Of a stretch of 64,000 nt of DNA, positions 1 through 64,000 are shown piece by piece; positions within the stretch are counted from its first letter, which is position 1, and each line of letters opens with the position of its first letter. The notes under the pieces were generated by a model. It searched no databases. It was not told the DNA's origin and was given only the letters and a program-made list of their open reading frames with translations. Location of the stretch: NCBI GenBank assembly GCA_019694145.1, contig JAIBCJ010000002.1, forward strand, positions 1-64,000. Reading direction: 5' to 3'. The position numbers and the translations under genes are program-made. The stretch comes from Solirubrobacterales bacterium. GTDB lineage: Bacteria; Actinomycetota; Thermoleophilia; Solirubrobacterales; 70-9.

Positions 1-426
1 ATTCGGGAGGGGTGAGCCGGCGGCGAGGAAGAACCAGGCGATGAAGGCGATGAAGGCGATCACGACCGAGCCGATGATCACTACTTCGATCAACGACGGA
101 GGGTCGCCGCTCTTCTCGCTGTCCCTGAGGCTCTTCATCCAGCCCATCCGGATCGGCCCGACATCACGGGCGCCGGTCAGCCGGATGTAGATCTCGTTCA
201 GCCGGCCGAGGATCCAGGCGACCAGCAGGATCGAGGCGATCGCCCCGAAAAGCACGATCAGGTACGGCCCGAGGCTGGGGAACTGGCTGTCCGCGAACTG
301 TGATCCGACCCACAGCCAGACCAGCGGAATCACCGACCAGAGCGAAAGCGCCGCAAGCAGCATCACCCCGGCGACCGCGCCTGCCGCGACCGTCCTCGAA
401 GCCCTGTGTTTGCCCTCGGGAATCAT
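1..426 (-). CDS. Membrane protein, C-terminus beyond window
   Basis: An open frame on the minus strand starts at ATG 426-424 and runs off the left edge after 142 codons. The protein begins MIPEGKHRASR and has three clear hydrophobic segments, at about residues 13-37, 50-72 and 112-137. A charged cytoplasmic-looking loop containing RLNEIYIRLTGARD lies between the second and third. I do not recognise the family; it looks like an integral membrane protein. It is divergent from yebC with 28 bases between the two ATGs, so the two promoters must overlap. The total length is unknown because the gene is cut by the window edge. Confidence 0.6.
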   Translation of the reverse strand, partial: MIPEGKHRASRTVAAGAVAGVMLLAALSLWSVIPLVWLWVGSQFADSQFPSLGPYLIVLFGAIASILLVAWILGRLNEIYIRLTGARDVGPIRMGWMKSLRDSEKSGDPPSLIEVVIIGSVVIAFIAFIAWFFLAAGSPLPN

Positions 427-442
427 CAGTTGCTCTTGTTCA

Positions 443-448
443 TAGAAT
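443..448 (+). promoter_or_regulatory. -10 box of yebC, leaderless type
   Basis: TAGAAT ends six bases before the yebC ATG, which places the transcription start at or next to the A of the start codon. There is no Shine-Dalgarno sequence before the ATG. This fits the TAnnnT -10 plus leaderless mRNA pattern known from Actinobacteria. Confidence 0.5.
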
Positions 449-454
449 CACAAC

Positions 455-1207
455 ATGTCCGGTCACTCGAAATGGTCTTCGATCAAGCACAAGAAAGGGG
501 CAGCTGACGCAAAGCGCGGTCAGCTCTTCACCAAACTCGCCCGGGCGATAACCATCGCCGCCCGCGAGGGTGGTGGCGATCCCGACGGCAACCCGGCTCT
601 CGCCACCGCAATCCAGAAGGCCCGGGCGCAATCCATGCCCAAGGCCAACATCGAGAAGGCGATCGACCGGGGCACCGGTGAAGGCGACGACGCGGTCGTC
701 GTCGAGCGGATCCAGTTCGAGGGCTACGGACCCGGCGGTGCCGCGATCCTCGTTGATGCCCTGACCGACAACCGCAACCGGACCAGCGCCGAAGTCAGGC
801 ATGCCTTCACCAAACACAACGGCAGCCTCGGCGAGCCCGGTTCGGTCGCCTGGATGTTCGAAACCTTCGGTGTGGTCGTGGTTGACGGTGAAGCCAACAG
901 CGAAGACGACCTGATGGGGGCGATCGACGCCGGAGCCAGCGACGTGGTCGAGGAAGAAGGCAAGCTGCGCGTCCTCGCCGAACCGACCAACCTGACCGCG
1001 GTCAGGCAGGCAATCGAGGCCGACGGCATCGAGATCGAATCGGCCGGGCTCGAAGTCATCCCCAAGAACACGGTCGATATCGAGGAATCCGACGCCGGCA
1101 CCCTGATCAAGCTGCTCGAAGCGATCGAAGACCAGGACGACGTGAACGAAGTCCACGCCAACTTCGACATCCCGGACGAGGTTCTGGAGAAGATCGCCGC
1201 CGATTAG
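455..1207 (+). CDS. yebC: YebC/PmpR family regulator or translation factor
   Basis: The 250-residue protein has the full YebC signature: N-terminal MSGHSKWSSIKHKK, the basic KANIEKAIDRG segment, EGYGPGG near residue 90 and the acidic C-terminal domain. Family members are described as DNA-binding regulators, and more recently as ribosome-associated factors that help translation through proline stretches. The length matches the family norm. It lies upstream of ruvC-ruvA-ruvB, a placement seen in many bacteria, here separated from ruvC by a haem-binding protein gene. The start is fixed by the conserved N-terminus; the leaderless -10 box at 443 agrees. Confidence 0.95.
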   Translation: MSGHSKWSSIKHKKGAADAKRGQLFTKLARAITIAAREGGGDPDGNPALATAIQKARAQSMPKANIEKAIDRGTGEGDDAVVVERIQFEGYGPGGAAILVDALTDNRNRTSAEVRHAFTKHNGSLGEPGSVAWMFETFGVVVVDGEANSEDDLMGAIDAGASDVVEEEGKLRVLAEPTNLTAVRQAIEADGIEIESAGLEVIPKNTVDIEESDAGTLIKLLEAIEDQDDVNEVHANFDIPDEVLEKIAAD

Positions 1208-1246
1208 AGTCCTCTTGCAAAGCTGGAATTGATCGAATGATCGCTC

Positions 1247-1252
1247 TATCTT
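1247..1252 (+). promoter_or_regulatory. -10 box of haem-binding protein gene
   Basis: TATCTT ends exactly six bases before ATG 1259, with no ribosome-binding site between. This is the same leaderless geometry as at yebC. No convincing -35 box is seen. Confidence 0.4.
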
Positions 1253-1258
1253 CGGCCC

Positions 1259-1750
1259 ATGGAAAGCGAAGGCGGTCGCTGGAGTCGGGCCTCATGGGCG
1301 AAAAGAATCGGCTGGATCTTCGGGGGGCTTGTCGCTCTCTTCCTGGTCATCCAGCTGGTCCCCTACGGCAGGGACCACACCAATCCTCCGGTCACCCGGT
1401 CACCGAAGTTCGTCGGTGCCCAGACCGAGCAGATCTTCAATGACTCCTGTGGCGACTGCCACAGCAACCTGACCAAGTGGCCCTGGTATTCCAACGTGGC
1501 GCCCGTCTCCTGGCTGGTGCAGAGCGACGTTGACGAGGGTCGTTCGATCATGAACTTCTCCGAGTGGGACAAGCCGCAGCCGGCGATCGACGAACTGGTC
1601 GAGCAGATCAATGAAGGTTCGATGCCGCCTTCCAAGTACACGAGGATCCACAGCGGAACGAAGCTCTCCGATTCCGAAAAGCAGACCCTGATCAACGGGC
1701 TGATCGCCACCTACCGGGCCAATCCACCCGGCGGCATCAAGGGTGGCTGA
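1259..1750 (+). CDS. Membrane-anchored haem-binding domain protein
   Basis: The 163-residue protein has one N-terminal membrane segment (about residues 18-36, GWIFGGLVALFLVIQLVPYG) followed by an extracytoplasmic domain. A single CxxCH haem-c motif (CGDCH, residues 65-69) is followed by a WPWYSNVAPVSW segment. This arrangement is typical of the haem-binding domain family (Haem_bd), and a later MPP motif (SMPPSKY) is also typical. It probably carries one covalently bound haem on the outer face of the membrane; a partner is not apparent nearby. It stands alone between yebC and ruvC. ATG 1259 is preceded by a leaderless-type -10 box. Confidence 0.75.
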   Translation: MESEGGRWSRASWAKRIGWIFGGLVALFLVIQLVPYGRDHTNPPVTRSPKFVGAQTEQIFNDSCGDCHSNLTKWPWYSNVAPVSWLVQSDVDEGRSIMNFSEWDKPQPAIDELVEQINEGSMPPSKYTRIHSGTKLSDSEKQTLINGLIATYRANPPGGIKGG

Positions 1751-1786
1751 AAGAGGCATCCGACGGGCGGTACAGAATCATGAGGG

Positions 1787-2320
1787 ATGAAAGTCGTAAT
1801 GGGGATAGATCCCGGGACGGCGAACCTCGGCTTCGGCGTGGTCAGGATCGAGGGTGGCCACATGGTCGCCCTGGACGGCGGGGTTATCGAAACCGCTTCC
1901 GGTGATCCGCTCGAACGGCGACTTGGCGAGATTCATTCCTCCCTTTCCCGCCTGATCAAGTGGCATCAGCCGGTTGCCCTGGCGATCGAGGATCTCTATT
2001 TCGGCAAGAACGTGGGCTCGGCGATGAAGGTGGGGCAGGCCTCCGGCGTTTCGATGCTGGCCGCCGCCCAATGCGACGTGCCCTGTTTCAGCTACACGCC
2101 GCAGGCGATCAAGACCGCGGTCTGCGGTTCGGGCAACGCGGCCAAACGGCAGGTGCAGAAGATGGTTGCGACCCTGCTCAACCTCAGCGAAGTTCCCCAG
2201 CCGGATCACGCGGCTGATGCCCTGGCGGTAGCGATCTGCCATGGCGGTACGGCTGGCCGGAGGGATGCGACCGAGGCCGCCCTGGCCGGATCCGGGTCGT
2301 CCCTGCGGGTGGCGAGTTGA
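1787..2320 (+). CDS. ruvC: Holliday junction resolvase RuvC
   Basis: RuvC is the endonuclease that cuts Holliday junctions symmetrically within RuvABC. The 177-residue protein shows the RNase H-like acidic centre: D8 in GIDPG, E68 in AIEDLYF, and D140, H141 and D144 in the DHAADALA block. The length is normal for the family. The stop codon overlaps the TTG start of ruvA (TTGA), so the two are translationally coupled, and ruvB follows directly. A second in-frame ATG at 1799 exists, but the usual MKVVMGIDPG start is preferred; GAGGG lies just before it. Confidence 0.95.
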   Translation: MKVVMGIDPGTANLGFGVVRIEGGHMVALDGGVIETASGDPLERRLGEIHSSLSRLIKWHQPVALAIEDLYFGKNVGSAMKVGQASGVSMLAAAQCDVPCFSYTPQAIKTAVCGSGNAAKRQVQKMVATLLNLSEVPQPDHAADALAVAICHGGTAGRRDATEAALAGSGSSLRVAS

Positions 2321-2916
2321 TCGCCACGGTCCGCGGAGAGGTCCTGGTCAGGCGCTCCGATTACGTCGTGATCGAGGCGGCCGGGGTGGGATACCGGCTG
2401 GCGGTCAGTTCCGAGACGCTGCGCAGCGTGCCGGCGGCCGGCCAGGAGATTTTCCTCCACGCCGAGACGATCAGCCGCGACGACAGCCTGCTGCTCTACG
2501 GCTTCTCATCCGAGGAAGAACGGGATCTCTTCAACATGCTGATCGGGGTGAGCGGAATCGGCCCCAAGGTCGCGATCTCCGCCCTTTCGGGAGGCCCGCA
2601 CCGGGAACTGACCCGGGCGATCATTGCCGGTGACGCAAAACGCTTTCAGGCGGTGCCCGGGATCGGCAAGCGAACCGCCGAGCGGATCATCCTCGAACTC
2701 AAGGACAAGGTGACTTCGGTCGCCGAGGAAGCGGGAGAAGCAGTTCTTCCCGCCGCCTCGGACGCCCGCTCGCTCGCTCGCGACGGTCTGATCAATCTCG
2801 GTTACGCCCCGCTGGAAGCCGAGCAGCTGCTCGACGGCGTCGGCGATGGCGATGACCCGCAGCAGCTGATCGGCGCGGCCCTCAAACGCGCAGCCGCGTC
2901 CGGCCGGGGGGAGTGA
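2317..2916 (+). CDS. ruvA: Holliday junction DNA helicase subunit RuvA
   Basis: RuvA binds the four-way junction and loads RuvB. The 199-residue protein starts with the usual [10 protein letters not shown]. It has an N-terminal OB-like domain and two helix-hairpin-helix motifs, VSGIGPK and [12 protein letters not shown], near residues 76-120. The C-terminal RuvB-binding domain (about 145-199) includes [10 protein letters not shown]. The start is TTG 2317, inside the ruvC stop, and ruvB begins one base after the ruvA stop. Length and order ruvC-ruvA-ruvB are classical. Confidence 0.95.
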
Positions 2917-2917
2917 G

Positions 2918-4003
2918 ATGAGCGACCTGCCCGATTTCGGTGGCAAGCGGATCGACCTCGGGGTCGAGGCCGACCTGCCCGAAGGTGCCGAGCTGCGGGT
3001 CCACGACGCCCGGGCCGATCAGCCCGACCTCGAGCTCGACCAGTCGCTCAGGCCGAAAGGGCTCGGGGATTTCGTCAACCAGAAGCAGGTGACCGACCAG
3101 CTGGCCGTGTTCATCGAGGCTGCCCGCCGCCGGGGGGAACCACTCGATCACGTGCTTCTGGCCGGTCCGCCCGGTCTGGGCAAGACCTCGCTGGCCAACA
3201 TCGTCGCCGCCGAGATGGGCGTGCCGCTGATCCAGACCGCCGGCCCGGCCCTGGAACGCAAGGGTGACGTCGCCGCCTTTCTCACTTCGCTGGAGCCCGG
3301 CAGTGTCTTCTTCATCGATGAGATTCACCGGCTTGGGCGGGCCGTGGAAGAGACTCTCTACCCGGCGATGGAAGACGGTGAGCTGCCGGTGGTGCTCGGC
3401 CAGGGGGCCGGCGCCCAGACCGTGACCCTGCCGTTGCCGCCGTTTACCCTGATCGGGGCCACTACCCGCAGCGGCCTGCTGACGACTCCGCTGCGGGACC
3501 GGTTTGGCGTCTCCCATAGGCTCGAGTACTACACACCGGCCGATCTGGCCAGGATCGTGATTCGTTCGGCCGGGATCCTCGGGGTCGAGATCGACGAGGG
3601 GGGAGCGGTGGCGATCGCCGAGCGTTCCCGCGGCACGCCACGGGTCGCCAACCGCCTGCTCAAACGGGTGCGGGACTTCGCCGAGGTCAAGGGCTCCGGT
3701 TCGGTCGATGCGGAAATGGCCGACGCTGCGCTCGAGATGCTCGAAGTCGACAAGGCCGGCCTCGACCGGGCCGACCGCGCCCTGCTCGAGTTGATCGCGA
3801 CGCGGTTTCAGGGCGGGCCGGTCGGCCTTTCGACGATTGCGGTGGCGATCGGTGAGGAGCAGGACACGATCGAAGACGTGCTGGAGCCCTATCTGCTCCA
3901 GATGGGCATGCTGAAGCGCACCCCGCGGGGGCGGGTTCTTACGCAGTCAGCTTTCGAGCACCTCGGCCTGCCGGTTCCCTCGGGCCATCAGTCGCTCTTC
4001 TAG
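2918..4003 (+). CDS. ruvB: Holliday junction DNA helicase RuvB
   Basis: RuvB is the AAA+ hexameric motor of branch migration. The 361-residue protein has Walker A GPPGLGKT at residues 83-90, Walker B FIDEIH, the sensor segment GATTRSGLL and the C-terminal winged-helix DNA-binding domain with [10 protein letters not shown]. It has a rather long N-terminal lead of about 40 residues before [10 protein letters not shown]. The gene ends in CTAG, a palindrome that also supplies the TAG stop of the convergent reductase gene, so the two genes share four bases. Confidence 0.96.
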
Positions 4004-4911
4004 GTCGCTTCGAAAAATCCCTGGCGCCAACTGGGGATCGACGGTTCCCATCCGGTCTGCGCCTTGAACTTCGCGTTCGATGCGCCCCGGCCCTCGGTGG
4101 CCTGCAACGCGATCGGTTTGCCGGCGATCAGCGCGGCCAGCCAGAACGGAACCTTGCGTGGTGGTTTGGCCCCGACCGACTCTGCGAAAACGGGAATCCA
4201 GTCCCTGGTCGCGGCCGGTTCATCATCGGTCACGTTGTAGATCCCCTCGCCTTTTTCCAGGGCAGCGACCGCGGCTGAAGCCGCATCTTCGACGTGGAGG
4301 AAAGAGGTCATGCCGTGGCCGCCACCGACGATCGGCAGCCGCCGCTTGCGGACTTCACCGGACAGGTAGCCGTCACGGGCGTACCAGGTGCCCGGGCCGT
4401 AGAGCAGCCCGTAACGGAGCACGACCGCCTCGAACCGGTCGTCTTCGAGCGACTTTCGCTCGTGGCCAAGCACGGCGTCGTGGACCCCGCTGCGATCAAC
4501 CGGTTCCTCCTCGGCCTTGATCATCGGTCCGCTCAGCTCGTAGAGGAAGGAGATGCTCTGGGTGACCACGCGGGGGGCGCCGGCGGCGGCCGTCGCTTCG
4601 ATCAGGTTGTCTCCGCCTTCCGACCTGATCCGGTTGTTGGCGTCATAGAACCCCTTCTTCTTCGGCTCAAACTTCCCGGGCAGGCTGGTCAGCTGGTTGA
4701 CCACGACTTCGGGTTCGGCCTTGACGACGGCCTCGATCAGCTGCGCCCGATCGAAGACGTCGCAGGCAACCGCGATGCCGCCAGCCTCGCGGATCCGCGC
4801 CGCGCCCTGGCCGCCGCGGGTCGACCCGACCACCTCGTGGCCTGCCGCCGCGAGCTGACGGACCAGGGGCAGGCCGATCGCGCCACTGGCTCCGGCGATG
4901 AAGATCTTCAT
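4000..4911 (-). CDS. NAD(P)-dependent epimerase/dehydratase
   Basis: The 303-residue short-chain dehydrogenase-like protein has the N-terminal Rossmann motif GASGAIG (residues 7-13). It carries a substrate-side [11 protein letters not shown] segment near residue 170. The extended-SDR active site is atypical: the usual YxxxK is not obvious, and an [10 protein letters not shown] segment stands where the catalytic Ser/Tyr region is expected. It resembles atypical extended SDRs (nucleoside-diphosphate-sugar epimerase-like). The substrate is unknown. The gene is single, convergent with ruvB (four-base overlap) and divergent from the PAS gene, with only 39 bases between the two ATGs. The -10 box TAGGCT at 4918-4923 lies six bases before the ATG, so the mRNA is probably leaderless. 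Confidence 0.75.
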
Positions 4912-4917
4912 GGACGC

Positions 4918-4943
4918 AGCCTATGTCACCAATTCAATACCCT
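4918..4943. promoter_or_regulatory. Divergent promoter pair, reductase and PAS genes
   Basis: The 39-base gap between ATG 4911 (minus) and ATG 4951 (plus) carries TAGGCT read leftwards at 4923-4918, six bases before the minus-strand ATG, and TACCCT read rightwards at 4938-4943, seven bases before the plus-strand ATG. Both genes lack a ribosome-binding site, so both messages look leaderless, and polymerases on the two sites would compete for space. Confidence 0.45.
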
Positions 4944-4950
4944 TCCCGCG

Positions 4951-5439
4951 ATGCCCTTCTTCATCTGTCCCAGTTGCGGGAACCGCGAGAACAGCGGCGA
5001 CCGGACCGCCGGTTTCAGCCCGCGACCGAAGGGCTGCTCGAAGTGCGGGTTCGGGTTCGTCTTCGAACTGCTCGACGATTACTACCCGGCCCCGAACGCG
5101 GCGTTCTTCGTCTGCGACCAGGAAGGGCGGGTCATCGACGCGGGCCGGGGGAGTTTCCAGCTGACCGGCCTGACCGACGAGGACGTGATCGGCCGCCCGG
5201 TTCGCGAAGTGCTGGGGCTCGAATGGATCGACCCCGGTGACGGCGGACCGGAAGCCGACACAAACGGTGACGGTGAGACCGACCCGATCGAGACTTCCCT
5301 GGAATGGGGTGTCCGTTCGCTCGGAAAGCGCGTCGAAGTGCGCTCCGAGAAGGATTCCGCCGCCCAGGCCATTGCTGACGTCTTCCCGGCGTATGACGAT
5401 GACGGGGGTCTGATGATCGTCTTGACGCCAGAAGGGTAA
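4951..5439 (+). CDS. Zinc-ribbon PAS domain protein
   Basis: The 162-residue protein begins MPFFICPSCGNRE. It carries two CxxC pairs (CPSC near residue 6 and CSKC near residue 31), consistent with a small zinc ribbon. A PAS-like sensory domain follows (about residues 50-160), with AFFVCDQEGRVIDAG, LTGLTDEDVIGRPVREVLGL and a C-terminal ending MIVLTPEG. No output domain is present, so it may act by binding a partner. The family is not named here. It lies immediately upstream of secDF; its TAA stop is also the start of the TAAGCT -10 box before secDF. ATG 4951 is chosen because of the zinc-ribbon start and the leaderless -10 box, although the frame is open further upstream. Confidence 0.7.
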   Translation: MPFFICPSCGNRENSGDRTAGFSPRPKGCSKCGFGFVFELLDDYYPAPNAAFFVCDQEGRVIDAGRGSFQLTGLTDEDVIGRPVREVLGLEWIDPGDGGPEADTNGDGETDPIETSLEWGVRSLGKRVEVRSEKDSAAQAIADVFPAYDDDGGLMIVLTPEG

Positions 5440-5442
5440 GCT
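5437..5442 (+). promoter_or_regulatory. Possible -10 box of secDF
   Basis: TAAGCT overlaps the stop codon of the PAS gene and ends nine bases before ATG 5452. It fits the TAnnnT pattern seen elsewhere in the window and would give a leader of only two to three bases. Confidence 0.3.
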
Positions 5443-5451
5443 TCCGCTCGA

Positions 5452-8298
5452 ATGGGAGGCAGGCGCCGCAACATATTCGTGCTGCTGTTCGTGCTCGGTC
5501 TGGTGATCGTGTCGGGCATCGTGTGCCTGAAGAAGCCGACCCAGCTCGGGCTCGACCTTCAGGGCGGCATCGAGCTGACCCTTCAGGGTCGGCCGACCCC
5601 GCAGGTCAAGGAAGTCACTTCCGAGGCGATGGACCGCTCGGTGGACATCATCCGTTCCGGTTGCGACAAGCTCGGCGTTTCCGAAATCGAGGTTTCGCGA
5701 CTGGGCGCCGACCAGATCTCGGTCGGCATTCCGGGCGCGACCAACGTCGGTACCGCGACCGAATGCGCAACCAAACCCGCCCGGCTTTACTTCTATGACT
5801 GGGAGAACAACCTGGTCGGACCGGCCCGTGACCTCAGCCTGGTCGGGACGGGAGCCGACACCGCAGAAGTCTCGAAGCAGGTCCGCAAGGCCTGGGTCGA
5901 CGCCGGCCGCCCGCCGACCGAAGGCTTCAACCGCACCTGGATCGGCCTCGGTGCCGAACCGACGATGTGGGACGCCGTCAACCTCGCCGCCAAGCAGCCA
6001 CGCGACGACAAGTGCGAGGACTGCACCTCCGGTGACAAGTACTACCTCTTCGACGAGAAGACCCATGAACTGATCTCGGGACCGGTCACGGCGAAGGAAG
6101 ACCTCTACTACAACGATCAGGGCCGGCCGATCCCTCACAAGGGCATCGTCAAGAAGGTTCCCCAGGGCACGATCATCGTCGACGAGCTGCCGACCGATTC
6201 CGACGGCAAGACGATCGACGACGAGTCGCAGGCCGGCTACTTCGTCCTCAAGGACAATGCGGCCCTTTCCGGATCCGAGATCAAGGATCCCCAGCAGAAC
6301 CTCGACCAGTTCAACCAGCCGAATGTGACCTTCGACTTCACCGGCGACGGCAAGGACTCCTTCCAGGAGATCACCCGCCGGATCGCCCAGGAAGGGCAGG
6401 CCCGCGCGATCGGAGGGGTCACCTCGGCCGACCAGGCTTCGGCCCTTTCCGGTCACTTCGCGATCATCCTCGACGGCCAGGTCGTCTCGAGGCCGATCAT
6501 CAACTTCGTCGAGAACCCGGACGGCATCGACGGCCGCCAGGGGGCCCAGATCTCCGGCGGGTTCACGGTCGACCAGGCGCAGAACCTGGCCGAGCTCCTG
6601 CAGCGTGGTGCCCTGCCGATTGACCTCAAGCTGACTTCGCAGAGCCAGGTGTCGGCGACCCTCGGGCAGGAAGCTCTCGATCAGGGCGTGCTGGCGCTGC
6701 TGGTCGGGCTCTTCTGCGTGATCATCTTCCTGATCGTCTTCTACCGCTTCCTCGGCGGTGTCGCCTCGCTGGCGCTGCTGGTCTACGCGGTCCTCTTCCT
6801 CGCCCTGATCAAGGTGATCCCGATCACCATGACCCTGCCGGGCATAGCCGGTCTGGTCTTAACCATCGGGGTCGCAGCCGACTCCAACATCGTCATCTTC
6901 GAACGCGTCAAGGAAGAGTTGCGTGCAGGAAGATCCGTGCAATCGGCGATTACGCTCGGTTACCGGCGCGGGATCAGCACGATCATCGACGCCAACGTCG
7001 TCACCCTGCTGACCGCCTTCATCCTCTTCGTCCTCGCGACCTCGGGCATCAAGGGCTTCGCCTTCACGCTCGGTGTCGGCACCATCGTTTCGCTCCTGAC
7101 CGCGGTCGTCTTCACCCAGGCGCTGCTCGGTTCGATGTCGAACACGAAGCTGATGCGCTCCGACAAGGCATTCGCCGGCATGGAGGGCAAGGAGAGATGG
7201 CATTTCGACTTCATGGGCAGCGCGCCGAAGTTCTTTGCGATCTCCGGCGTGATCCTGCTGATCGGTGCCGGCGCGCTGACCACCAAGGGCCTCAACTTCG
7301 GCATCGACTTCGAGTCCGGCACCCGGATCGAGGTGGCCCTGAACGATTCGGCCTCAACCGAGGATGTCCGCAGCGTGCTCAGCCCGCTCGGGCTCGGCAG
7401 CGCCGACATCCAGACCATCACCGACAACCCGACCCTCGGTGACAACGCCTTCCAGATCGAGAGCGAGACCCTCGACCCGTCCGAGGTCTCGAAGGTCGAC
7501 GACGCGCTGAACAAGGAGTTCGGCGTAAGTGCCGACGGCTTCAACAGCACCTCGGTCGGTCCGACGTTCGGCGCCTCGGTCGCCCGCAGCGCGGCCCTTG
7601 CGATCTTCTTCTCGATGATCCTGATCATGGGATACGTGGCGATCCGCTTCGGCGGCAAGTACACGGTCCCGGTCCTGATCGCGATCGCCCACGACTTCCT
7701 GATCGCACTCGGAATCTATGCATTGCTCGGGTTCGAGGTCTCGAGTGCCACCGTGGCGGCATTCCTGACGATTCTGGGCTACTCGCAATACGACACGATC
7801 ATCGTTTTCGACCGAATCCGGGAGAACGAACCGAAGATGCCGCGGGCGACCTACTCGCAGATCGTCAACAAGTCGATGAGCGAGGTCATGACCCGTTCGC
7901 TGGTCACCAGCTTCTCGACCGTGATCGGCGTCATCGCACTGCTGATCTTCGGTGGCGAGGTTTTGCGTTCGTTCGCGATCGCGATCCTGGTCGGTGTTGC
8001 TTCCGGCACCTACTCGTCGATCTTCATCGCTTCGCCCGTGCTCGCCCTGTGGAAGGAGCACGAGCCCGCGTTCAAGCGTCGCCGGCGCCAGCAGATCGAG
8101 ACCCAGGGCTCGGTTCCCGCTTTCGCATCCGACCTCGAGGTCGCCCGCAAGGATTCAGGCAACGGAGCCGAGAGCAAGGCAGGCGAGGAAGGCGCAGTCG
8201 AGGAAGCGGCCCCGTCGCAAGGCGGGCCGAACCTCTCGCCCCGTGACCGGCGCCGGCTGGAGCGGCAGAAAGCCAAGGAAAGCGGAGGGGAAGCCTGA
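5452..8298 (+). CDS. secDF: Fused protein-export protein SecD-SecF
   Basis: This 948-residue RND-type membrane protein helps SecYEG complete protein export using the proton gradient. It is a fusion of the normally separate SecD and SecF. The SecD half has an N-terminal membrane helix, the GLDLQGGIELTL motif near residue 31, a large periplasmic domain and a five-helix block starting near residue 410. The SecF half begins near residue 580 (WHFDFMGSAPKFFAISGV), contains FGIDFESGT and ends in its own membrane block. The C-terminal tail is charged and cytoplasmic. An insert in the first periplasmic domain carries a CEDC pair. No yajC lies beside it. The stop overlaps the start of the next gene (TGATG). 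Confidence 0.95.
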   Translation: MGGRRRNIFVLLFVLGLVIVSGIVCLKKPTQLGLDLQGGIELTLQGRPTPQVKEVTSEAMDRSVDIIRSGCDKLGVSEIEVSRLGADQISVGIPGATNVGTATECATKPARLYFYDWENNLVGPARDLSLVGTGADTAEVSKQVRKAWVDAGRPPTEGFNRTWIGLGAEPTMWDAVNLAAKQPRDDKCEDCTSGDKYYLFDEKTHELISGPVTAKEDLYYNDQGRPIPHKGIVKKVPQGTIIVDELPTDSDGKTIDDESQAGYFVLKDNAALSGSEIKDPQQNLDQFNQPNVTFDFTGDGKDSFQEITRRIAQEGQARAIGGVTSADQASALSGHFAIILDGQVVSRPIINFVENPDGIDGRQGAQISGGFTVDQAQNLAELLQRGALPIDLKLTSQSQVSATLGQEALDQGVLALLVGLFCVIIFLIVFYRFLGGVASLALLVYAVLFLALIKVIPITMTLPGIAGLVLTIGVAADSNIVIFERVKEELRAGRSVQSAITLGYRRGISTIIDANVVTLLTAFILFVLATSGIKGFAFTLGVGTIVSLLTAVVFTQALLGSMSNTKLMRSDKAFAGMEGKERWHFDFMGSAPKFFAISGVILLIGAGALTTKGLNFGIDFESGTRIEVALNDSASTEDVRSVLSPLGLGSADIQTITDNPTLGDNAFQIESETLDPSEVSKVDDALNKEFGVSADGFNSTSVGPTFGASVARSAALAIFFSMILIMGYVAIRFGGKYTVPVLIAIAHDFLIALGIYALLGFEVSSATVAAFLTILGYSQYDTIIVFDRIRENEPKMPRATYSQIVNKSMSEVMTRSLVTSFSTVIGVIALLIFGGEVLRSFAIAILVGVASGTYSSIFIASPVLALWKEHEPAFKRRRRQQIETQGSVPAFASDLEVARKDSGNGAESKAGEEGAVEEAAPSQGGPNLSPRDRRRLERQKAKESGGEA

Positions 8299-8594
8299 TG
8301 TCAATCGTTATCTGGTTCACCGTCGCGCTCGCGCTCTGGCACTTCACGATCTTTGTGCCCGACCGTTTCTGGCAGGGCATCATCGGCGCCCTGATCGGCT
8401 GCGTGCTCGGCGGATTGATCTCCGGTGCGATCGTCGAGCTGATACTCGGCAACGGCCTTGCCGACACCGACATCATCACCTTCCTGGCCGCGGTGCCGGG
8501 AACGCTGATCGGCGCCTGGGTGATTTACCGGATCGGTGTTTCCCAGGGCACCGAACCGATTGAAGCCGGCTCCGAGCCGGCGGAAAAGGTCTAG
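8298..8594 (+). CDS. Small membrane protein after SecDF
   Basis: The 98-residue protein has an N-terminal hydrophobic helix (about residues 2-20), a glycine-rich second helix (GIIGALIGCVLGGLISGAIVEL) and a third (ITFLAAVPGTLIGAWVIYRI), then a short acidic tail. The glycine-rich helices recall the transglycosylase-associated/GlsB (YeaQ-YmgE) type of small membrane protein, but the match is only by appearance. It is translationally coupled to secDF (ATG inside the secDF stop), and recJ starts inside its 3' end. Function is unknown. Confidence 0.65.
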   Translation: MSIVIWFTVALALWHFTIFVPDRFWQGIIGALIGCVLGGLISGAIVELILGNGLADTDIITFLAAVPGTLIGAWVIYRIGVSQGTEPIEAGSEPAEKV

Positions 8595-11115
8595 CGGGAT
8601 TCGTTTCCGGGCCGAGCCTTACCCGGTCGACACCGCCCTCGAACTGGAGCGGGCAACCGGGCTGAGCCGGCCTGTGGCGACCGTTCTTACCCGCCGCGGA
8701 TTCGGCGATCCGGACGCCGCCGCCCGCTTTCTCGGGGCCGGCGAAAGCCATGATCCCTTCGGGTTCGAGGGCATGGCAGAGGTCGTGGCGAGGGTCCGGG
8801 CAGCGATCGAGGCCGGCGAGAAGATCACCGTTTACGGCGACTTCGACTGCGACGGGGTCTGCGCGACTTCGATCCTGGTCGGTGCCCTGCGTGAACTGGG
8901 CGGTGACTGCGACTGGTTCATCCCCGACCGGATCGATGGATACGGCCTGAACCCGGATTCGATCCGCCGGCTTCACCAGCGCGGTACCTCGCTGGTCATC
9001 ACCGTGGACTGCGGCGTGACCTCGGTCGGGGAGGTGGCCCTGGCCAGGGAGCTGGGCCTTGGAATCATCGTGACCGACCACCATCAGGCGGAAACGGCCC
9101 TGCCGGAGTGCCCGATCCTTCACCCGGAGGTCAGTGGCTATCCGTTCCCCTCGCTTTGCGGAGCGGCGGTCGCCGCCAAACTCGCCTCGGCGCTCAGGGC
9201 CGGCACCTCGTCGGGCCCGGAGCGCGACGAGGCAGACCTCGATCTGGTCGCCCTCGCGACCGTCGCCGACGTGATGCCCCTTGTCGGCGAGAACCGTCAC
9301 CTGGTCCGCGAAGGCGTCAGGGTCGCCCGTCGCGCCCGGCGGGTCGGCCTGGCCGCCCTGATGGCCGACTGCAGGATCGAACCCTCGCGACTCAGCTCGG
9401 AGGATTTCGGCTTCCGGCTCGGCCCGAGGATCAACGCCGCCGGTCGCCTCTACCGGGCCGACGCCGGGGTGGAGCTCTTCCTCGCGGACTCGAGGGAAAG
9501 GGCCGGCGAGATCGCCCGCGAGCTGGCCAGTGTCAACGCCGAACGACGCACGGTCGAGCGCGAAGTGGAGGGGCTGGCCAGGGCCGAGCTGAAAGCGCTC
9601 GGCGACCCGGGCCCGGCGGTCGTCGTGGCGGGGGAGGGCTGGCATCAGGGCGTGGTCGGGATCGTCGCTTCGAAACTGGTCAAGGCCACCGGCCGGCCTT
9701 CGGTGGTGATCTCGATCGACGGTGAAACCGGCAGGGGTTCGGCCAGGTCGGTTCCCGGTCTGGACCTTCACGCCGCGATCGGGGAGACGGCCGACCTGCT
9801 GGAGACTTTCGGCGGCCACGCCGCCGCCGCCGGTTTGAGCATAAGGACCGACCGAATTGACGATTTTCGATCGGCTCTGGGCCGGGCGGTCGCGTCACGG
9901 ATCGGCACCGAACCCGCCGAGAAGGCGATCGAGTTTGACGCCGTGGCCGGGGGTGCCGACCTGGGGCTCGACCTGGCCGAGGAGATCGAGAAGCTGCAGC
10001 CGTTCGGGAACGGCAATCCGCCGGTCAGGCTTTTCCTGCCCGGTGCCAGGATCGAGGATCTGCAGGAGATGGGCGAAGGGAAGCACTGCCGCTTCGCCGT
10101 CTGTTCGGGCTCCCATCGCGCAACCGGCGTGGCCTTCGGCCGGACCTCGTTCGGACTGGCAGAAGGGGAAAGGGCCGACGTGATCGCCGAACTGGGGATC
10201 AACCACTGGAACGGCTCGATCGAACCGCAGCTGCGGGTCACCGAGGTTTCCCGGCTCCCGGCCGCCGAACCGCTCGCGGAGTGTGAGCCGGACGAGTGGT
10301 GGCAACGCTTCGAGACCGCACTGACGAGGCCCCTGGAGGGAGCCGGGCCGGCTGAAAAGGCGGAGGTCAGAATCGCCTCGGGGCCGCTCGGCCTGCCGGG
10401 TGTGGCGCTCGGCGAGCTGATCAGCTCCGGAGAGCGGATCGTCGTGCTCACGGCCGATGCGCGCCAGCGCTGGGTCGGTCTCGGCGGCGCCGCCCTGGGC
10501 CGCTTTTCTTCACGCGACGGGGAGGAGGCGGTCGGGGTCTGGGCCGGCAGCCCGGCATCCGTTTCGGAGCCGGCCCGCGATGCGTCGGTCCTGCTCACCG
10601 ACTTCACGACCCTGGCCGGCGCCAATCCCCCGGTGATCGACGACTTCGACCGCATCGCCCTGCTCGACCCGCCGTATCTGGCCGCGAGCGTGGCGGAACT
10701 GGCCAGGCTCGACCTGCCGGTTCATCTTCTTGCCGGGCCGGTCGAGTTCGAGTTCACGGCCCGGGTCGCGGCGTATCACCTCGACCCGACCGTGCAGCTC
10801 AGGAACCTCTTCCGCCGCTTTCGCGAAGCTGACGCAATCGACGGTCAGGCGACCGAAGGGGAGCCCCTCCGGGCGGTCCTCTCCGAAGACGGCAACTCAA
10901 CCCGTTCGCCGGAGCAGGCGGCGACTCTGCTGCGGATTCTGGTCGAGACAGGCCTCGCCCGTACCGAAGGCGAGGGGAGTGCCCGAAGGGCCGGGGTCGT
11001 ATCCTCGGTGAAGGCGGATCTTTCCGTTTCGGTCGTTTTCTCACATCACATCGAGCTTCATCAGGAGCACAGAGGATTTCTCAGCCAGTTCGACAGGCAG
11101 ACCCAGACGCAGTGA
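8536..11115 (+). CDS. recJ: Single-stranded-DNA exonuclease RecJ
   Basis: RecJ is the 5'-3' single-strand DNA exonuclease of recombination and mismatch repair. The DHH phosphoesterase motifs are clear: DFDCDG at residues 102-107, VDCG at 157-160 and DHH at 181-183. The GPRINAAGRL block follows, then the DHHA1 domain with GGHAAAAG and an OB-like region. At 859 residues it is much longer than the enterobacterial protein (about 580). The last 270 or so residues form an extra domain that I do not recognise. The start is uncertain: GTG 8536 or TTG 8560 both overlap the upstream gene, and no start lies between 8563 and the first motif region that would keep the N-terminus. The stop overlaps the GTG of relA (GTGA). 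Confidence 0.9.
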   Translation: MFPRAPNRLKPAPSRRKRSSGIRFRAEPYPVDTALELERATGLSRPVATVLTRRGFGDPDAAARFLGAGESHDPFGFEGMAEVVARVRAAIEAGEKITVYGDFDCDGVCATSILVGALRELGGDCDWFIPDRIDGYGLNPDSIRRLHQRGTSLVITVDCGVTSVGEVALARELGLGIIVTDHHQAETALPECPILHPEVSGYPFPSLCGAAVAAKLASALRAGTSSGPERDEADLDLVALATVADVMPLVGENRHLVREGVRVARRARRVGLAALMADCRIEPSRLSSEDFGFRLGPRINAAGRLYRADAGVELFLADSRERAGEIARELASVNAERRTVEREVEGLARAELKALGDPGPAVVVAGEGWHQGVVGIVASKLVKATGRPSVVISIDGETGRGSARSVPGLDLHAAIGETADLLETFGGHAAAAGLSIRTDRIDDFRSALGRAVASRIGTEPAEKAIEFDAVAGGADLGLDLAEEIEKLQPFGNGNPPVRLFLPGARIEDLQEMGEGKHCRFAVCSGSHRATGVAFGRTSFGLAEGERADVIAELGINHWNGSIEPQLRVTEVSRLPAAEPLAECEPDEWWQRFETALTRPLEGAGPAEKAEVRIASGPLGLPGVALGELISSGERIVVLTADARQRWVGLGGAALGRFSSRDGEEAVGVWAGSPASVSEPARDASVLLTDFTTLAGANPPVIDDFDRIALLDPPYLAASVAELARLDLPVHLLAGPVEFEFTARVAAYHLDPTVQLRNLFRRFREADAIDGQATEGEPLRAVLSEDGNSTRSPEQAATLLRILVETGLARTEGEGSARRAGVVSSVKADLSVSVVFSHHIELHQEHRGFLSQFDRQTQTQ

Positions 11116-13451
11116 CACCGGAGGCGACGCCGCCGGTCGGTCCGGTCGTGCCCGCAGCCGGAACCGTGCCCGGAAACGGAGCCGGCATTGGCTCCGCAGC
11201 CGGCCCGTCGGCGATCGAGACTGCCGATCTGACCGCTCGCGAACGATCCCTGCTCGACGACCTGATGGCGGTCATCCAGCAGTTCGAGGCCGACCTCGCA
11301 ACCCACGGGTCATCTCCCGCCGCGACCATCGACCGGGACGAAGTGACTCGCGCCTTCGTCTTCGCCTGCCGGCACCACGCCGACCAGAAGCGTAAATCCG
11401 GCGACGAGTTCATTACCCATCCGGTCGGGGTCGCCCGAATCTGCGTCGGCATGGCGCTCGACACCGAGACACTCTGCGCGGCCCTGCTCCACGACACGGT
11501 CGAGGACACCTCGGCCAGCCTCGAGGAGATCGAGCTGGAGTTCAGCCCGACCGTTTCCCGCCTGGTTGATGGCGTCACCAAACTGACCGAGATCACCTTC
11601 GAAAGCCGTGACGAGAGGCAGGCCGAGAACTACCGCAAGATGATGGTGGCGATGGCGACCGACGTGCGGGTGATCCTGATCAAGCTCGCCGACCGCCTTC
11701 ACAACATGCGGACCCTGAGTTCGCTGCCCAAGCAGAAGCAGATCCTCAAGTCCCGCGAGACGCTGGAGATCTACGCGCCGCTGGCCCACCGGCTCGGTAT
11801 CCACGCGATCAAGTGGGAACTCGAGGACCTCGCCTTCGCGACGCTTCATCCGCGCAAGTACTCGGAGATCAAGCACCTGGTCGCCCAGCAGCGGACCGAG
11901 CGCGAGAACTTCGTCGAGGAGGCGGGCGAGTACCTGTCGGACGAGCTGGAGAAGGTTGGCATCGAAGCCGAAATCGCCGGCCGCGCCAAGCACTTCTACT
12001 CGATCTACACGAAGATGACCAAGAAGGGCCGGGAGTTCAACGAGATCTTCGACCTGACCGCGATGCGGGTGATCGTCGGCTCGGTCAAGGATTGTTACGG
12101 CGCGATCGGGGTGATCCATTCGCTCTGGAAGCCCCTGCCCGGTCGCTTCAAGGATTACGTCGCGATGCCGAAGGCGAACATGTACCAGGCACTTCACACG
12201 ACGGTGATCGGCCTTGAGGGCAAGCCGCTGGAGATCCAGATCCGGACGGCGGAAATGCATCGTCTGGCGGAGTACGGGATCGCCGCCCATGTCGCCTACA
12301 AGGAAGGCGGCAGCGGCACCGATTCCTCCCGCGAAAAGATGACCTGGCTGCGGCAGCTGGTCGAGTCGGAGTCCGAGCAGGATCCGACCGAGTTTCTCCA
12401 GTCGCTGAAGGAGGATCTCTTCGAGGACGAGGTATTCGTCTTCACTCCGAAGGGCGAGGTGATGAACCTCTCGGCCGGCTCGACCCCGGTCGACTTCGCG
12501 TATTCGATTCACACCGATGTCGGCCACCGCTGCGTCGGGGCGAAGGTCAACGGCAAAATCGTGCCGCTCCATTACCAGCTGAAGTCGGGCGACATCGTCG
12601 AAGTCCTGACCGCGAACAAGGATCGCGGCCCTTCCCGGGACTGGCTGAAGCTGGTCGGGACCAGCCGCGCCCGCAACAAGATCCGCGCCTGGTTCCGCGA
12701 GGAAAGCCGCGAGGACGCCGAGCGGGATGGCCGCGAGGCACTGGCCGAAGCGCTGCGCAAGCGGGACCTGCCGCCGCACAAGTTCTCCGGTTCCCCGATG
12801 CTGGCCGATGTGATGCGGGAGATGGGCTTCCGCAAGGCCGAGGATTTCTACATCGCCCTCGGCCAGGGGAAGGTCTCGGCCAGGACCACCGCCAACAAGC
12901 TGATCCAGCGCCTCAGGCAGGGCGAGATCATCGAACCCGCCCCGGTCGAGAACATCGAGTCCGGCACCCCGAAGCGCAGCCGCGCGCTCCGCGAGGCATC
13001 CGAGTTCGGGATCAAGGTCGAGGGGCTCGAAAACGTCGCGCTCCGGCTCGCCAAGTGTTGCCGGCCGGTCCCCGGCGACGAGATCGTCGGTTATGTGTCG
13101 CTCGGCCGTGGCATCACGATCCACCAGGCCAATTGCCAGAACGTGGCCGATCTCGAGAAGTCACCGGAACGGATGATCGATGTCGCCTGGGAGGGAGAGA
13201 ACGAGGCGACCTTTCGGGTCGAGATCCAGATCGACGCCTACGACCGGACCCGCCTGCTCGAGGATCTTTCCCGCACCTTCTCGGAGGCCGGGGTCAACAT
13301 CATCTCGGCCAACCTCACGACCAACCCGCCGATGGTCAAGAACCGTTTCGTGGTGGAAGTCGGAGATACCGGCCAGCTCAAGCAATGCATCAACCGGATC
13401 CGCCACGTCGAAAGCGTCTTCGACGCCCACCGCGTAAACACCACGGACTGA
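11112..13451 (+). CDS. relA: Bifunctional (p)ppGpp synthetase/hydrolase Rel
   Basis: This 779-residue enzyme makes and degrades the alarmone (p)ppGpp in the stringent response. Domains in order are: the hydrolase with the HD pair at residues 127-128 (ALLHDTVEDT); the synthetase near 255-385 with RFKDYVAMPKAN and YQALHTT; TGS near 435-500 (FVFTPKGEVMNL); a helical region; a zinc-finger-like segment with AKCCRPVPGDEI; and a C-terminal ACT domain. The hydrolase motif is intact, so it is a Rel/SpoT bifunctional type as expected in Actinobacteria. A proline- and alanine-rich stretch of about 45 residues precedes the HD domain. It is coupled to recJ by a four-base overlap. Confidence 0.95.
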   Translation: MTPEATPPVGPVVPAAGTVPGNGAGIGSAAGPSAIETADLTARERSLLDDLMAVIQQFEADLATHGSSPAATIDRDEVTRAFVFACRHHADQKRKSGDEFITHPVGVARICVGMALDTETLCAALLHDTVEDTSASLEEIELEFSPTVSRLVDGVTKLTEITFESRDERQAENYRKMMVAMATDVRVILIKLADRLHNMRTLSSLPKQKQILKSRETLEIYAPLAHRLGIHAIKWELEDLAFATLHPRKYSEIKHLVAQQRTERENFVEEAGEYLSDELEKVGIEAEIAGRAKHFYSIYTKMTKKGREFNEIFDLTAMRVIVGSVKDCYGAIGVIHSLWKPLPGRFKDYVAMPKANMYQALHTTVIGLEGKPLEIQIRTAEMHRLAEYGIAAHVAYKEGGSGTDSSREKMTWLRQLVESESEQDPTEFLQSLKEDLFEDEVFVFTPKGEVMNLSAGSTPVDFAYSIHTDVGHRCVGAKVNGKIVPLHYQLKSGDIVEVLTANKDRGPSRDWLKLVGTSRARNKIRAWFREESREDAERDGREALAEALRKRDLPPHKFSGSPMLADVMREMGFRKAEDFYIALGQGKVSARTTANKLIQRLRQGEIIEPAPVENIESGTPKRSRALREASEFGIKVEGLENVALRLAKCCRPVPGDEIVGYVSLGRGITIHQANCQNVADLEKSPERMIDVAWEGENEATFRVEIQIDAYDRTRLLEDLSRTFSEAGVNIISANLTTNPPMVKNRFVVEVGDTGQLKQCINRIRHVESVFDAHRVNTTD

Positions 13452-13477
13452 CCACTTCCCGGTTCCAAGGGCCTGTG

Positions 13478-13504
13478 GTCGATTAACCCTGTACTACGAG
13501 GTTA
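13478..13504 (+). repeat. Direct repeat, left border of accessory insert
   Basis: The 27-bp sequence GTCGATTAACC-CTG-TACTACGAGGTTA recurs at 17689-17715 with AAG in the middle (25 of 27 identical, same orientation). It contains the dyad TAACC/GGTTA. The left copy holds the TAA stop of the DUF559 fragment on the minus strand. The two copies bracket the low-GC segment, so they may be attachment-site halves or the end repeats of an insertion. Confidence 0.6.
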
Positions 13505-13720
13505 ATCCGCACTCAGTGCCTCGCGGATGCAGGCCGCGACCCACTCCGGACGTTCAGTTACGTCCAACCAGGTGAATCTCAGGACTTTGTAGCCGAGGCT
13601 GCGGAGGTAGCGAGTCTTCTCGGAATCGGCTTCCAGAGCGAAAGCATCACCGTAGAATCTTCGGCTGTCCAGCTCGACCACCAGCCGCTCACGCTTCCAG
13701 AGTGCGTCCACTTCATATCT
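13502..13720 (-). pseudogene. DUF559 (Vsr-like nuclease fold) gene, 5' part lost
   Basis: The minus-strand frame from 13720 to the TAA at 13502 encodes about 72 residues matching the C-terminal core of DUF559 proteins. It has the series RYEVDALWKRERLVVELDSR, then AFALEADSEKTRYLRSLGYK and VLRFTWLDVTERPEWV. This fold is related to Vsr/PD-(D/E)XK endonucleases. The usual 200 or so N-terminal residues are absent: the frame meets the end of an IS remnant at 13721. The gene is therefore truncated by a transposon insertion. The annotated ATG-like start inside it (13711) would give only the last 69 residues. Confidence 0.75.
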
Positions 13721-13909
13721 TGATCCATTCCGGGTTTGATGGAGACGGTTTTCATTGGGCGGTTGGTGCCGTCAGGTAGTTGTTCTCGAACTCTACGGGC
13801 GGCAGGTATTTCAGGGCTCCATGGAGCCTTGATCGGTTGTACCAGTCACCCAGGTCAGGGCTGCCAGTTCAACGTCGGAGCATTTCTTCCAGGGGCCGTT
13901 GCGGTCGAT
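13721..13909 (-). mobile_element. Remnant end of an IS3-family element
   Basis: On the plus strand this segment begins TGATCCATTCCGGGTTTGAT and continues with GGAGACGG, a terminus of the style seen in IS3-family elements. It contains, on the minus strand, the C-terminus of an IS3-type transposase. It is cut on its right side by the start of the complete IS at 13910. Only about 189 bp remain. Confidence 0.65.
13752..13909 (-). pseudogene. IS3-type transposase C-terminus, frameshifted
   Basis: Reading leftwards from 13909, one frame gives DRNGPWKKCSDVELAALTWV. After a shift by one base, the next frame gives DWYNRSRLHGALKYLPPVEF and ends at TGA 13754-13752. The joined sequence matches the end of OrfB transposases of IS3 elements (...W-V-DWYN-RLH). 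A single lost base (GTGGAC expected, GTGAC found) breaks it. The catalytic region is missing, so the element cannot move by itself. Confidence 0.7.
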
Positions 13910-13968
13910 TGGGTCTGGCCCGGGTTTGGTTGACACTTCAAGTCTGAGGATTTTCTCTCAGTGGAAGG

Positions 13969-14265
13969 ATGTCCGTCATGCCGAAGCCGTTTCCGAGGGA
14001 GTTCCGTGATGATGTTGTTGCCGTGGCCCGTACGGGCCACGCGCCGATCAAGCAGGTGGCCAAAGACTTCGGGATCTCCGAAGCGTGCCTGCATAACTGG
14101 TTGAAGAAGGCCGAGATCGAGGAGGGAACCCGGCCTGGTTTGACCGAGGCTGAGCGCAAAGAGTTGCGCGAAACAAAAAAGCGGATCCGCCTGTTGGAGC
14201 AGGAAAACGAGGTGCTCAGACGGGCGGCCGCGTATCTTTCCCAGGCTAATCTGCCGGGAAAATGA
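13969..14265 (+). CDS. IS3-family transposase OrfA
   Basis: The 98-residue protein is the DNA-binding half of an IS3-family transposase. It has an N-terminal helix-turn-helix of the transposase-8 type (FPREFRDDVVAVAR, then IKQVAKDFGISEACLHNWLK) and a leucine-zipper-like tail, KKRIRLLEQENEVLRRAAAYL, typical of OrfA. It overlaps orfB by four bases (ATGA). IS3 elements usually make an OrfAB fusion by -1 frameshifting near this junction; a GGGAAAATGA run there could serve, but this is not proven by the sequence. Confidence 0.88.
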   Translation: MSVMPKPFPREFRDDVVAVARTGHAPIKQVAKDFGISEACLHNWLKKAEIEEGTRPGLTEAERKELRETKKRIRLLEQENEVLRRAAAYLSQANLPGK

Positions 14266-15167
14266 TCTTCCCGCTCGTCCGTGAAATGGCTTTGGCTGGT
14301 GCCCCGATCCGGGTGCCGGTCAAGGTGACGTGCCGGGTCCTTGGGTTCAGCTCCCAGGGGTATTACAAGTGGCTCAAAGAGCCTGTTTCAGATCGGGACC
14401 GGGACGATGCCGAGGTCATCAACAAGCTGGTTGACCTCCACGAGGATGATCCGACGCTTGGTTACCGGTTCCTCAAAGACGAGCTGGAGCACGAAGGGAT
14501 CGTTGCTTGCGAGAATCGGGTTCATCGTCTTTGCCAGATAGGCGGAATCCAGGCTTCCCACGCGAAGAAGAAGGGGAAGGCCGGGAAACCCGGCCCGCCC
14601 GTTCACGACGATCTTCTGGCGTTTGAGGATCGGCATGGACGGATCCGGCACCGGTTCACCGCTAAAGCCCCGAACCAGGTTTGGTTGACCGACATCACCG
14701 AACACCACACCCGCGAGGGGAAGCTTTATCTCTGCGCGGTCAAGGATCTGTTCTCGAACCGGATCGTTGGTCACTCGATCGATTCCCGGATGAAGTCGTC
14801 GTTGGCCAGGGCAGCGATCCGGAACGCGATCACGCTCAGAAACCCTGATGGAACGATCTGCCACTCCGATCGTGGCAGCCAGTTCCGGTCCCGCAAGGTC
14901 GTTCGGCTGCTCAAGAACAACGGCCTCCACGGTTCGATGGGCCGGGTCGGAGCCGCAGGAGACAACGCCTCAATGGAGTCTTTCTACTCGCTGCTTCAAA
15001 AGAACGTTCTGAACACCCGAACCTGGGACACCCGCGATCAACTCCGCCACGCGATCGTCTACTGGATCGAAGCGAAATACAACCGCAAAAGGAGGCAGCG
15101 GGCCCTCGGTCGGCTCACCCCGGTCGAATATGAAACAGTCCACCAACAGGCCACCATGGTGGCCTGA
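14262..15167 (+). CDS. IS3-family transposase OrfB (DDE integrase)
   Basis: The 301-residue protein has an HTH_21-like segment (DLHEDDPTLGYRFLKDEL, about residues 58-75) and an integrase core. The catalytic triad is complete: D144 in WLTDITEH, D203 in HSDRGSQF and E239 in NASMESFY. The spacing of 35 residues between the second D and the E is the classic DD(35)E. The C-terminus has the usual RRQRALGRLTPVEYE. Nothing suggests inactivation, so the element may still be active. Confidence 0.92.
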   Translation: MIFPLVREMALAGAPIRVPVKVTCRVLGFSSQGYYKWLKEPVSDRDRDDAEVINKLVDLHEDDPTLGYRFLKDELEHEGIVACENRVHRLCQIGGIQASHAKKKGKAGKPGPPVHDDLLAFEDRHGRIRHRFTAKAPNQVWLTDITEHHTREGKLYLCAVKDLFSNRIVGHSIDSRMKSSLARAAIRNAITLRNPDGTICHSDRGSQFRSRKVVRLLKNNGLHGSMGRVGAAGDNASMESFYSLLQKNVLNTRTWDTRDQLRHAIVYWIEAKYNRKRRQRALGRLTPVEYETVHQQATMVA

Positions 15168-15226
15168 AAACACTAAACCCCGAGTGACAACCTAACTCGG
15201 GGCAGACCCAAGAGGGGAGTGACGCG

Positions 15227-15757
15227 ATGTCGGCGAAACGAATCGAACCAGCAGGCAGACGATTCTCGCGCCGTATGGTGATAGGTGCGACCGCCGCATC
15301 TGTTCTCGGTCTCGCGCTTGACTCAAACAAGGTCCAGGCGGCTCAAGCAAGAACCGAACAAATATCCGCTCAGACCGTAGAACAGTCCGTCAAGCCGCTG
15401 CTTCAATCGTTCGTCGTCACGAGAAGGTCTCCAGAGTTCGATGAACTACCCCCATCTCTGGTACGACTCGCTATCACAGAACCAAACGTCACCTACGACT
15501 TACATTTACGCCCAAACTCACCTAGCGAAGTGCGGTCTAGAACTCAATTCCAAACCAATGAAAGCACTCCCAACGCGGCAATTCAAGTTGCTTCCTCCAC
15601 ATTCAAGCAAATTGTGAATGGAACTCTGGAGCTTGAAATCGCGCTGGCACAAAACTACGTAATTTTGAGTGGAGATCGGAGAATATTGGCCCCGTTCAAG
15701 AGATTGTACTGTTCTAAGGATTACTTCGACACCTCCGGATGGCTCGCAACCGCATGA
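15227..15757 (+). CDS. Tat-exported SCP2-like domain protein
   Basis: The 176-residue protein has a twin-arginine-type leader (RRFSRRMVIGATAASVLGLAL) cleaved perhaps near VQA-AQ. A domain of about 135 residues follows whose second half (ASSTFKQIVNGTLELEIALA, then YVILSGDRRILAPFKRL) resembles the SCP2/sterol-carrier fold. It would therefore act outside the membrane and might bind a lipid-like ligand; this is inferred from appearance only. A good ribosome-binding site (GAGGGGAG) precedes ATG 15227. Its base composition is clearly poorer in GC than the chromosome around it, and its 3' end overlaps the next gene by 19 bases. Confidence 0.6.
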   Translation: MSAKRIEPAGRRFSRRMVIGATAASVLGLALDSNKVQAAQARTEQISAQTVEQSVKPLLQSFVVTRRSPEFDELPPSLVRLAITEPNVTYDLHLRPNSPSEVRSRTQFQTNESTPNAAIQVASSTFKQIVNGTLELEIALAQNYVILSGDRRILAPFKRLYCSKDYFDTSGWLATA

Positions 15758-16827
15758 TTCCCTATCGAGGCTTTAACGTCCAGGGTCCGAGCGACAAGAA
15801 TCCCAACTACCAACCGAATGGCATTCACAATTACAACATCAAAGATGTAGCCAAACAAGCCGGGATGCTGAACGCAGATACGATCCGATGCGGAATGAAC
15901 TGGGCAGAGTATGAGCCAAGCCCAGGCCAGTATGTTAGCTCGGAAATTGACAAAATCAAGGATATCGTTACAGAAGGTCGCAAAGGAAATTCCAATCTGA
16001 AGGTGATGTTGCAGGTCGGCAATGTACCTTGGTGGGTGCCCGGACGAGTCAAAGACCCTGACAGACCGGGCTCCGCTAACTACACAACAACTACTGAGGG
16101 ATGCCACGCGTACGGCTCTTTCTGCGTGAAGGTTCTCGAGGAACTAGGGAGTTATGCGGTAGCCATAGAACATTCCAACGAACCAAACGGGCTGGCTTCA
16201 GCAGACGGAACTGACACTCCACCCATCTATTACGCCAGAATGGCCGCATATGCGGCGTACTGGATAGACTTCTGCCTCGGATCTGGCTATTACGCGCTCG
16301 TGGGTTCTTTGACCTTGAGCGGACAATGGAATGGCTTAAATTGGCAACAGTACCTCGGTCAGGTAATGACTGAGATCTATCGCTTGTGTCGGCAGTTCTA
16401 CCCTATTGACACCCATCCGGTGGATTTTGGTCGCCTTATACACTCCATCCGAATATCATTTCACCCCTACCCGTATCTACCAGCTTATGATTTTGGGGCT
16501 GCTTTGAGCTATGTAGATTCGAAGGTTTCATGGCTACATTCCAACTATCCAGATCATAAGATTTGGATAACCGAATGTGGTGGATCTAGCGCCCATATGA
16601 CCCCCGCTGGGCAAACTAACTTCCTAGTTGGAATGTGTTACCAGGTCTGTGGAACAAAGCCCAGGGTGGAAGGTCTAATATTCTGGCCAACCACTGATGC
16701 CGAAGGATACGCTTGGAACTCAACCTCAGGATTCTACAAGTTTGGTGTGTACGATGAAGATGGGACGACGGAGAAGCAGGCAGCAACATTTTTGAAGACC
16801 ATATTTGCGGACAGCGATTGGACATGA
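15739..16827 (+). CDS. Clan GH-A-like glycoside hydrolase
   Basis: The 362-residue protein looks like a TIM-barrel glycoside hydrolase of clan GH-A (GH5/GH39/GH42-like). It has an N-terminal substrate strand with DTIRCGMNWAEYEPSPGQY, the acid/base glutamate E148 in EHSNEPNG and the probable nucleophile E279 in IWITECGGS. A FHPYPYLPAYDFG loop and IFWPTTDAEGY near the end fit the barrel. The substrate cannot be told. No signal peptide is present, but the overlapping upstream gene has a Tat leader. Tat export of a complex, or an ancestral fusion split by a frameshift, are both possible. GC is low, as for its neighbour, which points to recent transfer. Confidence 0.65.
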   Translation: MARNRMIPYRGFNVQGPSDKNPNYQPNGIHNYNIKDVAKQAGMLNADTIRCGMNWAEYEPSPGQYVSSEIDKIKDIVTEGRKGNSNLKVMLQVGNVPWWVPGRVKDPDRPGSANYTTTTEGCHAYGSFCVKVLEELGSYAVAIEHSNEPNGLASADGTDTPPIYYARMAAYAAYWIDFCLGSGYYALVGSLTLSGQWNGLNWQQYLGQVMTEIYRLCRQFYPIDTHPVDFGRLIHSIRISFHPYPYLPAYDFGAALSYVDSKVSWLHSNYPDHKIWITECGGSSAHMTPAGQTNFLVGMCYQVCGTKPRVEGLIFWPTTDAEGYAWNSTSGFYKFGVYDEDGTTEKQAATFLKTIFADSDWT

Positions 16828-16882
16828 CCGAAACTTTGTCCCAACTGATGTGTTTAAGCTTTGCGTAGCGCTCGTTTCGTGA

Positions 16883-17479
16883 TTGAAAGGATGGCTGGTT
16901 CGTTTGCAAAGGTTTAAACTCACACCCTCCCTGTTCGTTAGTTTGATCGCCCTCTTCGTCGCCTTGGGCGGTGGTGCCTATGCTGCGATTGGGTTTCACT
17001 CGATTGGTTCAGTCCAACTGAAGTCCGGAGCGGTCACCAAGCGAGTCTTGCGAAATGATTCCGTCGTGCAGGCCAAGATTCGTCCGGGATCAGTAGGGGC
17101 TGCCCAAATTCGGTCTCAAAGTGTGAATGCAAGCAAGGTTCGGGGGAGTTTGCCAGGCACATTGGTAGCATACGCCAAGGTGACGGCTGAAGGCAAGGTC
17201 GATCCCGACGAGTCATGGCGTATATCCGACGAGAATGTTCTCCAAATGCCCATCGCGAATTATTGTCTTCGAAATTTGCCTGCTCATAGAACCGCGATGG
17301 TGACCCCTGGCTTTGACGGAAGCGGATCAGTTGTTGCAAACTTGAGTCAATCGGTACCGCCAGAGTCAATCTGTGATCAAGTGAGTGGCAACCCTATTCA
17401 GGTCTCAACCACCTTCGCGATCGAAGAGAACCTTACCGCGTGGAAGTACGAGCCTTTCTACGTGTACCTATTTAAGTAG
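16883..17479 (+). CDS. Secreted protein of a Thermoleophilia-type family
   Basis: The 198-residue protein starts at TTG 16883 (or TTG 16904). It has a signal-like helix LTPSLFVSLIALFVALGGGAYAA near residues 13-35, followed by short repeats of the type IGSVQLKSGAVTKRVLRNDS and KIRPGSVGAAQIRSQSVNAS. This N-terminal design (PS-x-VSLIALFVALGG, then xLKxGAVTxxKL repeats) is a common exported-protein family in Thermoleophilia. The C-terminal half has three cysteines and no recognised motif. It is the last gene before the right-hand direct repeat and has the same low-GC style. Confidence 0.6.
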   Translation: MKGWLVRLQRFKLTPSLFVSLIALFVALGGGAYAAIGFHSIGSVQLKSGAVTKRVLRNDSVVQAKIRPGSVGAAQIRSQSVNASKVRGSLPGTLVAYAKVTAEGKVDPDESWRISDENVLQMPIANYCLRNLPAHRTAMVTPGFDGSGSVVANLSQSVPPESICDQVSGNPIQVSTTFAIEENLTAWKYEPFYVYLFK

Positions 17480-17688
17480 CAGTGCCTTCAATCCTGTCTT
17501 GAAGTGCTGCACGTTTCGGGCAGGTTCTCCGATCCGTCTCGCGGATCTCATTTCCAATTCCGATTTCAGCACAGCGGCTCGCGGTGTGTCGAAATTGGTT
17601 GGTCGTTTGACCGCCATCTCCTCGGCTAGGCGTCCCGGGATGAATCGCTTGGCGACGACAACTAAGCCGGGGGCGGTTCAGCCCGTGG
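17480..17688. other. No gene recognised; low-GC insert end
   Basis: Between the secreted-protein gene and the right-hand direct repeat I see no convincing coding frame, RNA gene or clear hairpin. A minus-strand frame of about 50 codons (MAVKRPTNFDTPRAAVLKSE and onward) exists but has no recognisable relatives or ribosome-binding site. Confidence 0.4.
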
Positions 17689-17715
17689 GTCGATTAACCA
17701 AGTACTACGAGGTTA
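17689..17715 (+). repeat. Direct repeat, right border of accessory insert
   Basis: This is the second copy of the 27-bp repeat (GTCGATTAACC-AAG-TACTACGAGGTTA) found at 13478. It lies nine bases beyond the stop codon of the DUF77 gene, just as the left copy lies at the stop of the DUF559 fragment. Upstream similarity (GCCCGTGG versus GCCTGTGG) extends the resemblance a little further. Confidence 0.6.
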
Positions 17716-17723
17716 CCCAGCCC

Positions 17724-18032
17724 TCAGCTACCTCGCAGCAGGTTGCGGACCGATTGGACCTTTGACTCGAGGGTTTGCTGCTTGTCGCTGCGCTGATCGA
17801 TCTTGAGGACCGTGTAGACGCGGGGGATGCCTGACTCGAAGGGGAGGGCGTGGATCTCGGCGGCGAGGGCGAAGATGTCGGTCGGATCACCTTCCAGTGC
17901 GGTGCCCATCGGGCCCATCTCGAAACGGACCCTGTCCTGATTCTCCAGATGCATTGCGATCACCGCGAGGAGATCCGAAACCGAGGCTCCCTCACGCCCG
18001 ATCGGCAAGACCGTGATGTCAGCGGTAGCCAT
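17724..18032 (-). CDS. Thiamine-binding DUF77/MTH1187-type protein
   Basis: The 102-residue protein fits the DUF77 (MTH1187/YkoF-like) family. It begins ATADITVLPIGREGASVSDL, has the central FEMGPMGTALEGDPTDIFAL and ends with VLKIDQRSDKQQTLESKVQS. Members form tetramers of ferredoxin-like folds and bind thiamine or related pyrimidines. The length is typical. It is a single gene downstream of the lipid kinase on the same strand. The -10 box TACCAT (read leftwards, 18044-18039) lies six bases before the ATG, so the mRNA is probably leaderless. Confidence 0.8.
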   Translation of the reverse strand: MATADITVLPIGREGASVSDLLAVIAMHLENQDRVRFEMGPMGTALEGDPTDIFALAAEIHALPFESGIPRVYTVLKIDQRSDKQQTLESKVQSVRNLLRGS

Positions 18033-18038
18033 GACCTG

Positions 18039-18044
18039 ATGGTA
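18039..18044 (-). promoter_or_regulatory. -10 box of the DUF77 gene
   Basis: TACCAT on the minus strand ends six bases before ATG 18032, with no ribosome-binding site between. The geometry is leaderless. Confidence 0.4.
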
Positions 18045-18082
18045 ACCGGAGGCGCAGGCCGGCCTTCCGGGCCGGGGACCGG

Positions 18083-19054
18083 TCAGGCGATGATGGTGAG
18101 GGCGCCGGGGGCTGCTTCGAGGGTGATCTCCTCGAAGGTGCCGATGTAATCGCCGTCAACCTGGACCGGGAACTCGCGAACCTTCCCGTCCTCGTCCTTT
18201 GATCCCGAGCGCACTCTGGCTTCAGTGAAATGCTCGAAGGCTTCGACCTGCCCGTGTCTGGCGGCCCGCATCTTCTCGGTCAGCAACCGAGGGACAACCA
18301 TTCCCATGTCGAGCAGGTTGGCGCGCTTCAACAGGATCATGCCCAGGGATCCGTCATCGATCGAGACGTTCTCGCAGACGTGAACCGGCTGCCGGCTGAA
18401 GTAGGTGAATGGATCCGAATTCTGGGCCAGCACGGTCACTCCGTTATGGAGCTTTCCCCCGACTTCGAGTTCGAGCTGGACCGGGTTGCGCATGTACTTC
18501 TTGAAGTAACCCTTGGTCGCGACCCAGGAGTAAAACCACGGACCGGCTCGCCGCTTCCACTTCGGATTCGCATCGACCTGCTCGACCACGGTCGCGTCGA
18601 TCCCCGCCCCGCAGGCGAAGACGAAGTGGCGATCATTGATCTTGCCGAGATCGATCTTTCGGGGCTTGAAATCATCGGCCAGCGAAAGCAGGTGCTCGGT
18701 TGCGTCGACCACGTCGTTGGGGATCCCGAGCGAACGACAGACCACGTTGGTGTTGCCGCCGGGCAGGAAGGTGACCGGGATGTCGGTACCGGCCAGGCCG
18801 TTGGCAACCTCGTTCACGGTGCCATCACCGCCGAAAGCGACCACGATGTCGTAGCCGCCGTCGACCGCGTCGCGGCCGATCTCCGTGGCGTGATCCTGGC
18901 TTTCGGTCGCTTCGACCTCGACCTCGTATCGGCCCTGCAGGGCGTAGACGACAAGGTTCTTGAGCCGGTCTGAAACCGTCGTCGCGTAGGGGTTGACGAT
19001 GATCAGCATCCGTCGTTTGCCGTTCATCGCGGGAACTGCCGGTTCGGTATTCAC
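18083..19054 (-). CDS. Diacylglycerol/lipid kinase family protein
   Basis: The 323-residue protein belongs to the diacylglycerol kinase catalytic-domain family (DagK/YegS/LCB5 type), which phosphorylates lipid alcohols with ATP. Motifs seen are IIVNPYAT near residue 18, the signature FGGDGTVNEVANGL near residue 75 and LPGGNTNVVCRSLGIP, followed by the C-terminal beta-domain with FACGAGIDATVV. Length is normal. It lies 16 bases downstream of the metallo-beta-lactamase gene on the same strand, so the two may be cotranscribed. The exact lipid substrate cannot be inferred. Confidence 0.85.
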   Translation of the reverse strand: MNTEPAVPAMNGKRRMLIIVNPYATTVSDRLKNLVVYALQGRYEVEVEATESQDHATEIGRDAVDGGYDIVVAFGGDGTVNEVANGLAGTDIPVTFLPGGNTNVVCRSLGIPNDVVDATEHLLSLADDFKPRKIDLGKINDRHFVFACGAGIDATVVEQVDANPKWKRRAGPWFYSWVATKGYFKKYMRNPVQLELEVGGKLHNGVTVLAQNSDPFTYFSRQPVHVCENVSIDDGSLGMILLKRANLLDMGMVVPRLLTEKMRAARHGQVEAFEHFTEARVRSGSKDEDGKVREFPVQVDGDYIGTFEEITLEAAPGALTIIA

Positions 19055-19070
19055 CGTCGCACCTCGGAGA

Positions 19071-20090
19071 TCACGAAACCACCTCGAAGGTGGAGTACTT
19101 CTCGCCCTCGTTCTCGACCACGCGGCCGTCGGCGAGGAGGATGTCGAGATGGCCGATCACTTCGGAGAGGGTGAGATAGGCCTGGGTCAGGGCGATGTCA
19201 CCCCAGATCGCGTTGGCGATGCCATGCGGCGAGCTGTGGCCTTCGGCGACCAGGCCGAAGATCTTTTCGGTCCGGCGGTCCTGGCCGGCAATTCGCTTCT
19301 CGATGAGTTCGGCGTGATCGGTGATCGCCAGGCCGTGGCCGGAAAGCATGATCTCCACCGGCATGGCAGCGGTCTGCCGCAGCGATTCGCGGTAGTTGAT
19401 CAAGGAACGGGTGCGCTCCTCGCTGCCATCCAGGGAACGGGAGATCAGCGGGTTGGAGGAGATGTGGGAGAGCAGGTGATCGCCGCCGAACATAAGTTTC
19501 CGCTCTTCGTCCCAGAAGACGGTGTCCGACGGGCTGTGGCCGGGGCGGTGAAAAGTCTCATATGACCGGGATCCCATCGTGATCTTCTCGCCAGCAGCGA
19601 AAGGACGGTTCACTTCGACCGGGGCGCCGAGCTCGCGAAAGCTGGCGGTGACTTCCTTCAGGACATTGGCGATGTCTTCCGGGACTCCGTAGCGGACCAT
19701 CAGATCAACCGCCAGCTGGTCTTCCTGTTCGGAGCCCCAGGCGAACCTGGCGAGGCGACCGACCACGAGGTCGATCGCCGCCACATCGGCGCCGGATCGC
19801 TCGACCACCGAATGGATCTGGCCGATGTGGTCGATGTGCTGATGGGTGGCAACCACAAGTTCGATGTCTTCGAGCTTGTAGCCGGCCGCTTCGACCCCTT
19901 CTTCGAGTCCCTGCATCGATTTCTCCGAACGAGGGCCGGCATCGATCAGAGTCAGCGGGTCCCCCTCGATCAGGTAGCAGTTGATGCGACCGACCGCGAA
20001 GGGGGTCGGGACCGGAATCGTGTGGATGCCCCATTCACGGGCCTGGACCAGGGCGGCTTCCGACTCGGGTGTCGGTTCGGGTTCAGCCAC
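19071..20090 (-). CDS. Metallo-beta-lactamase fold hydrolase
   Basis: The 339-residue protein has the MBL-fold motif HQHIDH (THQHIDHIGQ, about residues 83-92). Later metal-binding segments are FHRPGHSPSDTVFWDEE and MFGGDHLLSHIS, then a C-terminal helical/winged region like that of LACTB2 and SNM1-like lactonase relatives. These enzymes hydrolyse thioesters, lactones or nucleic acids; the substrate is not clear here. Its start codon overlaps the end of the phosphomannomutase gene by eight bases, indicating a shared transcript with translational coupling. Confidence 0.85.
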   Translation of the reverse strand: MAEPEPTPESEAALVQAREWGIHTIPVPTPFAVGRINCYLIEGDPLTLIDAGPRSEKSMQGLEEGVEAAGYKLEDIELVVATHQHIDHIGQIHSVVERSGADVAAIDLVVGRLARFAWGSEQEDQLAVDLMVRYGVPEDIANVLKEVTASFRELGAPVEVNRPFAAGEKITMGSRSYETFHRPGHSPSDTVFWDEERKLMFGGDHLLSHISSNPLISRSLDGSEERTRSLINYRESLRQTAAMPVEIMLSGHGLAITDHAELIEKRIAGQDRRTEKIFGLVAEGHSSPHGIANAIWGDIALTQAYLTLSEVIGHLDILLADGRVVENEGEKYSTFEVVS

Positions 20091-21438
20091 GGATCACCGC
20101 GAGCACTTCGTCTCGTTTCTGCTCCATGTCTTCCTTCGACACCAGCGACTCGAGGTTGAGCCTGAGCAGAGGCTCGGTGTTGGAGGGGCGGACGTTGAAA
20201 TGCCAGTCCTCGTAATCGATCGAAACGCCATCGAGATGAGTGATTTCGGCCTCGGGATGCATCGCCTCGATCTGGTCCATCATCGCTTGGGGATCTTCAA
20301 CCTCGGAGTTGATCTCACCCGAGATGAAGTACTTCGAGTGAAATTCCTCCATCAGCTCCGAAAGCGAGCGACCGTCAACCGAAAGAAGCTCGAGCAGGCG
20401 CAGGGCCGGAATCGAGCCGGAATCGGCGCAGTAGAAGTCGCGGAAGTAATAGTGCCCGGAGACTTCGCCGCCGAAGACGGCATTCTCCTCGCGCATGCGT
20501 AGTTTGAAGAAGGCGTGACCAACCCGGGAAAGGTCGGTCCGTCCGCCGGCGGCGGCCACAACATCCGGCACCGCCCGGCTGGAACGGGGGTCGTAGAGGA
20601 TGGTGCCGCCGGGCTCGGTCTCCAGGGCCGAGCGGGCCAGAAGCGCGCAGATGAAGTCACCATCGCAGAACCGCCCGTCGCCGTCGATGAAGAAGCAGCG
20701 GTCGGAGTCGCCATCCCAGGCGATGCCAAGGTCGGCTCCTTCCCGCTTGACCGTGTCGATGATCAGCCGGCGGTTTTCCTCCAGCAGCGGATTCGGTTCG
20801 TGGTCAGGGAATTCCCCGTTCGGCTCGAAATAGAGCTCGACCAGGTCCATGCCGAGCTTCTTCAGGATCGGCCCGATCATCGGTCCGGCCATGCCGTTGC
20901 CGCCGTCGACCACGATCCGCATCGGCCTGACCTTCGAGGGATCGATGAAGCCGAGCGCCGCCCGGTGATACTCGTCCCAGAGATCGATCTCTTCGTGGCT
21001 GCCGCCACCGGGAGCGATCCCCATGCCGGCTTCGACCAGGTCGCGGATGTCCCCGATCCCGGCGTCACCGGAAAGTGCCAGCGCTCCCTGCTGGACCAGC
21101 TTGACGCCGGTGTAGGCCTTGGGATTGTGGGAGGCGGTGCACATCGCACCGCCGTCGAGGTCCCGGCTGCCGACCAGGTAGTAGAGCATTTCGGTCGCGA
21201 CCTGGCCGGCGTCGATCACATGAGCGCCCTCGCTGATCATGCCGTCCCGGTAGGCGGCCGCCATGGTCGGAGCTGACAGCCGCATGTCACGGCCAAGCCC
21301 GATCTTGAGTTCCCCCGGATCCTTCCGCACGAGGTCGGCGAGGGTGAGGACGAAGGCGCGGCCGATCTGCTCCGCGGTGTTTTCGTCCATTTCCTCGCCG
21401 TAGAGCCCACGGACGTCGTATGCCTTGAAAATGGAAAT
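20083..21438 (-). CDS. Phosphomannomutase/phosphoglucomutase, ATT start
   Basis: This is an alpha-D-phosphohexomutase that interconverts sugar 1- and 6-phosphates. It has the phosphoserine loop CTASHNPKAYTG (Ser about 103 in this numbering), the metal loop DGDSDRCF and the sugar-binding GGEVSGHYYF. The first ATG in frame (21390) would lose the conserved N-terminal strand. Upstream, in the same frame, the DNA encodes SIFKAYDVRGLYGEE, the standard family start, and then meets an in-frame TAA (21480-21478) with no ATG, GTG, TTG or CTG between. An ATT codon at 21438-21436 sits seven bases after a strong AGGAAAGG ribosome-binding site and gives 451 residues of normal family length. I therefore call ATT as the start. 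Confidence 0.85.
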   Translation of the reverse strand: MSIFKAYDVRGLYGEEMDENTAEQIGRAFVLTLADLVRKDPGELKIGLGRDMRLSAPTMAAAYRDGMISEGAHVIDAGQVATEMLYYLVGSRDLDGGAMCTASHNPKAYTGVKLVQQGALALSGDAGIGDIRDLVEAGMGIAPGGGSHEEIDLWDEYHRAALGFIDPSKVRPMRIVVDGGNGMAGPMIGPILKKLGMDLVELYFEPNGEFPDHEPNPLLEENRRLIIDTVKREGADLGIAWDGDSDRCFFIDGDGRFCDGDFICALLARSALETEPGGTILYDPRSSRAVPDVVAAAGGRTDLSRVGHAFFKLRMREENAVFGGEVSGHYYFRDFYCADSGSIPALRLLELLSVDGRSLSELMEEFHSKYFISGEINSEVEDPQAMMDQIEAMHPEAEITHLDGVSIDYEDWHFNVRPSNTEPLLRLNLESLVSKEDMEQKRDEVLAVIRG

Positions 21439-21453
21439 GGTGCTGCCTTTCCT
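21439..21453 (-). promoter_or_regulatory. Ribosome-binding site deciding an ATT start
   Basis: On the minus strand AGGAAAGG (21453-21446) is followed by the seven bases CAGCACC and then ATT. The spacing is ideal for initiation at ATT 21438, and no other start codon lies nearby in the frame that encodes the conserved N-terminus. Confidence 0.65.
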
Positions 21454-21477
21454 GCCTTGTTTGACTGGGGGACTGGG

Positions 21478-22011
21478 TTACCTGGCGGCGGACGTTCCCT
21501 CGTCCGCCGGGTCGGCCTCGTAGCCGAAGGCGCCGCGCAACACGCGGTAGCTGTCCTCGAGAGATTGCGGCATGACCCGGTGATCGGCGATCACCGGCAT
21601 GAAGTTCGTGTCGCCGCCCCAGCGCGGGACGACATGCATGTGGATGTGATGCTCGACCCCGGCTCCGGCGGAGCGGCCCTGGTTGAAACCGACGTTGAAT
21701 CCCTGCGGTCCGTAGACATCCTCGAGCCGGTTCATCGCCACCTTGGCAAGGGCCATCATCTCGGTGGTCGTCTCTTCGGGGATCTCCTGAATGCGGCCGA
21801 TGTGTTCGAAGGGGGCGACCATCAGGTGCCCGTTCGTGTACGGGTAGAGGTTGAGAATCACGAAGGCGTTCTCGCCGCGGTGGACGACCAGCGCGGTTTC
21901 ATCGTCACCGAGCGCCGGCTTGGCGCAGAAAACGCACTGGTCCTCGTTGTTCTTGTCGGCGTCCTTCACATACTTGAGGCGCCAGGGTGCCCAAATCCGG
22001 TTCTCTGCCAT
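21478..22011 (-). CDS. HIT-family (Fhit/Ap4A phosphorylase-like) protein
   Basis: The 177-residue histidine-triad protein carries the motif HHIHMHVVPRW (the H-x-H-x-H triad), near residue 140. It has the N-terminal CVFCAKP segment and the central NLYPYTNGHLMVAPFEHIG typical of the branch. Such enzymes split dinucleoside polyphosphates or nucleoside phosphoramidates. It begins MAENRIWAPWRLKYV, the usual start. It is upstream of the phosphomutase on the same strand with 39 bases between. A TAGGAT -10 box (22026-22021) ends nine bases before the ATG. Confidence 0.9.
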   Translation of the reverse strand: MAENRIWAPWRLKYVKDADKNNEDQCVFCAKPALGDDETALVVHRGENAFVILNLYPYTNGHLMVAPFEHIGRIQEIPEETTTEMMALAKVAMNRLEDVYGPQGFNVGFNQGRSAGAGVEHHIHMHVVPRWGGDTNFMPVIADHRVMPQSLEDSYRVLRGAFGYEADPADEGTSAAR

Positions 22012-22020
22012 CGGCGCCCC

Positions 22021-22026
22021 ATCCTA
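22021..22026 (-). promoter_or_regulatory. -10 box of the HIT gene cluster
   Basis: TAGGAT on the minus strand lies nine bases before ATG 22011. It fits TAnnnT and would give a leader of about two or three bases for the transcript that may continue into the phosphomutase, MBL and lipid kinase genes. Confidence 0.35.
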
Positions 22027-22123
22027 TTGGTCCAACGCGAGTCGGAGTCCGATCATCTATTCGCTTTCTCTGTGATCGGACGGGTGGAACTTGGAGGCGG
22101 GGCGAAGCTCGCCGACTACTTAT

Positions 22124-23152
22124 TCAGAGCCAGTCTCGCTTGCGGAAGTAGGCGACCATGCCGACCAGGATCACCAGCATGATCCCCACCACCACGAAGA
22201 AGTGGAAATCGGTACTGGTGGCCGGGTCGCCGCCACCGGGCAGGCCTACGTTCATGCCGAAGATCGAGGCGATCAGGGTCAAGGGCAGGACGATCACCGA
22301 GATCGAGGTGAGCACCCGCAGGATGTCATTGACCTTGTGGGAGATGATCGATTCGTTGGTCTCCTCGAGCGCGACCACGACCTCCTTATAGTTCTCGAGC
22401 ATGTCCCAGATCCGTTCGTGGGCGTCGACGATGTCGTCGAAGTAGATCTCGAGGTCGAGATCACTGGCCAGGTAGCGGGACTTGACGTTCTCGAGGTCAC
22501 GCAGAACCGGTCGCTGCGGCCGGATCACCTTGCGGAAGTTGATGATCTCCTGCTTGGCGTTCGAGAGGTCGCGAACCACATCCTCGGAGCGGCCCTCGAA
22601 AATCTCTTCCTCGAGCGCATCGAGTTTGTTGCCGATCTTTCGCAGCATCGGGAAGCAGTAATCGAAGCTGTCATCGACCAGGCGGTACATCAGGTAACCG
22701 GAACCGCGGGCGAAGAGTTTATGGCGGAGGGTGTCATCGGCCCGGCAGCGCTCGAAGAGGTACTCGACCGGCGGGATCCCGCGGTTCGGCAGGGTGACCA
22801 TGAAATCGGGTCCGACGAAGATGTCGATTTCGCCGGCGACCAGGCGCTTGGCCTTGCGGTCGAAAACCGGTACATGGACGACGAGGAAGAGGTAGTCCGG
22901 GTATTCGTCGATCTTTGGTCGCTGGTTATGCGAAAGCACGTCCTCGATGTCGAGGGCGTGGAAATCGAAGTTCTCCTCCAGCCAGGCGCGTTCCTCCCCG
23001 CCAGGGCTTTCGATGTTGATCCAGCGCAAACCGCCCGAGGTGATCTCCTCGACCCGCGGGGCGAGGACCTCGGGTTCGACTGAATCCGGGCTCAGCAGCT
23101 CAGATTCGCGCGCACGGCGAAGACGAGGGAGGTTCGGCATCGCCGCCTCCAT
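22124..23152 (-). CDS. corA: CorA-family magnesium/cobalt transporter
   Basis: The 342-residue protein is a CorA-type divalent-cation channel. It has a large N-terminal cytoplasmic domain with the conserved FDFHALDIEDVLSHNQRPKID region and long helices. Two membrane helices lie at the C-terminus, the first followed by the pore signature GMN (IFGMNVGLPGG). The second ends in the basic tail YFRKRDWL. The usual length fits. The start at 23152 has GGAGG upstream. It is divergent from the SAM-riboswitch operon. Confidence 0.92.
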   Translation of the reverse strand: MEAAMPNLPRLRRARESELLSPDSVEPEVLAPRVEEITSGGLRWINIESPGGEERAWLEENFDFHALDIEDVLSHNQRPKIDEYPDYLFLVVHVPVFDRKAKRLVAGEIDIFVGPDFMVTLPNRGIPPVEYLFERCRADDTLRHKLFARGSGYLMYRLVDDSFDYCFPMLRKIGNKLDALEEEIFEGRSEDVVRDLSNAKQEIINFRKVIRPQRPVLRDLENVKSRYLASDLDLEIYFDDIVDAHERIWDMLENYKEVVVALEETNESIISHKVNDILRVLTSISVIVLPLTLIASIFGMNVGLPGGGDPATSTDFHFFVVVGIMLVILVGMVAYFRKRDWL

Positions 23153-23236
23153 TCATGTCAATTCGCTTCGCGGGCATGAAACAACCCTAGACCAGCAGTC
23201 AAACCCCCGCGTAAACGGGATGTTTATGCATGCTGG

Positions 23237-23242
23237 TAACCT
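23237..23242 (+). promoter_or_regulatory. Possible -10 box of the riboswitch operon
   Basis: TAACCT lies about 15 bases before the first stem of the SAM aptamer and would start transcription near 23249. No good -35 box is seen. Confidence 0.3.
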
Positions 23243-23257
23243 GTCGCCAGACATAAG

Positions 23258-23373
23258 CGCCACATCCAGAGGGGTGGAGGGACATGGCCCTACGAAACCC
23301 CGGCAACCAGCGGAAGCGAGAGCTTTCGAGAAGGTGCCAAATCCAGCGGCTCAAGTAGCCGGGAGATGTGGGG
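23258..23373 (+). promoter_or_regulatory. SAM-I (S-box) riboswitch aptamer
   Basis: The leader has the S-box core: AGAGGGGTGGAGGGACATGG, then CCCTACGAAACCCCGGCAACC, then AAGGTGCCAAATCC. It is closed by a P1 stem CCACATC (23260-23266) with GATGTGG (23365-23371). Known S-box RNAs bind S-adenosylmethionine and, when bound, favour a downstream terminator. Such a terminator follows at 23389. It controls the threonine-synthase-like gene and the coupled downstream genes. Confidence 0.9.
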
Positions 23374-23388
23374 AGAAGTCCGATCCGG

Positions 23389-23415
23389 CCTTCGCCCCAC
23401 GGGCGAAGGTTTTTT
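23389..23415 (+). terminator. Riboswitch-controlled intrinsic terminator
   Basis: The perfect 9-bp stem CCTTCGCCC/GGGCGAAGG with the loop CAC is followed by six T residues. It lies 18 bases after the SAM aptamer and 41 bases before the ATG of the PLP enzyme gene, the standard place for an S-box off-switch. Confidence 0.88.
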
Positions 23416-23455
23416 GTTTCCCCGGCAGGGGAAAGAACGAAAGGTAAGAGATCGG

Positions 23456-24688
23456 ATGGCAGTAAAGAACCTCAAATGCAAGGAATGTTCGACCGAGTAT
23501 GAGCTCGGTGCGAACTTCTTCTGCTCCGAATGTTTCGGGCCGCTGGAAGTCAAGTACGACTTCTCGGACCTGAACCCGGAAGAGACCCGAAGGAGGATCC
23601 AGGCGGGATCGCGCGGAATCTGGCGCTATTCGGACTTCCTGCCCTTCCAGGGCAAGGCCGGCGACCCGCTCGAGCCGGGCATGACTCCGCTGATCAAGGC
23701 GGACCGCCTCTCGGAGCGCCTGGGAACCGGGGCAGAGATCTTCATCAAGAACGATGCCGCCAACCCGACCCATTCCTTCAAGGACCGGGTCGTCGCCGTG
23801 GCGATCGCCAAGGCGAAGGAGCTCGGCTTCGAGACCGTCGCCTGCGCCTCGACCGGCAACCTGGCCAACGCGGTTGCGGCTCATGCCGCCGCGGCCGGAC
23901 TCGATTCCTATGTCTTTGTTCCGTCCAACCTGGAAGAGCAGAAGCTGCTGGCGACCGACATCTACGGCACCAACCTGGTCGGCGTCAAGGGCAACTACGA
24001 CGATGTGAACCGGCTCTGCACCCAGCTCGCGGACGAGAAGCCCTGGGCCTTCGTCAACGTGAACCTGCGCCCGTACTACGCCGAGGGCTCGAAGACCCTT
24101 GCCTACGAGACGGTCGAACAGCTCGGCTGGAACCTGCCCGACCGTGTGGTCGCTCCGATCGCGTCGGGTTCGCTTTTCACCAAGATCTCCCGCGGCTTCC
24201 AGGAGTGGAAGGAAGTCGGCCTGGTCGAAGGCAAACAGCCGGTCTTCCACGGCGCCCAGGCCGAGGGTTGTTCCCCGGTCGCCACGGCCTTTGCCGAAGG
24301 CACCCGGGTATGCCGTCCGCAGAAGCCGGACACGATCGCCAAGAGCCTCGCGATCGGTGACCCGGCCGACGGTCCCTACGCGGTCGCCCAGGCGAACGAA
24401 ACCGGCGGTTCGATCGATGCGGTTAGCGACGACGAGATCCGCGAGGGTATCCGCCTGCTGGCCGAGTCGACCGGCATCTTCACCGAGACTGCCGGCGGCG
24501 TCACGGTCGGCGTGCTGAAGAAACTGGCCGAGCGCGGTGAGCTGAAAGACGGCGAGAAGGTCGTCGTTTACATCACCGGTGAGGGACTGAAGACCCTCGA
24601 CGCCAATCGCGATAGCTTTGCGCTGACCGAGATCGATCCGAATCCGGACTCGTTCGAATCCCACTTCGGCCAGGAGGTCGTCGCCTGA
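23456..24688 (+). CDS. thrC: Threonine-synthase-like PLP enzyme
   Basis: The 410-residue protein is a fold-type II PLP enzyme of the threonine synthase family. Its expected reaction is O-phosphohomoserine to threonine. It has an N-terminal zinc-ribbon-like set C8, C11, C23, C26, the PLP-lysine K109 in NPTHSFKDR, the phosphate-binding CASTGNLANAVAAHAA and a C-terminal ETAGGVTVGVLKKL. ATG 23456 follows AAGG; the frame is open through the riboswitch but has no role there. Its stop overlaps the ATG of a ThiS-like protein. Control by a SAM riboswitch and coupling to a sulfur-carrier-like protein are odd for a plain threonine synthase. An alternative is a sulfhydrylase-like role in homocysteine or cysteine formation. 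Confidence 0.85.
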   Translation: MAVKNLKCKECSTEYELGANFFCSECFGPLEVKYDFSDLNPEETRRRIQAGSRGIWRYSDFLPFQGKAGDPLEPGMTPLIKADRLSERLGTGAEIFIKNDAANPTHSFKDRVVAVAIAKAKELGFETVACASTGNLANAVAAHAAAAGLDSYVFVPSNLEEQKLLATDIYGTNLVGVKGNYDDVNRLCTQLADEKPWAFVNVNLRPYYAEGSKTLAYETVEQLGWNLPDRVVAPIASGSLFTKISRGFQEWKEVGLVEGKQPVFHGAQAEGCSPVATAFAEGTRVCRPQKPDTIAKSLAIGDPADGPYAVAQANETGGSIDAVSDDEIREGIRLLAESTGIFTETAGGVTVGVLKKLAERGELKDGEKVVVYITGEGLKTLDANRDSFALTEIDPNPDSFESHFGQEVVA

Positions 24689-24963
24689 TGGCAGTCACAG
24701 TCAAGATTCCGACCCAGCTTCGCGCCACCACCGGAGGCCAGGCCGACCTGAGCGCCGAGGGTGCCACGGTGGGCGAGGTCCTCGAAGCGGTCTTCGCCGA
24801 GCACGGTGACCTCCGAGACCGGATCACCGAAGACGGCGAACTGCGCCGTTTCGTCAACGTCTACGTCGGCGGTGAAGACATCCGCTTCGGCGACGGGCTC
24901 GGCACCGCGGTTTCCGATGGTGCCGAAGTGACGATCCTTCCGGCCGTTGCCGGCGGCTGCTGA
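24688..24963 (+). CDS. ThiS/MoaD-type ubiquitin-like protein, GGC end
   Basis: The 91-residue beta-grasp protein begins AVTVKIPTQLRATTGGQ, carries LRRFVNVYVGGEDIRF and ends VTILPAVAGGC. Sulfur carriers of this fold are activated at a C-terminal Gly-Gly as a thiocarboxylate. Here a cysteine follows the pair, so trimming by a protease would be needed first, as is known for some carriers with residues after GG. It overlaps the PLP enzyme gene by one base (TGATG) and is under the same SAM riboswitch. No activating E1-like enzyme or JAMM protease gene is in this window. MoaD for molybdopterin is less likely given the neighbours. Confidence 0.8.
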   Translation: MAVTVKIPTQLRATTGGQADLSAEGATVGEVLEAVFAEHGDLRDRITEDGELRRFVNVYVGGEDIRFGDGLGTAVSDGAEVTILPAVAGGC

Positions 24964-25687
24964 AAACCTGAAGCCCCCGGTTCTGATCCTCAGCGGCGGC
25001 CGGGGCACGCGGCTGCGCGAGCAGACCGATTCCCTGCCCAAGCCGCTGGTCGAGGTCGGTGGCAAGCCGCTGATCTGGCATGTGATCCAGATTTACGCCC
25101 GGCAGGGATTCACCAGGTTCTTCCCGCTGACCGGTTACCTCGGCGAGCAGATCGAGGAGTTCGTCGAAGGCGAAGTCTGGCCGGAGGGCGTTTCCGTGAG
25201 TTGCCTGGAAACCGGGCTCGACACCCCGACCGGCGGTCGAATCGCCGCGGCAAGCGGTCAGGTCGAGGGAACCTTCTGTGCGACCTACGCCGACGGTGTC
25301 GCCGACCTCGACCTCGACGCACTTCTCGACTTTCACCGCTCCAGCGGCAGGGTGGCAACCATGACCGCGGTCCGGCCGGACCTGCAGTGGGGCGTGGCGG
25401 AAATCGATCCGGCCGGCGAGGTCACCGGCTTCATCGAGAAGCCGAGGTCCGAGCACTGGATCAACGGCGGCTTTTTCTGTTTCGAACCTGCCGTCTTCGA
25501 CTGGCTCGAGTCGGACTCGGTCCTCGAGCGCGAGCCGCTTGAGAACCTGGCCGCGGCAGGGCAGCTCGGTGCCTTCCGTCACGAAGGGTTCTGGGACTGC
25601 TGTGACACCTACAAGGACCTGGTCACCCTGAACGATCTCTGGGCTGGTGGCGAGGCACGCTGGCTCGGCTCGAAGGCAACCGCTTGA
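24947..25687 (+). CDS. Sugar-1-phosphate nucleotidyltransferase
   Basis: The 246-residue protein is a nucleotidyltransferase that activates sugar 1-phosphates. It has the pyrophosphorylase signature LSGGRGTRLREQTDSLPKPL (residues 15-34), then GGKPLIWHV, YADGVADLDL and the C-terminal HEGFWDCCDTYKDL. The last is very like the HEGFW-x-C-x-DT of glucose-1-phosphate cytidylyltransferase (RfbF). TTG 24947 overlaps the ThiS-like gene by 17 bases; the true start may be a little further in. With the next gene it forms a two-step NDP-sugar pathway, probably CDP-glucose to a 4-keto-6-deoxy sugar, for surface polysaccharide. Confidence 0.8.
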   Translation: MPAAAENLKPPVLILSGGRGTRLREQTDSLPKPLVEVGGKPLIWHVIQIYARQGFTRFFPLTGYLGEQIEEFVEGEVWPEGVSVSCLETGLDTPTGGRIAAASGQVEGTFCATYADGVADLDLDALLDFHRSSGRVATMTAVRPDLQWGVAEIDPAGEVTGFIEKPRSEHWINGGFFCFEPAVFDWLESDSVLEREPLENLAAAGQLGAFRHEGFWDCCDTYKDLVTLNDLWAGGEARWLGSKATA

Positions 25688-26670
25688 GTTCCTCGCTGGT
25701 CACCGGCGGCCAGGGGTTCATCGGGGGGCACCTCGTCCGGGCGCTGCTGGAGCGGGGCGATGAGGTCACGGTGCTGGACCTGCGTGGCGCTCCCGGCCAT
25801 GCGATCGAGTTGCACGGACTGACCGGCGAGGTGCGACTCCTCGAAGGCGACGTCGCCGACCCGGCTGCCGTTCATCGCGCGATCCGCGAATCAGCGGCCG
25901 GTTCGTCGGGGCCGGATTCGGTCTTTCACCTGGCCGCCCAGACCCTGGTCGGGCCGGCGGCCGAGGATCCGGTTGCAACCTTCCGCGCCAACGCCGAGGG
26001 AACCTGGGTGCTGCTCGAGGCCTGCCGCGAGGCGGAGGTCGGCGCGGTCGTCGTCGCCTCCTCCGACAAGGCCTACGGGCCAAGCGAGGCGTTGCCCTAC
26101 CGCGAGGGAGACGAGCTGAAGCCTGCCGCTCCCTACGAAGCCAGCAAGGCCGCGGCTGACGTGATCAGCCGCAGCTACTGGCCCGCCTTCGGCCTGCCGG
26201 TCGGGGTGACCCGCCTGGCCAACGTCTACGGCGGGGGAGACCTGAACCAGTCACGGCTGGTGCCCGAGGTGGCGACCGCCTGCCTGGCCGGGCGCGCGCC
26301 GCAAATCCGCTCCGACGGCTCGCCCGAACGGGACTACCTGCATGTCAGCGACGCGGCCGCCGCCTACCTGGCGATTGAAGGTGCGGTGAAAGACGGTCCC
26401 GGTCGCGGCGAAGCCTTCAACGCCGGAACCGGCGAACCCTGGCCGGTACGGACGATCGTCGAGCTGATCGCCGACGAAGCCGCCCGCGAAGGTGCCGAAC
26501 TGGTCGAGCCCGAATTCCTGGGTGACGGCGTGCCCCCGGGTGAAATCGACCGCCAGTTCGTCGACGCGACCAAACTGACCGAACTCACCGGCTGGAAGCC
26601 CGAGATGACCCTCGGCGCCGGAATCACCGAAGCGGTCGAGTGGTACAGGAACCACGGGAATGGCCGTTGA
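25684..26670 (+). CDS. NAD-dependent sugar dehydratase/epimerase
   Basis: The 328-residue extended short-chain dehydrogenase has the Rossmann motif GGQGFIG, the catalytic SSDKAYGPS and PYEASKAAAD (the YxxxK pair), and VTRLANVYGGGDLNQSRLVP. The last resembles the VTRxGNVxGGGD of CDP-glucose 4,6-dehydratase (RfbG). It follows the nucleotidyltransferase with a four-base overlap (TTGA), so the product of one is the likely substrate of the other. The GGDxxxSRLVP stretch is better for the CDP-sugar branch than for the dTDP branch, but this is only a fair guess. It ends the riboswitch transcript. Confidence 0.8.
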   Translation: MSSSLVTGGQGFIGGHLVRALLERGDEVTVLDLRGAPGHAIELHGLTGEVRLLEGDVADPAAVHRAIRESAAGSSGPDSVFHLAAQTLVGPAAEDPVATFRANAEGTWVLLEACREAEVGAVVVASSDKAYGPSEALPYREGDELKPAAPYEASKAAADVISRSYWPAFGLPVGVTRLANVYGGGDLNQSRLVPEVATACLAGRAPQIRSDGSPERDYLHVSDAAAAYLAIEGAVKDGPGRGEAFNAGTGEPWPVRTIVELIADEAAREGAELVEPEFLGDGVPPGEIDRQFVDATKLTELTGWKPEMTLGAGITEAVEWYRNHGNGR

Positions 26671-26693
26671 CATGCGGGCGATTTCCGCCCTGT

Positions 26694-26699
26694 TAGGTT
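26694..26699 (+). promoter_or_regulatory. -10 box of the SRAP gene, leaderless type
   Basis: TAGGTT ends seven bases before ATG 26707. A TTGACA lies at 26667-26672, but 21 bases upstream, which is longer than the ideal spacer. Confidence 0.4.
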
Positions 26700-26706
26700 G
26701 GGGGCC

Positions 26707-27417
26707 ATGTGCGGCAGATACACACTGACTTCATCCGATCAGCGGCGGCTCGGAAGCCGGTTCCAGATTTCACTTGATGACGAGTCGCCCGGTCTCGGGC
26801 GCTACAACGTGGCGCCGACCCAGGAAGTGCTGACCGTCAACACGCACGAAGGGTCCGGCGAGCGCGAAGCGGTTGCCTCGCGGTGGGGTCTGGTTCCGTT
26901 CTGGGCCAAGGACCTCAAGGCCGGCTACAAGATGATCAACGCCCGCAACGACCGTTTGCTTCAGAGCAAGGCCTACGGTCCGCTGGTCAAGAAGAGCAAG
27001 AATCGCTGCCTGATCGTGGCCGACGGTTTCTACGAATGGCTGAAGGCAGAGAAGCCGAAGGAGCCGCGCCAGCCGGTCCGTTTCACGGTCGACGGGGGAG
27101 AGCCTTTCGCTTTCGCCGGTTTGACGGTTTCCCGGGAGTGGGAAGGGGAGCCGATGACCTCCTGCACGATCATCACCACCGACGCCAATGACGTGGTCAG
27201 TCAGGTTCACGACCGGATGCCGGTGATCCTGCCGAACGAAGAGGTTGAGCAGGCCTGGCTGACCGGTGACCTTTCTCCCGAGGAGGCAGTTTCGCTCTGC
27301 GTGCCGCTCGACCCGAAGCGGATGGAGGCGAAACCGGCCAACCCGGTGCTGAACAAGGTCGGCGGGGCAAAAGAAGGCCCCGACTTCCTCGAGGCCCCGG
27401 AAAAGAACTCCGACTAG
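26707..27417 (+). CDS. SRAP-family abasic-site DNA-protein crosslinker
   Basis: The 236-residue protein is a YedK/HMCES-type SRAP protein that covalently shields abasic sites in single-stranded DNA. The reactive Cys2 is present directly after the initiator Met (MCGRYTLT). The other active-site residues fit: N78 in INARNDR, E110 in DGFYEWLK and H168 in QVHDRMPVIL. An upstream ATG at 26698 in frame would bury Cys2, so ATG 26707 is chosen. The -10 box seven bases before it agrees. The gene stands alone. Confidence 0.92.
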   Translation: MCGRYTLTSSDQRRLGSRFQISLDDESPGLGRYNVAPTQEVLTVNTHEGSGEREAVASRWGLVPFWAKDLKAGYKMINARNDRLLQSKAYGPLVKKSKNRCLIVADGFYEWLKAEKPKEPRQPVRFTVDGGEPFAFAGLTVSREWEGEPMTSCTIITTDANDVVSQVHDRMPVILPNEEVEQAWLTGDLSPEEAVSLCVPLDPKRMEAKPANPVLNKVGGAKEGPDFLEAPEKNSD

Positions 27418-27420
27418 CCG

Positions 27421-28230
27421 CTACTGGACGTTGGTGACGTCGCCGGTGCCGGCCTCGTCGGTGTTCGGCTGATCGTCGGCGATCGGCCATTCGTCCTGAC
27501 GGAAGGGGATCAGGACCCGGGCCGACTTGTCACCAACGGTGGCTTTGCACTTGATCGTTCCCTTGGGGCGGGCATCGGTCTTGAAGATGACCAGCCAGGG
27601 CAGCGTCGCGGCACCGACCCCGGTTCCGTTCGGCATCGTCCAGATCCAGTTCTGGTCGTCTTCGACGTATCCGTCCCACTCGACCTGGGTCGGAGCGTCG
27701 GTGTCGATGTACCTCTGAACGACATCGCGAATCGGCAGGTCGATCTTCTTTGAGTCAGGGGTGCGGAACTTGACGAAACTCGTTTCCGGAACTTCCTGCT
27801 CCTGAAGGGCGTCGCTGGGCTTCGGCCAGGCGGCCCGCAGGCGGCTCGAGTGAGCCATCCGGTTCGTTTCGCCGGCAGCGTTCGAATTGACGTCGCAGCG
27901 GACCGTGGTCAGTTTGCGTCCGCCGGAATCGATCCGGACCACGCCGGCCACCCGGTAGATGAGTCCGCCCTCGTCATTGGGCGCCAGCGCGGAAAGGCTG
28001 CTTCTGGCCACCGCGAACGAGCCGTTGCCGAGATCCCTGGCGGGTGGTGTGCTGACCACCTCGGTGGTATCCCAGTCGATTTCAAGCGAGCCGCTGCCGG
28101 GCAGCTGCGCGATCGCGTAGACGGCGGCCGTGGCCAGCAGGCCGACCACGACCACGGCGATCGCCAGGCGAGGAATGCGGTCACGCTTCGCGGACTCGTC
28201 GGGTGTCTGTTGAGGGGCTGGGTCAGTCAT
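27421..28230 (-). CDS. Membrane-anchored hypothetical protein
   Basis: The 269-residue protein has a short cytoplasmic N-terminus with prolines, one membrane helix (LAIAVVVVGLLATAAVYAIA, about residues 22-41) and an extracytoplasmic region of about 225 residues. That region has strand-like stretches and two cysteines (TVRCDVNS and TIKCKAT). I do not recognise the family. It ends with a short acidic tail. The gene is convergent with the SRAP gene, with three bases between stop codons. It is divergent from the secreted protein at 28369. TATCCT lies 15 bases before its ATG, a possible -10 box. Confidence 0.6.
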   Translation of the reverse strand: MTDPAPQQTPDESAKRDRIPRLAIAVVVVGLLATAAVYAIAQLPGSGSLEIDWDTTEVVSTPPARDLGNGSFAVARSSLSALAPNDEGGLIYRVAGVVRIDSGGRKLTTVRCDVNSNAAGETNRMAHSSRLRAAWPKPSDALQEQEVPETSFVKFRTPDSKKIDLPIRDVVQRYIDTDAPTQVEWDGYVEDDQNWIWTMPNGTGVGAATLPWLVIFKTDARPKGTIKCKATVGDKSARVLIPFRQDEWPIADDQPNTDEAGTGDVTNVQ

Positions 28231-28368
28231 CGGACGGCGGTGCGGAGGATATTCGATGCGGCGCGGCCGGCAGCGCGTCGGGACGGTTCCGGCCTCAAGG
28301 GTTGCGCGGCTTTACATAACCCGGTTAGGGTGGGAATGTCGAGCTGAAACCGGGATTTGGGGGATCAA

Positions 28369-29067
28369 ATGCTCATCGGAAATCAGACGAAGGCGCGGCT
28401 TGTCGCAACGCTCGCTGGCGCTCTTGTCGCACTCTTCAGTCTTGTCGCCGTCGCCAGGGCGATCGTCGAGCAGGAGCCGAACGACATTCGAGCCGAAGCA
28501 AACGGACCGATCATGGACGGTGACACCTGGTCCGGTGCCTTTGGCGCGGGTGGCGAGTTCGGAGAAGCCGACTGGCTGAAGTTCTACATCGCAAAACCGG
28601 GGACGGAGGTGAGCTTCGACATCACGCGCGGGGTCGTGCTGGAGAACGCAGCGAATTTCGAGCTCACGACCGCGAGTGGTGACTCGATCGAGGGCGGCGC
28701 CGCGGCGACCATTCCGGACGGCGGCACTACCGGCAACATCACCAAGACCCTGAGTCCGGGCAAGTACCACTTCTGGGTGGTCGGCATAACGGACGGACCC
28801 GATTTCGGGATGACATGGCAGATCGAGGCGCACGGCGACTTCGCGACCTTTGCCGACATCCAGGCGGCGTGCAGTTCGGGCAAAGCGAAGCTGCCGAACC
28901 TCAGCCAGGCCGTAGCCAGCGCGAAGAAGGCCCTGAACAAGGCGAAGAAACGCAAGAAGGGCAAGGCCGCTGCGGTAAAGAAGGCGAAGGCGAGGCTGGC
29001 CAGGGCGAACAAGGCACTTGCGAGCGCCAAAAGCTCATCGGCTGCGGTCTGCGTGGTGGAGCAGTAG
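28369..29067 (+). CDS. Secreted protein with lysine/alanine-rich tail
   Basis: The 232-residue protein has a signal peptide (LVATLAGALVALFSLVAVARA, cleaved perhaps before IVEQEPNDI). A beta-rich domain follows that resembles a bacterial pre-peptidase C-terminal domain (EPND start, then GEADWLKFYIAKPGTEVSFDI and SPGKYHFWVVGI). The tail is strongly basic, with KKALNKAKKRKKGK and alanines, likely helical and coiled-coil, and ends with a Cys-containing AAVCVVEQ. ATG 28369 is preceded by GGGGG at a good distance; an in-frame TTG at 28357 is less likely. It probably sits in the cell envelope; the basic tail could bind acidic wall polymers. Confidence 0.65.
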   Translation: MLIGNQTKARLVATLAGALVALFSLVAVARAIVEQEPNDIRAEANGPIMDGDTWSGAFGAGGEFGEADWLKFYIAKPGTEVSFDITRGVVLENAANFELTTASGDSIEGGAAATIPDGGTTGNITKTLSPGKYHFWVVGITDGPDFGMTWQIEAHGDFATFADIQAACSSGKAKLPNLSQAVASAKKALNKAKKRKKGKAAAVKKAKARLARANKALASAKSSSAAVCVVEQ

Positions 29068-29162
29068 CCAACCGGAAGTATTCTCCGCCACAACGAGACG
29101 TGGGTGTCAGGCAGTCCCTCGGCCAGTTGGCCGTAAATCCCGTACGAGAACGAACCAAGCAA

Positions 29163-29168
29163 TAGGGT
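29163..29168 (+). promoter_or_regulatory. -10 box of the nuclease-like gene
   Basis: TAGGGT ends eight bases before GTG 29177 and supports that codon as the start in a near-leaderless message. Confidence 0.4.
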
Positions 29169-29176
29169 TCCGAGGC

Positions 29177-30319
29177 GTGGCACTCACTTGGGACCAATGG
29201 ATTGATCGCAATCGGGCAAAGTTCGATAGTGATTACGAACTAGACTTTGCCGCTGCGATCCTGAGCAAAATTCCGGACCTCGCGCCCGTTTCTGTCAGCT
29301 GTCAAACCTGGGTCACGCAACGAGACGGCGGAAATCGTTGCATCGATTTCACTATCGCCGAGGGAAGATATGTGCGAATTGCCATTGAGGTGGATGGCTA
29401 CAGCAAGGATGGCACACCGGGGGGACAGTCGTTCGAGCAGTATCTTGACGCCCATTTTCGCGACATGTCGTTGGCGACGACGACCTGGGGAATCCCATTG
29501 CACATCGCTAATCGCCACATCAGGACAGCTCCGGAAACGGTCCGAGAGACCATCGATCTAAAGCTGAAGGCCCAGCGGCGCCTCGCCGAAGCACTTGAGG
29601 CTGGAGAAGTCGACGCTCTATTGAGGAAACACGCCAAGGACGCTCTGATCGAGGAAGCCAGGTCAGAAGGGGAATTGGATCAAACAAGGGAAGCCAAGCT
29701 GTTCGAGCTGTACGAGCGCGGCGAAATCGAAAGTCTCTCTAACGAAGATCAAAATCGCCGAAACGAGCTCCGAGACCAGATTCGACGGCTGAATGAGGAA
29801 CTGAAGAGAGAGAAGGAAGATCGGAACCGTGCTGAGATAGAACGGGACGAGGCCAAGCGAGGACGAGACGAAACGGTGAAGGAGAATCGCGGAATGAGAA
29901 CCGGCTGGCTCATCTCGGTCATTTGTCTGGTTGTAGGTATGTGCCTGGTGGTGGCTCTTTTTCTCTTGCTAGGGGGAAATAACGACGCTTCGGGGTCTCA
30001 ATGCGATGACGCGAACGCGGCAGGCGATCTTACCCTTGAAGACGTGGGCGAGATAGTGAACGTGAAGGGACAAATCGCTCAGATATCCAAAGTAAATGAA
30101 GCTACGTTCCTGAATCTCGGAGGACCGTATGGCGCCCAAGATCTGGCGGTGGTGATCTGGGGAGGTAATCTCGAAAACTGGGCTACGCCACCTGATGTGA
30201 AGTACGATGGGCGTGAAGTGTCGGTTACAGGAAAGGTTGATCTCTACGACGATCCCAGATACGGAGAGTCACTTGAGATAGAGGCCAATTCACCTAACGA
30301 CATAGCGATCTGTTCGTAA
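29177..30319 (+). CDS. Nuclease-like, coiled-coil, TM and OB-fold protein
   Basis: The 380-residue protein seems to be a new domain mix. Residues 10-115 look like a Vsr/DUF559-type PD-(D/E)XK nuclease core: E21 in DYELDFAAAIL, D57 in RCIDFTIAEG, then E71 and D73 in IAIEVDGYSKDG. Residues 135-238 are strongly charged coiled coil. One membrane helix follows at about 244-266 (WLISVICLVVGMCLVVALFL). The outer part (about 290-380) resembles an OB-type nucleic-acid-binding fold with GEIVNVKGQIAQIS and GREVSVTGKVDLYDDP. GTG 29177 is chosen from the -10 box; the open frame extends upstream into the previous gene. GC is low, and the gene lies against the 3' end of a tRNA, both signs of transfer. Function is unknown. 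Confidence 0.65.
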   Translation: MALTWDQWIDRNRAKFDSDYELDFAAAILSKIPDLAPVSVSCQTWVTQRDGGNRCIDFTIAEGRYVRIAIEVDGYSKDGTPGGQSFEQYLDAHFRDMSLATTTWGIPLHIANRHIRTAPETVRETIDLKLKAQRRLAEALEAGEVDALLRKHAKDALIEEARSEGELDQTREAKLFELYERGEIESLSNEDQNRRNELRDQIRRLNEELKREKEDRNRAEIERDEAKRGRDETVKENRGMRTGWLISVICLVVGMCLVVALFLLLGGNNDASGSQCDDANAAGDLTLEDVGEIVNVKGQIAQISKVNEATFLNLGGPYGAQDLAVVIWGGNLENWATPPDVKYDGREVSVTGKVDLYDDPRYGESLEIEANSPNDIAICS

Positions 30320-30358
30320 AGATCCGGTCAAAAATCAGAAACTGGCCATATCGGAAGA

Positions 30359-30432
<74 letters not shown>

Positions 30433-30458
30433 GGAAGCGCTGAGTCTAGTGATCGGGC

Positions 30459-30464
30459 TAGGGT
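30459..30464 (+). promoter_or_regulatory. -10 box of the RNase Z gene
   Basis: TAGGGT ends six bases before ATG 30471, leaderless geometry, with no ribosome-binding site. Confidence 0.45.
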
Positions 30465-30470
30465 GCGGGC

Positions 30471-31436
30471 ATGGACCTCTCCGTCGCATTTCTTGGCACT
30501 GGCGGTCCGGTGCCAACCGCCCTGCGCGGCACCGCCAGCGTGCTGATCACGCGCGGCGGAGAAAAACTCATGTTCGACTGCGGCGAGGGAACCCAGCGGC
30601 AGATGCGGCGATCGATGGGGCTGGTCCAGGTCGACGAGATCTACCTGACTCACTTCCACCTCGATCACTGCCTCGGCCTGCCCGGTCTGCTCAAGACCTA
30701 TGACCTGAATGACCGCGAGGAGCCGCTCATGCTCTTCGGCCCGGTCGGCCTTCACGGGCTGATGAAGGACCTGCAGCCGCTGATCGGCCGGCTCGATTAC
30801 CACCTCGAGGTCGAGGAGCTCGAAGGCGGAGACGTGGTTCCCCACGTCGATTACGAGATCGAGTGTTTCCCGGTCGAACACCGCACCCGGGCGCTCGGCT
30901 ACGCCCTCCTCGAGGATGACCGGCCCGGCCGCTTCGACCCCGCAGAGGCGGAGCGGCTCGGCGTGAAGGCCGGGCCCGACTTCAAGAGGCTTCAGGACGG
31001 GGAGGAGGTCGATGGAAGGGACGGCAAGGTCCGGCCGGACCAGGTGATGGGCGAGGATCGGCTCGGCCGGGCAGTGGCACTGACCGGAGACACCGGACCC
31101 TGCAAGGCAACCGTGGAAGCTGCTCGTGACGCCGACCTGTTGATCCACGACGCCAGCTTCATGGTCGAGGACGCCGGGCGGGCGAAGGAAACCGGGCATT
31201 CGACCGGGACCGAAGCGGCCGAAGTGGCGGCCGAGGCCGGCGCGAAGATGCTCGCCCTCGTTCACATCTCTTCCCGCTATCACGTCGGTAAGGCCCTCGA
31301 GGAGGCCAGGGCGGTCTTCACCAGGACGGTCGCTCCCCGCGACTTCGACACGGTCGAAATCCCCTTCCCCGAACGAGGCGAACCGATCCTCGTCCCTAAC
31401 GGAGCCAGGCGAGAAACCCAGCCAGCCACCGAGTAG
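30471..31436 (+). CDS. rnz: Ribonuclease Z
   Basis: RNase Z trims tRNA 3' ends, and its gene fittingly lies beside a tRNA gene that lacks an encoded CCA. The 321-residue protein has the zinc motif HFHLDH (H61, H63, D65, H66), an N-terminal LGTGGPVPTALRGTAS as in the family, FDCGEGTQRQ near residue 35, a later TGDTGPCKAT and a HIS motif (LVHISSRY). It belongs to the metallo-beta-lactamase fold. It is a single gene, transcribed divergently from the tRNA with 38 bases between. Confidence 0.92.
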   Translation: MDLSVAFLGTGGPVPTALRGTASVLITRGGEKLMFDCGEGTQRQMRRSMGLVQVDEIYLTHFHLDHCLGLPGLLKTYDLNDREEPLMLFGPVGLHGLMKDLQPLIGRLDYHLEVEELEGGDVVPHVDYEIECFPVEHRTRALGYALLEDDRPGRFDPAEAERLGVKAGPDFKRLQDGEEVDGRDGKVRPDQVMGEDRLGRAVALTGDTGPCKATVEAARDADLLIHDASFMVEDAGRAKETGHSTGTEAAEVAAEAGAKMLALVHISSRYHVGKALEEARAVFTRTVAPRDFDTVEIPFPERGEPILVPNGARRETQPATE

Positions 31437-31481
31437 GCCTCCCGGAATTGGCCACGGCTGAAAGAGCCCGATCGAACCTCA

Positions 31482-31530
31482 AAGGTGCCGCACATCCAGC
31501 ACCGTAACGGCGCCAGAATTGCGGCACCTT
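31482..31530. repeat. Palindromic element with GGTGCCGCA arms
   Basis: The perfect 11-bp inverted repeat AAGGTGCCGCA / TGCGGCACCTT is separated by 27 bases. It lies 45 bases after the RNase Z stop. The same arm sequence forms another inverted repeat after RNase J (63697-63743), so it may be a dispersed element or a shared type of transcription end. It is the main feature of the 314-base gap before pyrR; the middle of this gap (31531-31700) shows nothing else I recognise. Confidence 0.5.
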
Positions 31531-31703
31531 CGGCCAACATCGACTCCGGTAGCCGTGGGGGCTGGGAGGGGTCTCCGGGATGCTCAGGCAGAGCGCGGCT
31601 GAATGCCGCGCGAAGTGTTTGCCGCTTCCCGGTGACCCCTGCCGGCTCCCACGGCGCAGGCGCCCGGGATCCGTGGGAAGACGAGCGGCGCCGGGGTGAG
31701 TGC

Positions 31704-31709
31704 TATCTT
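31704..31709 (+). promoter_or_regulatory. Possible -10 box of the pyrimidine operon
   Basis: TATCTT lies about 13 bases before the PyrR box and would start transcription near 31716, just ahead of the RNA hairpin to which PyrR binds. Confidence 0.35.
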
Positions 31710-31721
31710 CATCCCCGTTCC

Positions 31722-31750
31722 TTTAACCCAGGTCCTGTGAGGCCGGGAAG
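31722..31750 (+). promoter_or_regulatory. PyrR-binding RNA element
   Basis: The leader TTTAACCCAGGTCCTGTGAG, followed by GCCGGGAAG, matches the PyrR-binding loop (…CC-GTCC-GTGAGGC…). Its 3' side GGGAAGG is also the ribosome-binding site of pyrR. PyrR plus UMP binding would therefore hide the ribosome site and turn down translation of the operon. This is the translational mode known from mycobacteria. No separate terminator follows it. Confidence 0.8.
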
Positions 31751-32311
31751 GTGACTTTGAACGAGAAGGTTGTGCTGGAAGCAAACGACGTCGAGCGCAC
31801 GCTCCGTCGCATCGCCCACGAGATCGTCGAGAAGAATCCCGACGTCTCGGATCTCGCGATCGTCGGCATCCACACCGGCGGCGCCTACCTCGCCGAACGC
31901 CTCAACTCGATGATCGCCGGCCTGATCGGTGAAGCTCCGCCGCTGGGCGAGATCGACATCTCCTTCTACCGGGATGACATCGGCATTCGCGGCTCCGACT
32001 ACCATCCGGTCGTTCACTCGACCCGGCTCGATTTCCCCCTTCAGGACCGCACCGTCGTTCTGGTCGACGACGTGCTCTTTACCGGCCGCACGGTCCGGGC
32101 CGCGATCGAGGCGCTCTTCGACTTCGGCCGGCCCGCCCGCATCCAGCTTGCCGTGCTCTGCGATCGCGGTCACCGCGAGTTGCCGATCCGGCCGGACTAT
32201 GTCGGCAAGAACCTGCCGACCTCGCGCTCCGAGCAGGTCTCGGTGCGACTCAAGGAAACCGATGGCGAGGACGGGGTCGCCATCCTCTCGCCGGTGGAGG
32301 CGGTCGAATGA
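31751..32311 (+). CDS. pyrR: Bifunctional PyrR regulator/uracil phosphoribosyltransferase
   Basis: PyrR senses UMP and binds the operon leader; it also has some uracil phosphoribosyltransferase activity. The 186-residue protein has the PRPP-binding motif VVLVDDVLFTGRTVRAA near residue 100 and the family segments LAIVGIHTGGAYLAERL and DISFYRDDI. Two starts are possible: GTG 31751, whose distance to GGGAAGG is too short, or TTG 31757, which gives five bases of spacing and is perhaps better. Its stop overlaps the pyrB start (ATGA). It heads a seven-gene operon for UMP synthesis. Confidence 0.93.
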   Translation: MTLNEKVVLEANDVERTLRRIAHEIVEKNPDVSDLAIVGIHTGGAYLAERLNSMIAGLIGEAPPLGEIDISFYRDDIGIRGSDYHPVVHSTRLDFPLQDRTVVLVDDVLFTGRTVRAAIEALFDFGRPARIQLAVLCDRGHRELPIRPDYVGKNLPTSRSEQVSVRLKETDGEDGVAILSPVEAVE

Positions 32312-33255
32312 AACATCTGCTCAGCATCGATGACCTGGACCAGGAACAGATCGAAGCCCTGCTCGACCGGGCCGAAAGCTTTGCCGAAGTCTCCAGGCGG
32401 GACATCAAGAAGGTGCCGGCCCTGCGCGGCCGCACCATCGTCACCCTCTTTTACGAGGCTTCGACCCGGACCTCATCCTCCTTCGAGCTGGCGGCCAAAC
32501 GACTCTCCGCCGACGTCGTTTCGGTCAAGGCATCGGGCTCCTCGGTCGAGAAGGGCGAGTCGCTGAAGGACACGGTCGAAACCCTTTCCGCCTATGACCC
32601 GGCCGCGATCGTGATCCGGCACCCCCAGGCCGGCGCCGCGCAGATGCTGAGCCACTGGACCGACGCCGCGATCATCAACGCCGGCGACGGCATGCATCAG
32701 CATCCCAGCCAGGCGCTGCTCGACCTTTTCGCCCTCCGCCAGCGGATCGGCTCGGTCGAGGGCAGGAAGGTCTGGATCGTCGGCGACGTGCTTCACAGCC
32801 GGGTCGCCCGCTCGAACATCCAGGCCTTCTCGATGATGGGCGCCGACGTGACGATCGCCGGTCCGCCGACCCTGATCCCGCGGGGAATCGAAGCTTCCGG
32901 TTGCGAGGTGAGGCACTCGCTCGACGGGATCGAGGAAGCCGACGTGGTCTATCTGCTGAGGATGCAGCGCGAACGGATGGAAGAGAGCTTCGTCCCCTCG
33001 ATTCGCGAGTACGCGCAGCTTTTCCAGGTGAATTCCAGGCGTCTCAATCCGCGGCAGCTGGTGATGCATCCCGGGCCGGTCAACCGCGGGGTCGAGATCG
33101 GCGGCGACGTGATCGATTCCGATCGCTGCCTGATCGCCGATCAGGTGGCCTCCGGCCTGGCGGTGCGGATGGCAATCCTCTTCGAACTCCTGGCCCACGG
33201 CGGGGATGCCCGGGAAACCGCCGATGATCCGGTGCCGATCGGAGAGTCGGCATGA
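32308..33255 (+). CDS. pyrB: Aspartate carbamoyltransferase catalytic chain
   Basis: This enzyme joins carbamoyl phosphate and aspartate, the committed step of pyrimidine synthesis. The 315-residue chain has the carbamoyl-phosphate site STRTSSSFELAAKRL near residue 53, the HPSQALLDLFALR block, the later LLRMQRERM and MHPGPVNRGVEI. Length is typical for the catalytic subunit of the class without PyrI. It overlaps pyrR and pyrC by four bases each, so the operon is strongly coupled. Confidence 0.96.
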   Translation: MKHLLSIDDLDQEQIEALLDRAESFAEVSRRDIKKVPALRGRTIVTLFYEASTRTSSSFELAAKRLSADVVSVKASGSSVEKGESLKDTVETLSAYDPAAIVIRHPQAGAAQMLSHWTDAAIINAGDGMHQHPSQALLDLFALRQRIGSVEGRKVWIVGDVLHSRVARSNIQAFSMMGADVTIAGPPTLIPRGIEASGCEVRHSLDGIEEADVVYLLRMQRERMEESFVPSIREYAQLFQVNSRRLNPRQLVMHPGPVNRGVEIGGDVIDSDRCLIADQVASGLAVRMAILFELLAHGGDARETADDPVPIGESA

Positions 33256-34646
33256 ACGAGGTGATGGACGGCCTGCCGGACGAGGGGCCCGAAACCGGGG
33301 CGCTCTCGGCGCCGCTGGTCCAGCGACCGGGTCCGGACGCGACCCTGCTGATTCGCGGTGCCAGCCTGCTCGACCCCGTCGCGGGCATCGATGGCCGGTA
33401 CGACCTGCTGATCGAAGACGGCCGGATCGCCCGCCTCGGGGACGCGGGAGGCATCGAAGCCGGCGACGGAGTCGAGGTGATTGAAGCCGAAGGTCTTCAC
33501 GTCTTCCCGGCCTTCTTCGATCCCCATGTCCACTTCCGGACCCCGGGCCAGGAATACAAGGAGGACCTTGAAACCGGCACCCGCTCCGCCGCGGCGGGCG
33601 GTTACGGCGGAGTGATCGCGATGGCCAATACCTCGCCACCCGTTTCATCAGCCGAACAGATCGAAGCCCTGCGGGACCGCGCTTCCCGTGTTGCCTCGAT
33701 CCCGGTCGGCTTCAGCGCGACCGTCACCCGGGACATGAAGGGGACCGAGCTAACCGACATGGCCGAGCTCAGGCAGGCCGGCGCGGTCGCCTTCACCGAT
33801 GACGGACTGCCGATTGCCAGCCCCCGGATTCTGCGTCGGGCTCTTCAGTACCAGGCAATGACCGGCGGCCGGATCGCCCTCCACGAAGAGGATCCGGAAC
33901 TCTCCGGCAAGGGCGTAATGAACGAAGGGGTCGTCTCCTCGGAACTGGGCCTGAGGGGTGTTCCCTCGATCTCCGAATCGACCATGATCGGCCGGGACGC
34001 CGCGATCGCCGGTTACGAAGGCGGGGCGATCCAGATCCAGCATCTCTCCGCGGTCGAATCGATCGAACAGATCCGCCGGGCCAAGGCCGACGGCGTGAAC
34101 ATCACCTGCGAGGTCACCCCGCATCACCTCTGTTTGACCGATGAGGCGGTGCGTGACCTCGACGCCTCGAAGCACAAGATGAACCCGCCGCTACGGACCG
34201 AGACCGACCGGCAGGCGCTGATCGAGGCGCTGGTCGACGGCACGATCGACTGCATCGCGACCGATCACGCACCCCATGCGATTCACGAGAAGGAGGTGCC
34301 GTATGAGGCCGCCAACATGGGCGTGACCGGCCTCGAGACGGCCTTTTCCTCGATCTACACGGAACTGGTGCTGCCCGGTCGGATCAGCCTTGAGTTACTG
34401 GTCGAAAAGCTCGGCTGCGGCGGTGCGCCCTTCGACATCGAACCGTTCAGTCTGGCCGAGGGGAGCCGGGCCAACCTGTGCCTCGTCGACCTCGAGGCCG
34501 AATGGGTGGTCGGCGAAGACGGCTACGAAAGCCGCTCGGTCAACTCCTGGTGCGCCGGCGAGAAGCTGCGCGGCAGGGTGCTCGTGACTCTGGCCGACGG
34601 GCAGGTCGCCTTCCGGCTTAGATCCTTCAGTCTGGGCGTGGCATGA
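33252..34646 (+). CDS. pyrC: Dihydroorotase
   Basis: This zinc amidohydrolase closes carbamoyl-aspartate to dihydroorotate. The 464-residue protein has the metal motif DPHVHFRTPGQEYKED, the later EVTPHHLCLTDE and the catalytic aspartate in ATDHAPHAIHEKE. It is of the class I type (about 430-460 residues), with about 35 residues in front of the first beta domain. The residue aligned with the carboxylated lysine of other family members is not obvious; the class I enzymes vary here. It overlaps pyrB and carA by four bases. Confidence 0.94.
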   Translation: MNEVMDGLPDEGPETGALSAPLVQRPGPDATLLIRGASLLDPVAGIDGRYDLLIEDGRIARLGDAGGIEAGDGVEVIEAEGLHVFPAFFDPHVHFRTPGQEYKEDLETGTRSAAAGGYGGVIAMANTSPPVSSAEQIEALRDRASRVASIPVGFSATVTRDMKGTELTDMAELRQAGAVAFTDDGLPIASPRILRRALQYQAMTGGRIALHEEDPELSGKGVMNEGVVSSELGLRGVPSISESTMIGRDAAIAGYEGGAIQIQHLSAVESIEQIRRAKADGVNITCEVTPHHLCLTDEAVRDLDASKHKMNPPLRTETDRQALIEALVDGTIDCIATDHAPHAIHEKEVPYEAANMGVTGLETAFSSIYTELVLPGRISLELLVEKLGCGGAPFDIEPFSLAEGSRANLCLVDLEAEWVVGEDGYESRSVNSWCAGEKLRGRVLVTLADGQVAFRLRSFSLGVA

Positions 34647-35770
34647 GCGAAGCAACAGCCGGATATGTACTGCTGGAAGACGGCAGCCGTTTTGACGGGA
34701 TCCTCTGCGGCGCAACCGAAGGCGGGGTGGGGGAAGTCGTCTTCAACACGGCGATGACCGGCTACCAGGAGGCGGTTACCGACCCTTCCTACGCCGGCCA
34801 GATCATCACCTTCACCTACACGATGATCGGCAACTACGGGGTATCGGCCGGGGCGATGGAATCGGGCGCAGCCCACGCTCGCGGGGTGATCATGCGGGAC
34901 GCCAGAAACAACTCGGACGCGGCCAGCGCCGAAGGCGGCTGGCTCGACTGGCTCGAGGCCAACGGCGTCTGGGCGATCACCGGGGTGAACACCCGGGCGC
35001 TGGTCCGCCACATCCGCGACAAGGGCGCGATGCGCGGCGGCATATTCCCGGCGAGCCTTTCCACCGGAGATGCGATGGCCCGGATCGAGGCCGAACCGAC
35101 CATGGCCGGCTCCGACTTCGCCTCGCAGGTCAGTCCCGAAGCACCGATCGAACATGACGGCAGCGGCCCTCACGTGGTCGCCCTGGACACCGGCATCAAG
35201 GCTTCGATCGTCAACCAGTTCCTCGAAAGGGACTGCCGGGTCACACTGCTGCCCTGCCTCACCCCCGCCGAAGAGGTGATGGCCCGGGAACCCGACCTGC
35301 TCTTCCTCGCCAACGGACCGGGCGACCCGGCCGCGGTATCGGCCGTGACCGAAACGGTGCGGGAACTGATCGGAACCAGGCCGATGGTCGGCATCTGCCT
35401 CGGCCACCAACTGCTCAGCCGGGCGGTCGGCCTCGAAACCTTCAAGCTGCCCTTCGGCCACCGCGGATCAAACCATCCGGTCAAGGACCTCGAGACCGGG
35501 GTGATCGAGATCACTTCCCAGAACCACGGTTTCGCGGTGGTCGGGCCCGATGGCAAGGGCACGATCGAAAACGACGAACCGGTGCGCTGGCAGACCGGTC
35601 ACGGCGAGGCGGTGCTTTCACACATCAACCTCTACGACCGCACGGTCGAGGGGCTGCGACTCCCGGACGCGAAGGCGATGACCGTCCAGCATCACCCCGA
35701 GGCCGGGCCGGGGCCGCGCGATGCCCGCCACCTCTTCGACCGTTTCCTCGACCTGGCAAAGGAAGGCTGA
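34643..35770 (+). CDS. carA: Carbamoyl-phosphate synthase small subunit
   Basis: CarA is the glutaminase subunit that delivers ammonia to CarB. The 375-residue protein has the N-terminal small domain with FNTAMTGYQEAVTDPSY and the class I amidotransferase domain with the nucleophile cysteine in GICLGHQLLSRAVG and the His-Glu of QHHPEAGPGP. The distance to carB is six bases. It serves both arginine and pyrimidine synthesis but here belongs to the PyrR-controlled operon. Confidence 0.95.
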   Translation: MSEATAGYVLLEDGSRFDGILCGATEGGVGEVVFNTAMTGYQEAVTDPSYAGQIITFTYTMIGNYGVSAGAMESGAAHARGVIMRDARNNSDAASAEGGWLDWLEANGVWAITGVNTRALVRHIRDKGAMRGGIFPASLSTGDAMARIEAEPTMAGSDFASQVSPEAPIEHDGSGPHVVALDTGIKASIVNQFLERDCRVTLLPCLTPAEEVMAREPDLLFLANGPGDPAAVSAVTETVRELIGTRPMVGICLGHQLLSRAVGLETFKLPFGHRGSNHPVKDLETGVIEITSQNHGFAVVGPDGKGTIENDEPVRWQTGHGEAVLSHINLYDRTVEGLRLPDAKAMTVQHHPEAGPGPRDARHLFDRFLDLAKEG

Positions 35771-35776
35771 ACCGCG

Positions 35777-38843
<3,067 letters not shown>

Positions 38844-38854
<11 letters not shown>

Positions 38855-39722
38855 CCCGGCCGCCACGCCTGACCGGGTTCAGGCGCCGTTCGGACGGCGA
38901 CTCTGCGAAGTCGCTGAAACGAGGCCCTCGGGCGGCTACCGGATCTTCACGCTGATCGACCCCGAAGGCCCGGCCCCGGCCCCGGGCCAGTTCTTCATGC
39001 TGGCCGCCGCGCCCGACTGGGCGAGGGAGGGCGGCCGTCCGTACCTGCCGCGGGCGATCTCCCATGCCCGGTTCACACGGCACCCCGGCTCCGGGCAGCG
39101 ACTTGACTTCCTGATCGACGAGGTCGGCCCGGGAACTTCGAGGCTCGCGGAGATGAAGCCGGGAGATCAATGCTGGGTGGCCGGGCCGTTCGGTGGCCGC
39201 TTCAGCCTGCCTCGCAAGCTCAATCCGCAGGCCGCCGGGGCGATCCTGGTCGGCGGCGGGATCGGCATCGCGCCGATGGCGGTGCTGCGCCGTGAACTCG
39301 TCGACCGCGGGATTCCCTCCCGCAGCCTGCTCGGATTCCGTGATCAGGCGCATTCCGGCGGGGTGGAAGAACTCTTCGGCTGCGAGGAGACGAGGCTCGC
39401 CTTCGAGGACGGCAGCTCCGGCCACAAGGGTTACGTGACCGACCTGCTGCTCCAGCTGCTCGAAGGTGACGATTCCGCCTCGGCCGCCGTCTACTCCTGC
39501 GGACCGCCGGCGATGCTGGAGGCCGTTCGCCGGATCTGCCTTGAGCGGGAGGTCCCGGTCGAGCTCGCCCTCGAATCGCCGATGGCCTGCGGGTACGGAG
39601 CCTGCTTCGGCTGCGCCGTGCCAAAGGCGGACGGCGGCTACCTGAGACTCTGCATCGACGGCCCGGTCGTCCGTGGCGACGAGATCGCCACCGCGATGGC
39701 AGGAGAGCCGGCCGTTGACTGA
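38844..39722 (+). CDS. pyrK: Dihydroorotate dehydrogenase electron-transfer subunit
   Basis: PyrK passes electrons from PyrD to NAD+ through FAD and a [2Fe-2S] cluster. The 292-residue protein has a ferredoxin-reductase-like FAD domain with GQFFMLAA, the NAD domain with GGGIGIAPM near residue 139, the [12 protein letters not shown] motif and the C-terminal cluster cysteines in [15 protein letters not shown] with a fourth Cys in [13 protein letters not shown] 38844 begins inside the end of carB. With the following pyrD it makes a class 1B, NAD-linked dihydroorotate dehydrogenase. Confidence 0.92.
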
Positions 39723-40671
39723 ATCGGCAAAAGCGGCAGAACCGCTCCCGGTCATGGATCTCTCCACCGGGATCTGCGGAATTCCCCTCAGCGGTCCCGT
39801 GCTGAACGGTTCGGGGACCTTCGATGCGCTGGCCGCCCGCCGGGTCTTCGGCGACGCGCTGATCGAGGACTTCCCCTTCGACTGTTACGTCTCGAAGACG
39901 ATCACCATGAACCCGCGTCCCGGCAACCCGCCCTACCGGCTCTGGGAGACCCCGTCGGGGATGATCAACTCGATCGGACTGCCCGGCCCGGGCCTGGACG
40001 GATTCCTCGAAAACGACCTAGGGGCCCTGGCCGAAATCGGGGTGCCCCTGATCGTTTCGGTCATGGCCGACAGCGCCGAAGACTTCGCCACCCTCGTCGA
40101 GCGGGTCGCGGCCAGGGATGAGGTGGCCGGGATCGAACTCAATGTTTCCTGCCCCAACGTCCACTCCGGACTGATCGTCGGCGAGCAGCCCGCCGAGACC
40201 GAGGCCCTGATGAAGGCGCTGCGGCCGCTGACCGGCAAGCCGCTGATCGTCAAGTTGACGCCCAACGTGGCCAACCCTCAAGAGGTGGCTGTTGCGGCCG
40301 AGGCCGGGGGAGCCGACTCGGTCTCGATGATCAACACGATCAAGGCGGCCGCGATCGACCCGGCTTCCAGCCGAACCTGGCTTGGCGCCGGAGCCGGCGG
40401 ACTCTCGGGGCCGGCGGTCAGGCCGATCGCCCTGGCCCAGGTGCGGGCGGTTTCATCAGCGGTCGGAATCCCGGTGGTCGGCATGGGCGGCATCAGTGAC
40501 GCCGAGTCGGCACTCGAGTTCATCCTGGCCGGCGCCGAGGTGATTGCGGTCGGTACCGAGAACTTCCGCAACCCCCGGGCCGGGGCGGCCGTGACCGAGG
40601 GTCTTCCGCTTGCTCTCCGGCGCCGCGGGTTCGGCAGCCTGGCCGAGGCCCGGGCGGCCACGATCGGCTGA
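39715..40671 (+). CDS. pyrD: Dihydroorotate dehydrogenase, class 1B catalytic subunit
   Basis: PyrD oxidises dihydroorotate to orotate with FMN. The 318-residue TIM-barrel protein has the N-terminal GPVLNGSGTF, the INSIGLPGPGLDGF segment, the catalytic cysteine in NVSCPNVHSG and the FMN-phosphate motif GMGGISDAESALEFILAGA. TTG 39715, with AGGAGAG eight bases ahead, overlaps pyrK by eight bases; ATG 39754 is a shorter alternative. It ends the operon: pyrF and pyrE are not in this window. Confidence 0.93.
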   Translation: MTESAKAAEPLPVMDLSTGICGIPLSGPVLNGSGTFDALAARRVFGDALIEDFPFDCYVSKTITMNPRPGNPPYRLWETPSGMINSIGLPGPGLDGFLENDLGALAEIGVPLIVSVMADSAEDFATLVERVAARDEVAGIELNVSCPNVHSGLIVGEQPAETEALMKALRPLTGKPLIVKLTPNVANPQEVAVAAEAGGADSVSMINTIKAAAIDPASSRTWLGAGAGGLSGPAVRPIALAQVRAVSSAVGIPVVGMGGISDAESALEFILAGAEVIAVGTENFRNPRAGAAVTEGLPLALRRRGFGSLAEARAATIG

Positions 40672-40734
40672 GCCGGCTCTTACCGAACGGGCGCCCGCCG
40701 GACATGCCCGGCCGGTGACCGGTTCCGCCTCGCC

Positions 40735-40757
40735 CTCAACCTCGAGTCGAGGTTGAG
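40735..40757 (+). terminator. Perfect hairpin after the pyrimidine operon
   Basis: CTCAACCTCGA-G-TCGAGGTTGAG is an 11-bp perfect inverted repeat 63 bases after the pyrD stop. There is no T-run after it, so it may stop transcription inefficiently or protect the mRNA end. Confidence 0.5.
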
Positions 40758-40820
40758 ATGGATTTGCCCGAAATCGGCACTTTTCGGGGGTTTTCGGCCT
40801 CCAAACTTCTCGCCAGTGGC

Positions 40821-40826
40821 TATACT
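40821..40826 (+). promoter_or_regulatory. -10 box of mihF
   Basis: TATACT lies 11 bases before ATG 40838. A start of transcription about seven bases on would leave a leader of only a few bases. No strong -35 box is visible. Confidence 0.4.
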
Positions 40827-40837
40827 CGCCGCCTTCC

Positions 40838-41179
40838 ATGGCCCCGACCTCGAAGACCGTATCCAGCCCGCCGGAAGCCCCGGAAAGGTCCCTCGACCAG
40901 AGGATGGACGCACTCAAGAGGGCCAACAATATTCGCACCGCCAGGGCCCAGCTGAAGCGGGACCTCAAGGCCGGTCGCACCACGATCACCGAGGTTCTCG
41001 ACGAGCCGCCGGAATACCTCCTGACCGCCAAGGTCTTCGACATGCTGCTCGCCGTTCCGAAGTACGGCAGGGTCAAGACCAACCGGATCCTCAAGCAGTG
41101 CAAGGTCAGTCCCGCCAAGACCATCGGCGGACTCAGCGCCCGCCAGCGCCAGGAACTCGTAAGCCTCCTCCAGCGTTAA
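40838..41179 (+). CDS. mihF: Actinobacterial integration host factor
   Basis: The 113-residue protein matches the actinobacterial IHF (mIHF/sIHF), a nucleoid protein with a helix-two-turn-helix fold. It has an N-terminal helix with RTARAQLKRDLKAGRTTITEVLD and the DNA-contact segment LLAVPKYGRVKTNRILKQC, then KTIGGLSARQRQELVSLLQ. It is unrelated to the enterobacterial IHF. Its position between pyrD and gmk is the characteristic actinobacterial gene order and a strong clue to the phylum. Its TAA stop overlaps the first unit of a 22-bp tandem repeat. Confidence 0.9.
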   Translation: MAPTSKTVSSPPEAPERSLDQRMDALKRANNIRTARAQLKRDLKAGRTTITEVLDEPPEYLLTAKVFDMLLAVPKYGRVKTNRILKQCKVSPAKTIGGLSARQRQELVSLLQR

Positions 41180-41266
41180 CCCGGGCAAGCACCAGCCTCA
41201 ACCCAGGCAGGCACCAGCCTCAACCCGGGTAAGCACCAGCTCAAACCCGGGCAGGCAGCAAGACAG
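41178..41266 (+). repeat. 22-bp tandem repeat, about four copies
   Basis: Four units of about 22 bp start at 41178, 41200, 41222 and 41244. The consensus is AACCCGGGCAAGCACCAGCC followed by TC. The first three differ at few positions, the fourth has drifted, and a fifth partial start follows. The array begins on the stop codon of mihF. There are no spacers, so it is not a CRISPR array. Confidence 0.7.
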
Positions 41267-41290
41267 AACCCGCGGCAAGCAGGGCTCTCC

Positions 41291-41683
41291 CGAGATCCGG
41301 TTTTCCGCCAAATACCGCACCCAACTCCGATCTCGCCCGTTCCCCACTCATGATCCGTGAAGGGTGCCGCAGGTTTGCGCCCACAGAGGTAACAAACCTG
41401 CTGTACCGACCAAAGACGAGGCCGAATACCCAACCCTGGAGGCGGCAAGCAGCTGCGGGCCACCTGAATTCCCCCGTCACTTGCCCTGTTCCACCCGGGT
41501 GGGTCGGATAACCGGTACCTGGGCCGGAAAACCGACCCACGAGTCTTCCGAACCGGACCGGGCGTTGGGGTGGGTCGGGTTTCCGGGGCTGGTGACGGAA
41601 ATCCGCCCCAGCGGCATCGAGGCACGGTCCGGGTTGATCGAGATCTGGGTTGGGGGCGGTATTTGGCAGAAAGTGGGATCTCG
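41291..41683. repeat. Element bounded by 45-bp inverted repeats
   Basis: The 45 bases at 41291-41335 and the reverse complement of 41639-41683 agree at 38 positions, sharing the core GCCAAATACCGC and CCCAAC. Each arm itself starts CGAGATC and ends GATCTCG. Between them lie smaller palindromes, including GTGGGTCGG/CCGACCCAC (41499-41540) and CAGGTTTG/CAAACCTG (41371-41402). No gene is seen inside. It resembles a small non-coding mobile element or a structured gmk leader. The whole 41180-41741 gap holds no coding region that I can support. Confidence 0.55.
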
Positions 41684-41725
41684 CGAAAGACAGGCTGGGG
41701 TTGCGTTGGCTTCCGGAGTGGCGGG

Positions 41726-41731
41726 TAGGCT
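41726..41731 (+). promoter_or_regulatory. -10 box of gmk
   Basis: TAGGCT ends ten bases before ATG 41742 and gives a leader of three or four bases for the gmk-rpoZ-coaBC-dtd transcript. Confidence 0.35.
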
Positions 41732-41741
41732 GGTCGGTCCT

Positions 41742-42323
41742 ATGTCTGGTCCATCTCCGTCGAAGGTCTTCGTGATCACCGGTCCGTCCGGGGTGGGGAA
41801 GGGCAGCCTGATTTCGCTGCTGCGACACCGGATTCCGGAGCTTGAATTGAGCACTTCGGCCACCACCCGATCACCACGAACCGGCGAACAGCAGGGAGTC
41901 GATTATCACTTCCTCGATCAGGACGAGTTCCTCGAAAAGGTCGCTGCCGGAGAGTTCCTCGAGCACGCCGCATACAGCGGCAACCATTACGGGACACTGC
42001 GCTCCGAGGTCGAGGGCAGGGTGGCGGCCGGACATCCGGTGGTGCTCGAAATCGAGGTTCAGGGTGCCCGCCAGGTAGCGGAATCGATGCCGGAGGCGAC
42101 GCAGATCTTCATCGCGCCCCCGGAACTCGCCGCCCTGAAGCAACGGCTGGAGGGGAGGGGGACCGATTCACCGGAGGCGATCGGTCGCCGGCTCGAGGTT
42201 GCGGAGGAGGAGCTCGCGGCCCGTGACGAGTTCCATCACGTGGTGGTCAACGATGAACTCGAGGCTGCGCTCGACGAGCTCGAAGCCATAGTTCGTGGCA
42301 AGCTGTCACAATCAGATCAATGA
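41742..42323 (+). CDS. gmk: Guanylate kinase
   Basis: Guanylate kinase phosphorylates GMP to GDP. The 193-residue protein has the P-loop GPSGVGKGSL at residues 13-22, the GMP-binding STSATTRSPRTGEQQGVDYHF, EHAAYSGNHYGT and EIEVQGARQV. The open frame reaches back into the repeat block, but the conserved domain begins just after ATG 41742, and the length is right. It overlaps rpoZ by four bases. The order mihF-gmk-rpoZ-coaBC is typical of Actinobacteria. Confidence 0.95.
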   Translation: MSGPSPSKVFVITGPSGVGKGSLISLLRHRIPELELSTSATTRSPRTGEQQGVDYHFLDQDEFLEKVAAGEFLEHAAYSGNHYGTLRSEVEGRVAAGHPVVLEIEVQGARQVAESMPEATQIFIAPPELAALKQRLEGRGTDSPEAIGRRLEVAEEELAARDEFHHVVVNDELEAALDELEAIVRGKLSQSDQ

Positions 42324-42553
42324 TCAAGCCTCGCGTCGACCATCTTCTCCAGCATTCGGACTCGCATTATGCGGCCGTGGTTCTGGCTGCCCGCCGGGCG
42401 CGCCAGATCAACAGTTACTACCAGAGCCTCAACGAAGGCGGCTACGGCGATTACCCGCCGCCCATGGTTCCGGCCGAGCCGGGCAAGGGTGCGTTGACTC
42501 TCGCTCTGGAAGAGGTCGCCACCGGCAAACTCAAGTACGAGTACCGCTCGTAG
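42320..42553 (+). CDS. rpoZ: RNA polymerase omega subunit
   Basis: The 77-residue protein supports RNA polymerase assembly by wrapping the beta' C-terminus. It has the family's central ALVLAARRARQIN-like stretch (here VVLAARRARQINSYYQSLNE) and the C-terminal LTLALEEVATGKLKYEY. Its length is in the normal actinobacterial range. The overlap with gmk (ATGA) indicates coupling, and coaBC follows after 40 bases with GAGG upstream of its ATG. Confidence 0.88.
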   Translation: MIKPRVDHLLQHSDSHYAAVVLAARRARQINSYYQSLNEGGYGDYPPPMVPAEPGKGALTLALEEVATGKLKYEYRS

Positions 42554-42593
42554 GCTGCGACCCGGGCCCAAGCCCGCTGAAGAGGTAACCGAT

Positions 42594-43829
42594 ATGGCGA
42601 AGATCCTGCTTGGTGTAAGCGGCGGGATCGCGGCCTACAAGGCAGTCGAGTTCGTGCGCCTGGCGACCGGAGCCGGGCACTCGGTGCGGGTGTTGATGAC
42701 CTCGGCCGCCCGCAAGTTCGTCGGCCCGGACACCTTCGAGGGAATCCTCGGTGCGCCGGTCCTCACCTCCGAATTTGAACGGGACCCGATGCGGGGCACG
42801 TTTCCCGGCGAGGAGTTGCCGGAACACGATCCGATCGGCCATCTCGCGGTGGCCGAGTCGGCAGATGTCTACCTGGTCGCCCCGGCGTCGGCCAACACGA
42901 TCGCCAAACTGGCGACCGGCCAGGCCGACTCGATCCTGACCACCGCCTTCCTCGCCTTCGAGGGTCCGCGGCTGGTCGCCCCGGCGATGAACGAGCGGAT
43001 GTATCTCTCGGGAGCCACCCAGGGGAACCTTTCCCGGCTGCGGCAGATGGGGGTGGAGGTAATCGATCCCGGGGTCGGCCGCCTCGCTTCGAAGGGCGAA
43101 GCCGGGGTCGGCCGCCTGCCCGAGCCAACCGAGCTGCTGGAACGGGTCGAGGCCGCCCTCGACGAGGAGAAGTCGGCGGACCTCGAGGGTCTGCGGGTGC
43201 TGGTCACGGCCGGGGGCACCCGCGAGGGGATCGATCCGGTCCGCTACATCGGCAACCGCTCCTCCGGCCGGATGGGGCTTGCCCTGGCCGAGCGGGCCCG
43301 CAAGCGCGGGGCGGAGGTGACCGTGATCTGCGCCAACGTGAACCTGCCGGCCCCGGCGGGAGTGAGAAGGGTGGATGTCGAATCGACGGTCGACCTCGCC
43401 CGGGCATGTCGCGAACAGTTCCCGGCCCATGACCTGCTGCTGATGGCGGCGGCGCCGGCGGACTTCACCGTGGCCGATACCTCGAACGAAAAGCTGTCCC
43501 GGACCGGGGGCGAGTTCACCCTGACCCTGGTTCCGACCGAGGACATTCTCGCCGGCCTCGCCGCGAACCGGATCGATGGTCAGACCGTGGTCGGTTTCGC
43601 CGCGCAGCATGGTGGCGACGCGATTGGCCGGGCCCGGCAGAAGCTGGAGCGAAAAGGGGCGGACATGATCGTCCTCAATGACGTATCCGACCGGACGATC
43701 GGCTTCGACTCGGACGAGAACGCGGTGACGCTGGTCACCGGGTCCGGCGAGCGGGAGATCCCCAAGGCACCGAAGACCGAGATCGCCGACCGCATCCTCG
43801 ACCGTGCGGTCGAACTCCGCGCCGGCTGA
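42594..43829 (+). CDS. coaBC: Phosphopantothenoylcysteine synthetase/decarboxylase
   Basis: CoaBC makes 4'-phosphopantetheine in coenzyme A synthesis. The 411-residue protein has the N-terminal flavoprotein decarboxylase with GGIAAYKAVEFVR, the LVAPASANTIAKLA block and APAMNERMY. The C-terminal CTP-dependent synthetase (from about residue 200) has VTAGGTREGIDPVRYIGNRS, FVQ-like AAPADF and the KPK-type LERKGADMIVLNDV. It overlaps dtd (TGATG). The decarboxylase His in GHLAVAESADV fits. Confidence 0.94.
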   Translation: MAKILLGVSGGIAAYKAVEFVRLATGAGHSVRVLMTSAARKFVGPDTFEGILGAPVLTSEFERDPMRGTFPGEELPEHDPIGHLAVAESADVYLVAPASANTIAKLATGQADSILTTAFLAFEGPRLVAPAMNERMYLSGATQGNLSRLRQMGVEVIDPGVGRLASKGEAGVGRLPEPTELLERVEAALDEEKSADLEGLRVLVTAGGTREGIDPVRYIGNRSSGRMGLALAERARKRGAEVTVICANVNLPAPAGVRRVDVESTVDLARACREQFPAHDLLLMAAAPADFTVADTSNEKLSRTGGEFTLTLVPTEDILAGLAANRIDGQTVVGFAAQHGGDAIGRARQKLERKGADMIVLNDVSDRTIGFDSDENAVTLVTGSGEREIPKAPKTEIADRILDRAVELRAG

Positions 43830-44245
43830 TGCGGGCACTGGTTCAGCGGGTTACCCGGGCCTCGGTCGCGGTCGAAGGCGAGATCGTCTCGGAGATCGGC
43901 CCGGGGATGCTCGTTCTGCTGGGAGTGAAAAAGGGCGACACCGAAGCCGAGGCCGAAAAGGTCGCGGCCAAACTGCTCAAACTCCGGGTCTTCGAAGACG
44001 GCGAAGGCCGCATGAACGAACCGCCCGGCGAACGCGAGATTCTCTGCATTAGCCAGTTCACCCTCTACGGCGACACCCGCAAGGGCAACCGCCCGAGCTG
44101 GATTGAAGCCGCGGGCGGGGAGGAAGCCGAACCGCTTTACGACCTCGTCTGCGAAAAGCTCGACGCGAAGAAGGGCATCTTCGGTGCCGACATGAAGGTC
44201 GAACTCGTGAACGACGGCCCGGTCACCCTTCTGGTCGAAACCTGA
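43829..44245 (+). CDS. dtd: D-aminoacyl-tRNA deacylase
   Basis: Dtd removes D-amino acids, and glycine, mischarged on tRNA. The 138-residue protein starts MRALVQRVTRASV and has the two signature motifs SQFTLYGDTRKGNRPSW and the Gly-cisPro NDGPVTLLVE near the C-terminus. The length is slightly below the 145-150 norm. It closes the gmk operon and is followed by a symmetric terminator. Confidence 0.93.
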   Translation: MRALVQRVTRASVAVEGEIVSEIGPGMLVLLGVKKGDTEAEAEKVAAKLLKLRVFEDGEGRMNEPPGEREILCISQFTLYGDTRKGNRPSWIEAAGGEEAEPLYDLVCEKLDAKKGIFGADMKVELVNDGPVTLLVET

Positions 44246-44270
44246 CCCGGAGAACACCGCGAGATCCGAG

Positions 44271-44293
44271 TTTTTCGTCACTGTGACGAAAAA
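44271..44293. terminator. Bidirectional terminator after dtd
   Basis: TTTTTCGTCA-CTG-TGACGAAAAA is a perfect 10-bp inverted repeat with A/T ends that would work in both directions. It lies 25 bases beyond the dtd stop and separates this operon from rimP-nusA. Confidence 0.8.
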
Positions 44294-44314
44294 GTCGGAG
44301 CCCGCTGTTCCTGG

Positions 44315-44345
44315 TTGCTGCCCGACTTGATATTCGGGCTATACT
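44315..44345 (+). promoter_or_regulatory. Promoter of the rimP-nusA operon
   Basis: TTGCTG (44315-44320) and TATACT (44340-44345) are 19 bases apart and lie just after the dtd terminator. Transcription would begin near 44352 and then meet the leader terminator at 44380. Confidence 0.55.
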
Positions 44346-44379
44346 TGTTGGTGCTTTTCCCCTCTAGCTGTGTCGAAAA

Positions 44380-44402
44380 GTGGGCCTCGCCCGCTTTTTT
44401 TT
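44380..44402 (+). terminator. Attenuator-like terminator in the rimP-nusA leader
   Basis: GTGGGC-CTC-GCCCGC followed by eight T residues stands between the promoter and the first gene of the rimP-nusA operon. It is a good intrinsic terminator in the leader, so expression must depend on readthrough. A link to NusA level is plausible because NusA-dependent leader termination of nusA operons is known in Bacillus. Confidence 0.75.
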
Positions 44403-44426
44403 GGTCCTGAACCCGGAAATACAGAC

Positions 44427-44864
44427 TTGAATCCCACCCCCGAAGACATCGAGAAAAGGCTCGAAGCGATCGATCCCGAGATCGAGTTTCTGGCGCTGGA
44501 AAGCGCCGGAGGTGACGCCCTGCGCCTTTTCATCGATCGGCCGGGCGGGGTGACCCTGGACATCTGCCAGCAGGTGACCTCCGGACTTCAGGACGTCCTG
44601 GTCGACCACTCGCTCGAGGTTTCCTCACCGGGCCCCGAACGGCCACTGACCAAGCCAGGCCATTTCGACCGTTTCTCGGGTCGCCGGGCGAAGGTGGTCA
44701 CCGTCGAGCCGCTCGACGGACGGAGAAACTTCACCGGGACCATCGCCAGTGCCGGGGAAAGCGGAGTCGTCATCGAATCCGACGGCCAGAATTTCGATAT
44801 TCCTTACGCGAGCATTGAGCGCTCGCACCTCGTGCCAGAAATCCCACAAGGAGCAGCCAAGTGA
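44427..44864 (+). CDS. rimP: Ribosome maturation factor RimP
   Basis: RimP assists 30S subunit maturation. The 145-residue protein has the N-terminal alpha/beta domain with FLALESAGGDALRLFIDRPG, the CQQVTSGLQDVL helix, the signature LEVSSPGPERPL and the C-terminal SH3-like domain ending FDIPYASIERSHLVPE. The open frame extends upstream to GTG 44370, but that stretch contains the leader terminator. TTG 44427, preceded by GGAA, is preferred. It overlaps nusA by four bases (GTGA), the usual order. Confidence 0.9.
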   Translation: MNPTPEDIEKRLEAIDPEIEFLALESAGGDALRLFIDRPGGVTLDICQQVTSGLQDVLVDHSLEVSSPGPERPLTKPGHFDRFSGRRAKVVTVEPLDGRRNFTGTIASAGESGVVIESDGQNFDIPYASIERSHLVPEIPQGAAK

Positions 44865-46567
44865 CCCAAGAGATCGTCGACGCAGTTCGAGCCCTCGAAC
44901 AGGAAAAGGGAATCGCCGCCGACACCCTGATGGACGCGCTTGCCGACGCCCTGCTCTCCGCCTACCGCAAGAGCCCGGGTTCGGCCAAGTACGCCGAGGT
45001 TGATCTCGATCACGAGACCGGAGACTTCCGGGTCTTCGAGCTGATCCTGCCTGCCGAGCTCGAAGAGAAGCTGCTCGAAGAAGCCGCCGCCGAGCAGGAG
45101 CGCACGATCAATCCGGAGACCGGCGAGTACAACGAGCCGGAAGAGCCCGAACTCGACCCGGAGATGCTGGATCCCTACCGCGACCAGATCGAACGCAATG
45201 ACGTCACCCCGGACGACTTCGGCCGGATCGCCGCCCAGACCGCCAAGCAGGTGATCTACCAGCGGATCCGCGAAGCCGAGCGCCAGATGATGTACGAGGA
45301 GTACCGCGACCGGGTCGGCGAGCTGATCACCGGTCTGATCCAGCAGTCGGACAAGCGCTACACCCTGGTCCAGCTGCGCGAGCGGGTCGAGGCGCTGCTG
45401 CCCAAGTCCGAGCAGGTCTACAGCGAGCGCTACGACCACGGCATGCGGGTCAAGGCCGTGATCACCGACGTCTCCGAGTCCACCAAGGGCCCGAGCATCG
45501 TCGTTTCGCGCCGCAGCCCCGAGCTGATCAAGGGACTCTTCGAACTGGAAGTGCCCGAGATCGCCGACAAGCTGGTCGAGATCGTCGGGGTTGCCCGCGA
45601 GCCCGGCTACCGCTCGAAGATCGCGGTGGTCTCGCATGCCGACGGAGTCGACCCGGTCGGCGCCTGCGTCGGCCCCCGCGGTTCTCGCGTGCGCATGGTC
45701 GTTTCCGAGCTGCGCGGCGAGAAGATCGACATCATTCCCTACAACGAGGAACCGGCCCGCTTCGTCGCCAAGGCGCTTTCGCCGGCCCGGGTCCGCGAGG
45801 TCCTGGTCGACGACGAGGACATGCAGGCGACCGTCGTCGTGCCGGACGACCAGCTTTCCCTGGCGATCGGCCGCGACGGCCAGAACGCCAGGCTAGCCGC
45901 CCGCCTGACCGGCTGGCGGGTTGACATCAAGTCCGAAAGCGAGTTCGCCCGGGAAGAGAGCGAGCACGACTACGAGGGCGAAGAGGAATTCGACGGCCGC
46001 TGCATGGCCGTGCTTTCCAGCGGCCGCCGTTGCCCGAACGCCGCCGTCTCCGGCTCGACCTACTGCCAGCTGCCGCAGCATCAGGCGCTCTCGCGCTTCT
46101 CGACCAGCCACGTCGGTGTGCTGGCGAGTCTCAGTGACGAGGACGTCAGCGTCCTCGCCGACCCCGATGCCGACGAAGCCGCCGTGAATGCGATCGTCAC
46201 GGCCGCCGAGGCTGATTTCGTCGAACCGACCGACGAGGACGCCGGCGAAGAGCAGGTGGCGGAGATCGAGGAAGCAGAAGCCGAGACGACCGCGAACGAG
46301 ATGCTGGTCGAAGAGGCCGAGGCTGATCTCGAATCCGATGACGAGGCGGCCGCCGAGGTCGTAGCCGAGGAGGAAGCCGGCGAGGAGCTGGCTGCCGCCG
46401 AGGAAGCCGAAGCCGAAGCAGAACTGGAAGAGGCTGAAGAAGCCGAAGCTGAAGAAGCTGAAGAAGCCGAAGCAAGTCCGGAGCCGGTAGACGAGGCTGA
46501 AGAAGCCGATCAGGAAGTCGCCGCGGCCGATGAGGCAGCTGAAGCGACGGAAGGCGAGGCCGAGTGA
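44861..46567 (+). CDS. nusA: Transcription factor NusA with added zinc knuckle
   Basis: NusA modulates pausing, termination and antitermination. The 568-residue protein has the N-terminal polymerase-binding domain, an S1 domain (about residues 185-260), KH1 with [15 protein letters not shown] and KH2 with [20 protein letters not shown]. After the KH domains comes an unusual segment, C381-x9-C391-x10-C402-x4-H407 ([15 protein letters not shown] ... TYCQLPQH), like a small zinc knuckle. Then come an HhH-like helix region and a tail of about 120 residues rich in Glu and Ala. Actinobacterial NusA normally ends near residue 350. GTG start; the stop overlaps infB. Confidence 0.94.
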
Positions 46568-48966
46568 GCAAGAGGCGCGTCCACGAAATTGCCAAGGAAG
46601 CCGGAGTAGCCAGCAAGGATCTGCTGGCGGCACTTCAGGCTGCCGGAATTGAAGTAAAGGCGGCTGCCTCGAACGTGGAGGAAGCTGACGCGAAGAAGGT
46701 CCTGGCCAGCCTCGGCGGCAAGTCCGGCGAGAAGAAGCCGGCCGCGAAGTCGAAGGCTCCCGCCAAGCCGAAGGCCGAGGCGAAGCCAAAGGAAGCCGCC
46801 AAACCAAAAGCTGAAGCGAAACCGGCCGCCGCGTCGAAGGCTGAAGCCAAACCGGCCGCAGAGAAGCCCGCCGCCAAAGCCGGGTCGACACCGAAGGCCG
46901 AGGCGAAGCCGAAGCCGGCCGCCAGGCCTTCCCAGGCTTCGAGCAAGCCGGTTCGCACCGACGCTGCTCCCTCCGGAACTCCGGCCGCTCCGCCTGCCGC
47001 ATCCGGTTCACCGGCTTCGTCCGGTGCCGGTGGAGGCTCCGCTGCCGCCGGCAAGAAGCGCCGCCGCGTGGTGATCGACTCCCAGGCTTCACGCCGCGAA
47101 CAAGGCGGCGCCCCGCCGCCGCAGCGGCCGCCGCGTCGCCGGGGTGGACGCCGTCGCCGGCCGTTGCTGGAAGAGCCGGAGCCCGTACAGGCGGATCCGA
47201 GCGAGCCGCAGGCGACCAAGGTCAACAGCGGCGTCACGGTCCGTGACCTGGCCGAACTGCTCGGCCTCAGTTCCGCCGACCTGATCAAGAAGCTGATGAC
47301 CATGGGCGAGATGGCAACCCTCACCCAGACCCTGACCGACGATTCGGTCAAGGCGATCGCCGACGAGTACGACCGCAAGATCGAGATCGTCTCGGCGGCG
47401 CAGGAGGAAGCCCCGGCTCCGGAATTCGAGGATTCCGATGAGGAACTCATGGACCGCCCGCCCGTGGTCACGATCATGGGTCACGTCGACCACGGCAAGA
47501 CCTCGCTGCTCGACGCAATTCGCGAGACCGAAGTCGCCGCCGGCGAGGCCGGCGGGATCACCCAGCACATCGGTGCTTACCAGGTCCATCACGACGACCA
47601 CACGATCACCTTCCTCGACACCCCGGGCCACGAGGCATTCACCGCCATGCGGGCCCGTGGCGCCCAGGTCACCGATGTTGCGGTGATCGTGGTCGCCGCC
47701 GATGACGGCGTCATGCCCCAGACCAGGGAAGCGATCGATCACGCCCGGGCCGCCGACGTTCCGATCCTGATTGCGGTCAACAAGATCGACAAGGAAGGTG
47801 CGAATCCCGACCGGATCCGCACCGATCTTGCCGCCGACGGGCTCAGCCCGGAGGATTGGGGCGGGGACACGATCTACTGCAACGTGTCGGCGAAGACCAA
47901 CGAGGGACTCGACAACCTGCTCGACATGATCATCCTGGTCACCGAGCTCGAGGAACTCGTCGCGAACCCCGATGCGCCCGCATCCGGTTCCGTGATCGAG
48001 TCCAAGCTCGATCCCGGCCGGGGCCCGGTTGTTTCCGTGCTGGTCAACCGGGGCACGCTCCGGGTCGGCGACTCGGTCGTGGCCGGAGCCGTCTGGGGCA
48101 AGGTCCGGGCGATGCACGACTACCTCGGCGCCAAGGTTGACGAAGCAACCCCCGGCATGCCGGTGGAGGTGCTCGGTTTCGATGGAGTCTGCGAAGCCGG
48201 GGAGTTCGTGCAGGTGGTCGAGAACGACCGTCGCGCCAGGCAGATGGCCCAGGAAAGGCTCAACCGCCTCAAGGCCGAAACCATCGCCCGCCGTTCCGCC
48301 CGCAAGGTCACCCTCGAGGAGATCTTCGCCCGCGCCCAGACCGGCGACCTCAAGGAACTCAACATCGTGCTCAAGAGCGATGTCGCGGGTTCGCTGGAGG
48401 CGCTGCAGGACGAAATCGCCAAGGTGCCGCAGGAGCAGGTCGCGATCAACATCATCCGCGCCCAGACCGGCGGCATCACCGAGTCCGACGTGATGCTCGC
48501 TTCGGCCTCGAACGCAGTGATCATCGGCTTCAACGTGAGGCCCCTTGCCGACGCCCGCCGGGCCGCGCAGGCCGAGGGGGTCGACATTCGCACCTACTCC
48601 GTCATCTACAAGATCACCGAAGACCTGCGGGCCGCCATGGAAGGCATGCTCGACACGGTCGAGGTAGAGGATTCGATCGGTGAAGCGGAAGTCCGGGAGG
48701 TCTTCAAGGCCTCCAAGGTCGGCCGGATCGCCGGATGCGTCGTCACCGAAGGGAGGGTCCAACGGGACGCCTCGGTGCGGCTCGTCAGGGAGGGGACCGT
48801 CATCTGGACGGGGCAGCTCGATTCGCTGCGCCGTTTCAAGGATGCGGTCCAGACCGTCGAGGAAGGCCAGGACTGCGGCATCGTCCTGGACGGGTACGCC
48901 GACGTGAAGGTCGGCGACGTACTCGAGTTCTTCTCGACCCGTCAGGTCGAACAGACCCTCAGTTAG
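46564..48966 (+). CDS. infB: Translation initiation factor IF-2
   Basis: IF-2 is the GTPase that brings initiator tRNA to the 30S subunit. The 800-residue protein has the N-terminal IF2_N helix bundle ([19 protein letters not shown]), a long Lys/Ala/Pro-rich linker (about residues 50-170), a second IF2_N and the G domain with [20 protein letters not shown] and NKIDKEG. Domains II, III and IV follow, with C-terminal [11 protein letters not shown]. The GTG start overlaps the nusA stop (GTGA). rbfA follows after ten bases. Confidence 0.96.
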
Positions 48967-48976
48967 GCGGCAAGCG

Positions 48977-49339
48977 GTGTCGAAGGCGCGGATGCGCAGG
49001 GTGAATGAGGTGCTTCGTCAGGTGATTTCCGATGCGATCACCAACGATCTGAGCGATCCTCGTCTGGAAATGGCAACCGTCACCTCGGTCGACACCACCC
49101 CGGACCTGCGTCACGCCAAGGTCTATTTCACGGTGCTGGGTGACGATGCGGCAAAGGCCGACGCGCTCAAGGGCCTGGGCAGCGCCCACAGCCTGTTGCA
49201 GGGCAAGGTGGCGGCCGAGACCCGGATGAAGCACACCCCGGCACTGGCCTTCGAATACGACGAATCGATCGAGTCGGGAATGCGAATCGACGCCCTGCTG
49301 GCCGAAGGCGAAGCCAAAGGCAGGGAGGACGGCGAGTGA
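48977..49339 (+). CDS. rbfA: Ribosome-binding factor A
   Basis: RbfA is a KH-fold cold-shock and 16S rRNA maturation factor. The 120-residue protein starts at GTG with SKARMRRVNEVLRQVISDAI. It carries the central VTSVDTTPDLRHAKVYFTVLG and the C-terminal FEYDESIESGMRIDALL, matching the family along its length. It overlaps the nanoRNase/phosphatase gene by four bases. Confidence 0.93.
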   Translation: MSKARMRRVNEVLRQVISDAITNDLSDPRLEMATVTSVDTTPDLRHAKVYFTVLGDDAAKADALKGLGSAHSLLQGKVAAETRMKHTPALAFEYDESIESGMRIDALLAEGEAKGREDGE

Positions 49340-50352
49340 ATCCCGCTGCCGCCAGCCAGCTCGTGGTGAAGGGGGATCTCGAGGAGATCGCGACCCTGAT
49401 CAGGGAGGAACAGAAGTTCCTCTTGACGACCCACGAGGGACCGGACGGAGATGCCCTCGGCTCGCTGCTGGGGATGCATCACCTGCTGGAAAGCCTCGGC
49501 AAGGACTCCGTGATGTTCCTCGCCGCGAAGGAGTTCCCGCTTCCGATCGAGTACCGCCACCTGCCGCTCGAGGGCGTCTTCCACGAACCGCCGGCCGACA
49601 TCCGCGACCGGATCGTCGTCTTTCTCGATTGCGGCAACATCGACCGCATGCCGGTCGACTTCCTGCGCGAAGACGGCAAGCTGATGGTCAACATCGACCA
49701 TCATCACGACAACACCGAATTCGGTGACCTGAACCTGGTCGACGCCGGTGCCTCCTGCACCGCCGAGATCATCTACGAACTTTCGGTCCTGCTCGACGTC
49801 AAGGTCAGCCCCGCGATGGCCCGGGCGCTTTACATCGGGATCGTCACCGACACCGGCAAGTTCATGTACGACGCGACCAGGCCCAAGACCCACCGGGTCG
49901 CCGCCGAGCTGATCGAAGCCGGAGTCGACGTCGATGACGTGAACCGTCGCCTCTACGAAAGCATGCCGATCGAGAAACTGCGCCTGCTGAGCCGGGCCCT
50001 CGACAACCTCGAACTTCACTGCGAAGGACAGCTCATCGTCAGCTACATCACCGACGAGGATTACCGCAAGAGCGGGGCCGGGGAGGAGATGACCGAAGGG
50101 ATCATCGACAACCTGCGGGCGGTCGACGGAATCAGAGTCGCTGCCGTGGTGCGCGACCAGGTCAGCCGCGGCCGCGCGGCCCGCAAGATCAGCCTCCGCG
50201 CCGGTGACGACCACACCGACGTCTCGGTGCTGGCCCGGAAGTTCGGCGGCGGTGGCCACGTGCGGGCCGCCGGCTGCTCGACCGAGCTCTCCTTCGATGA
50301 GATCGTCTCCGAACTCTGCAGCGGCCTGGGCGACCAGCCGCTCCCTTCCTGA
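49336..50352 (+). CDS. nrnA: DHH/DHHA1 nanoRNase or phosphoadenosine phosphatase
   Basis: The 338-residue DHH phosphoesterase resembles NrnA, which degrades short RNA and 3'-phosphoadenosine 5'-phosphate. Motifs are THEGPDGDALGSLLGM near residue 35 (DGDA), the metal VFLDCGN, the DHH motif in VNIDHHHDN and DTGKFMYDATRPKTH. The DHHA1 domain has the substrate motif KFGGGGHVRAAG. The cyclic-di-AMP phosphodiesterase (membrane-free CnpB) role is an alternative known for actinobacterial members. It is coupled with rbfA. Confidence 0.9.
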   Translation: MNPAAASQLVVKGDLEEIATLIREEQKFLLTTHEGPDGDALGSLLGMHHLLESLGKDSVMFLAAKEFPLPIEYRHLPLEGVFHEPPADIRDRIVVFLDCGNIDRMPVDFLREDGKLMVNIDHHHDNTEFGDLNLVDAGASCTAEIIYELSVLLDVKVSPAMARALYIGIVTDTGKFMYDATRPKTHRVAAELIEAGVDVDDVNRRLYESMPIEKLRLLSRALDNLELHCEGQLIVSYITDEDYRKSGAGEEMTEGIIDNLRAVDGIRVAAVVRDQVSRGRAARKISLRAGDDHTDVSVLARKFGGGGHVRAAGCSTELSFDEIVSELCSGLGDQPLPS

Positions 50353-50371
50353 CCGAGAGCGGCCGGCTTCA

Positions 50372-51220
50372 GTGGCCACGGATCCCGAAGACGGGGTGCT
50401 GATAGTCGACAAGCCCGCCGGCCTGACCTCTCACGACGTGGTCGCCGGGGTGCGGCGCGAGCGTGGCGGCAAGGTCGGGCATGCGGGAACCCTCGACCCT
50501 TTCGCGACCGGGGTCCTGACCATCCTGCTGGGCCGTGCGACCCGTCTTCAGCGGTACCTGCTGGAGCTGCCGAAGACCTATGTCGCGACCGCGAAGCTGG
50601 GCTGGAAGTCAACCACCGGCGACCCGGACGGAGTTTTGACCGAAACCGGCAACCTGCCGGACCGGCTCGAGCTCCCGACCGGTCGGATTCAGCAGATGGT
50701 GCCGATGACCTCGGCGGTCAAGGTTGAAGGCGAGCGACTCTACAAACGGGCCCACCGCGGCGAGAGCAGCGAGGAGCGGCCGGTTCGCGAGGTCGAGATC
50801 TACCGGGCGGAGCTCCTCGACGCACAGACCGGACCGCCGTTTGTCGGTCAGGAAGTCAGCTTCGAGGTGGAAGTGAGCTCGGGAACCTACGTCCGGACCC
50901 TGGTTGAAACCCTCGGTGACGCCTATTGCTCGAAGCTGCGCCGGACCGCCGTGGGTCCCCTCGACATCTCTCTCGCGGGCCGGGTGCTCGCCCCGCTCGA
51001 GGCCCTGTCGTTTTTGCCGCAGATCGAGCTCGATGCGGAACAGGCCCGCGCGATCGGCTTCGGACAGAAGCTCGACACCGGTCGGTTTGACCTGCCATCG
51101 GGCATTCAGGCAGGGTCCTCAAAGAGTTTCGCATTGGTCCACGGGGATAACCTGATTGCCGTGGCTCGTATTGAAGATTCAGTCCTGCGCCCCGAAGTCG
51201 TCCTGGTTCCCGCCTCGTGA
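50372..51220 (+). CDS. truB: tRNA pseudouridine-55 synthase TruB
   Basis: TruB makes pseudouridine 55 in tRNA T loops. The 282-residue protein begins near GVLIVDKPAGLTSHDVV. It has the catalytic aspartate in HAGTLDPFATGVL, then KTYVATAKLGWKSTTGD and VSSGTYVRTLVETLGD. GTG 50372 lies 19 bases after the previous stop. The frame is open much further upstream, inside nrnA, but has no conserved sequence there. A C-terminal PUA-like extension is present. It overlaps ribF by four bases. Confidence 0.92.
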   Translation: MATDPEDGVLIVDKPAGLTSHDVVAGVRRERGGKVGHAGTLDPFATGVLTILLGRATRLQRYLLELPKTYVATAKLGWKSTTGDPDGVLTETGNLPDRLELPTGRIQQMVPMTSAVKVEGERLYKRAHRGESSEERPVREVEIYRAELLDAQTGPPFVGQEVSFEVEVSSGTYVRTLVETLGDAYCSKLRRTAVGPLDISLAGRVLAPLEALSFLPQIELDAEQARAIGFGQKLDTGRFDLPSGIQAGSSKSFALVHGDNLIAVARIEDSVLRPEVVLVPAS

Positions 51221-52101
51221 TCAAGGTAACCCCCCTGGATGAAGCCGAGTACCGGCCCCGGAAGATCGCGATCGGAACCTTCGACGGCGTCCACGTCGGA
51301 CACCGCGCGGTAATCAAGGGGGCCGACACCGTGCTGACCTTCGAGCCTCATCCCCTGGAGATCCTTCATCCGGCGGCCGCCCCGAAGCTGCTGATGCCCC
51401 TCGACGTCCGCCGCGACGTTCTCGACGGTCTCGGAGTCGAGGAGATGATCGTCATCCAGTTCGATGATTCGTTCACGAAGATCACCGCCGAGCAGTTCAT
51501 CGAAGAGATCCTGATCGCCCGCCTCGGCGCCGAAGAGGTGTCGGTCGGAGACAATTTCCGCTTCGGCCAGAAGGCGAAGGGCACGCCGGAAATGCTGGCC
51601 GCCAGGCCCGAGTTCAGGACCCGGGTCGAGCCCCTCGTGGAAGTCGACGGCGAAGCCGTTTCCTCGACGCGGATTCGCGCCCTGGTCGCAGCGGGGGACA
51701 TGGAGCTGGCCAGACGCTGCCTGGGAGTCCCCTTCATGGTCGAGGGCGAGGTCGTGACCGGTGACCAGCGGGGTCGCGAACTTGGCTTCCCGACTGCGAA
51801 TATCGTTCCCGATGACCGTTTTGCCCATCCCGGGCACGGTGTTTACGCAGCCTTCGCCGACGGTCTGCCGGCGGCGGTGAACATCGGCGTCAGGCCGACC
51901 TTTGACACCGGTCGGGGAGTCCTGATCGAGACCTACATCATCGACGAGGAGGTCGATCTGTATGGCCGGATCCTCCGGGTCGCCTTCGTCGAACGGTTGC
52001 GCGGCGAGAAAAGGTTCGACTCGGTCGACGATCTGATCGCGCAGATGAAACGGGACGTAGAGAAGACGAAGGCCGTCTGTGCTAGCTTCCATCGGCCGTG
52101 A
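51217..52101 (+). CDS. ribF: Riboflavin kinase/FMN adenylyltransferase
   Basis: RibF converts riboflavin to FMN and then FAD. The 294-residue protein has the N-terminal nucleotidyltransferase with [27 protein letters not shown], and [14 protein letters not shown], then ISSTRIR-like [14 protein letters not shown]. The C-terminal kinase domain has [20 protein letters not shown] and [12 protein letters not shown] 51217 overlaps truB. The ending [16 protein letters not shown]-like stretch is typical. The order rbfA-truB-ribF-rpsO is classical. Confidence 0.95.
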
Positions 52102-52142
52102 ACGGGTCCGCCCGTGACCCGAAACCAAGGATTTTTGAAGAA

Positions 52143-52412
52143 ATGACACTGACCAAAGAAAACAAGGCCGAACTGATCAGCAAGTACGGCAAGTCCGAGG
52201 GCGACACCGGCTCGACCGAAGTCCAGGTGGCCCTGCTTACCGAGCGGATCAACGATCTCACCGGCCACCTGCGGGAGCACGGGAAGGATCACCATTCCCG
52301 CCGCGGGCTGCTGATGATGGTCGGCAAGCGCCGCCGCCTGCTGCGCTACCTCGAGCGGACTGACGTCGAGCGCTACCGCGCCCTCGTCGCCGACCTCGGC
52401 CTGCGCCATTGA
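52143..52412 (+). CDS. rpsO: Small ribosomal subunit protein uS15
   Basis: S15 binds the central domain of 16S rRNA. The 89-residue protein is the usual length, with [20 protein letters not shown], the [20 protein letters not shown] core and the C-terminal [23 protein letters not shown] 52143 has GAAG nearby; an in-frame GTG at 52098 is rejected because S15 begins at [15 protein letters not shown] before 52092 could be a -10 box. Its stop overlaps the TTG of the next gene. Confidence 0.96.
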
Positions 52413-52861
52413 TCGAAGTCGGGGCCAAGGCTCCGGATTTCACCCTGCCTGACCACGCCGGTCAGGAAGTTTCCCTGTCGGACTTTTCCGGCCGCCGGGT
52501 GCTGCTCGCCTTCTACCCGCTGGACTTCAGCCCGGTCTGCTCCGATCAGCTGGCCCAGTACAAGGCGATTCAGGGCGAACTCGAAGAGGCCGGCGTCACC
52601 CTGCTCGGAGTCAGCGTCGATTCGGCCTTCGCTCACAAGGCGTTCCGGGACCAGCTCGGGATCGAAACCTCGCTGCTCGCTGATTTCGAGCCCAAGGGCG
52701 CGGTCGCCGAAGCCTACGGCGCCTACCTCGGCCAGGCCGGCCATTCGAACCGTTCCCTGGTCCTGATTGACGCCGACGGCGTTGTCGAGTGGGTCCACGA
52801 GACAGCGACGCCGCTCGACATCCCGGGTCCCGACCTGATTGTCGAAGCCATCCGGGCCTAG
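52409..52861 (+). CDS. bcp: Peroxiredoxin (Bcp/AhpE type)
   Basis: The 150-residue thiol peroxidase has a thioredoxin-like fold with the peroxidatic Cys44 in [14 protein letters not shown]. It is the only cysteine, so the enzyme is of the one-Cys kind and needs an outside thiol for recycling. It has [19 protein letters not shown] and a C-terminal [13 protein letters not shown]. The start is TTG 52409, overlapping the rpsO stop by four bases (TTGA). It may be cotranscribed with rpsO. Confidence 0.88.
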
Positions 52862-52866
52862 CCGCC

Positions 52867-53316
52867 ATGAAGCCCTGGATCGCTTCCGCGCTGGTGCTTG
52901 CGGCGCTCGCCGCCGGATGCGGGGGAGGAAGCGACGATTCACCATCCCCGGCCCCGCCGGCCGGGGAAATCAAGGTCATCGCCGAATCGGACGCCGATCA
53001 GAAGATCGCCAATGACCTCGCCAAATACCTAGACCGGAACTGCCCGGCCAGCGTTCGCCAAAGCGACAATCCCACGCTGCAGCAGCTCTACACGGCTACT
53101 TCCGAGTTCTGTGGCGGCGTCACCGCGATCGAGGTCAGGGACAAGAGGATCACGGTTCAAAGCGACCTCGAGCCGGGCGCCGGCTCGGAGACGCTCGGCA
53201 ACGTCTTCTGTGTATACGTCGCAGGTTCCGATGTCGCCGATTTCACACCGGGCCATACCCTGCTCGACGCTTCCGGCAAAAAGATCAAGACCTGTGAGGC
53301 CCGCCCGCTGCCCTGA
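52867..53316 (+). CDS. Lipoprotein of unknown function
   Basis: The 149-residue protein has a lipoprotein signal with the lipobox LAAG-C (residue 18), followed by a short Gly/Ser/Pro linker and a domain of about 110 residues. That domain has four cysteines, which could make two disulfides (DRNCPASV, SEFCGGV, NVFCVYV and KTCEARPLP). I know no family by sight. ATG 52867 is chosen from the signal peptide. It follows the peroxiredoxin by five bases and ends before the convergent anti-sigma gene. Confidence 0.65.
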   Translation: MKPWIASALVLAALAAGCGGGSDDSPSPAPPAGEIKVIAESDADQKIANDLAKYLDRNCPASVRQSDNPTLQQLYTATSEFCGGVTAIEVRDKRITVQSDLEPGAGSETLGNVFCVYVAGSDVADFTPGHTLLDASGKKIKTCEARPLP

Positions 53317-53336
53317 CCGGCCGGTGCCCGCGCGGC

Positions 53337-54029
53337 CTAGAGCCCGGTTTCGAAGGTCTCCGGTCCGGCCCTGATCACGAGGCTGTCGATTTCACTCAGA
53401 TCCCAGGCCGTTGAGAGGGTGGCCGGGTAGGACTCGTGTTCATCCGTGTCGTAGCGGTAACGGAAGGTTCCGGCTGGTTCCAGCGTGCCGGCCGAGGTCT
53501 TCACGTAAACCCGGCACAGCGTGCCGGGCTTCATCCCGTCGACCCTGACTTCGATCCCGGTCCCGGTTGCCTTCGGTTCGAGATTGCCGGTAATCGTCAC
53601 GCCGGCCGGGAGGGAGCCGAAAGCGAACTGCTGACCGCTATTCCCGGTTCCCTCGCCATCGCCGCCGCCCAGCACCAGAACCAGGCTGACCGCGGCCGCC
53701 GCCAGCGCCCCGGCGACCGGCAGGGCGAGCCACCAGCGCCGGCGGCCGTCCGCCATCTTCTCCGCGGCTGGCTCCGGGTCCCGCATTTCCGCCATCACCC
53801 GGCGACCGAGCTCGGGCGAGGGCCGGGGCAGCGGTTCGGAAAGCGAATCGGCAATCGCGGGATCGACCAGCGAGATCAGCGCTCCGGCCTGCCTCAGCGA
53901 TTCGGCTTCCTCGCGGCATTCGGAGCAGGACCGGAGGTGGGCGTCGACCGCGGCCTTTTCATCGGGGTCGAGGTGGCCAACCGCCCAGGCACCGAGGCTT
54001 TCACGGATCTGTCGGTGCTCAGGACTCAT
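53337..54029 (-). CDS. Zinc-binding anti-sigma factor, RskA-like
   Basis: The 230-residue protein is a membrane anti-sigma factor. It has an N-terminal ZAS-type zinc domain with H31-x3-C35-x2-C38 (DAHLRSCSEC), a helical stretch, one membrane helix (WWLALPVAGALAAAAVSLVLVL, about residues 100-121) and an extracytoplasmic RskA-C-like domain with GTGIEVRVDGMKPG and PAGTFRYRYD. It starts at ATG 54029, overlapping the sigma gene by 11 bases. Longer open frames to 54302 include the sigma gene itself. Release by regulated proteolysis would free the sigma factor. Confidence 0.85.
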   Translation of the reverse strand: MSPEHRQIRESLGAWAVGHLDPDEKAAVDAHLRSCSECREEAESLRQAGALISLVDPAIADSLSEPLPRPSPELGRRVMAEMRDPEPAAEKMADGRRRWWLALPVAGALAAAAVSLVLVLGGGDGEGTGNSGQQFAFGSLPAGVTITGNLEPKATGTGIEVRVDGMKPGTLCRVYVKTSAGTLEPAGTFRYRYDTDEHESYPATLSTAWDLSEIDSLVIRAGPETFETGL

Positions 54030-54531
54030 AGCCAAGTTCCTCCATCGCGTCCCGCATCGCCCGCAGCCCGTAGTAGACCCGGCTCTTGATCGTGCCCTCG
54101 GGGATGCCGAGCGCCGCCGCGACCTCGGCATAGGGCCGACCCCGCAGACAGGTCTCGACCACGATCTGGCGGTGCCTTTCACCGATCCGGCGGAGTGCCT
54201 CCTCGACCTGCCAGGCCAGCATCGCCCGCTCGAACGGCTGGTCGGTTGAAGGGATCCGGTCGGCGGATTCCTCAAGCGGAGCGCCGGCCGGCCGTCGGCC
54301 ATCGGACCGACCGAGGTCGGCGATCACGTTGCGGAGGATCGCGAAGAGCCAGGTCCTTTCCGAGCCCCGTTCCGGGTCGTAGCTCGCGCGGCTGCGCCAG
54401 GCCTTGAGGAAACACTCCTGGACGGCTTCCTCCGCCCGGTCCCGGTCGCCGAGTGAACGGCAGGCGAAGCCGAAGAGCTCACCGGAGTGAGCCCGGTAGG
54501 CCTCGCGCACCTGTTCACCCGGCATCGTCAC
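54019..54531 (-). CDS. ECF-type RNA polymerase sigma factor
   Basis: The 170-residue protein has the two-domain ECF sigma build. Region 2 has LFGFACRSLGDRDRAEEAVQ, ECFLKAW and RTWLFAILRNVIADLGR. Region 4 has RHRQIVVETCLRGRPYAEVA and ALGIPEGTIKSRVYYGLRAM. It is coupled to the zinc anti-sigma gene by overlap, the standard regulator pair. Start at ATG 54531 or ATG 54525, after AGGAGG. The stimulus cannot be told, but the adjacent lipoprotein gene could be a target. Confidence 0.92.
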   Translation of the reverse strand: MTMPGEQVREAYRAHSGELFGFACRSLGDRDRAEEAVQECFLKAWRSRASYDPERGSERTWLFAILRNVIADLGRSDGRRPAGAPLEESADRIPSTDQPFERAMLAWQVEEALRRIGERHRQIVVETCLRGRPYAEVAAALGIPEGTIKSRVYYGLRAMRDAMEELGYES

Positions 54532-54577
54532 TGGTCGGTTGCCTCCTGGTCAGAAACTAACTGTCCGGTCCGCCGTC

Positions 54578-55186
54578 TCAGGGCTTTTCGCCACTCGGGG
54601 TCAAGGCGTACCACTCGGCACCGAACTGGTCGATGTCATTGCCCTTCGCCTGGTCCGGCTTCTGATCCCCGGCGTAGAGGTAAAGCGGCCAGCCGGCGTA
54701 GGTCACCTGGGTCGAGCCGTCGGTCCGCCCGGTTGTGCCGAGCTTGCCCGCCACGGCGCCATTCTTGGCGACCGGATCTCCGTCGGTGGCCAGGGGCGGC
54801 CATGCCTCGGCGCAGCCGCCGTAGCAGGCCGACTTTCCGCCCTTGTCCTTTTCGAACATGTAAAGGGTCATCCCCTTGTCGTCGACCAGCACCTTGCCGA
54901 GGTCACCGACGTTCGCCGCCGAAACGACCGCCGCACCGGCAGCCATCGAACCGCCCGCCGCGCCGGAACCGTTCGAACCGTAATCCGATTTGCCGGTCGA
55001 ATCCGCCGACTGTGATCCGGCCTCGTTGCCGTAACCGGTCCCGGCGCTCGATCCATTGTCGGACGAGCCGTAAGAGCCGCCGGAATCCGAGTCGCCGCCC
55101 CCGCAGCCGGCCAGGATCAGGGTTCCGGCCAGAACGACCGCCAAAGTCGCCAGGCCCCTGCGATCCAAAATCCATGAAGAGTTCAT
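54578..55186 (-). CDS. Lipoprotein with 'secreted repeat' domains
   Basis: The 202-residue lipoprotein has the signal with lipobox LAG-C (residue 28), a Gly/Ser-rich spacer of about 60 residues and two repeats of the Lipoprotein_15 type ('secreted repeat of unknown function'). The first is KVLVDDKGMTLYMFEKDKGG with CYGGCAEAWPPL; the second has QVTYAGWPLYLYAGDQKP and GAEWYALTPSG. Such proteins are common in Actinobacteria and have been linked to redox or cell-envelope roles, though not firmly. It lies 47 bases upstream of the sigma gene in the same direction. Confidence 0.8.
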   Translation of the reverse strand: MNSSWILDRRGLATLAVVLAGTLILAGCGGGDSDSGGSYGSSDNGSSAGTGYGNEAGSQSADSTGKSDYGSNGSGAAGGSMAAGAAVVSAANVGDLGKVLVDDKGMTLYMFEKDKGGKSACYGGCAEAWPPLATDGDPVAKNGAVAGKLGTTGRTDGSTQVTYAGWPLYLYAGDQKPDQAKGNDIDQFGAEWYALTPSGEKP

Positions 55187-55385
55187 GTGAGGGGATACGA
55201 CCCGGCCCCGAAAAGGTTCACCGGCTGCGGCCAGGATCGTAGTCTGCGGAACCAGGAACGCGTACCGCTAGCGCCCAGCGAGGAGGCAGAATGGAGCGCT
55301 ATATGGCCACTTTCGCCTTCTCGATCGGGTCCGGTTCGTTTTTTCGGAATTTGCGGGGTGAAACCCGGCCTTGAGCGCGGCCCTG

Positions 55386-55391
55386 TACCCT
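55386..55391 (+). promoter_or_regulatory. Possible -10 box of pnp
   Basis: TACCCT would start transcription near 55398 and give a leader of about 67 bases to ATG 55465. The remaining upstream gap (55187-55385) shows no gene. Confidence 0.3.
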
Positions 55392-55464
55392 TGTGGGGAT
55401 AAGGAACGACAGTTCTAAACAGATGGCCGCCAACCGGGCGGCCGGAGGAAAAACGAATAACCCA

Positions 55465-57699
55465 ATGAGTATTTTCGAAACGACTCGCGTTGAGACGCGG
55501 GTCGGCGACGCCGACATCTCCTTCGAGACCGGCAAGCTCGCCAAGCAGGCCAGCGGTTCCGTCGTAGTAAAGAGCGGCGACACCATGGTCCTCTCGACCG
55601 CCACCATGGGTGGTCTGCGCGACGTGGACTTCCTGCCCCTGACCGTCGACGTCGAAGAGCGCATGTACGCCGCGGGCAAGATCCCCGGCTCCTTCTTCCG
55701 TCGCGAAGGACGCGCCGGCGAGAAGGCCACCCTGACCGCCCGCATGATCGACCGGCCGATCCGGCCGCTCTTCCCCAAGGGCTGGCACTACGAGACCCAG
55801 CTGGTCACGATCCCGATGTCGGTCGACCAGGAGCATCCCTACGACATCCTCGCCATGAACGGTGCTTCCGCCGCCCTGGCGATTTCCGAGATTCCGGTCG
55901 CCAAGCACGTCGGTGCGGTCCGCATCGGCAAGCTCGACGGCGACTTCGTGATCAACCCGAACGAGGAAGACCACGAGCTGCTCGACCTCGACCTGATCGT
56001 CGCCGGCACCGACGAGGCCATCCTGATGGTCGAGGCCGGTGCCAACGGCGTGACCGAGGCCGACATCCTCGACGCGCTTGACATCGCCCACGGCGAGATC
56101 AAGAAGATCACCGCCACGATCGAAGAACTCCGCCAGAAGATCGGCAAGGAGAAGCTGGTCATCGAGGAGCCGACGATCGACGAGAGCCTCCTCTCCGACA
56201 TCCGGAATTCGCACGGCCAGGCCCTGGTCGACGCCATCGCCACCACCGGCAAGCTCGAGCGCTACGAAGCGATCGACCAGGTCAAGGAAGCGGTCGTCGA
56301 GCAGTACTCCGCCGGCATCGCCGACGAGTTCGAGGCCGATGCGCGCAAGTCAGAGGTCGGCAAGGCCTTCGACGCAATCGAGAAGGACACGATCCGCAAG
56401 GCGATCGCCGTCGACAAGAAGCGCCCCGACGGCCGCGCCCAGGACGAGATCCGTCCGATCGAGTGCGAGGTCGATGTTTCGCCCCGCGTTCACGGTTCGG
56501 CTCTCTTCACCCGTGGTGAGACCCAGATCCTCGGCAACGTCACGCTCGGCACCACCCGCATGGACATGCGGGTCGACGGTCTCGGGCTGGAGACGACCAA
56601 GACCTTCTGGCATCACTACAACTTCCCGCCGTTCTCGGTGGGCGAGGCCGGCTTCATGCGCGGTCCGAAGCGCCGCGACATCGGTCACGGCGCCCTCGCC
56701 GAGCGCGCCCTGGCCCCGAGCGTCCCGGACCAGGAAGAGTTCCCGTACGTGATCCGCGCCGTCTCCGAGACGCTGGAGTCGAACGGCTCCTCGTCGATGG
56801 GTTCCGTCTGCGCCTCCTCGATGGCCATGCAGGCCGCCGGCATCCCGGTGACCGCACCGGTCGCCGGCGTGGCGATGGGCCTGATCAAGGAAGGCGACGA
56901 CTACATCGTCCTGACCGACATCGCCGGTGTGGAAGACCACCTTGGTGACATGGACTTCAAGGTCGCCGGCACCGCGGACGGCATCAACGCCCTCCAGATG
57001 GACATCAAGATCACCGGAGTCACCTTCGAGATCCTGACCGACGCCCTCGAGCAGGCCCGCAAGGGTCGACTCTTCATCCTCGGCAAGATGGCCGAAGCGA
57101 TCGACGGCCCGCGCGAGCAGCTTTCGCCGCATGCCCCGCGCATCGAGTCGATCAAGATCGACCAGGAGAAGATCGGCGCCGTGATCGGCAAGGGTGGCGA
57201 AACCATCCGCGGTCTCTGTGAGGAGTTCGAGGCCGAGATCGACGTCGAAGACGACGGCACGATCCGGATCTACGCCCCGACCGGCACCCAGGTCGAGGAC
57301 GCGGTCGCCCGCATCCAGTCGATGACCAAGGAAGCCGAAGTTGGCGATCGCTACACCGGCGCCAAGGTCGTGAAGACGACCACCTTCGGCGCCTTCGTCG
57401 AACTGACCAAGGGCACCGACGGCCTGCTCCACATCTCCAACGTCAAGCCCGGTGGCCGGGTCGAGACGGTCGAGGAGGTGCTCGAGCAGGGCCAGGAGAT
57501 CGACGTCACCGTGGCCGAAGTCGACCGCGAGCGCGGACGGATCGGCCTGCGCATGACCGACGACCCCGCGATTGCCGGCAAGAGCCCCGAGGAGATCGCA
57601 GCCCTCGCCGCAAACAGCGGTGGCGGCGGTGGCCGTCGCGGCGGTGACCGTGAAGGCGGACGCCGTCGTCGCGACCGTGGCGACCGGGACCGCCGCTAG
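55465..57699 (+). CDS. pnp: Polyribonucleotide nucleotidyltransferase (PNPase)
   Basis: PNPase degrades RNA 3'-5' phosphorolytically and can add tails. The 744-residue protein has two RNase PH-like domains, the first with SFETGKLAKQASGSVVV and FFRREGRAGEKATLTARMID, the second with RPDGRAQDEIRPIECEVDV, RGETQILGNVTLG and SSMGSVCASSMAMQAAGIP. KH has IGAVIGKGGETIRG and S1 has GAFVELTKGTDGLLHIS. The tail is rich in Arg and Gly. ATG 55465 (MSIFETTRVE) is chosen by family alignment; earlier in-frame starts at 55393 and 55423 lie at or before the inferred transcription start or lack a good ribosome site. Confidence 0.94.
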   Translation: MSIFETTRVETRVGDADISFETGKLAKQASGSVVVKSGDTMVLSTATMGGLRDVDFLPLTVDVEERMYAAGKIPGSFFRREGRAGEKATLTARMIDRPIRPLFPKGWHYETQLVTIPMSVDQEHPYDILAMNGASAALAISEIPVAKHVGAVRIGKLDGDFVINPNEEDHELLDLDLIVAGTDEAILMVEAGANGVTEADILDALDIAHGEIKKITATIEELRQKIGKEKLVIEEPTIDESLLSDIRNSHGQALVDAIATTGKLERYEAIDQVKEAVVEQYSAGIADEFEADARKSEVGKAFDAIEKDTIRKAIAVDKKRPDGRAQDEIRPIECEVDVSPRVHGSALFTRGETQILGNVTLGTTRMDMRVDGLGLETTKTFWHHYNFPPFSVGEAGFMRGPKRRDIGHGALAERALAPSVPDQEEFPYVIRAVSETLESNGSSSMGSVCASSMAMQAAGIPVTAPVAGVAMGLIKEGDDYIVLTDIAGVEDHLGDMDFKVAGTADGINALQMDIKITGVTFEILTDALEQARKGRLFILGKMAEAIDGPREQLSPHAPRIESIKIDQEKIGAVIGKGGETIRGLCEEFEAEIDVEDDGTIRIYAPTGTQVEDAVARIQSMTKEAEVGDRYTGAKVVKTTTFGAFVELTKGTDGLLHISNVKPGGRVETVEEVLEQGQEIDVTVAEVDRERGRIGLRMTDDPAIAGKSPEEIAALAANSGGGGGRRGGDREGGRRRRDRGDRDRR

Positions 57700-57724
57700 G
57701 CAGCGTCGGAATCTCCAGCGCCAC

Positions 57725-59002
57725 ATGAGCACTGACGAACCGCGCCTTTCAGAGACCGCAGCCGGCGTCCGGGTGATCACCGAGGTAGTTCCCTCGGTGC
57801 GCTCGGTCGCCCTCGGCCTCTGGGTGAGAACAGGTTCACGTGACGAGACCCTCGCCCAGGCGGGGGTCTCTCACTTTCTGGAGCACCTGCTCTTCAAGGG
57901 CACACCGAACTACTCGGCGATCGAGATCTCCGAGCGCTTCGACGGGCTCGGTGCCTCCTTCAACGCCGCGACCGGCAAGGAGACGACCCACCTCCACGCC
58001 CGGTTCCTCGACGAACACACCGCCGACGTCTTCTCGCTGCTTGGCGAGATGCTGCTCGAATCGACTTTCCCCGACATCGATTCCGAAAGGGATGTGGTGC
58101 TCGAGGAGATCGCGATGTACGAGGACGAGCCCTCGGACCGGGTTCACGACTACCTGGCCGATGCGATCTTCGGCGACACGCCGCTCGGACGCCGCATCCT
58201 CGGCCGCTCCGAAGTCATCTCCGCGATCCCGGTCCCGGACATCGCGTCCTACCACCGGGCCCGCTACTCGGCGAACAACATCGTCGTCGCGGCGGCAGGC
58301 AACGTCGATCACGACGAGATCCTGGCCATGGCCGAGAAACTGGCCCCGGGCACCGGAAGCGGGGAGGAGACCCTCGTCCCGCAGGTGCCGGACCCGGCCG
58401 GGAGGCTTGAATTCGCGGTCAAGGACACCGAGCAGTACCACGTCTGCATCGGCGCACCCGGGATCAACCGGGCCGACGAGCGGCGCTTCGGACTTGCCGT
58501 GCTCGACTCGATCCTAGGCGGGTCGAGTTCCTCGCGGCTCTTCATCGAAGTACGGGAGAAGCGCGGCCTGGCCTACTCGGTCGGCACCTATTCCGAGCAG
58601 TTCACCGACACCGGCGTGGTCGCCACATACGTAGGCACCCGCGAGGACAACGTCGAGGAAGCCTGCGAAGTGATCGGCACCGAGCTCAAGCGGATCCAGT
58701 GTGAACCGGTCACGGCCGAGGAACTTGACCGGGCCAAGGAACACGTCAAGGGCCGTCTGGTGCTCTCTGGTGAATCGACCGCGGCCCGGATGTCGCGGAT
58801 CGCGCGCGCCGTACTTCACGACCTGCCTCTGCTCAGTCTTGACGAGATGCTGGCCAGGGTCGATGCTGTGAGCGTGGAGGACGTTTCAGCTTTGGCCAGC
58901 GAGCTTTACGCCGAGGAGCGACTTTCGGCCGCATCGGTAGGTCGCGACGAGGACCGTTTCCGCAAGGCGATCCAGCCAGTCAGCGAGGCGCTCGCGGCAT
59001 GA
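57725..59002 (+). CDS. M16 family zinc peptidase
   Basis: The 425-residue protein is an M16 (insulinase/processing-peptidase-like) protease. It has the inverted zinc motif HFLEHLLFKGT near residue 49 and the downstream glutamate in SERDVVLEEIAMYEDEPSD. The substrate-binding half contains REKRGLAYSVGTYSEQF. It follows pnp by 25 bases, the frequent pnp-M16 pairing of Gram-positive bacteria, and overlaps dapB by four bases. ATG 57725 begins MSTDEPRLSETAAGVR, the usual start. Confidence 0.93.
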   Translation: MSTDEPRLSETAAGVRVITEVVPSVRSVALGLWVRTGSRDETLAQAGVSHFLEHLLFKGTPNYSAIEISERFDGLGASFNAATGKETTHLHARFLDEHTADVFSLLGEMLLESTFPDIDSERDVVLEEIAMYEDEPSDRVHDYLADAIFGDTPLGRRILGRSEVISAIPVPDIASYHRARYSANNIVVAAAGNVDHDEILAMAEKLAPGTGSGEETLVPQVPDPAGRLEFAVKDTEQYHVCIGAPGINRADERRFGLAVLDSILGGSSSSRLFIEVREKRGLAYSVGTYSEQFTDTGVVATYVGTREDNVEEACEVIGTELKRIQCEPVTAEELDRAKEHVKGRLVLSGESTAARMSRIARAVLHDLPLLSLDEMLARVDAVSVEDVSALASELYAEERLSAASVGRDEDRFRKAIQPVSEALAA

Positions 59003-59676
59003 TCCGGGTGGGAGTCGCCGGGGCCGCCGGCCGCATGGGAGCCACCGTCTGCGGCGCGGTCGAGGAAGCCGACGGGCTGGAACTGACCGGCCGGGCCGAT
59101 CCGGCGCTGGACACCGGACTGTCGGCGATCCTGCCGGACGCCGACGTGGTGGTCGAGTTCACGACCCCGGACACTTCGCTTGCGAATTCGATCGCCTGTC
59201 TCGAGGCCGGCGTTCACGTGGTGGTCGGGGCAACCGGCTTTGATCTCGACGCGCTCCGGGACGCCGCCGAGAATTCCGGCACTGGCGCCAACTGCTTCGT
59301 CGCCCCGAATTTCGCGATCGGTGCCGTGCTGCTGATGGAACTCGCCCAGAAGGCGGCAAGGCACATGCCCGAATGCGAGATCATCGAGCTGCATCACGAT
59401 CGCAAGCTCGACGCGCCGTCGGGCACGGCGAAACGGACCGAGGAACTGATCACGGCGGCCGGCGGCAACGTCCACCAGCCGATCCACTCGGTCAGGTTGC
59501 CGGGTCTGGTCGCCCACCAGGAAGTCCTTTTCGGCGGAACGGGGCAAACGCTCTCGATCCGTCACGACAGCATCGACCGCTCCTCGTTCATGCCCGGAGT
59601 GGTGCTCGCGGTACGCAAGGTAGGTCAACTCGAAGACCGGTTCACGGTCGGACTGGAGAAGATTCTGGATGACTGA
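58999..59676 (+). CDS. dapB: 4-Hydroxy-tetrahydrodipicolinate reductase
   Basis: DapB acts after DapA in lysine/diaminopimelate synthesis. The 225-residue protein, a little shorter than the usual 245-270, has the Rossmann motif VGVAGAAGRMG (residues 3-13). The FTTPDTSLANS and GATGFDLDALRDA segments follow, with the catalytic HHDRKLDAPSGTA (near residue 132) and a C-terminal IRHDSIDRSSFMPGV. It overlaps the M16 gene upstream (ATGA) and the amidase by eight bases downstream. Confidence 0.92.
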   Translation: MIRVGVAGAAGRMGATVCGAVEEADGLELTGRADPALDTGLSAILPDADVVVEFTTPDTSLANSIACLEAGVHVVVGATGFDLDALRDAAENSGTGANCFVAPNFAIGAVLLMELAQKAARHMPECEIIELHHDRKLDAPSGTAKRTEELITAAGGNVHQPIHSVRLPGLVAHQEVLFGGTGQTLSIRHDSIDRSSFMPGVVLAVRKVGQLEDRFTVGLEKILDD

Positions 59677-61123
59677 TGTCGTAGCTCTTGACGCAACCGC
59701 GCAGGCCGAGCTGGTCGCCAAGGGAGAGGTTTCGCCGGCCGAACTGGTCGCCGGCGCGATCGAGCGGGCGGAGAAGGTCAATCCGGAACTGAACGCGATC
59801 TGCTCGCCGCTTTTCGAGCAGGCGACCGAAGCGGCGGCCGGCGAGCTGCCCGACGGGCCCTTCAGGGGGGTTCCGTTCCTGTTCAAGGATCTCGGCGCCG
59901 GGCTGGCCGGCCAGCCGATGCACATGGGCAACCGGGTACTGAAGGAAATCGGCATGACCATGCCCTACGACACGCACCTCGGATCCCGTTTTCGCGATGC
60001 CGGCCTCGTCACGCTGGGCCGGACCGCTACGCCGGAGCTTGGCATCCTGCCGACCACGGAACCGGTCCTCAACGACGGGCCGACCAAGAACCCCTGGGAC
60101 ACGACGCGCTCTTCCGGCGGTTCCTCGGGCGGCTCCGCGGCGGCGGTCGCGGCGGGCATCGTGCCGATTGCCCACGCTTCCGACGGCGGCGGGTCGATCC
60201 GCATCCCGGCCAGCGAATGCGGTCTTGTTGGTCTCAAGGCAACCCGGGCCCGGATCTCGCAGGCCCCGGTCATGGGGGACTCGATGTCCGGCCTGACCAC
60301 CGAACTGGCGGTTGCGCACTCCGTGCGTGACATCGCCACGATGCTGGACTGGGTCCACGGGCCCGCGCCGGGTGACCCCTACGGCTGCCCGGTCCCGGCC
60401 CGGCCCTACTCGGAAGAGGTAACCGCCGGTACCGAGCCGCTCAAGATCGCGCTCCTGACCGAGTCGCTCACCGGTGACAGCCTGCAGCCGGCCGTGGTCA
60501 ACGCGGCAAGGGAAACGGCGCGAAAGCTCGAGGACCTCGGCCATGAAGTGACCGAATTCGATCTGCCCGCGGCGGGCGAGCCGGACGCGCTCTACCAGAC
60601 CTTCGTGACCCGCTGGGCCGCCGGCATGAGTCAGACCGCCGACACGCTCAGCCTGATCATCGGCCGGCCGCTGACCAGCGAGGATGTCGAACCTCTGACC
60701 TGGGCCCTGATCGAGAAGGGCCGGACCGAGGGCGGGGCGGCGTACCTTTCCGCGGTCGCCCAGCATCAACTGATCGGTCGCCTCGTGGCCGGGGTGATGC
60801 TGGACGGTCAGTTCGACCTGATCATGACCCCGACCCTGGCCACGGTGCCGCCCAAGCTCGGTCATTTCGATCAGAACGGACCCGACCCGATGGATGCGAT
60901 GCTGAAGGCCCGTGAGATCGCCACCTTCACCGGCATCTTCAACGCGACCGGCCAGCCGGCGATTTCGGTGCCGATGGAGATGAGCGAGGAAGGTCTGCCG
61001 ATCGGGATCCAGTTCGTGGCGCCGATGTGGGGCGAGCACGTGCTGATCCAGCTCGCCGGCGAGCTCGAGCGGGCCCATCCCTGGATCGGCCGCCGGGCGC
61101 CGGGAGTTCTCGACGCCGGATAG
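59669..61123 (+). CDS. Amidase (amidase-signature family)
   Basis: The 484-residue protein has the amidase signature with the Ser-cisSer-Lys centre. The lysine is in VPFLFKDLGAG (near residue 75) and the serines in TRSSGGSSGGSAAAVAAG, then DGGGSIRIPASECGLVGLK. It resembles amidases such as 6-aminohexanoate-cyclic-dimer hydrolase or GatA relatives, but lacks the GatC/GatB neighbours. The substrate is unknown. Sandwiched between dapB and dapA, it might act on a diaminopimelate or peptidoglycan amide, which is only a guess. Its TAG stop is part of the -10 box of dapA. Confidence 0.85.
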   Translation: MTDVVALDATAQAELVAKGEVSPAELVAGAIERAEKVNPELNAICSPLFEQATEAAAGELPDGPFRGVPFLFKDLGAGLAGQPMHMGNRVLKEIGMTMPYDTHLGSRFRDAGLVTLGRTATPELGILPTTEPVLNDGPTKNPWDTTRSSGGSSGGSAAAVAAGIVPIAHASDGGGSIRIPASECGLVGLKATRARISQAPVMGDSMSGLTTELAVAHSVRDIATMLDWVHGPAPGDPYGCPVPARPYSEEVTAGTEPLKIALLTESLTGDSLQPAVVNAARETARKLEDLGHEVTEFDLPAAGEPDALYQTFVTRWAAGMSQTADTLSLIIGRPLTSEDVEPLTWALIEKGRTEGGAAYLSAVAQHQLIGRLVAGVMLDGQFDLIMTPTLATVPPKLGHFDQNGPDPMDAMLKAREIATFTGIFNATGQPAISVPMEMSEEGLPIGIQFVAPMWGEHVLIQLAGELERAHPWIGRRAPGVLDAG

Positions 61124-61126
61124 GGT
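61121..61126 (+). promoter_or_regulatory. -10 box of dapA, leaderless type
   Basis: TAGGGT, which includes the amidase stop codon, ends seven bases before GTG 61134. It therefore favours that GTG over GTG 61125, which overlaps the box itself. Confidence 0.45.
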
Positions 61127-61133
61127 GCCTTTT

Positions 61134-62003
61134 GTGAGTGAGATCCGAGGTGTAATAACGGCATTGGCCACCGCTTTCCGGCCCGACGGCGAGCTCGATA
61201 TCGACTCGACCCGGAAGCTGGCCGCCTATCTCGTCGAGAACGGCAGCCACGGCCTGGTCGTGGCCGGTTCAACCGGCGAGTCGTCAACCCTGGAAGACGA
61301 CGAGAAGATCGATCTCACCAGGGCGGTAGTGGAAGAGGTCGGGCCGGAAGTGACGGTGATCGTCGGTTCCGGTTCGAATGACACCCGTCACTCGGTCGAG
61401 CTGACCAAGATGGCGGCGGAAGCCGGCGCCGACGCCGCCCTGATCGTGACGCCGTACTACGTGCGGCCCAACCGGGCAGGAATTCGCCGGCACTTCGAAG
61501 CCGTCGCTGAAGGCAGCCCCGGCTTTCCGATCGTCGCTTACAACATCCCTTCCCGCACCGGGATCAACATGCCTCCCGAATTCCTTGCCGAACTGGCGCA
61601 GATCGACGAAGTCAAGGCGGTCAAACAGGCCAATGACGACGATCTCGGGCCGATCGAGGGGCTCGACGTGCTGGCCGGCAACGACGGCACCTTTCTTCCG
61701 ACACTGAAGTTTGGCGGGGCGGGCGGCATCCTCGTTGCCTCACACCTCGACAACGGCCGCATGCGAACGATCTGGGATCTCTGGCAGGAGGGCCGTCACG
61801 ACGAGGCCGAGGCCCTCGACAACCAGCTTCAGCCCCTTTACGAGGCGATGGGCGTCGTCGTCAACCCGATTCCGGTCAAGGCCGCGCTCGCCGCCCGCGG
61901 CCTGCTTCCTCCGACCATGCGCCTGCCGCTGGTCGAGCCGACCGATCAGGAACGTGACGCCGTCGAAGAGCTCCTCGCCGAGGCCGGTGTGCCCGCCGCA
62001 TGA
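61134..62003 (+). CDS. dapA: 4-Hydroxy-tetrahydrodipicolinate synthase
   Basis: DapA condenses pyruvate and aspartate semialdehyde. The 289-residue TIM-barrel protein has the VVAGSTGESSTL motif near residue 42 (Thr47), the tyrosine in VTPYYVRPN, the Schiff-base lysine in VKAVKQANDDD and the usual VNPIPVKAALAARGL. GTG 61134 (MSEIRGVIT) is preferred from the -10 box; GTG 61125 would add three residues. It overlaps RNase J by four bases, so lysine synthesis and RNA decay share a transcript. Confidence 0.93.
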   Translation: MSEIRGVITALATAFRPDGELDIDSTRKLAAYLVENGSHGLVVAGSTGESSTLEDDEKIDLTRAVVEEVGPEVTVIVGSGSNDTRHSVELTKMAAEAGADAALIVTPYYVRPNRAGIRRHFEAVAEGSPGFPIVAYNIPSRTGINMPPEFLAELAQIDEVKAVKQANDDDLGPIEGLDVLAGNDGTFLPTLKFGGAGGILVASHLDNGRMRTIWDLWQEGRHDEAEALDNQLQPLYEAMGVVVNPIPVKAALAARGLLPPTMRLPLVEPTDQERDAVEELLAEAGVPAA

Positions 62004-63664
62004 GCCAGGACCGGATCAAGCTGCTTCCCCTCGGCGGACTGGGGGAAATCGGCAAGAACATGATGGTGATCGAGTACCGCGGCTCGATCGTGGTGGTCGA
62101 CACCGGTCTGATGTTCCCGACCCCGGAGATGCTCGGCATCGACCTCGTCCTGCCGGATTTCGAATACCTGCGCGACCGGGCCGATGACATCGAGGCGATC
62201 ATCCTCACTCACGGCCACGAGGACCATGTCGGCGCGCTCCCGTACGCGCTGCGGGAGATCGGCTTTCCCAAGGTCATCTACGGCGGCATGCTCACGGTGG
62301 GAATGGTCCGTTCGAAACTGGACGAGCACAAGCTTGGCAGCGCCCCGCTGACCGAACTGCCGGCCGGCCAGAAAGTCAGCGCCGGGCCCTTCGAGATTGA
62401 ACTGGTTCACCTCTCGCATTCGATCCCCGACATGCGCGGGGTGATCATCGGCACCGATCTCGGCAAGATCTTCATGACCGGCGACTACAAGTTCGACCAG
62501 ACCCCGGTCGATGGCCGCCCGGCCGACGTGGCCCGCCTTGCGGCGCTTGGAGACGAAGGCCTGCTCCTGCTCTGCGGCGATTCGACCAACGCCGACCGGC
62601 CCGGCGTATCGCCTTCTGAATCCAGTGTCGGCCCGGCCCTCTATGACACCTTCTCGCGCTGCAAGGGGCGGATCATCGTCACCTCGTTCGCGTCCAACAT
62701 CCACCGCGTTCAGCAGGTGATTGATGCCGCCGAGCGGCTCGACCGCAAAGTCGCCCTGGTTGGCCGTTCGATGCGCAAGAACTTCAACATCGCCTCCAAT
62801 CTCGGAATGGCGAACGCCCCCGAGGGGCTGCTGATCCAGCCGCGGGAGATCGAGGATTTTCCCGACGAGCGGGTTGTGGTGATCTCGACCGGCTCCCAGG
62901 GCGAGCCCTTCTCGGCCCTGCGGCGCATGGCCAACAACGACCACCGGGACGTGGAACTCCACTCGGGGGACACGGTCGTCTTCTCCGCGACCCCGGTGCC
63001 CGGCAACGAACGGGCCGTGAACGAGACGATCGACCGCATCTACGAACTCGGAGCGACCGTGATCACGCCCAAGGACGCCCCGATCCACGCTTCCGGCCAC
63101 GGATACCGGGAAGAGATCAAGATGATGCTGAACCTGACCCGGCCGAAGTACGTGATGCCGGTTCACGGTGACTTCCAGCGGATCCGCCTCCACTCGGAGC
63201 TGGCCGAATCGGTTGGCGTGCCGGGCGAGAACATCTTCCGCAACCACAACGGCCAGGCCTTGCTGCTCGGCCCGGACGGCGCAGAGCTGACCGAGGAAAC
63301 CGCCGGCGGCGTGATCTACGTCGACGGCGTCGAACTTTCCGACCCCAACGACGCCACCCTGCGCGACCGCCGCACGATCTCCGCCGACGGCATCGTGATT
63401 GTGGTCGCCACGATCGCCGAGGACGACGGCGAGGTCGTTTCCGACCCGGAAGTGATCGCCCGCGGCGTCCCCGGGCTCGACGAGGACGCGGAGTTCCTCG
63501 ACGACCTCCACGACCTGATCGAGGATTCACTCGACCGCGCTGCGGAAGCGAAGGTAAGGGACCACGACCTGGTGCAGCAGGATCTCCACGACGCCGTCGC
63601 CGGCTTCATCCACAAGCGCCTCAAGCGCCGCCCGATGGTGGTACCGGTAGTAGTCGAAGTCTGA
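62000..63664 (+). CDS. rnj: Ribonuclease J
   Basis: RNase J is a 5'-3' exonuclease and endonuclease that matures and degrades RNA. The 554-residue protein has the MBL motif THGHEDHVGAL (H71, H73, D75, H76), the beta-CASP domain with GDSTNADRPGVSPSES and SNIHRVQQVIDAA, IVISTGSQGEPFSALRRMAN-like and ASGHGYREEI. The C-terminal domain has PVHGDFQRIRLHSELA. The dapA-rnj arrangement is common in Actinobacteria. It ends 33 bases before a palindrome with a terminator. Confidence 0.95.
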   Translation: MSQDRIKLLPLGGLGEIGKNMMVIEYRGSIVVVDTGLMFPTPEMLGIDLVLPDFEYLRDRADDIEAIILTHGHEDHVGALPYALREIGFPKVIYGGMLTVGMVRSKLDEHKLGSAPLTELPAGQKVSAGPFEIELVHLSHSIPDMRGVIIGTDLGKIFMTGDYKFDQTPVDGRPADVARLAALGDEGLLLLCGDSTNADRPGVSPSESSVGPALYDTFSRCKGRIIVTSFASNIHRVQQVIDAAERLDRKVALVGRSMRKNFNIASNLGMANAPEGLLIQPREIEDFPDERVVVISTGSQGEPFSALRRMANNDHRDVELHSGDTVVFSATPVPGNERAVNETIDRIYELGATVITPKDAPIHASGHGYREEIKMMLNLTRPKYVMPVHGDFQRIRLHSELAESVGVPGENIFRNHNGQALLLGPDGAELTEETAGGVIYVDGVELSDPNDATLRDRRTISADGIVIVVATIAEDDGEVVSDPEVIARGVPGLDEDAEFLDDLHDLIEDSLDRAAEAKVRDHDLVQQDLHDAVAGFIHKRLKRRPMVVPVVVEV

Positions 63665-63696
63665 GGCCCGCACGGCGCCTGGAGCGCGGCGCCGGG

Positions 63697-63743
63697 AGGT
63701 GCCGCAGAAAAAGCCCCGTCACGGGGCTGAACGTGCGGCACCT
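63697..63743 (+). terminator. Nested hairpin after RNase J with GGTGCCGCA arms
   Basis: Outer arms AGGTGCCGCA (63697) and TGCGGCACCT (63734) enclose an inner stem AGCCCCG-TCA-CGGGGCT (63712-63728). The inner hairpin is a likely transcription stop for the dapA-rnj message, though no long T-run follows. The outer arms match those of the palindrome after RNase Z at 31482. Confidence 0.6.
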
Positions 63744-63795
63744 TCCTGCTCTCTATGGAGCCGAATGAAGCGTGGCCTGAACCCGCCGCTTAAAA

Positions 63796-63892
63796 CAGAG
63801 AGACCGCTGGGCCTGGGGGAGGGAGTGGCTCAACGGTCTGCTCTGAAGAAGCGAGGTTGCTGGATGTCTGGGGGAGAATGCCCAACAACCTC
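63796..63892 (+). ncRNA. Candidate structured RNA with twin hairpins
   Basis: Two hairpins of similar plan stand side by side. The first has CAGAG-AGACCG-C-TGGGCC (from 63796) pairing with GGCTCA-A-CGGTCT-G-CTCTG (to 63845). The second has GAGGTTG-C-TGG (from 63853) pairing with CCA-A-CAACCTC (to 63892). Both have a C/A mismatch at the same place and a loop with TGGGGGAG. No coding frame is convincing in 63745-64000. It could be a cis-acting leader of a gene beyond the window, or an RNA gene, but I cannot name a family. Confidence 0.4.
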
Positions 63893-64000
63893 TTGTGTCT
63901 CGTCCAAAAGCAACGATACGGACGCCCAGTAAGAAATCCCTAAACCCGAAGGAAGGATCTTCTTAAGGTTCGTGGACCTCGACCAGAGTCCGATCATCCA

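Follow-up and report, generated by a model that had tools for sequence, protein, structure and literature searches.

A metM-metO operon behind a SAM-I riboswitch in a Solirubrobacterales bacterium, predicted to serve homocysteine synthesis

The window analysed here is a stretch of 64,000 nucleotides from a Solirubrobacterales bacterium (GenBank assembly GCA_019694145.1, contig JAIBCJ010000002.1, positions 1 to 64,000 of the forward strand). Within it, a SAM-I riboswitch and an intrinsic terminator precede two genes that we designate metM and metO (Table 1). An earlier note on this DNA had described a complete SAM-I aptamer and terminator ahead of a ThrC-family PLP enzyme, the stop codon of which overlaps the start of a ThiS/MoaD-like protein, and profile searches bear this description out. 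The aptamer match exceeds the RF00162 gathering score of 44.4 (E 4.3e-18), while the enzyme matches TIGR00260 at 294.5 bits, passing the thrC cut-off, and also matches PALP. A CxxC zinc-ribbon-like segment lies at the enzyme's N-terminus. The TGA of metM overlaps the ATG of metO at position 24688, and the best solved relatives of the carrier include M. tuberculosis CysO (3dwg, E 9e-24) and the ThiS/MoaD family protein 4n6e_B.

Table 1. Features of the metM-metO locus, in window positions.
Feature	Position	Strand	Basis or remark
SAM-I (S-box) riboswitch aptamer	23259..23372	+	RF00162, 83 bits, full model 1-108; fold
Aptamer P1	CCACATC 23260-23266 with GATGTGG 23365-23371	+	fold
Antiterminator 5' strand, GTGGGGAGAAG	23368..23378	+	overlaps P1 3' strand
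Intrinsic terminator	23389..23415	+	stem CCTTCGCCC / GGGCGAAGG, loop CAC, T6; G+C-rich hairpin
Antiterminator 3' strand, CTTCGCCCCAC	23390-23400	+	5' part of terminator
metM, ThrC-like fold-type-II PLP enzyme, 410 aa	23456..24688	+	TIGR00260, PALP, tree, alignment
metO, ThiS/MoaD/CysO-like sulfur carrier, 91 aa	24688..24963	+	PF02597, 59.6 bits

The 3' strand of P1 runs into GTGGGGAGAAG, which pairs with the 5' part of the terminator, so that P1 plus terminator on the one hand and the antiterminator on the other are mutually exclusive. The metMO leader is predicted to be a standard S-box OFF arrangement that responds to SAM. The computed energy of the GTGGGGAGAAG/CTTCGCCCCAC duplex is -16.6 to -18.4 kcal/mol. 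Because these leaders are rich in G+C, duplex energies are weakly separated from those of shuffled sequence (z mostly 0 to -3), and support for the antiterminator comes from its fixed position and from compensatory changes, not from the energy of the duplex. Most of the 23 relatives' leaders that were tested keep the register with compensatory changes on both strands, the paired variants including GTGGGG/CCCCAC, GTGAGT/GCTCAC, GCGAGT/GCTCGC and GTGAC/GTCAC; in a few distant leaders (L109, L110 and L119) the best duplex falls out of register. A simple search detected the terminator in 30 of 50 leaders.

The riboswitch accompanies the enzyme gene well beyond the window. Essentially all relatives that encode MetM have an RF00162 match immediately 5' of the gene, and such a match precedes metM in all 19 of the phylum-wide MetM loci scanned; the only scanned source without a match, L208, is the ThrC-like outlier. 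The same aptamer was found just 5' of the enzyme gene in each of the 12 named Streptomyces loci tested, where some 18 nt separate its end from the start codon, whereas in the window the terminator and antiterminator lie between aptamer and gene.

To place the enzyme, we compared it with threonine synthases and with homologues from across the phylum. It shares fold, PLP lysine, the core of the STGN loop and, by prediction, the substrate with canonical ThrC (T. thermophilus 1uim/1v7c and M. tuberculosis 2d1f), but its identity to such proteins is at most 45%. Against named Streptomyces homologues other than that of S. albulus it is 56% identical over about 406 aa (four compared); these homologues come from 80 loci, and are 91-98% identical to the Streptomyces protein of the phylum sample. 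Identity to the window enzyme has a bimodal distribution among about 300 genomes sampled across the phylum: full-length MetM proteins reach 51% or more, ThrC-like proteins no more than 45%. A similar gap is seen among 61 relatives, in which orthologues are 65-97% identical and canonical ThrCs about 37-44%. Phylogenetically, a split with 100/100 support divides canonical ThrC from MetM (tree of 70 rows), and the window enzyme falls among the MetM rows together with Streptomyces, MetM as one group receiving 86/75.

The alignment separates the two families residue by residue. In T. thermophilus ThrC numbering, all 50 MetM sequences differ from all 18 ThrCs by G58H, T88L, S155N, R160Y, Q164S and N188S, whereas MetM retains N87 and the PLP lysine, K61. 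The active-site set that is invariant in ThrC (T88, S155, R160, Q164 and N188) is wholly replaced in the window enzyme. We take the replaced positions to be in or near the substrate site; a literature search for the roles of these T. thermophilus residues returned nothing usable. As a separate observation, four loci (L160-L163, in genomes G025, G032, G027 and G034) encode a third, well-separated ThrC-like paralogue that is 42-44% identical to the window enzyme and has some MetM-like residues (R160Y and N157R), yet carries T88V and S155T.

Within the order, metO comes immediately after metM in 47 of 50 loci, their codons often overlapping or nearly so, and a GG-ended carrier follows the enzyme gene in all eight Streptomyces loci checked. 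The window MetO, which by its PF02597 and CysO matches belongs to the beta-grasp carriers, ends in AVAGGC, that is, in GG plus one extra Cys. The earlier note had called the carrier GGC-ended, but a GGC end as a family feature had to be rejected: 33 of the 47 order carriers end in GG, and GGC is sporadic. The other 14 carry one or two further residues (ends GGC, GGA, GGE, GGR, GGSR and GGQA), the last residue being C in six. In carriers of the ThiS/MoaD type, activation requires that any residue after GG be taken off first, and a JAMM protease is plausibly the obvious candidate for trimming the extra Cys of the window MetO. On its far side, metO is followed with almost no gap by a sugar-nucleotidyltransferase-like ORF (24947-25687, + strand), which may for that reason be co-transcribed and under SAM control.

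Further components of sulfur metabolism are spread over the genome to which the window belongs (2.55 Mb in 233 contigs, 81% complete). Another thrC, an E1-like MoeB gene and a JAMM protease gene, all suggested as search targets in the earlier note, are each present: a canonical thrC adjoins hom (homoserine dehydrogenase) on contig C176, which means that the genome has a thrC besides the window gene; the E1 gene, on C142, encodes an N-terminal rhodanese domain; and the JAMM protease gene adjoins cysO and cysM on C19 as a cysO-mec-cysM set. There is also a cysK beside a serine O-acetyltransferase-like gene, and moaD- and thiS-like carrier genes are found in loci of their own. With cysO, moaD and thiS each in its own locus, MetO is not needed for those roles. 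A full-length metH is encoded on C231. Contig C47 carries metY-metX (OAH sulfhydrylase at 644 bits, MetX at 508 bits), and no SAM riboswitch was detected on that contig. The earlier note had set against a sulfur role the combination of a complete separate sulfhydrylation pathway with the window gene as sole thrC; the separate MetX-MetY pathway exists, but the canonical thrC on C176 removes the other half of that combination, and the inference of a sulfur role stands.

The distribution of these genes was followed among relatives (61 genomes, the organism's own included, 43 of them at least 90% complete). MetM is encoded in 56 of the 61; all five genomes without it are less than 90% complete, and three of the five have MetX-MetY. 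All 43 genomes that are at least 90% complete encode MetM; 30 of them have no MetX and 22 encode no Cys/Met-metabolism PLP enzyme of full length, metH being present in 20 of the 22. The archaeal-type HcyBio route was found in none of the 61 relatives, and JAMM proteases occur in 53 of the 56 MetM genomes. The presence of MetM showed no significant association with that of MetX/MetY (Fisher test, p = 0.33). MetM is near universal, so it and MetX/MetY are not mutually exclusive, and the argument for MetM as a homocysteine route rests on the genomes without MetX/MetY. Since the organism's own genome encodes both MetX and MetY, MetM is predicted to be redundant there and not the sole predicted route to homocysteine.

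The nearest described system is that of Streptomyces. According to PMC12172450, Hasebe et al. 2024 (Appl Environ Microbiol 90:e01247-24, doi 10.1128/aem.01247-24) described MetM as a novel homocysteine synthase of Streptomyces with OPHS as its substrate; in S. albulus a SAM riboswitch lies 5' of metM, and the metO-like neighbour is annotated as a sulfur-carrier-family gene. The window locus resembles this system in its ThrC-like enzyme, adjacent carrier with GG near its end, upstream SAM-I riboswitch and place in a tree group separate from ThrC. It differs in that the organism belongs to another class of the phylum and also keeps MetX-MetY, and in the one extra C-terminal Cys of its carrier. 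Hasebe and colleagues reportedly found thiocarboxylated MetO to be the sulfur donor and partner of MetM in Streptomyces.

Two other carrier-dependent systems share parts of this design. In the HcyS-HcyD-HcyF-MetY system of Wolinella succinogenes, carrier-bound sulfur is converted to homocysteine by MetY, a fold-type-I enzyme that acts on O-acetylhomoserine, and the residue beyond the GG of HcyS is removed by a JAMM protease. Both the use of carrier-bound sulfur for homocysteine and the residue beyond GG recall the window pair, although the window enzyme is ThrC-like and its predicted substrate is O-phosphohomoserine. M. tuberculosis CysM uses O-phosphoserine and CysO (PMC12910592). The CysM-CysO-Mec system likewise couples a PLP enzyme to a CysO-like carrier, and a Mec-type JAMM protease and an E1 are also present in the window genome; however, the window enzyme belongs to the ThrC/MetM family with a predicted gamma-replacement on O-phosphohomoserine, and a true cysO-mec-cysM set lies elsewhere in the genome.

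Family grouping, the 56% identity with Streptomyces, the common riboswitch and the adjoining carrier together identify the window pair as MetM-MetO, and the recurrence of the aptamer-enzyme-carrier order across order and phylum excludes chance. On this comparative basis, the two genes very probably form a metM-metO operon that a SAM-I riboswitch would turn off at the level of transcription, with a predicted role in homocysteine synthesis. The system as such has already been published in Streptomyces, and the window pair is almost certainly its counterpart in another class. The suggestion in the earlier note that the enzyme might use a protein thiocarboxylate to make homocysteine gains support from this grouping, which is comparative evidence; its alternative product, cysteine, is not favoured.

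For this organism, we infer MetM activity, carrier trimming, product release and the SAM response along the following lines. In a first step, plausibly the work of the JAMM protease, MetO would lose the extra Cys after its GG; the MoeB/rhodanese E1 would then adenylate the C-terminal glycine and, with a sulfur source, convert it to the thiocarboxylate. MetM would draw O-phosphohomoserine from the threonine branch, and elimination of phosphate would leave a PLP-bound vinylglycine-type intermediate, to which the enzyme would add the thiocarboxylate sulfur of MetO at the gamma carbon. Homocysteine would then be freed from the carrier, plausibly again by the JAMM protease, and methylated by MetH. 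At high SAM, P1 would be stabilised, the terminator freed and metMO transcription stopped; at low SAM, the 3' strand of P1 would pair with the 5' arm of the terminator instead.

Other readings of the pair have to be weighed against this one. One would make it a second threonine synthase, or a bifunctional synthase/deaminase, with a carrier that only regulates the enzyme or serves another pathway, which appears highly improbable: the enzyme does pass the TIGR00260 thrC cut-off, and a cyanobacterial MetM-like ThrC, which has a metO-like gene next to it and shares 51.6% identity with S. albulus MetM, was reported to act as a threonine synthase and threonine deaminase (PMC12172450), but the canonical thrC already adjoins hom in the same genome, the ThrC-invariant residues are replaced in 50 of 50 MetM sequences, SAM control and the link to metO persist throughout the phylum, and 22 near-complete genomes with MetM have no other identified homocysteine route. 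Given the activity reported for the cyanobacterial homologue, placement by sequence is no guarantee of exclusive MetM activity.

We give just as little credence to an O-phosphohomoserine sulfhydrylase that works on free sulfide in vivo, with MetO as a bystander or in the service of molybdopterin or cysteine synthesis. Fold-type-II sulfhydrylases commonly use free sulfide, and further carriers are encoded in the genome (cysO, moaD and thiS), points that would suit such an enzyme; the position of metO directly after metM in 47 of 50 order loci and in the eight Streptomyces loci checked speaks against it, as does the partnership of MetO with MetM that is said to operate in Streptomyces. Least credible of all is the production of cysteine, and not homocysteine, by a CysM-CysO-like beta-replacement. 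The CysO-like proteins among the best solved relatives of the carrier would accord with it, but the genome's own cysO-mec-cysM and its cysK beside the serine O-acetyltransferase-like gene, the membership of the enzyme in the ThrC/MetM family and not in CysK/M, and a SAM control that fits methionine synthesis all point away from cysteine.

Homocysteine synthesis by MetM-MetO is therefore the reading that we prefer, and within it a more specific division of labour can be imagined, though we consider it unlikely: the genus might maintain MetX-MetY and the SAM-controlled MetM-MetO for different sulfur sources or SAM levels, with the extra Cys of MetO perhaps functional. The Cys may, for example, make activation of the carrier dependent on the JAMM protease.

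By these comparisons, what is annotated across the phylum as a second thrC is predicted to be a methionine gene, and MetM-MetO would fill a gap in the methionine pathway of many uncultivated actinobacteria, among them the 22 near-complete relatives. What is new is the recognition of the system, published for Streptomyces, in further classes with a SAM riboswitch nearly always conserved at metM, the existence of genomes with MetM as the only identified homocysteine route, and the occurrence of MetM alongside MetX-MetY in the window genus.

SAM riboswitches were also seen away from metM. Family mates have a second one directly 5' of metH (L134, L138, L141, L142 and L143), as expected of a methionine regulon. 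Further RF00162 matches in the genus and order, at 50-66 bits, precede small hypothetical genes and not metabolic genes (L002:652-751 on G000:C35, L126, L127, L130, L131, L132 with a tandem pair, L133, L135, L136, L137, L139 and L140). Among the proteins encoded 3' of these aptamers, six of those tested had no Pfam match and one has a cREC domain (PF20274). In these small-gene aptamers, the last P1 strand continues into a GGAGGT-like ribosome site.
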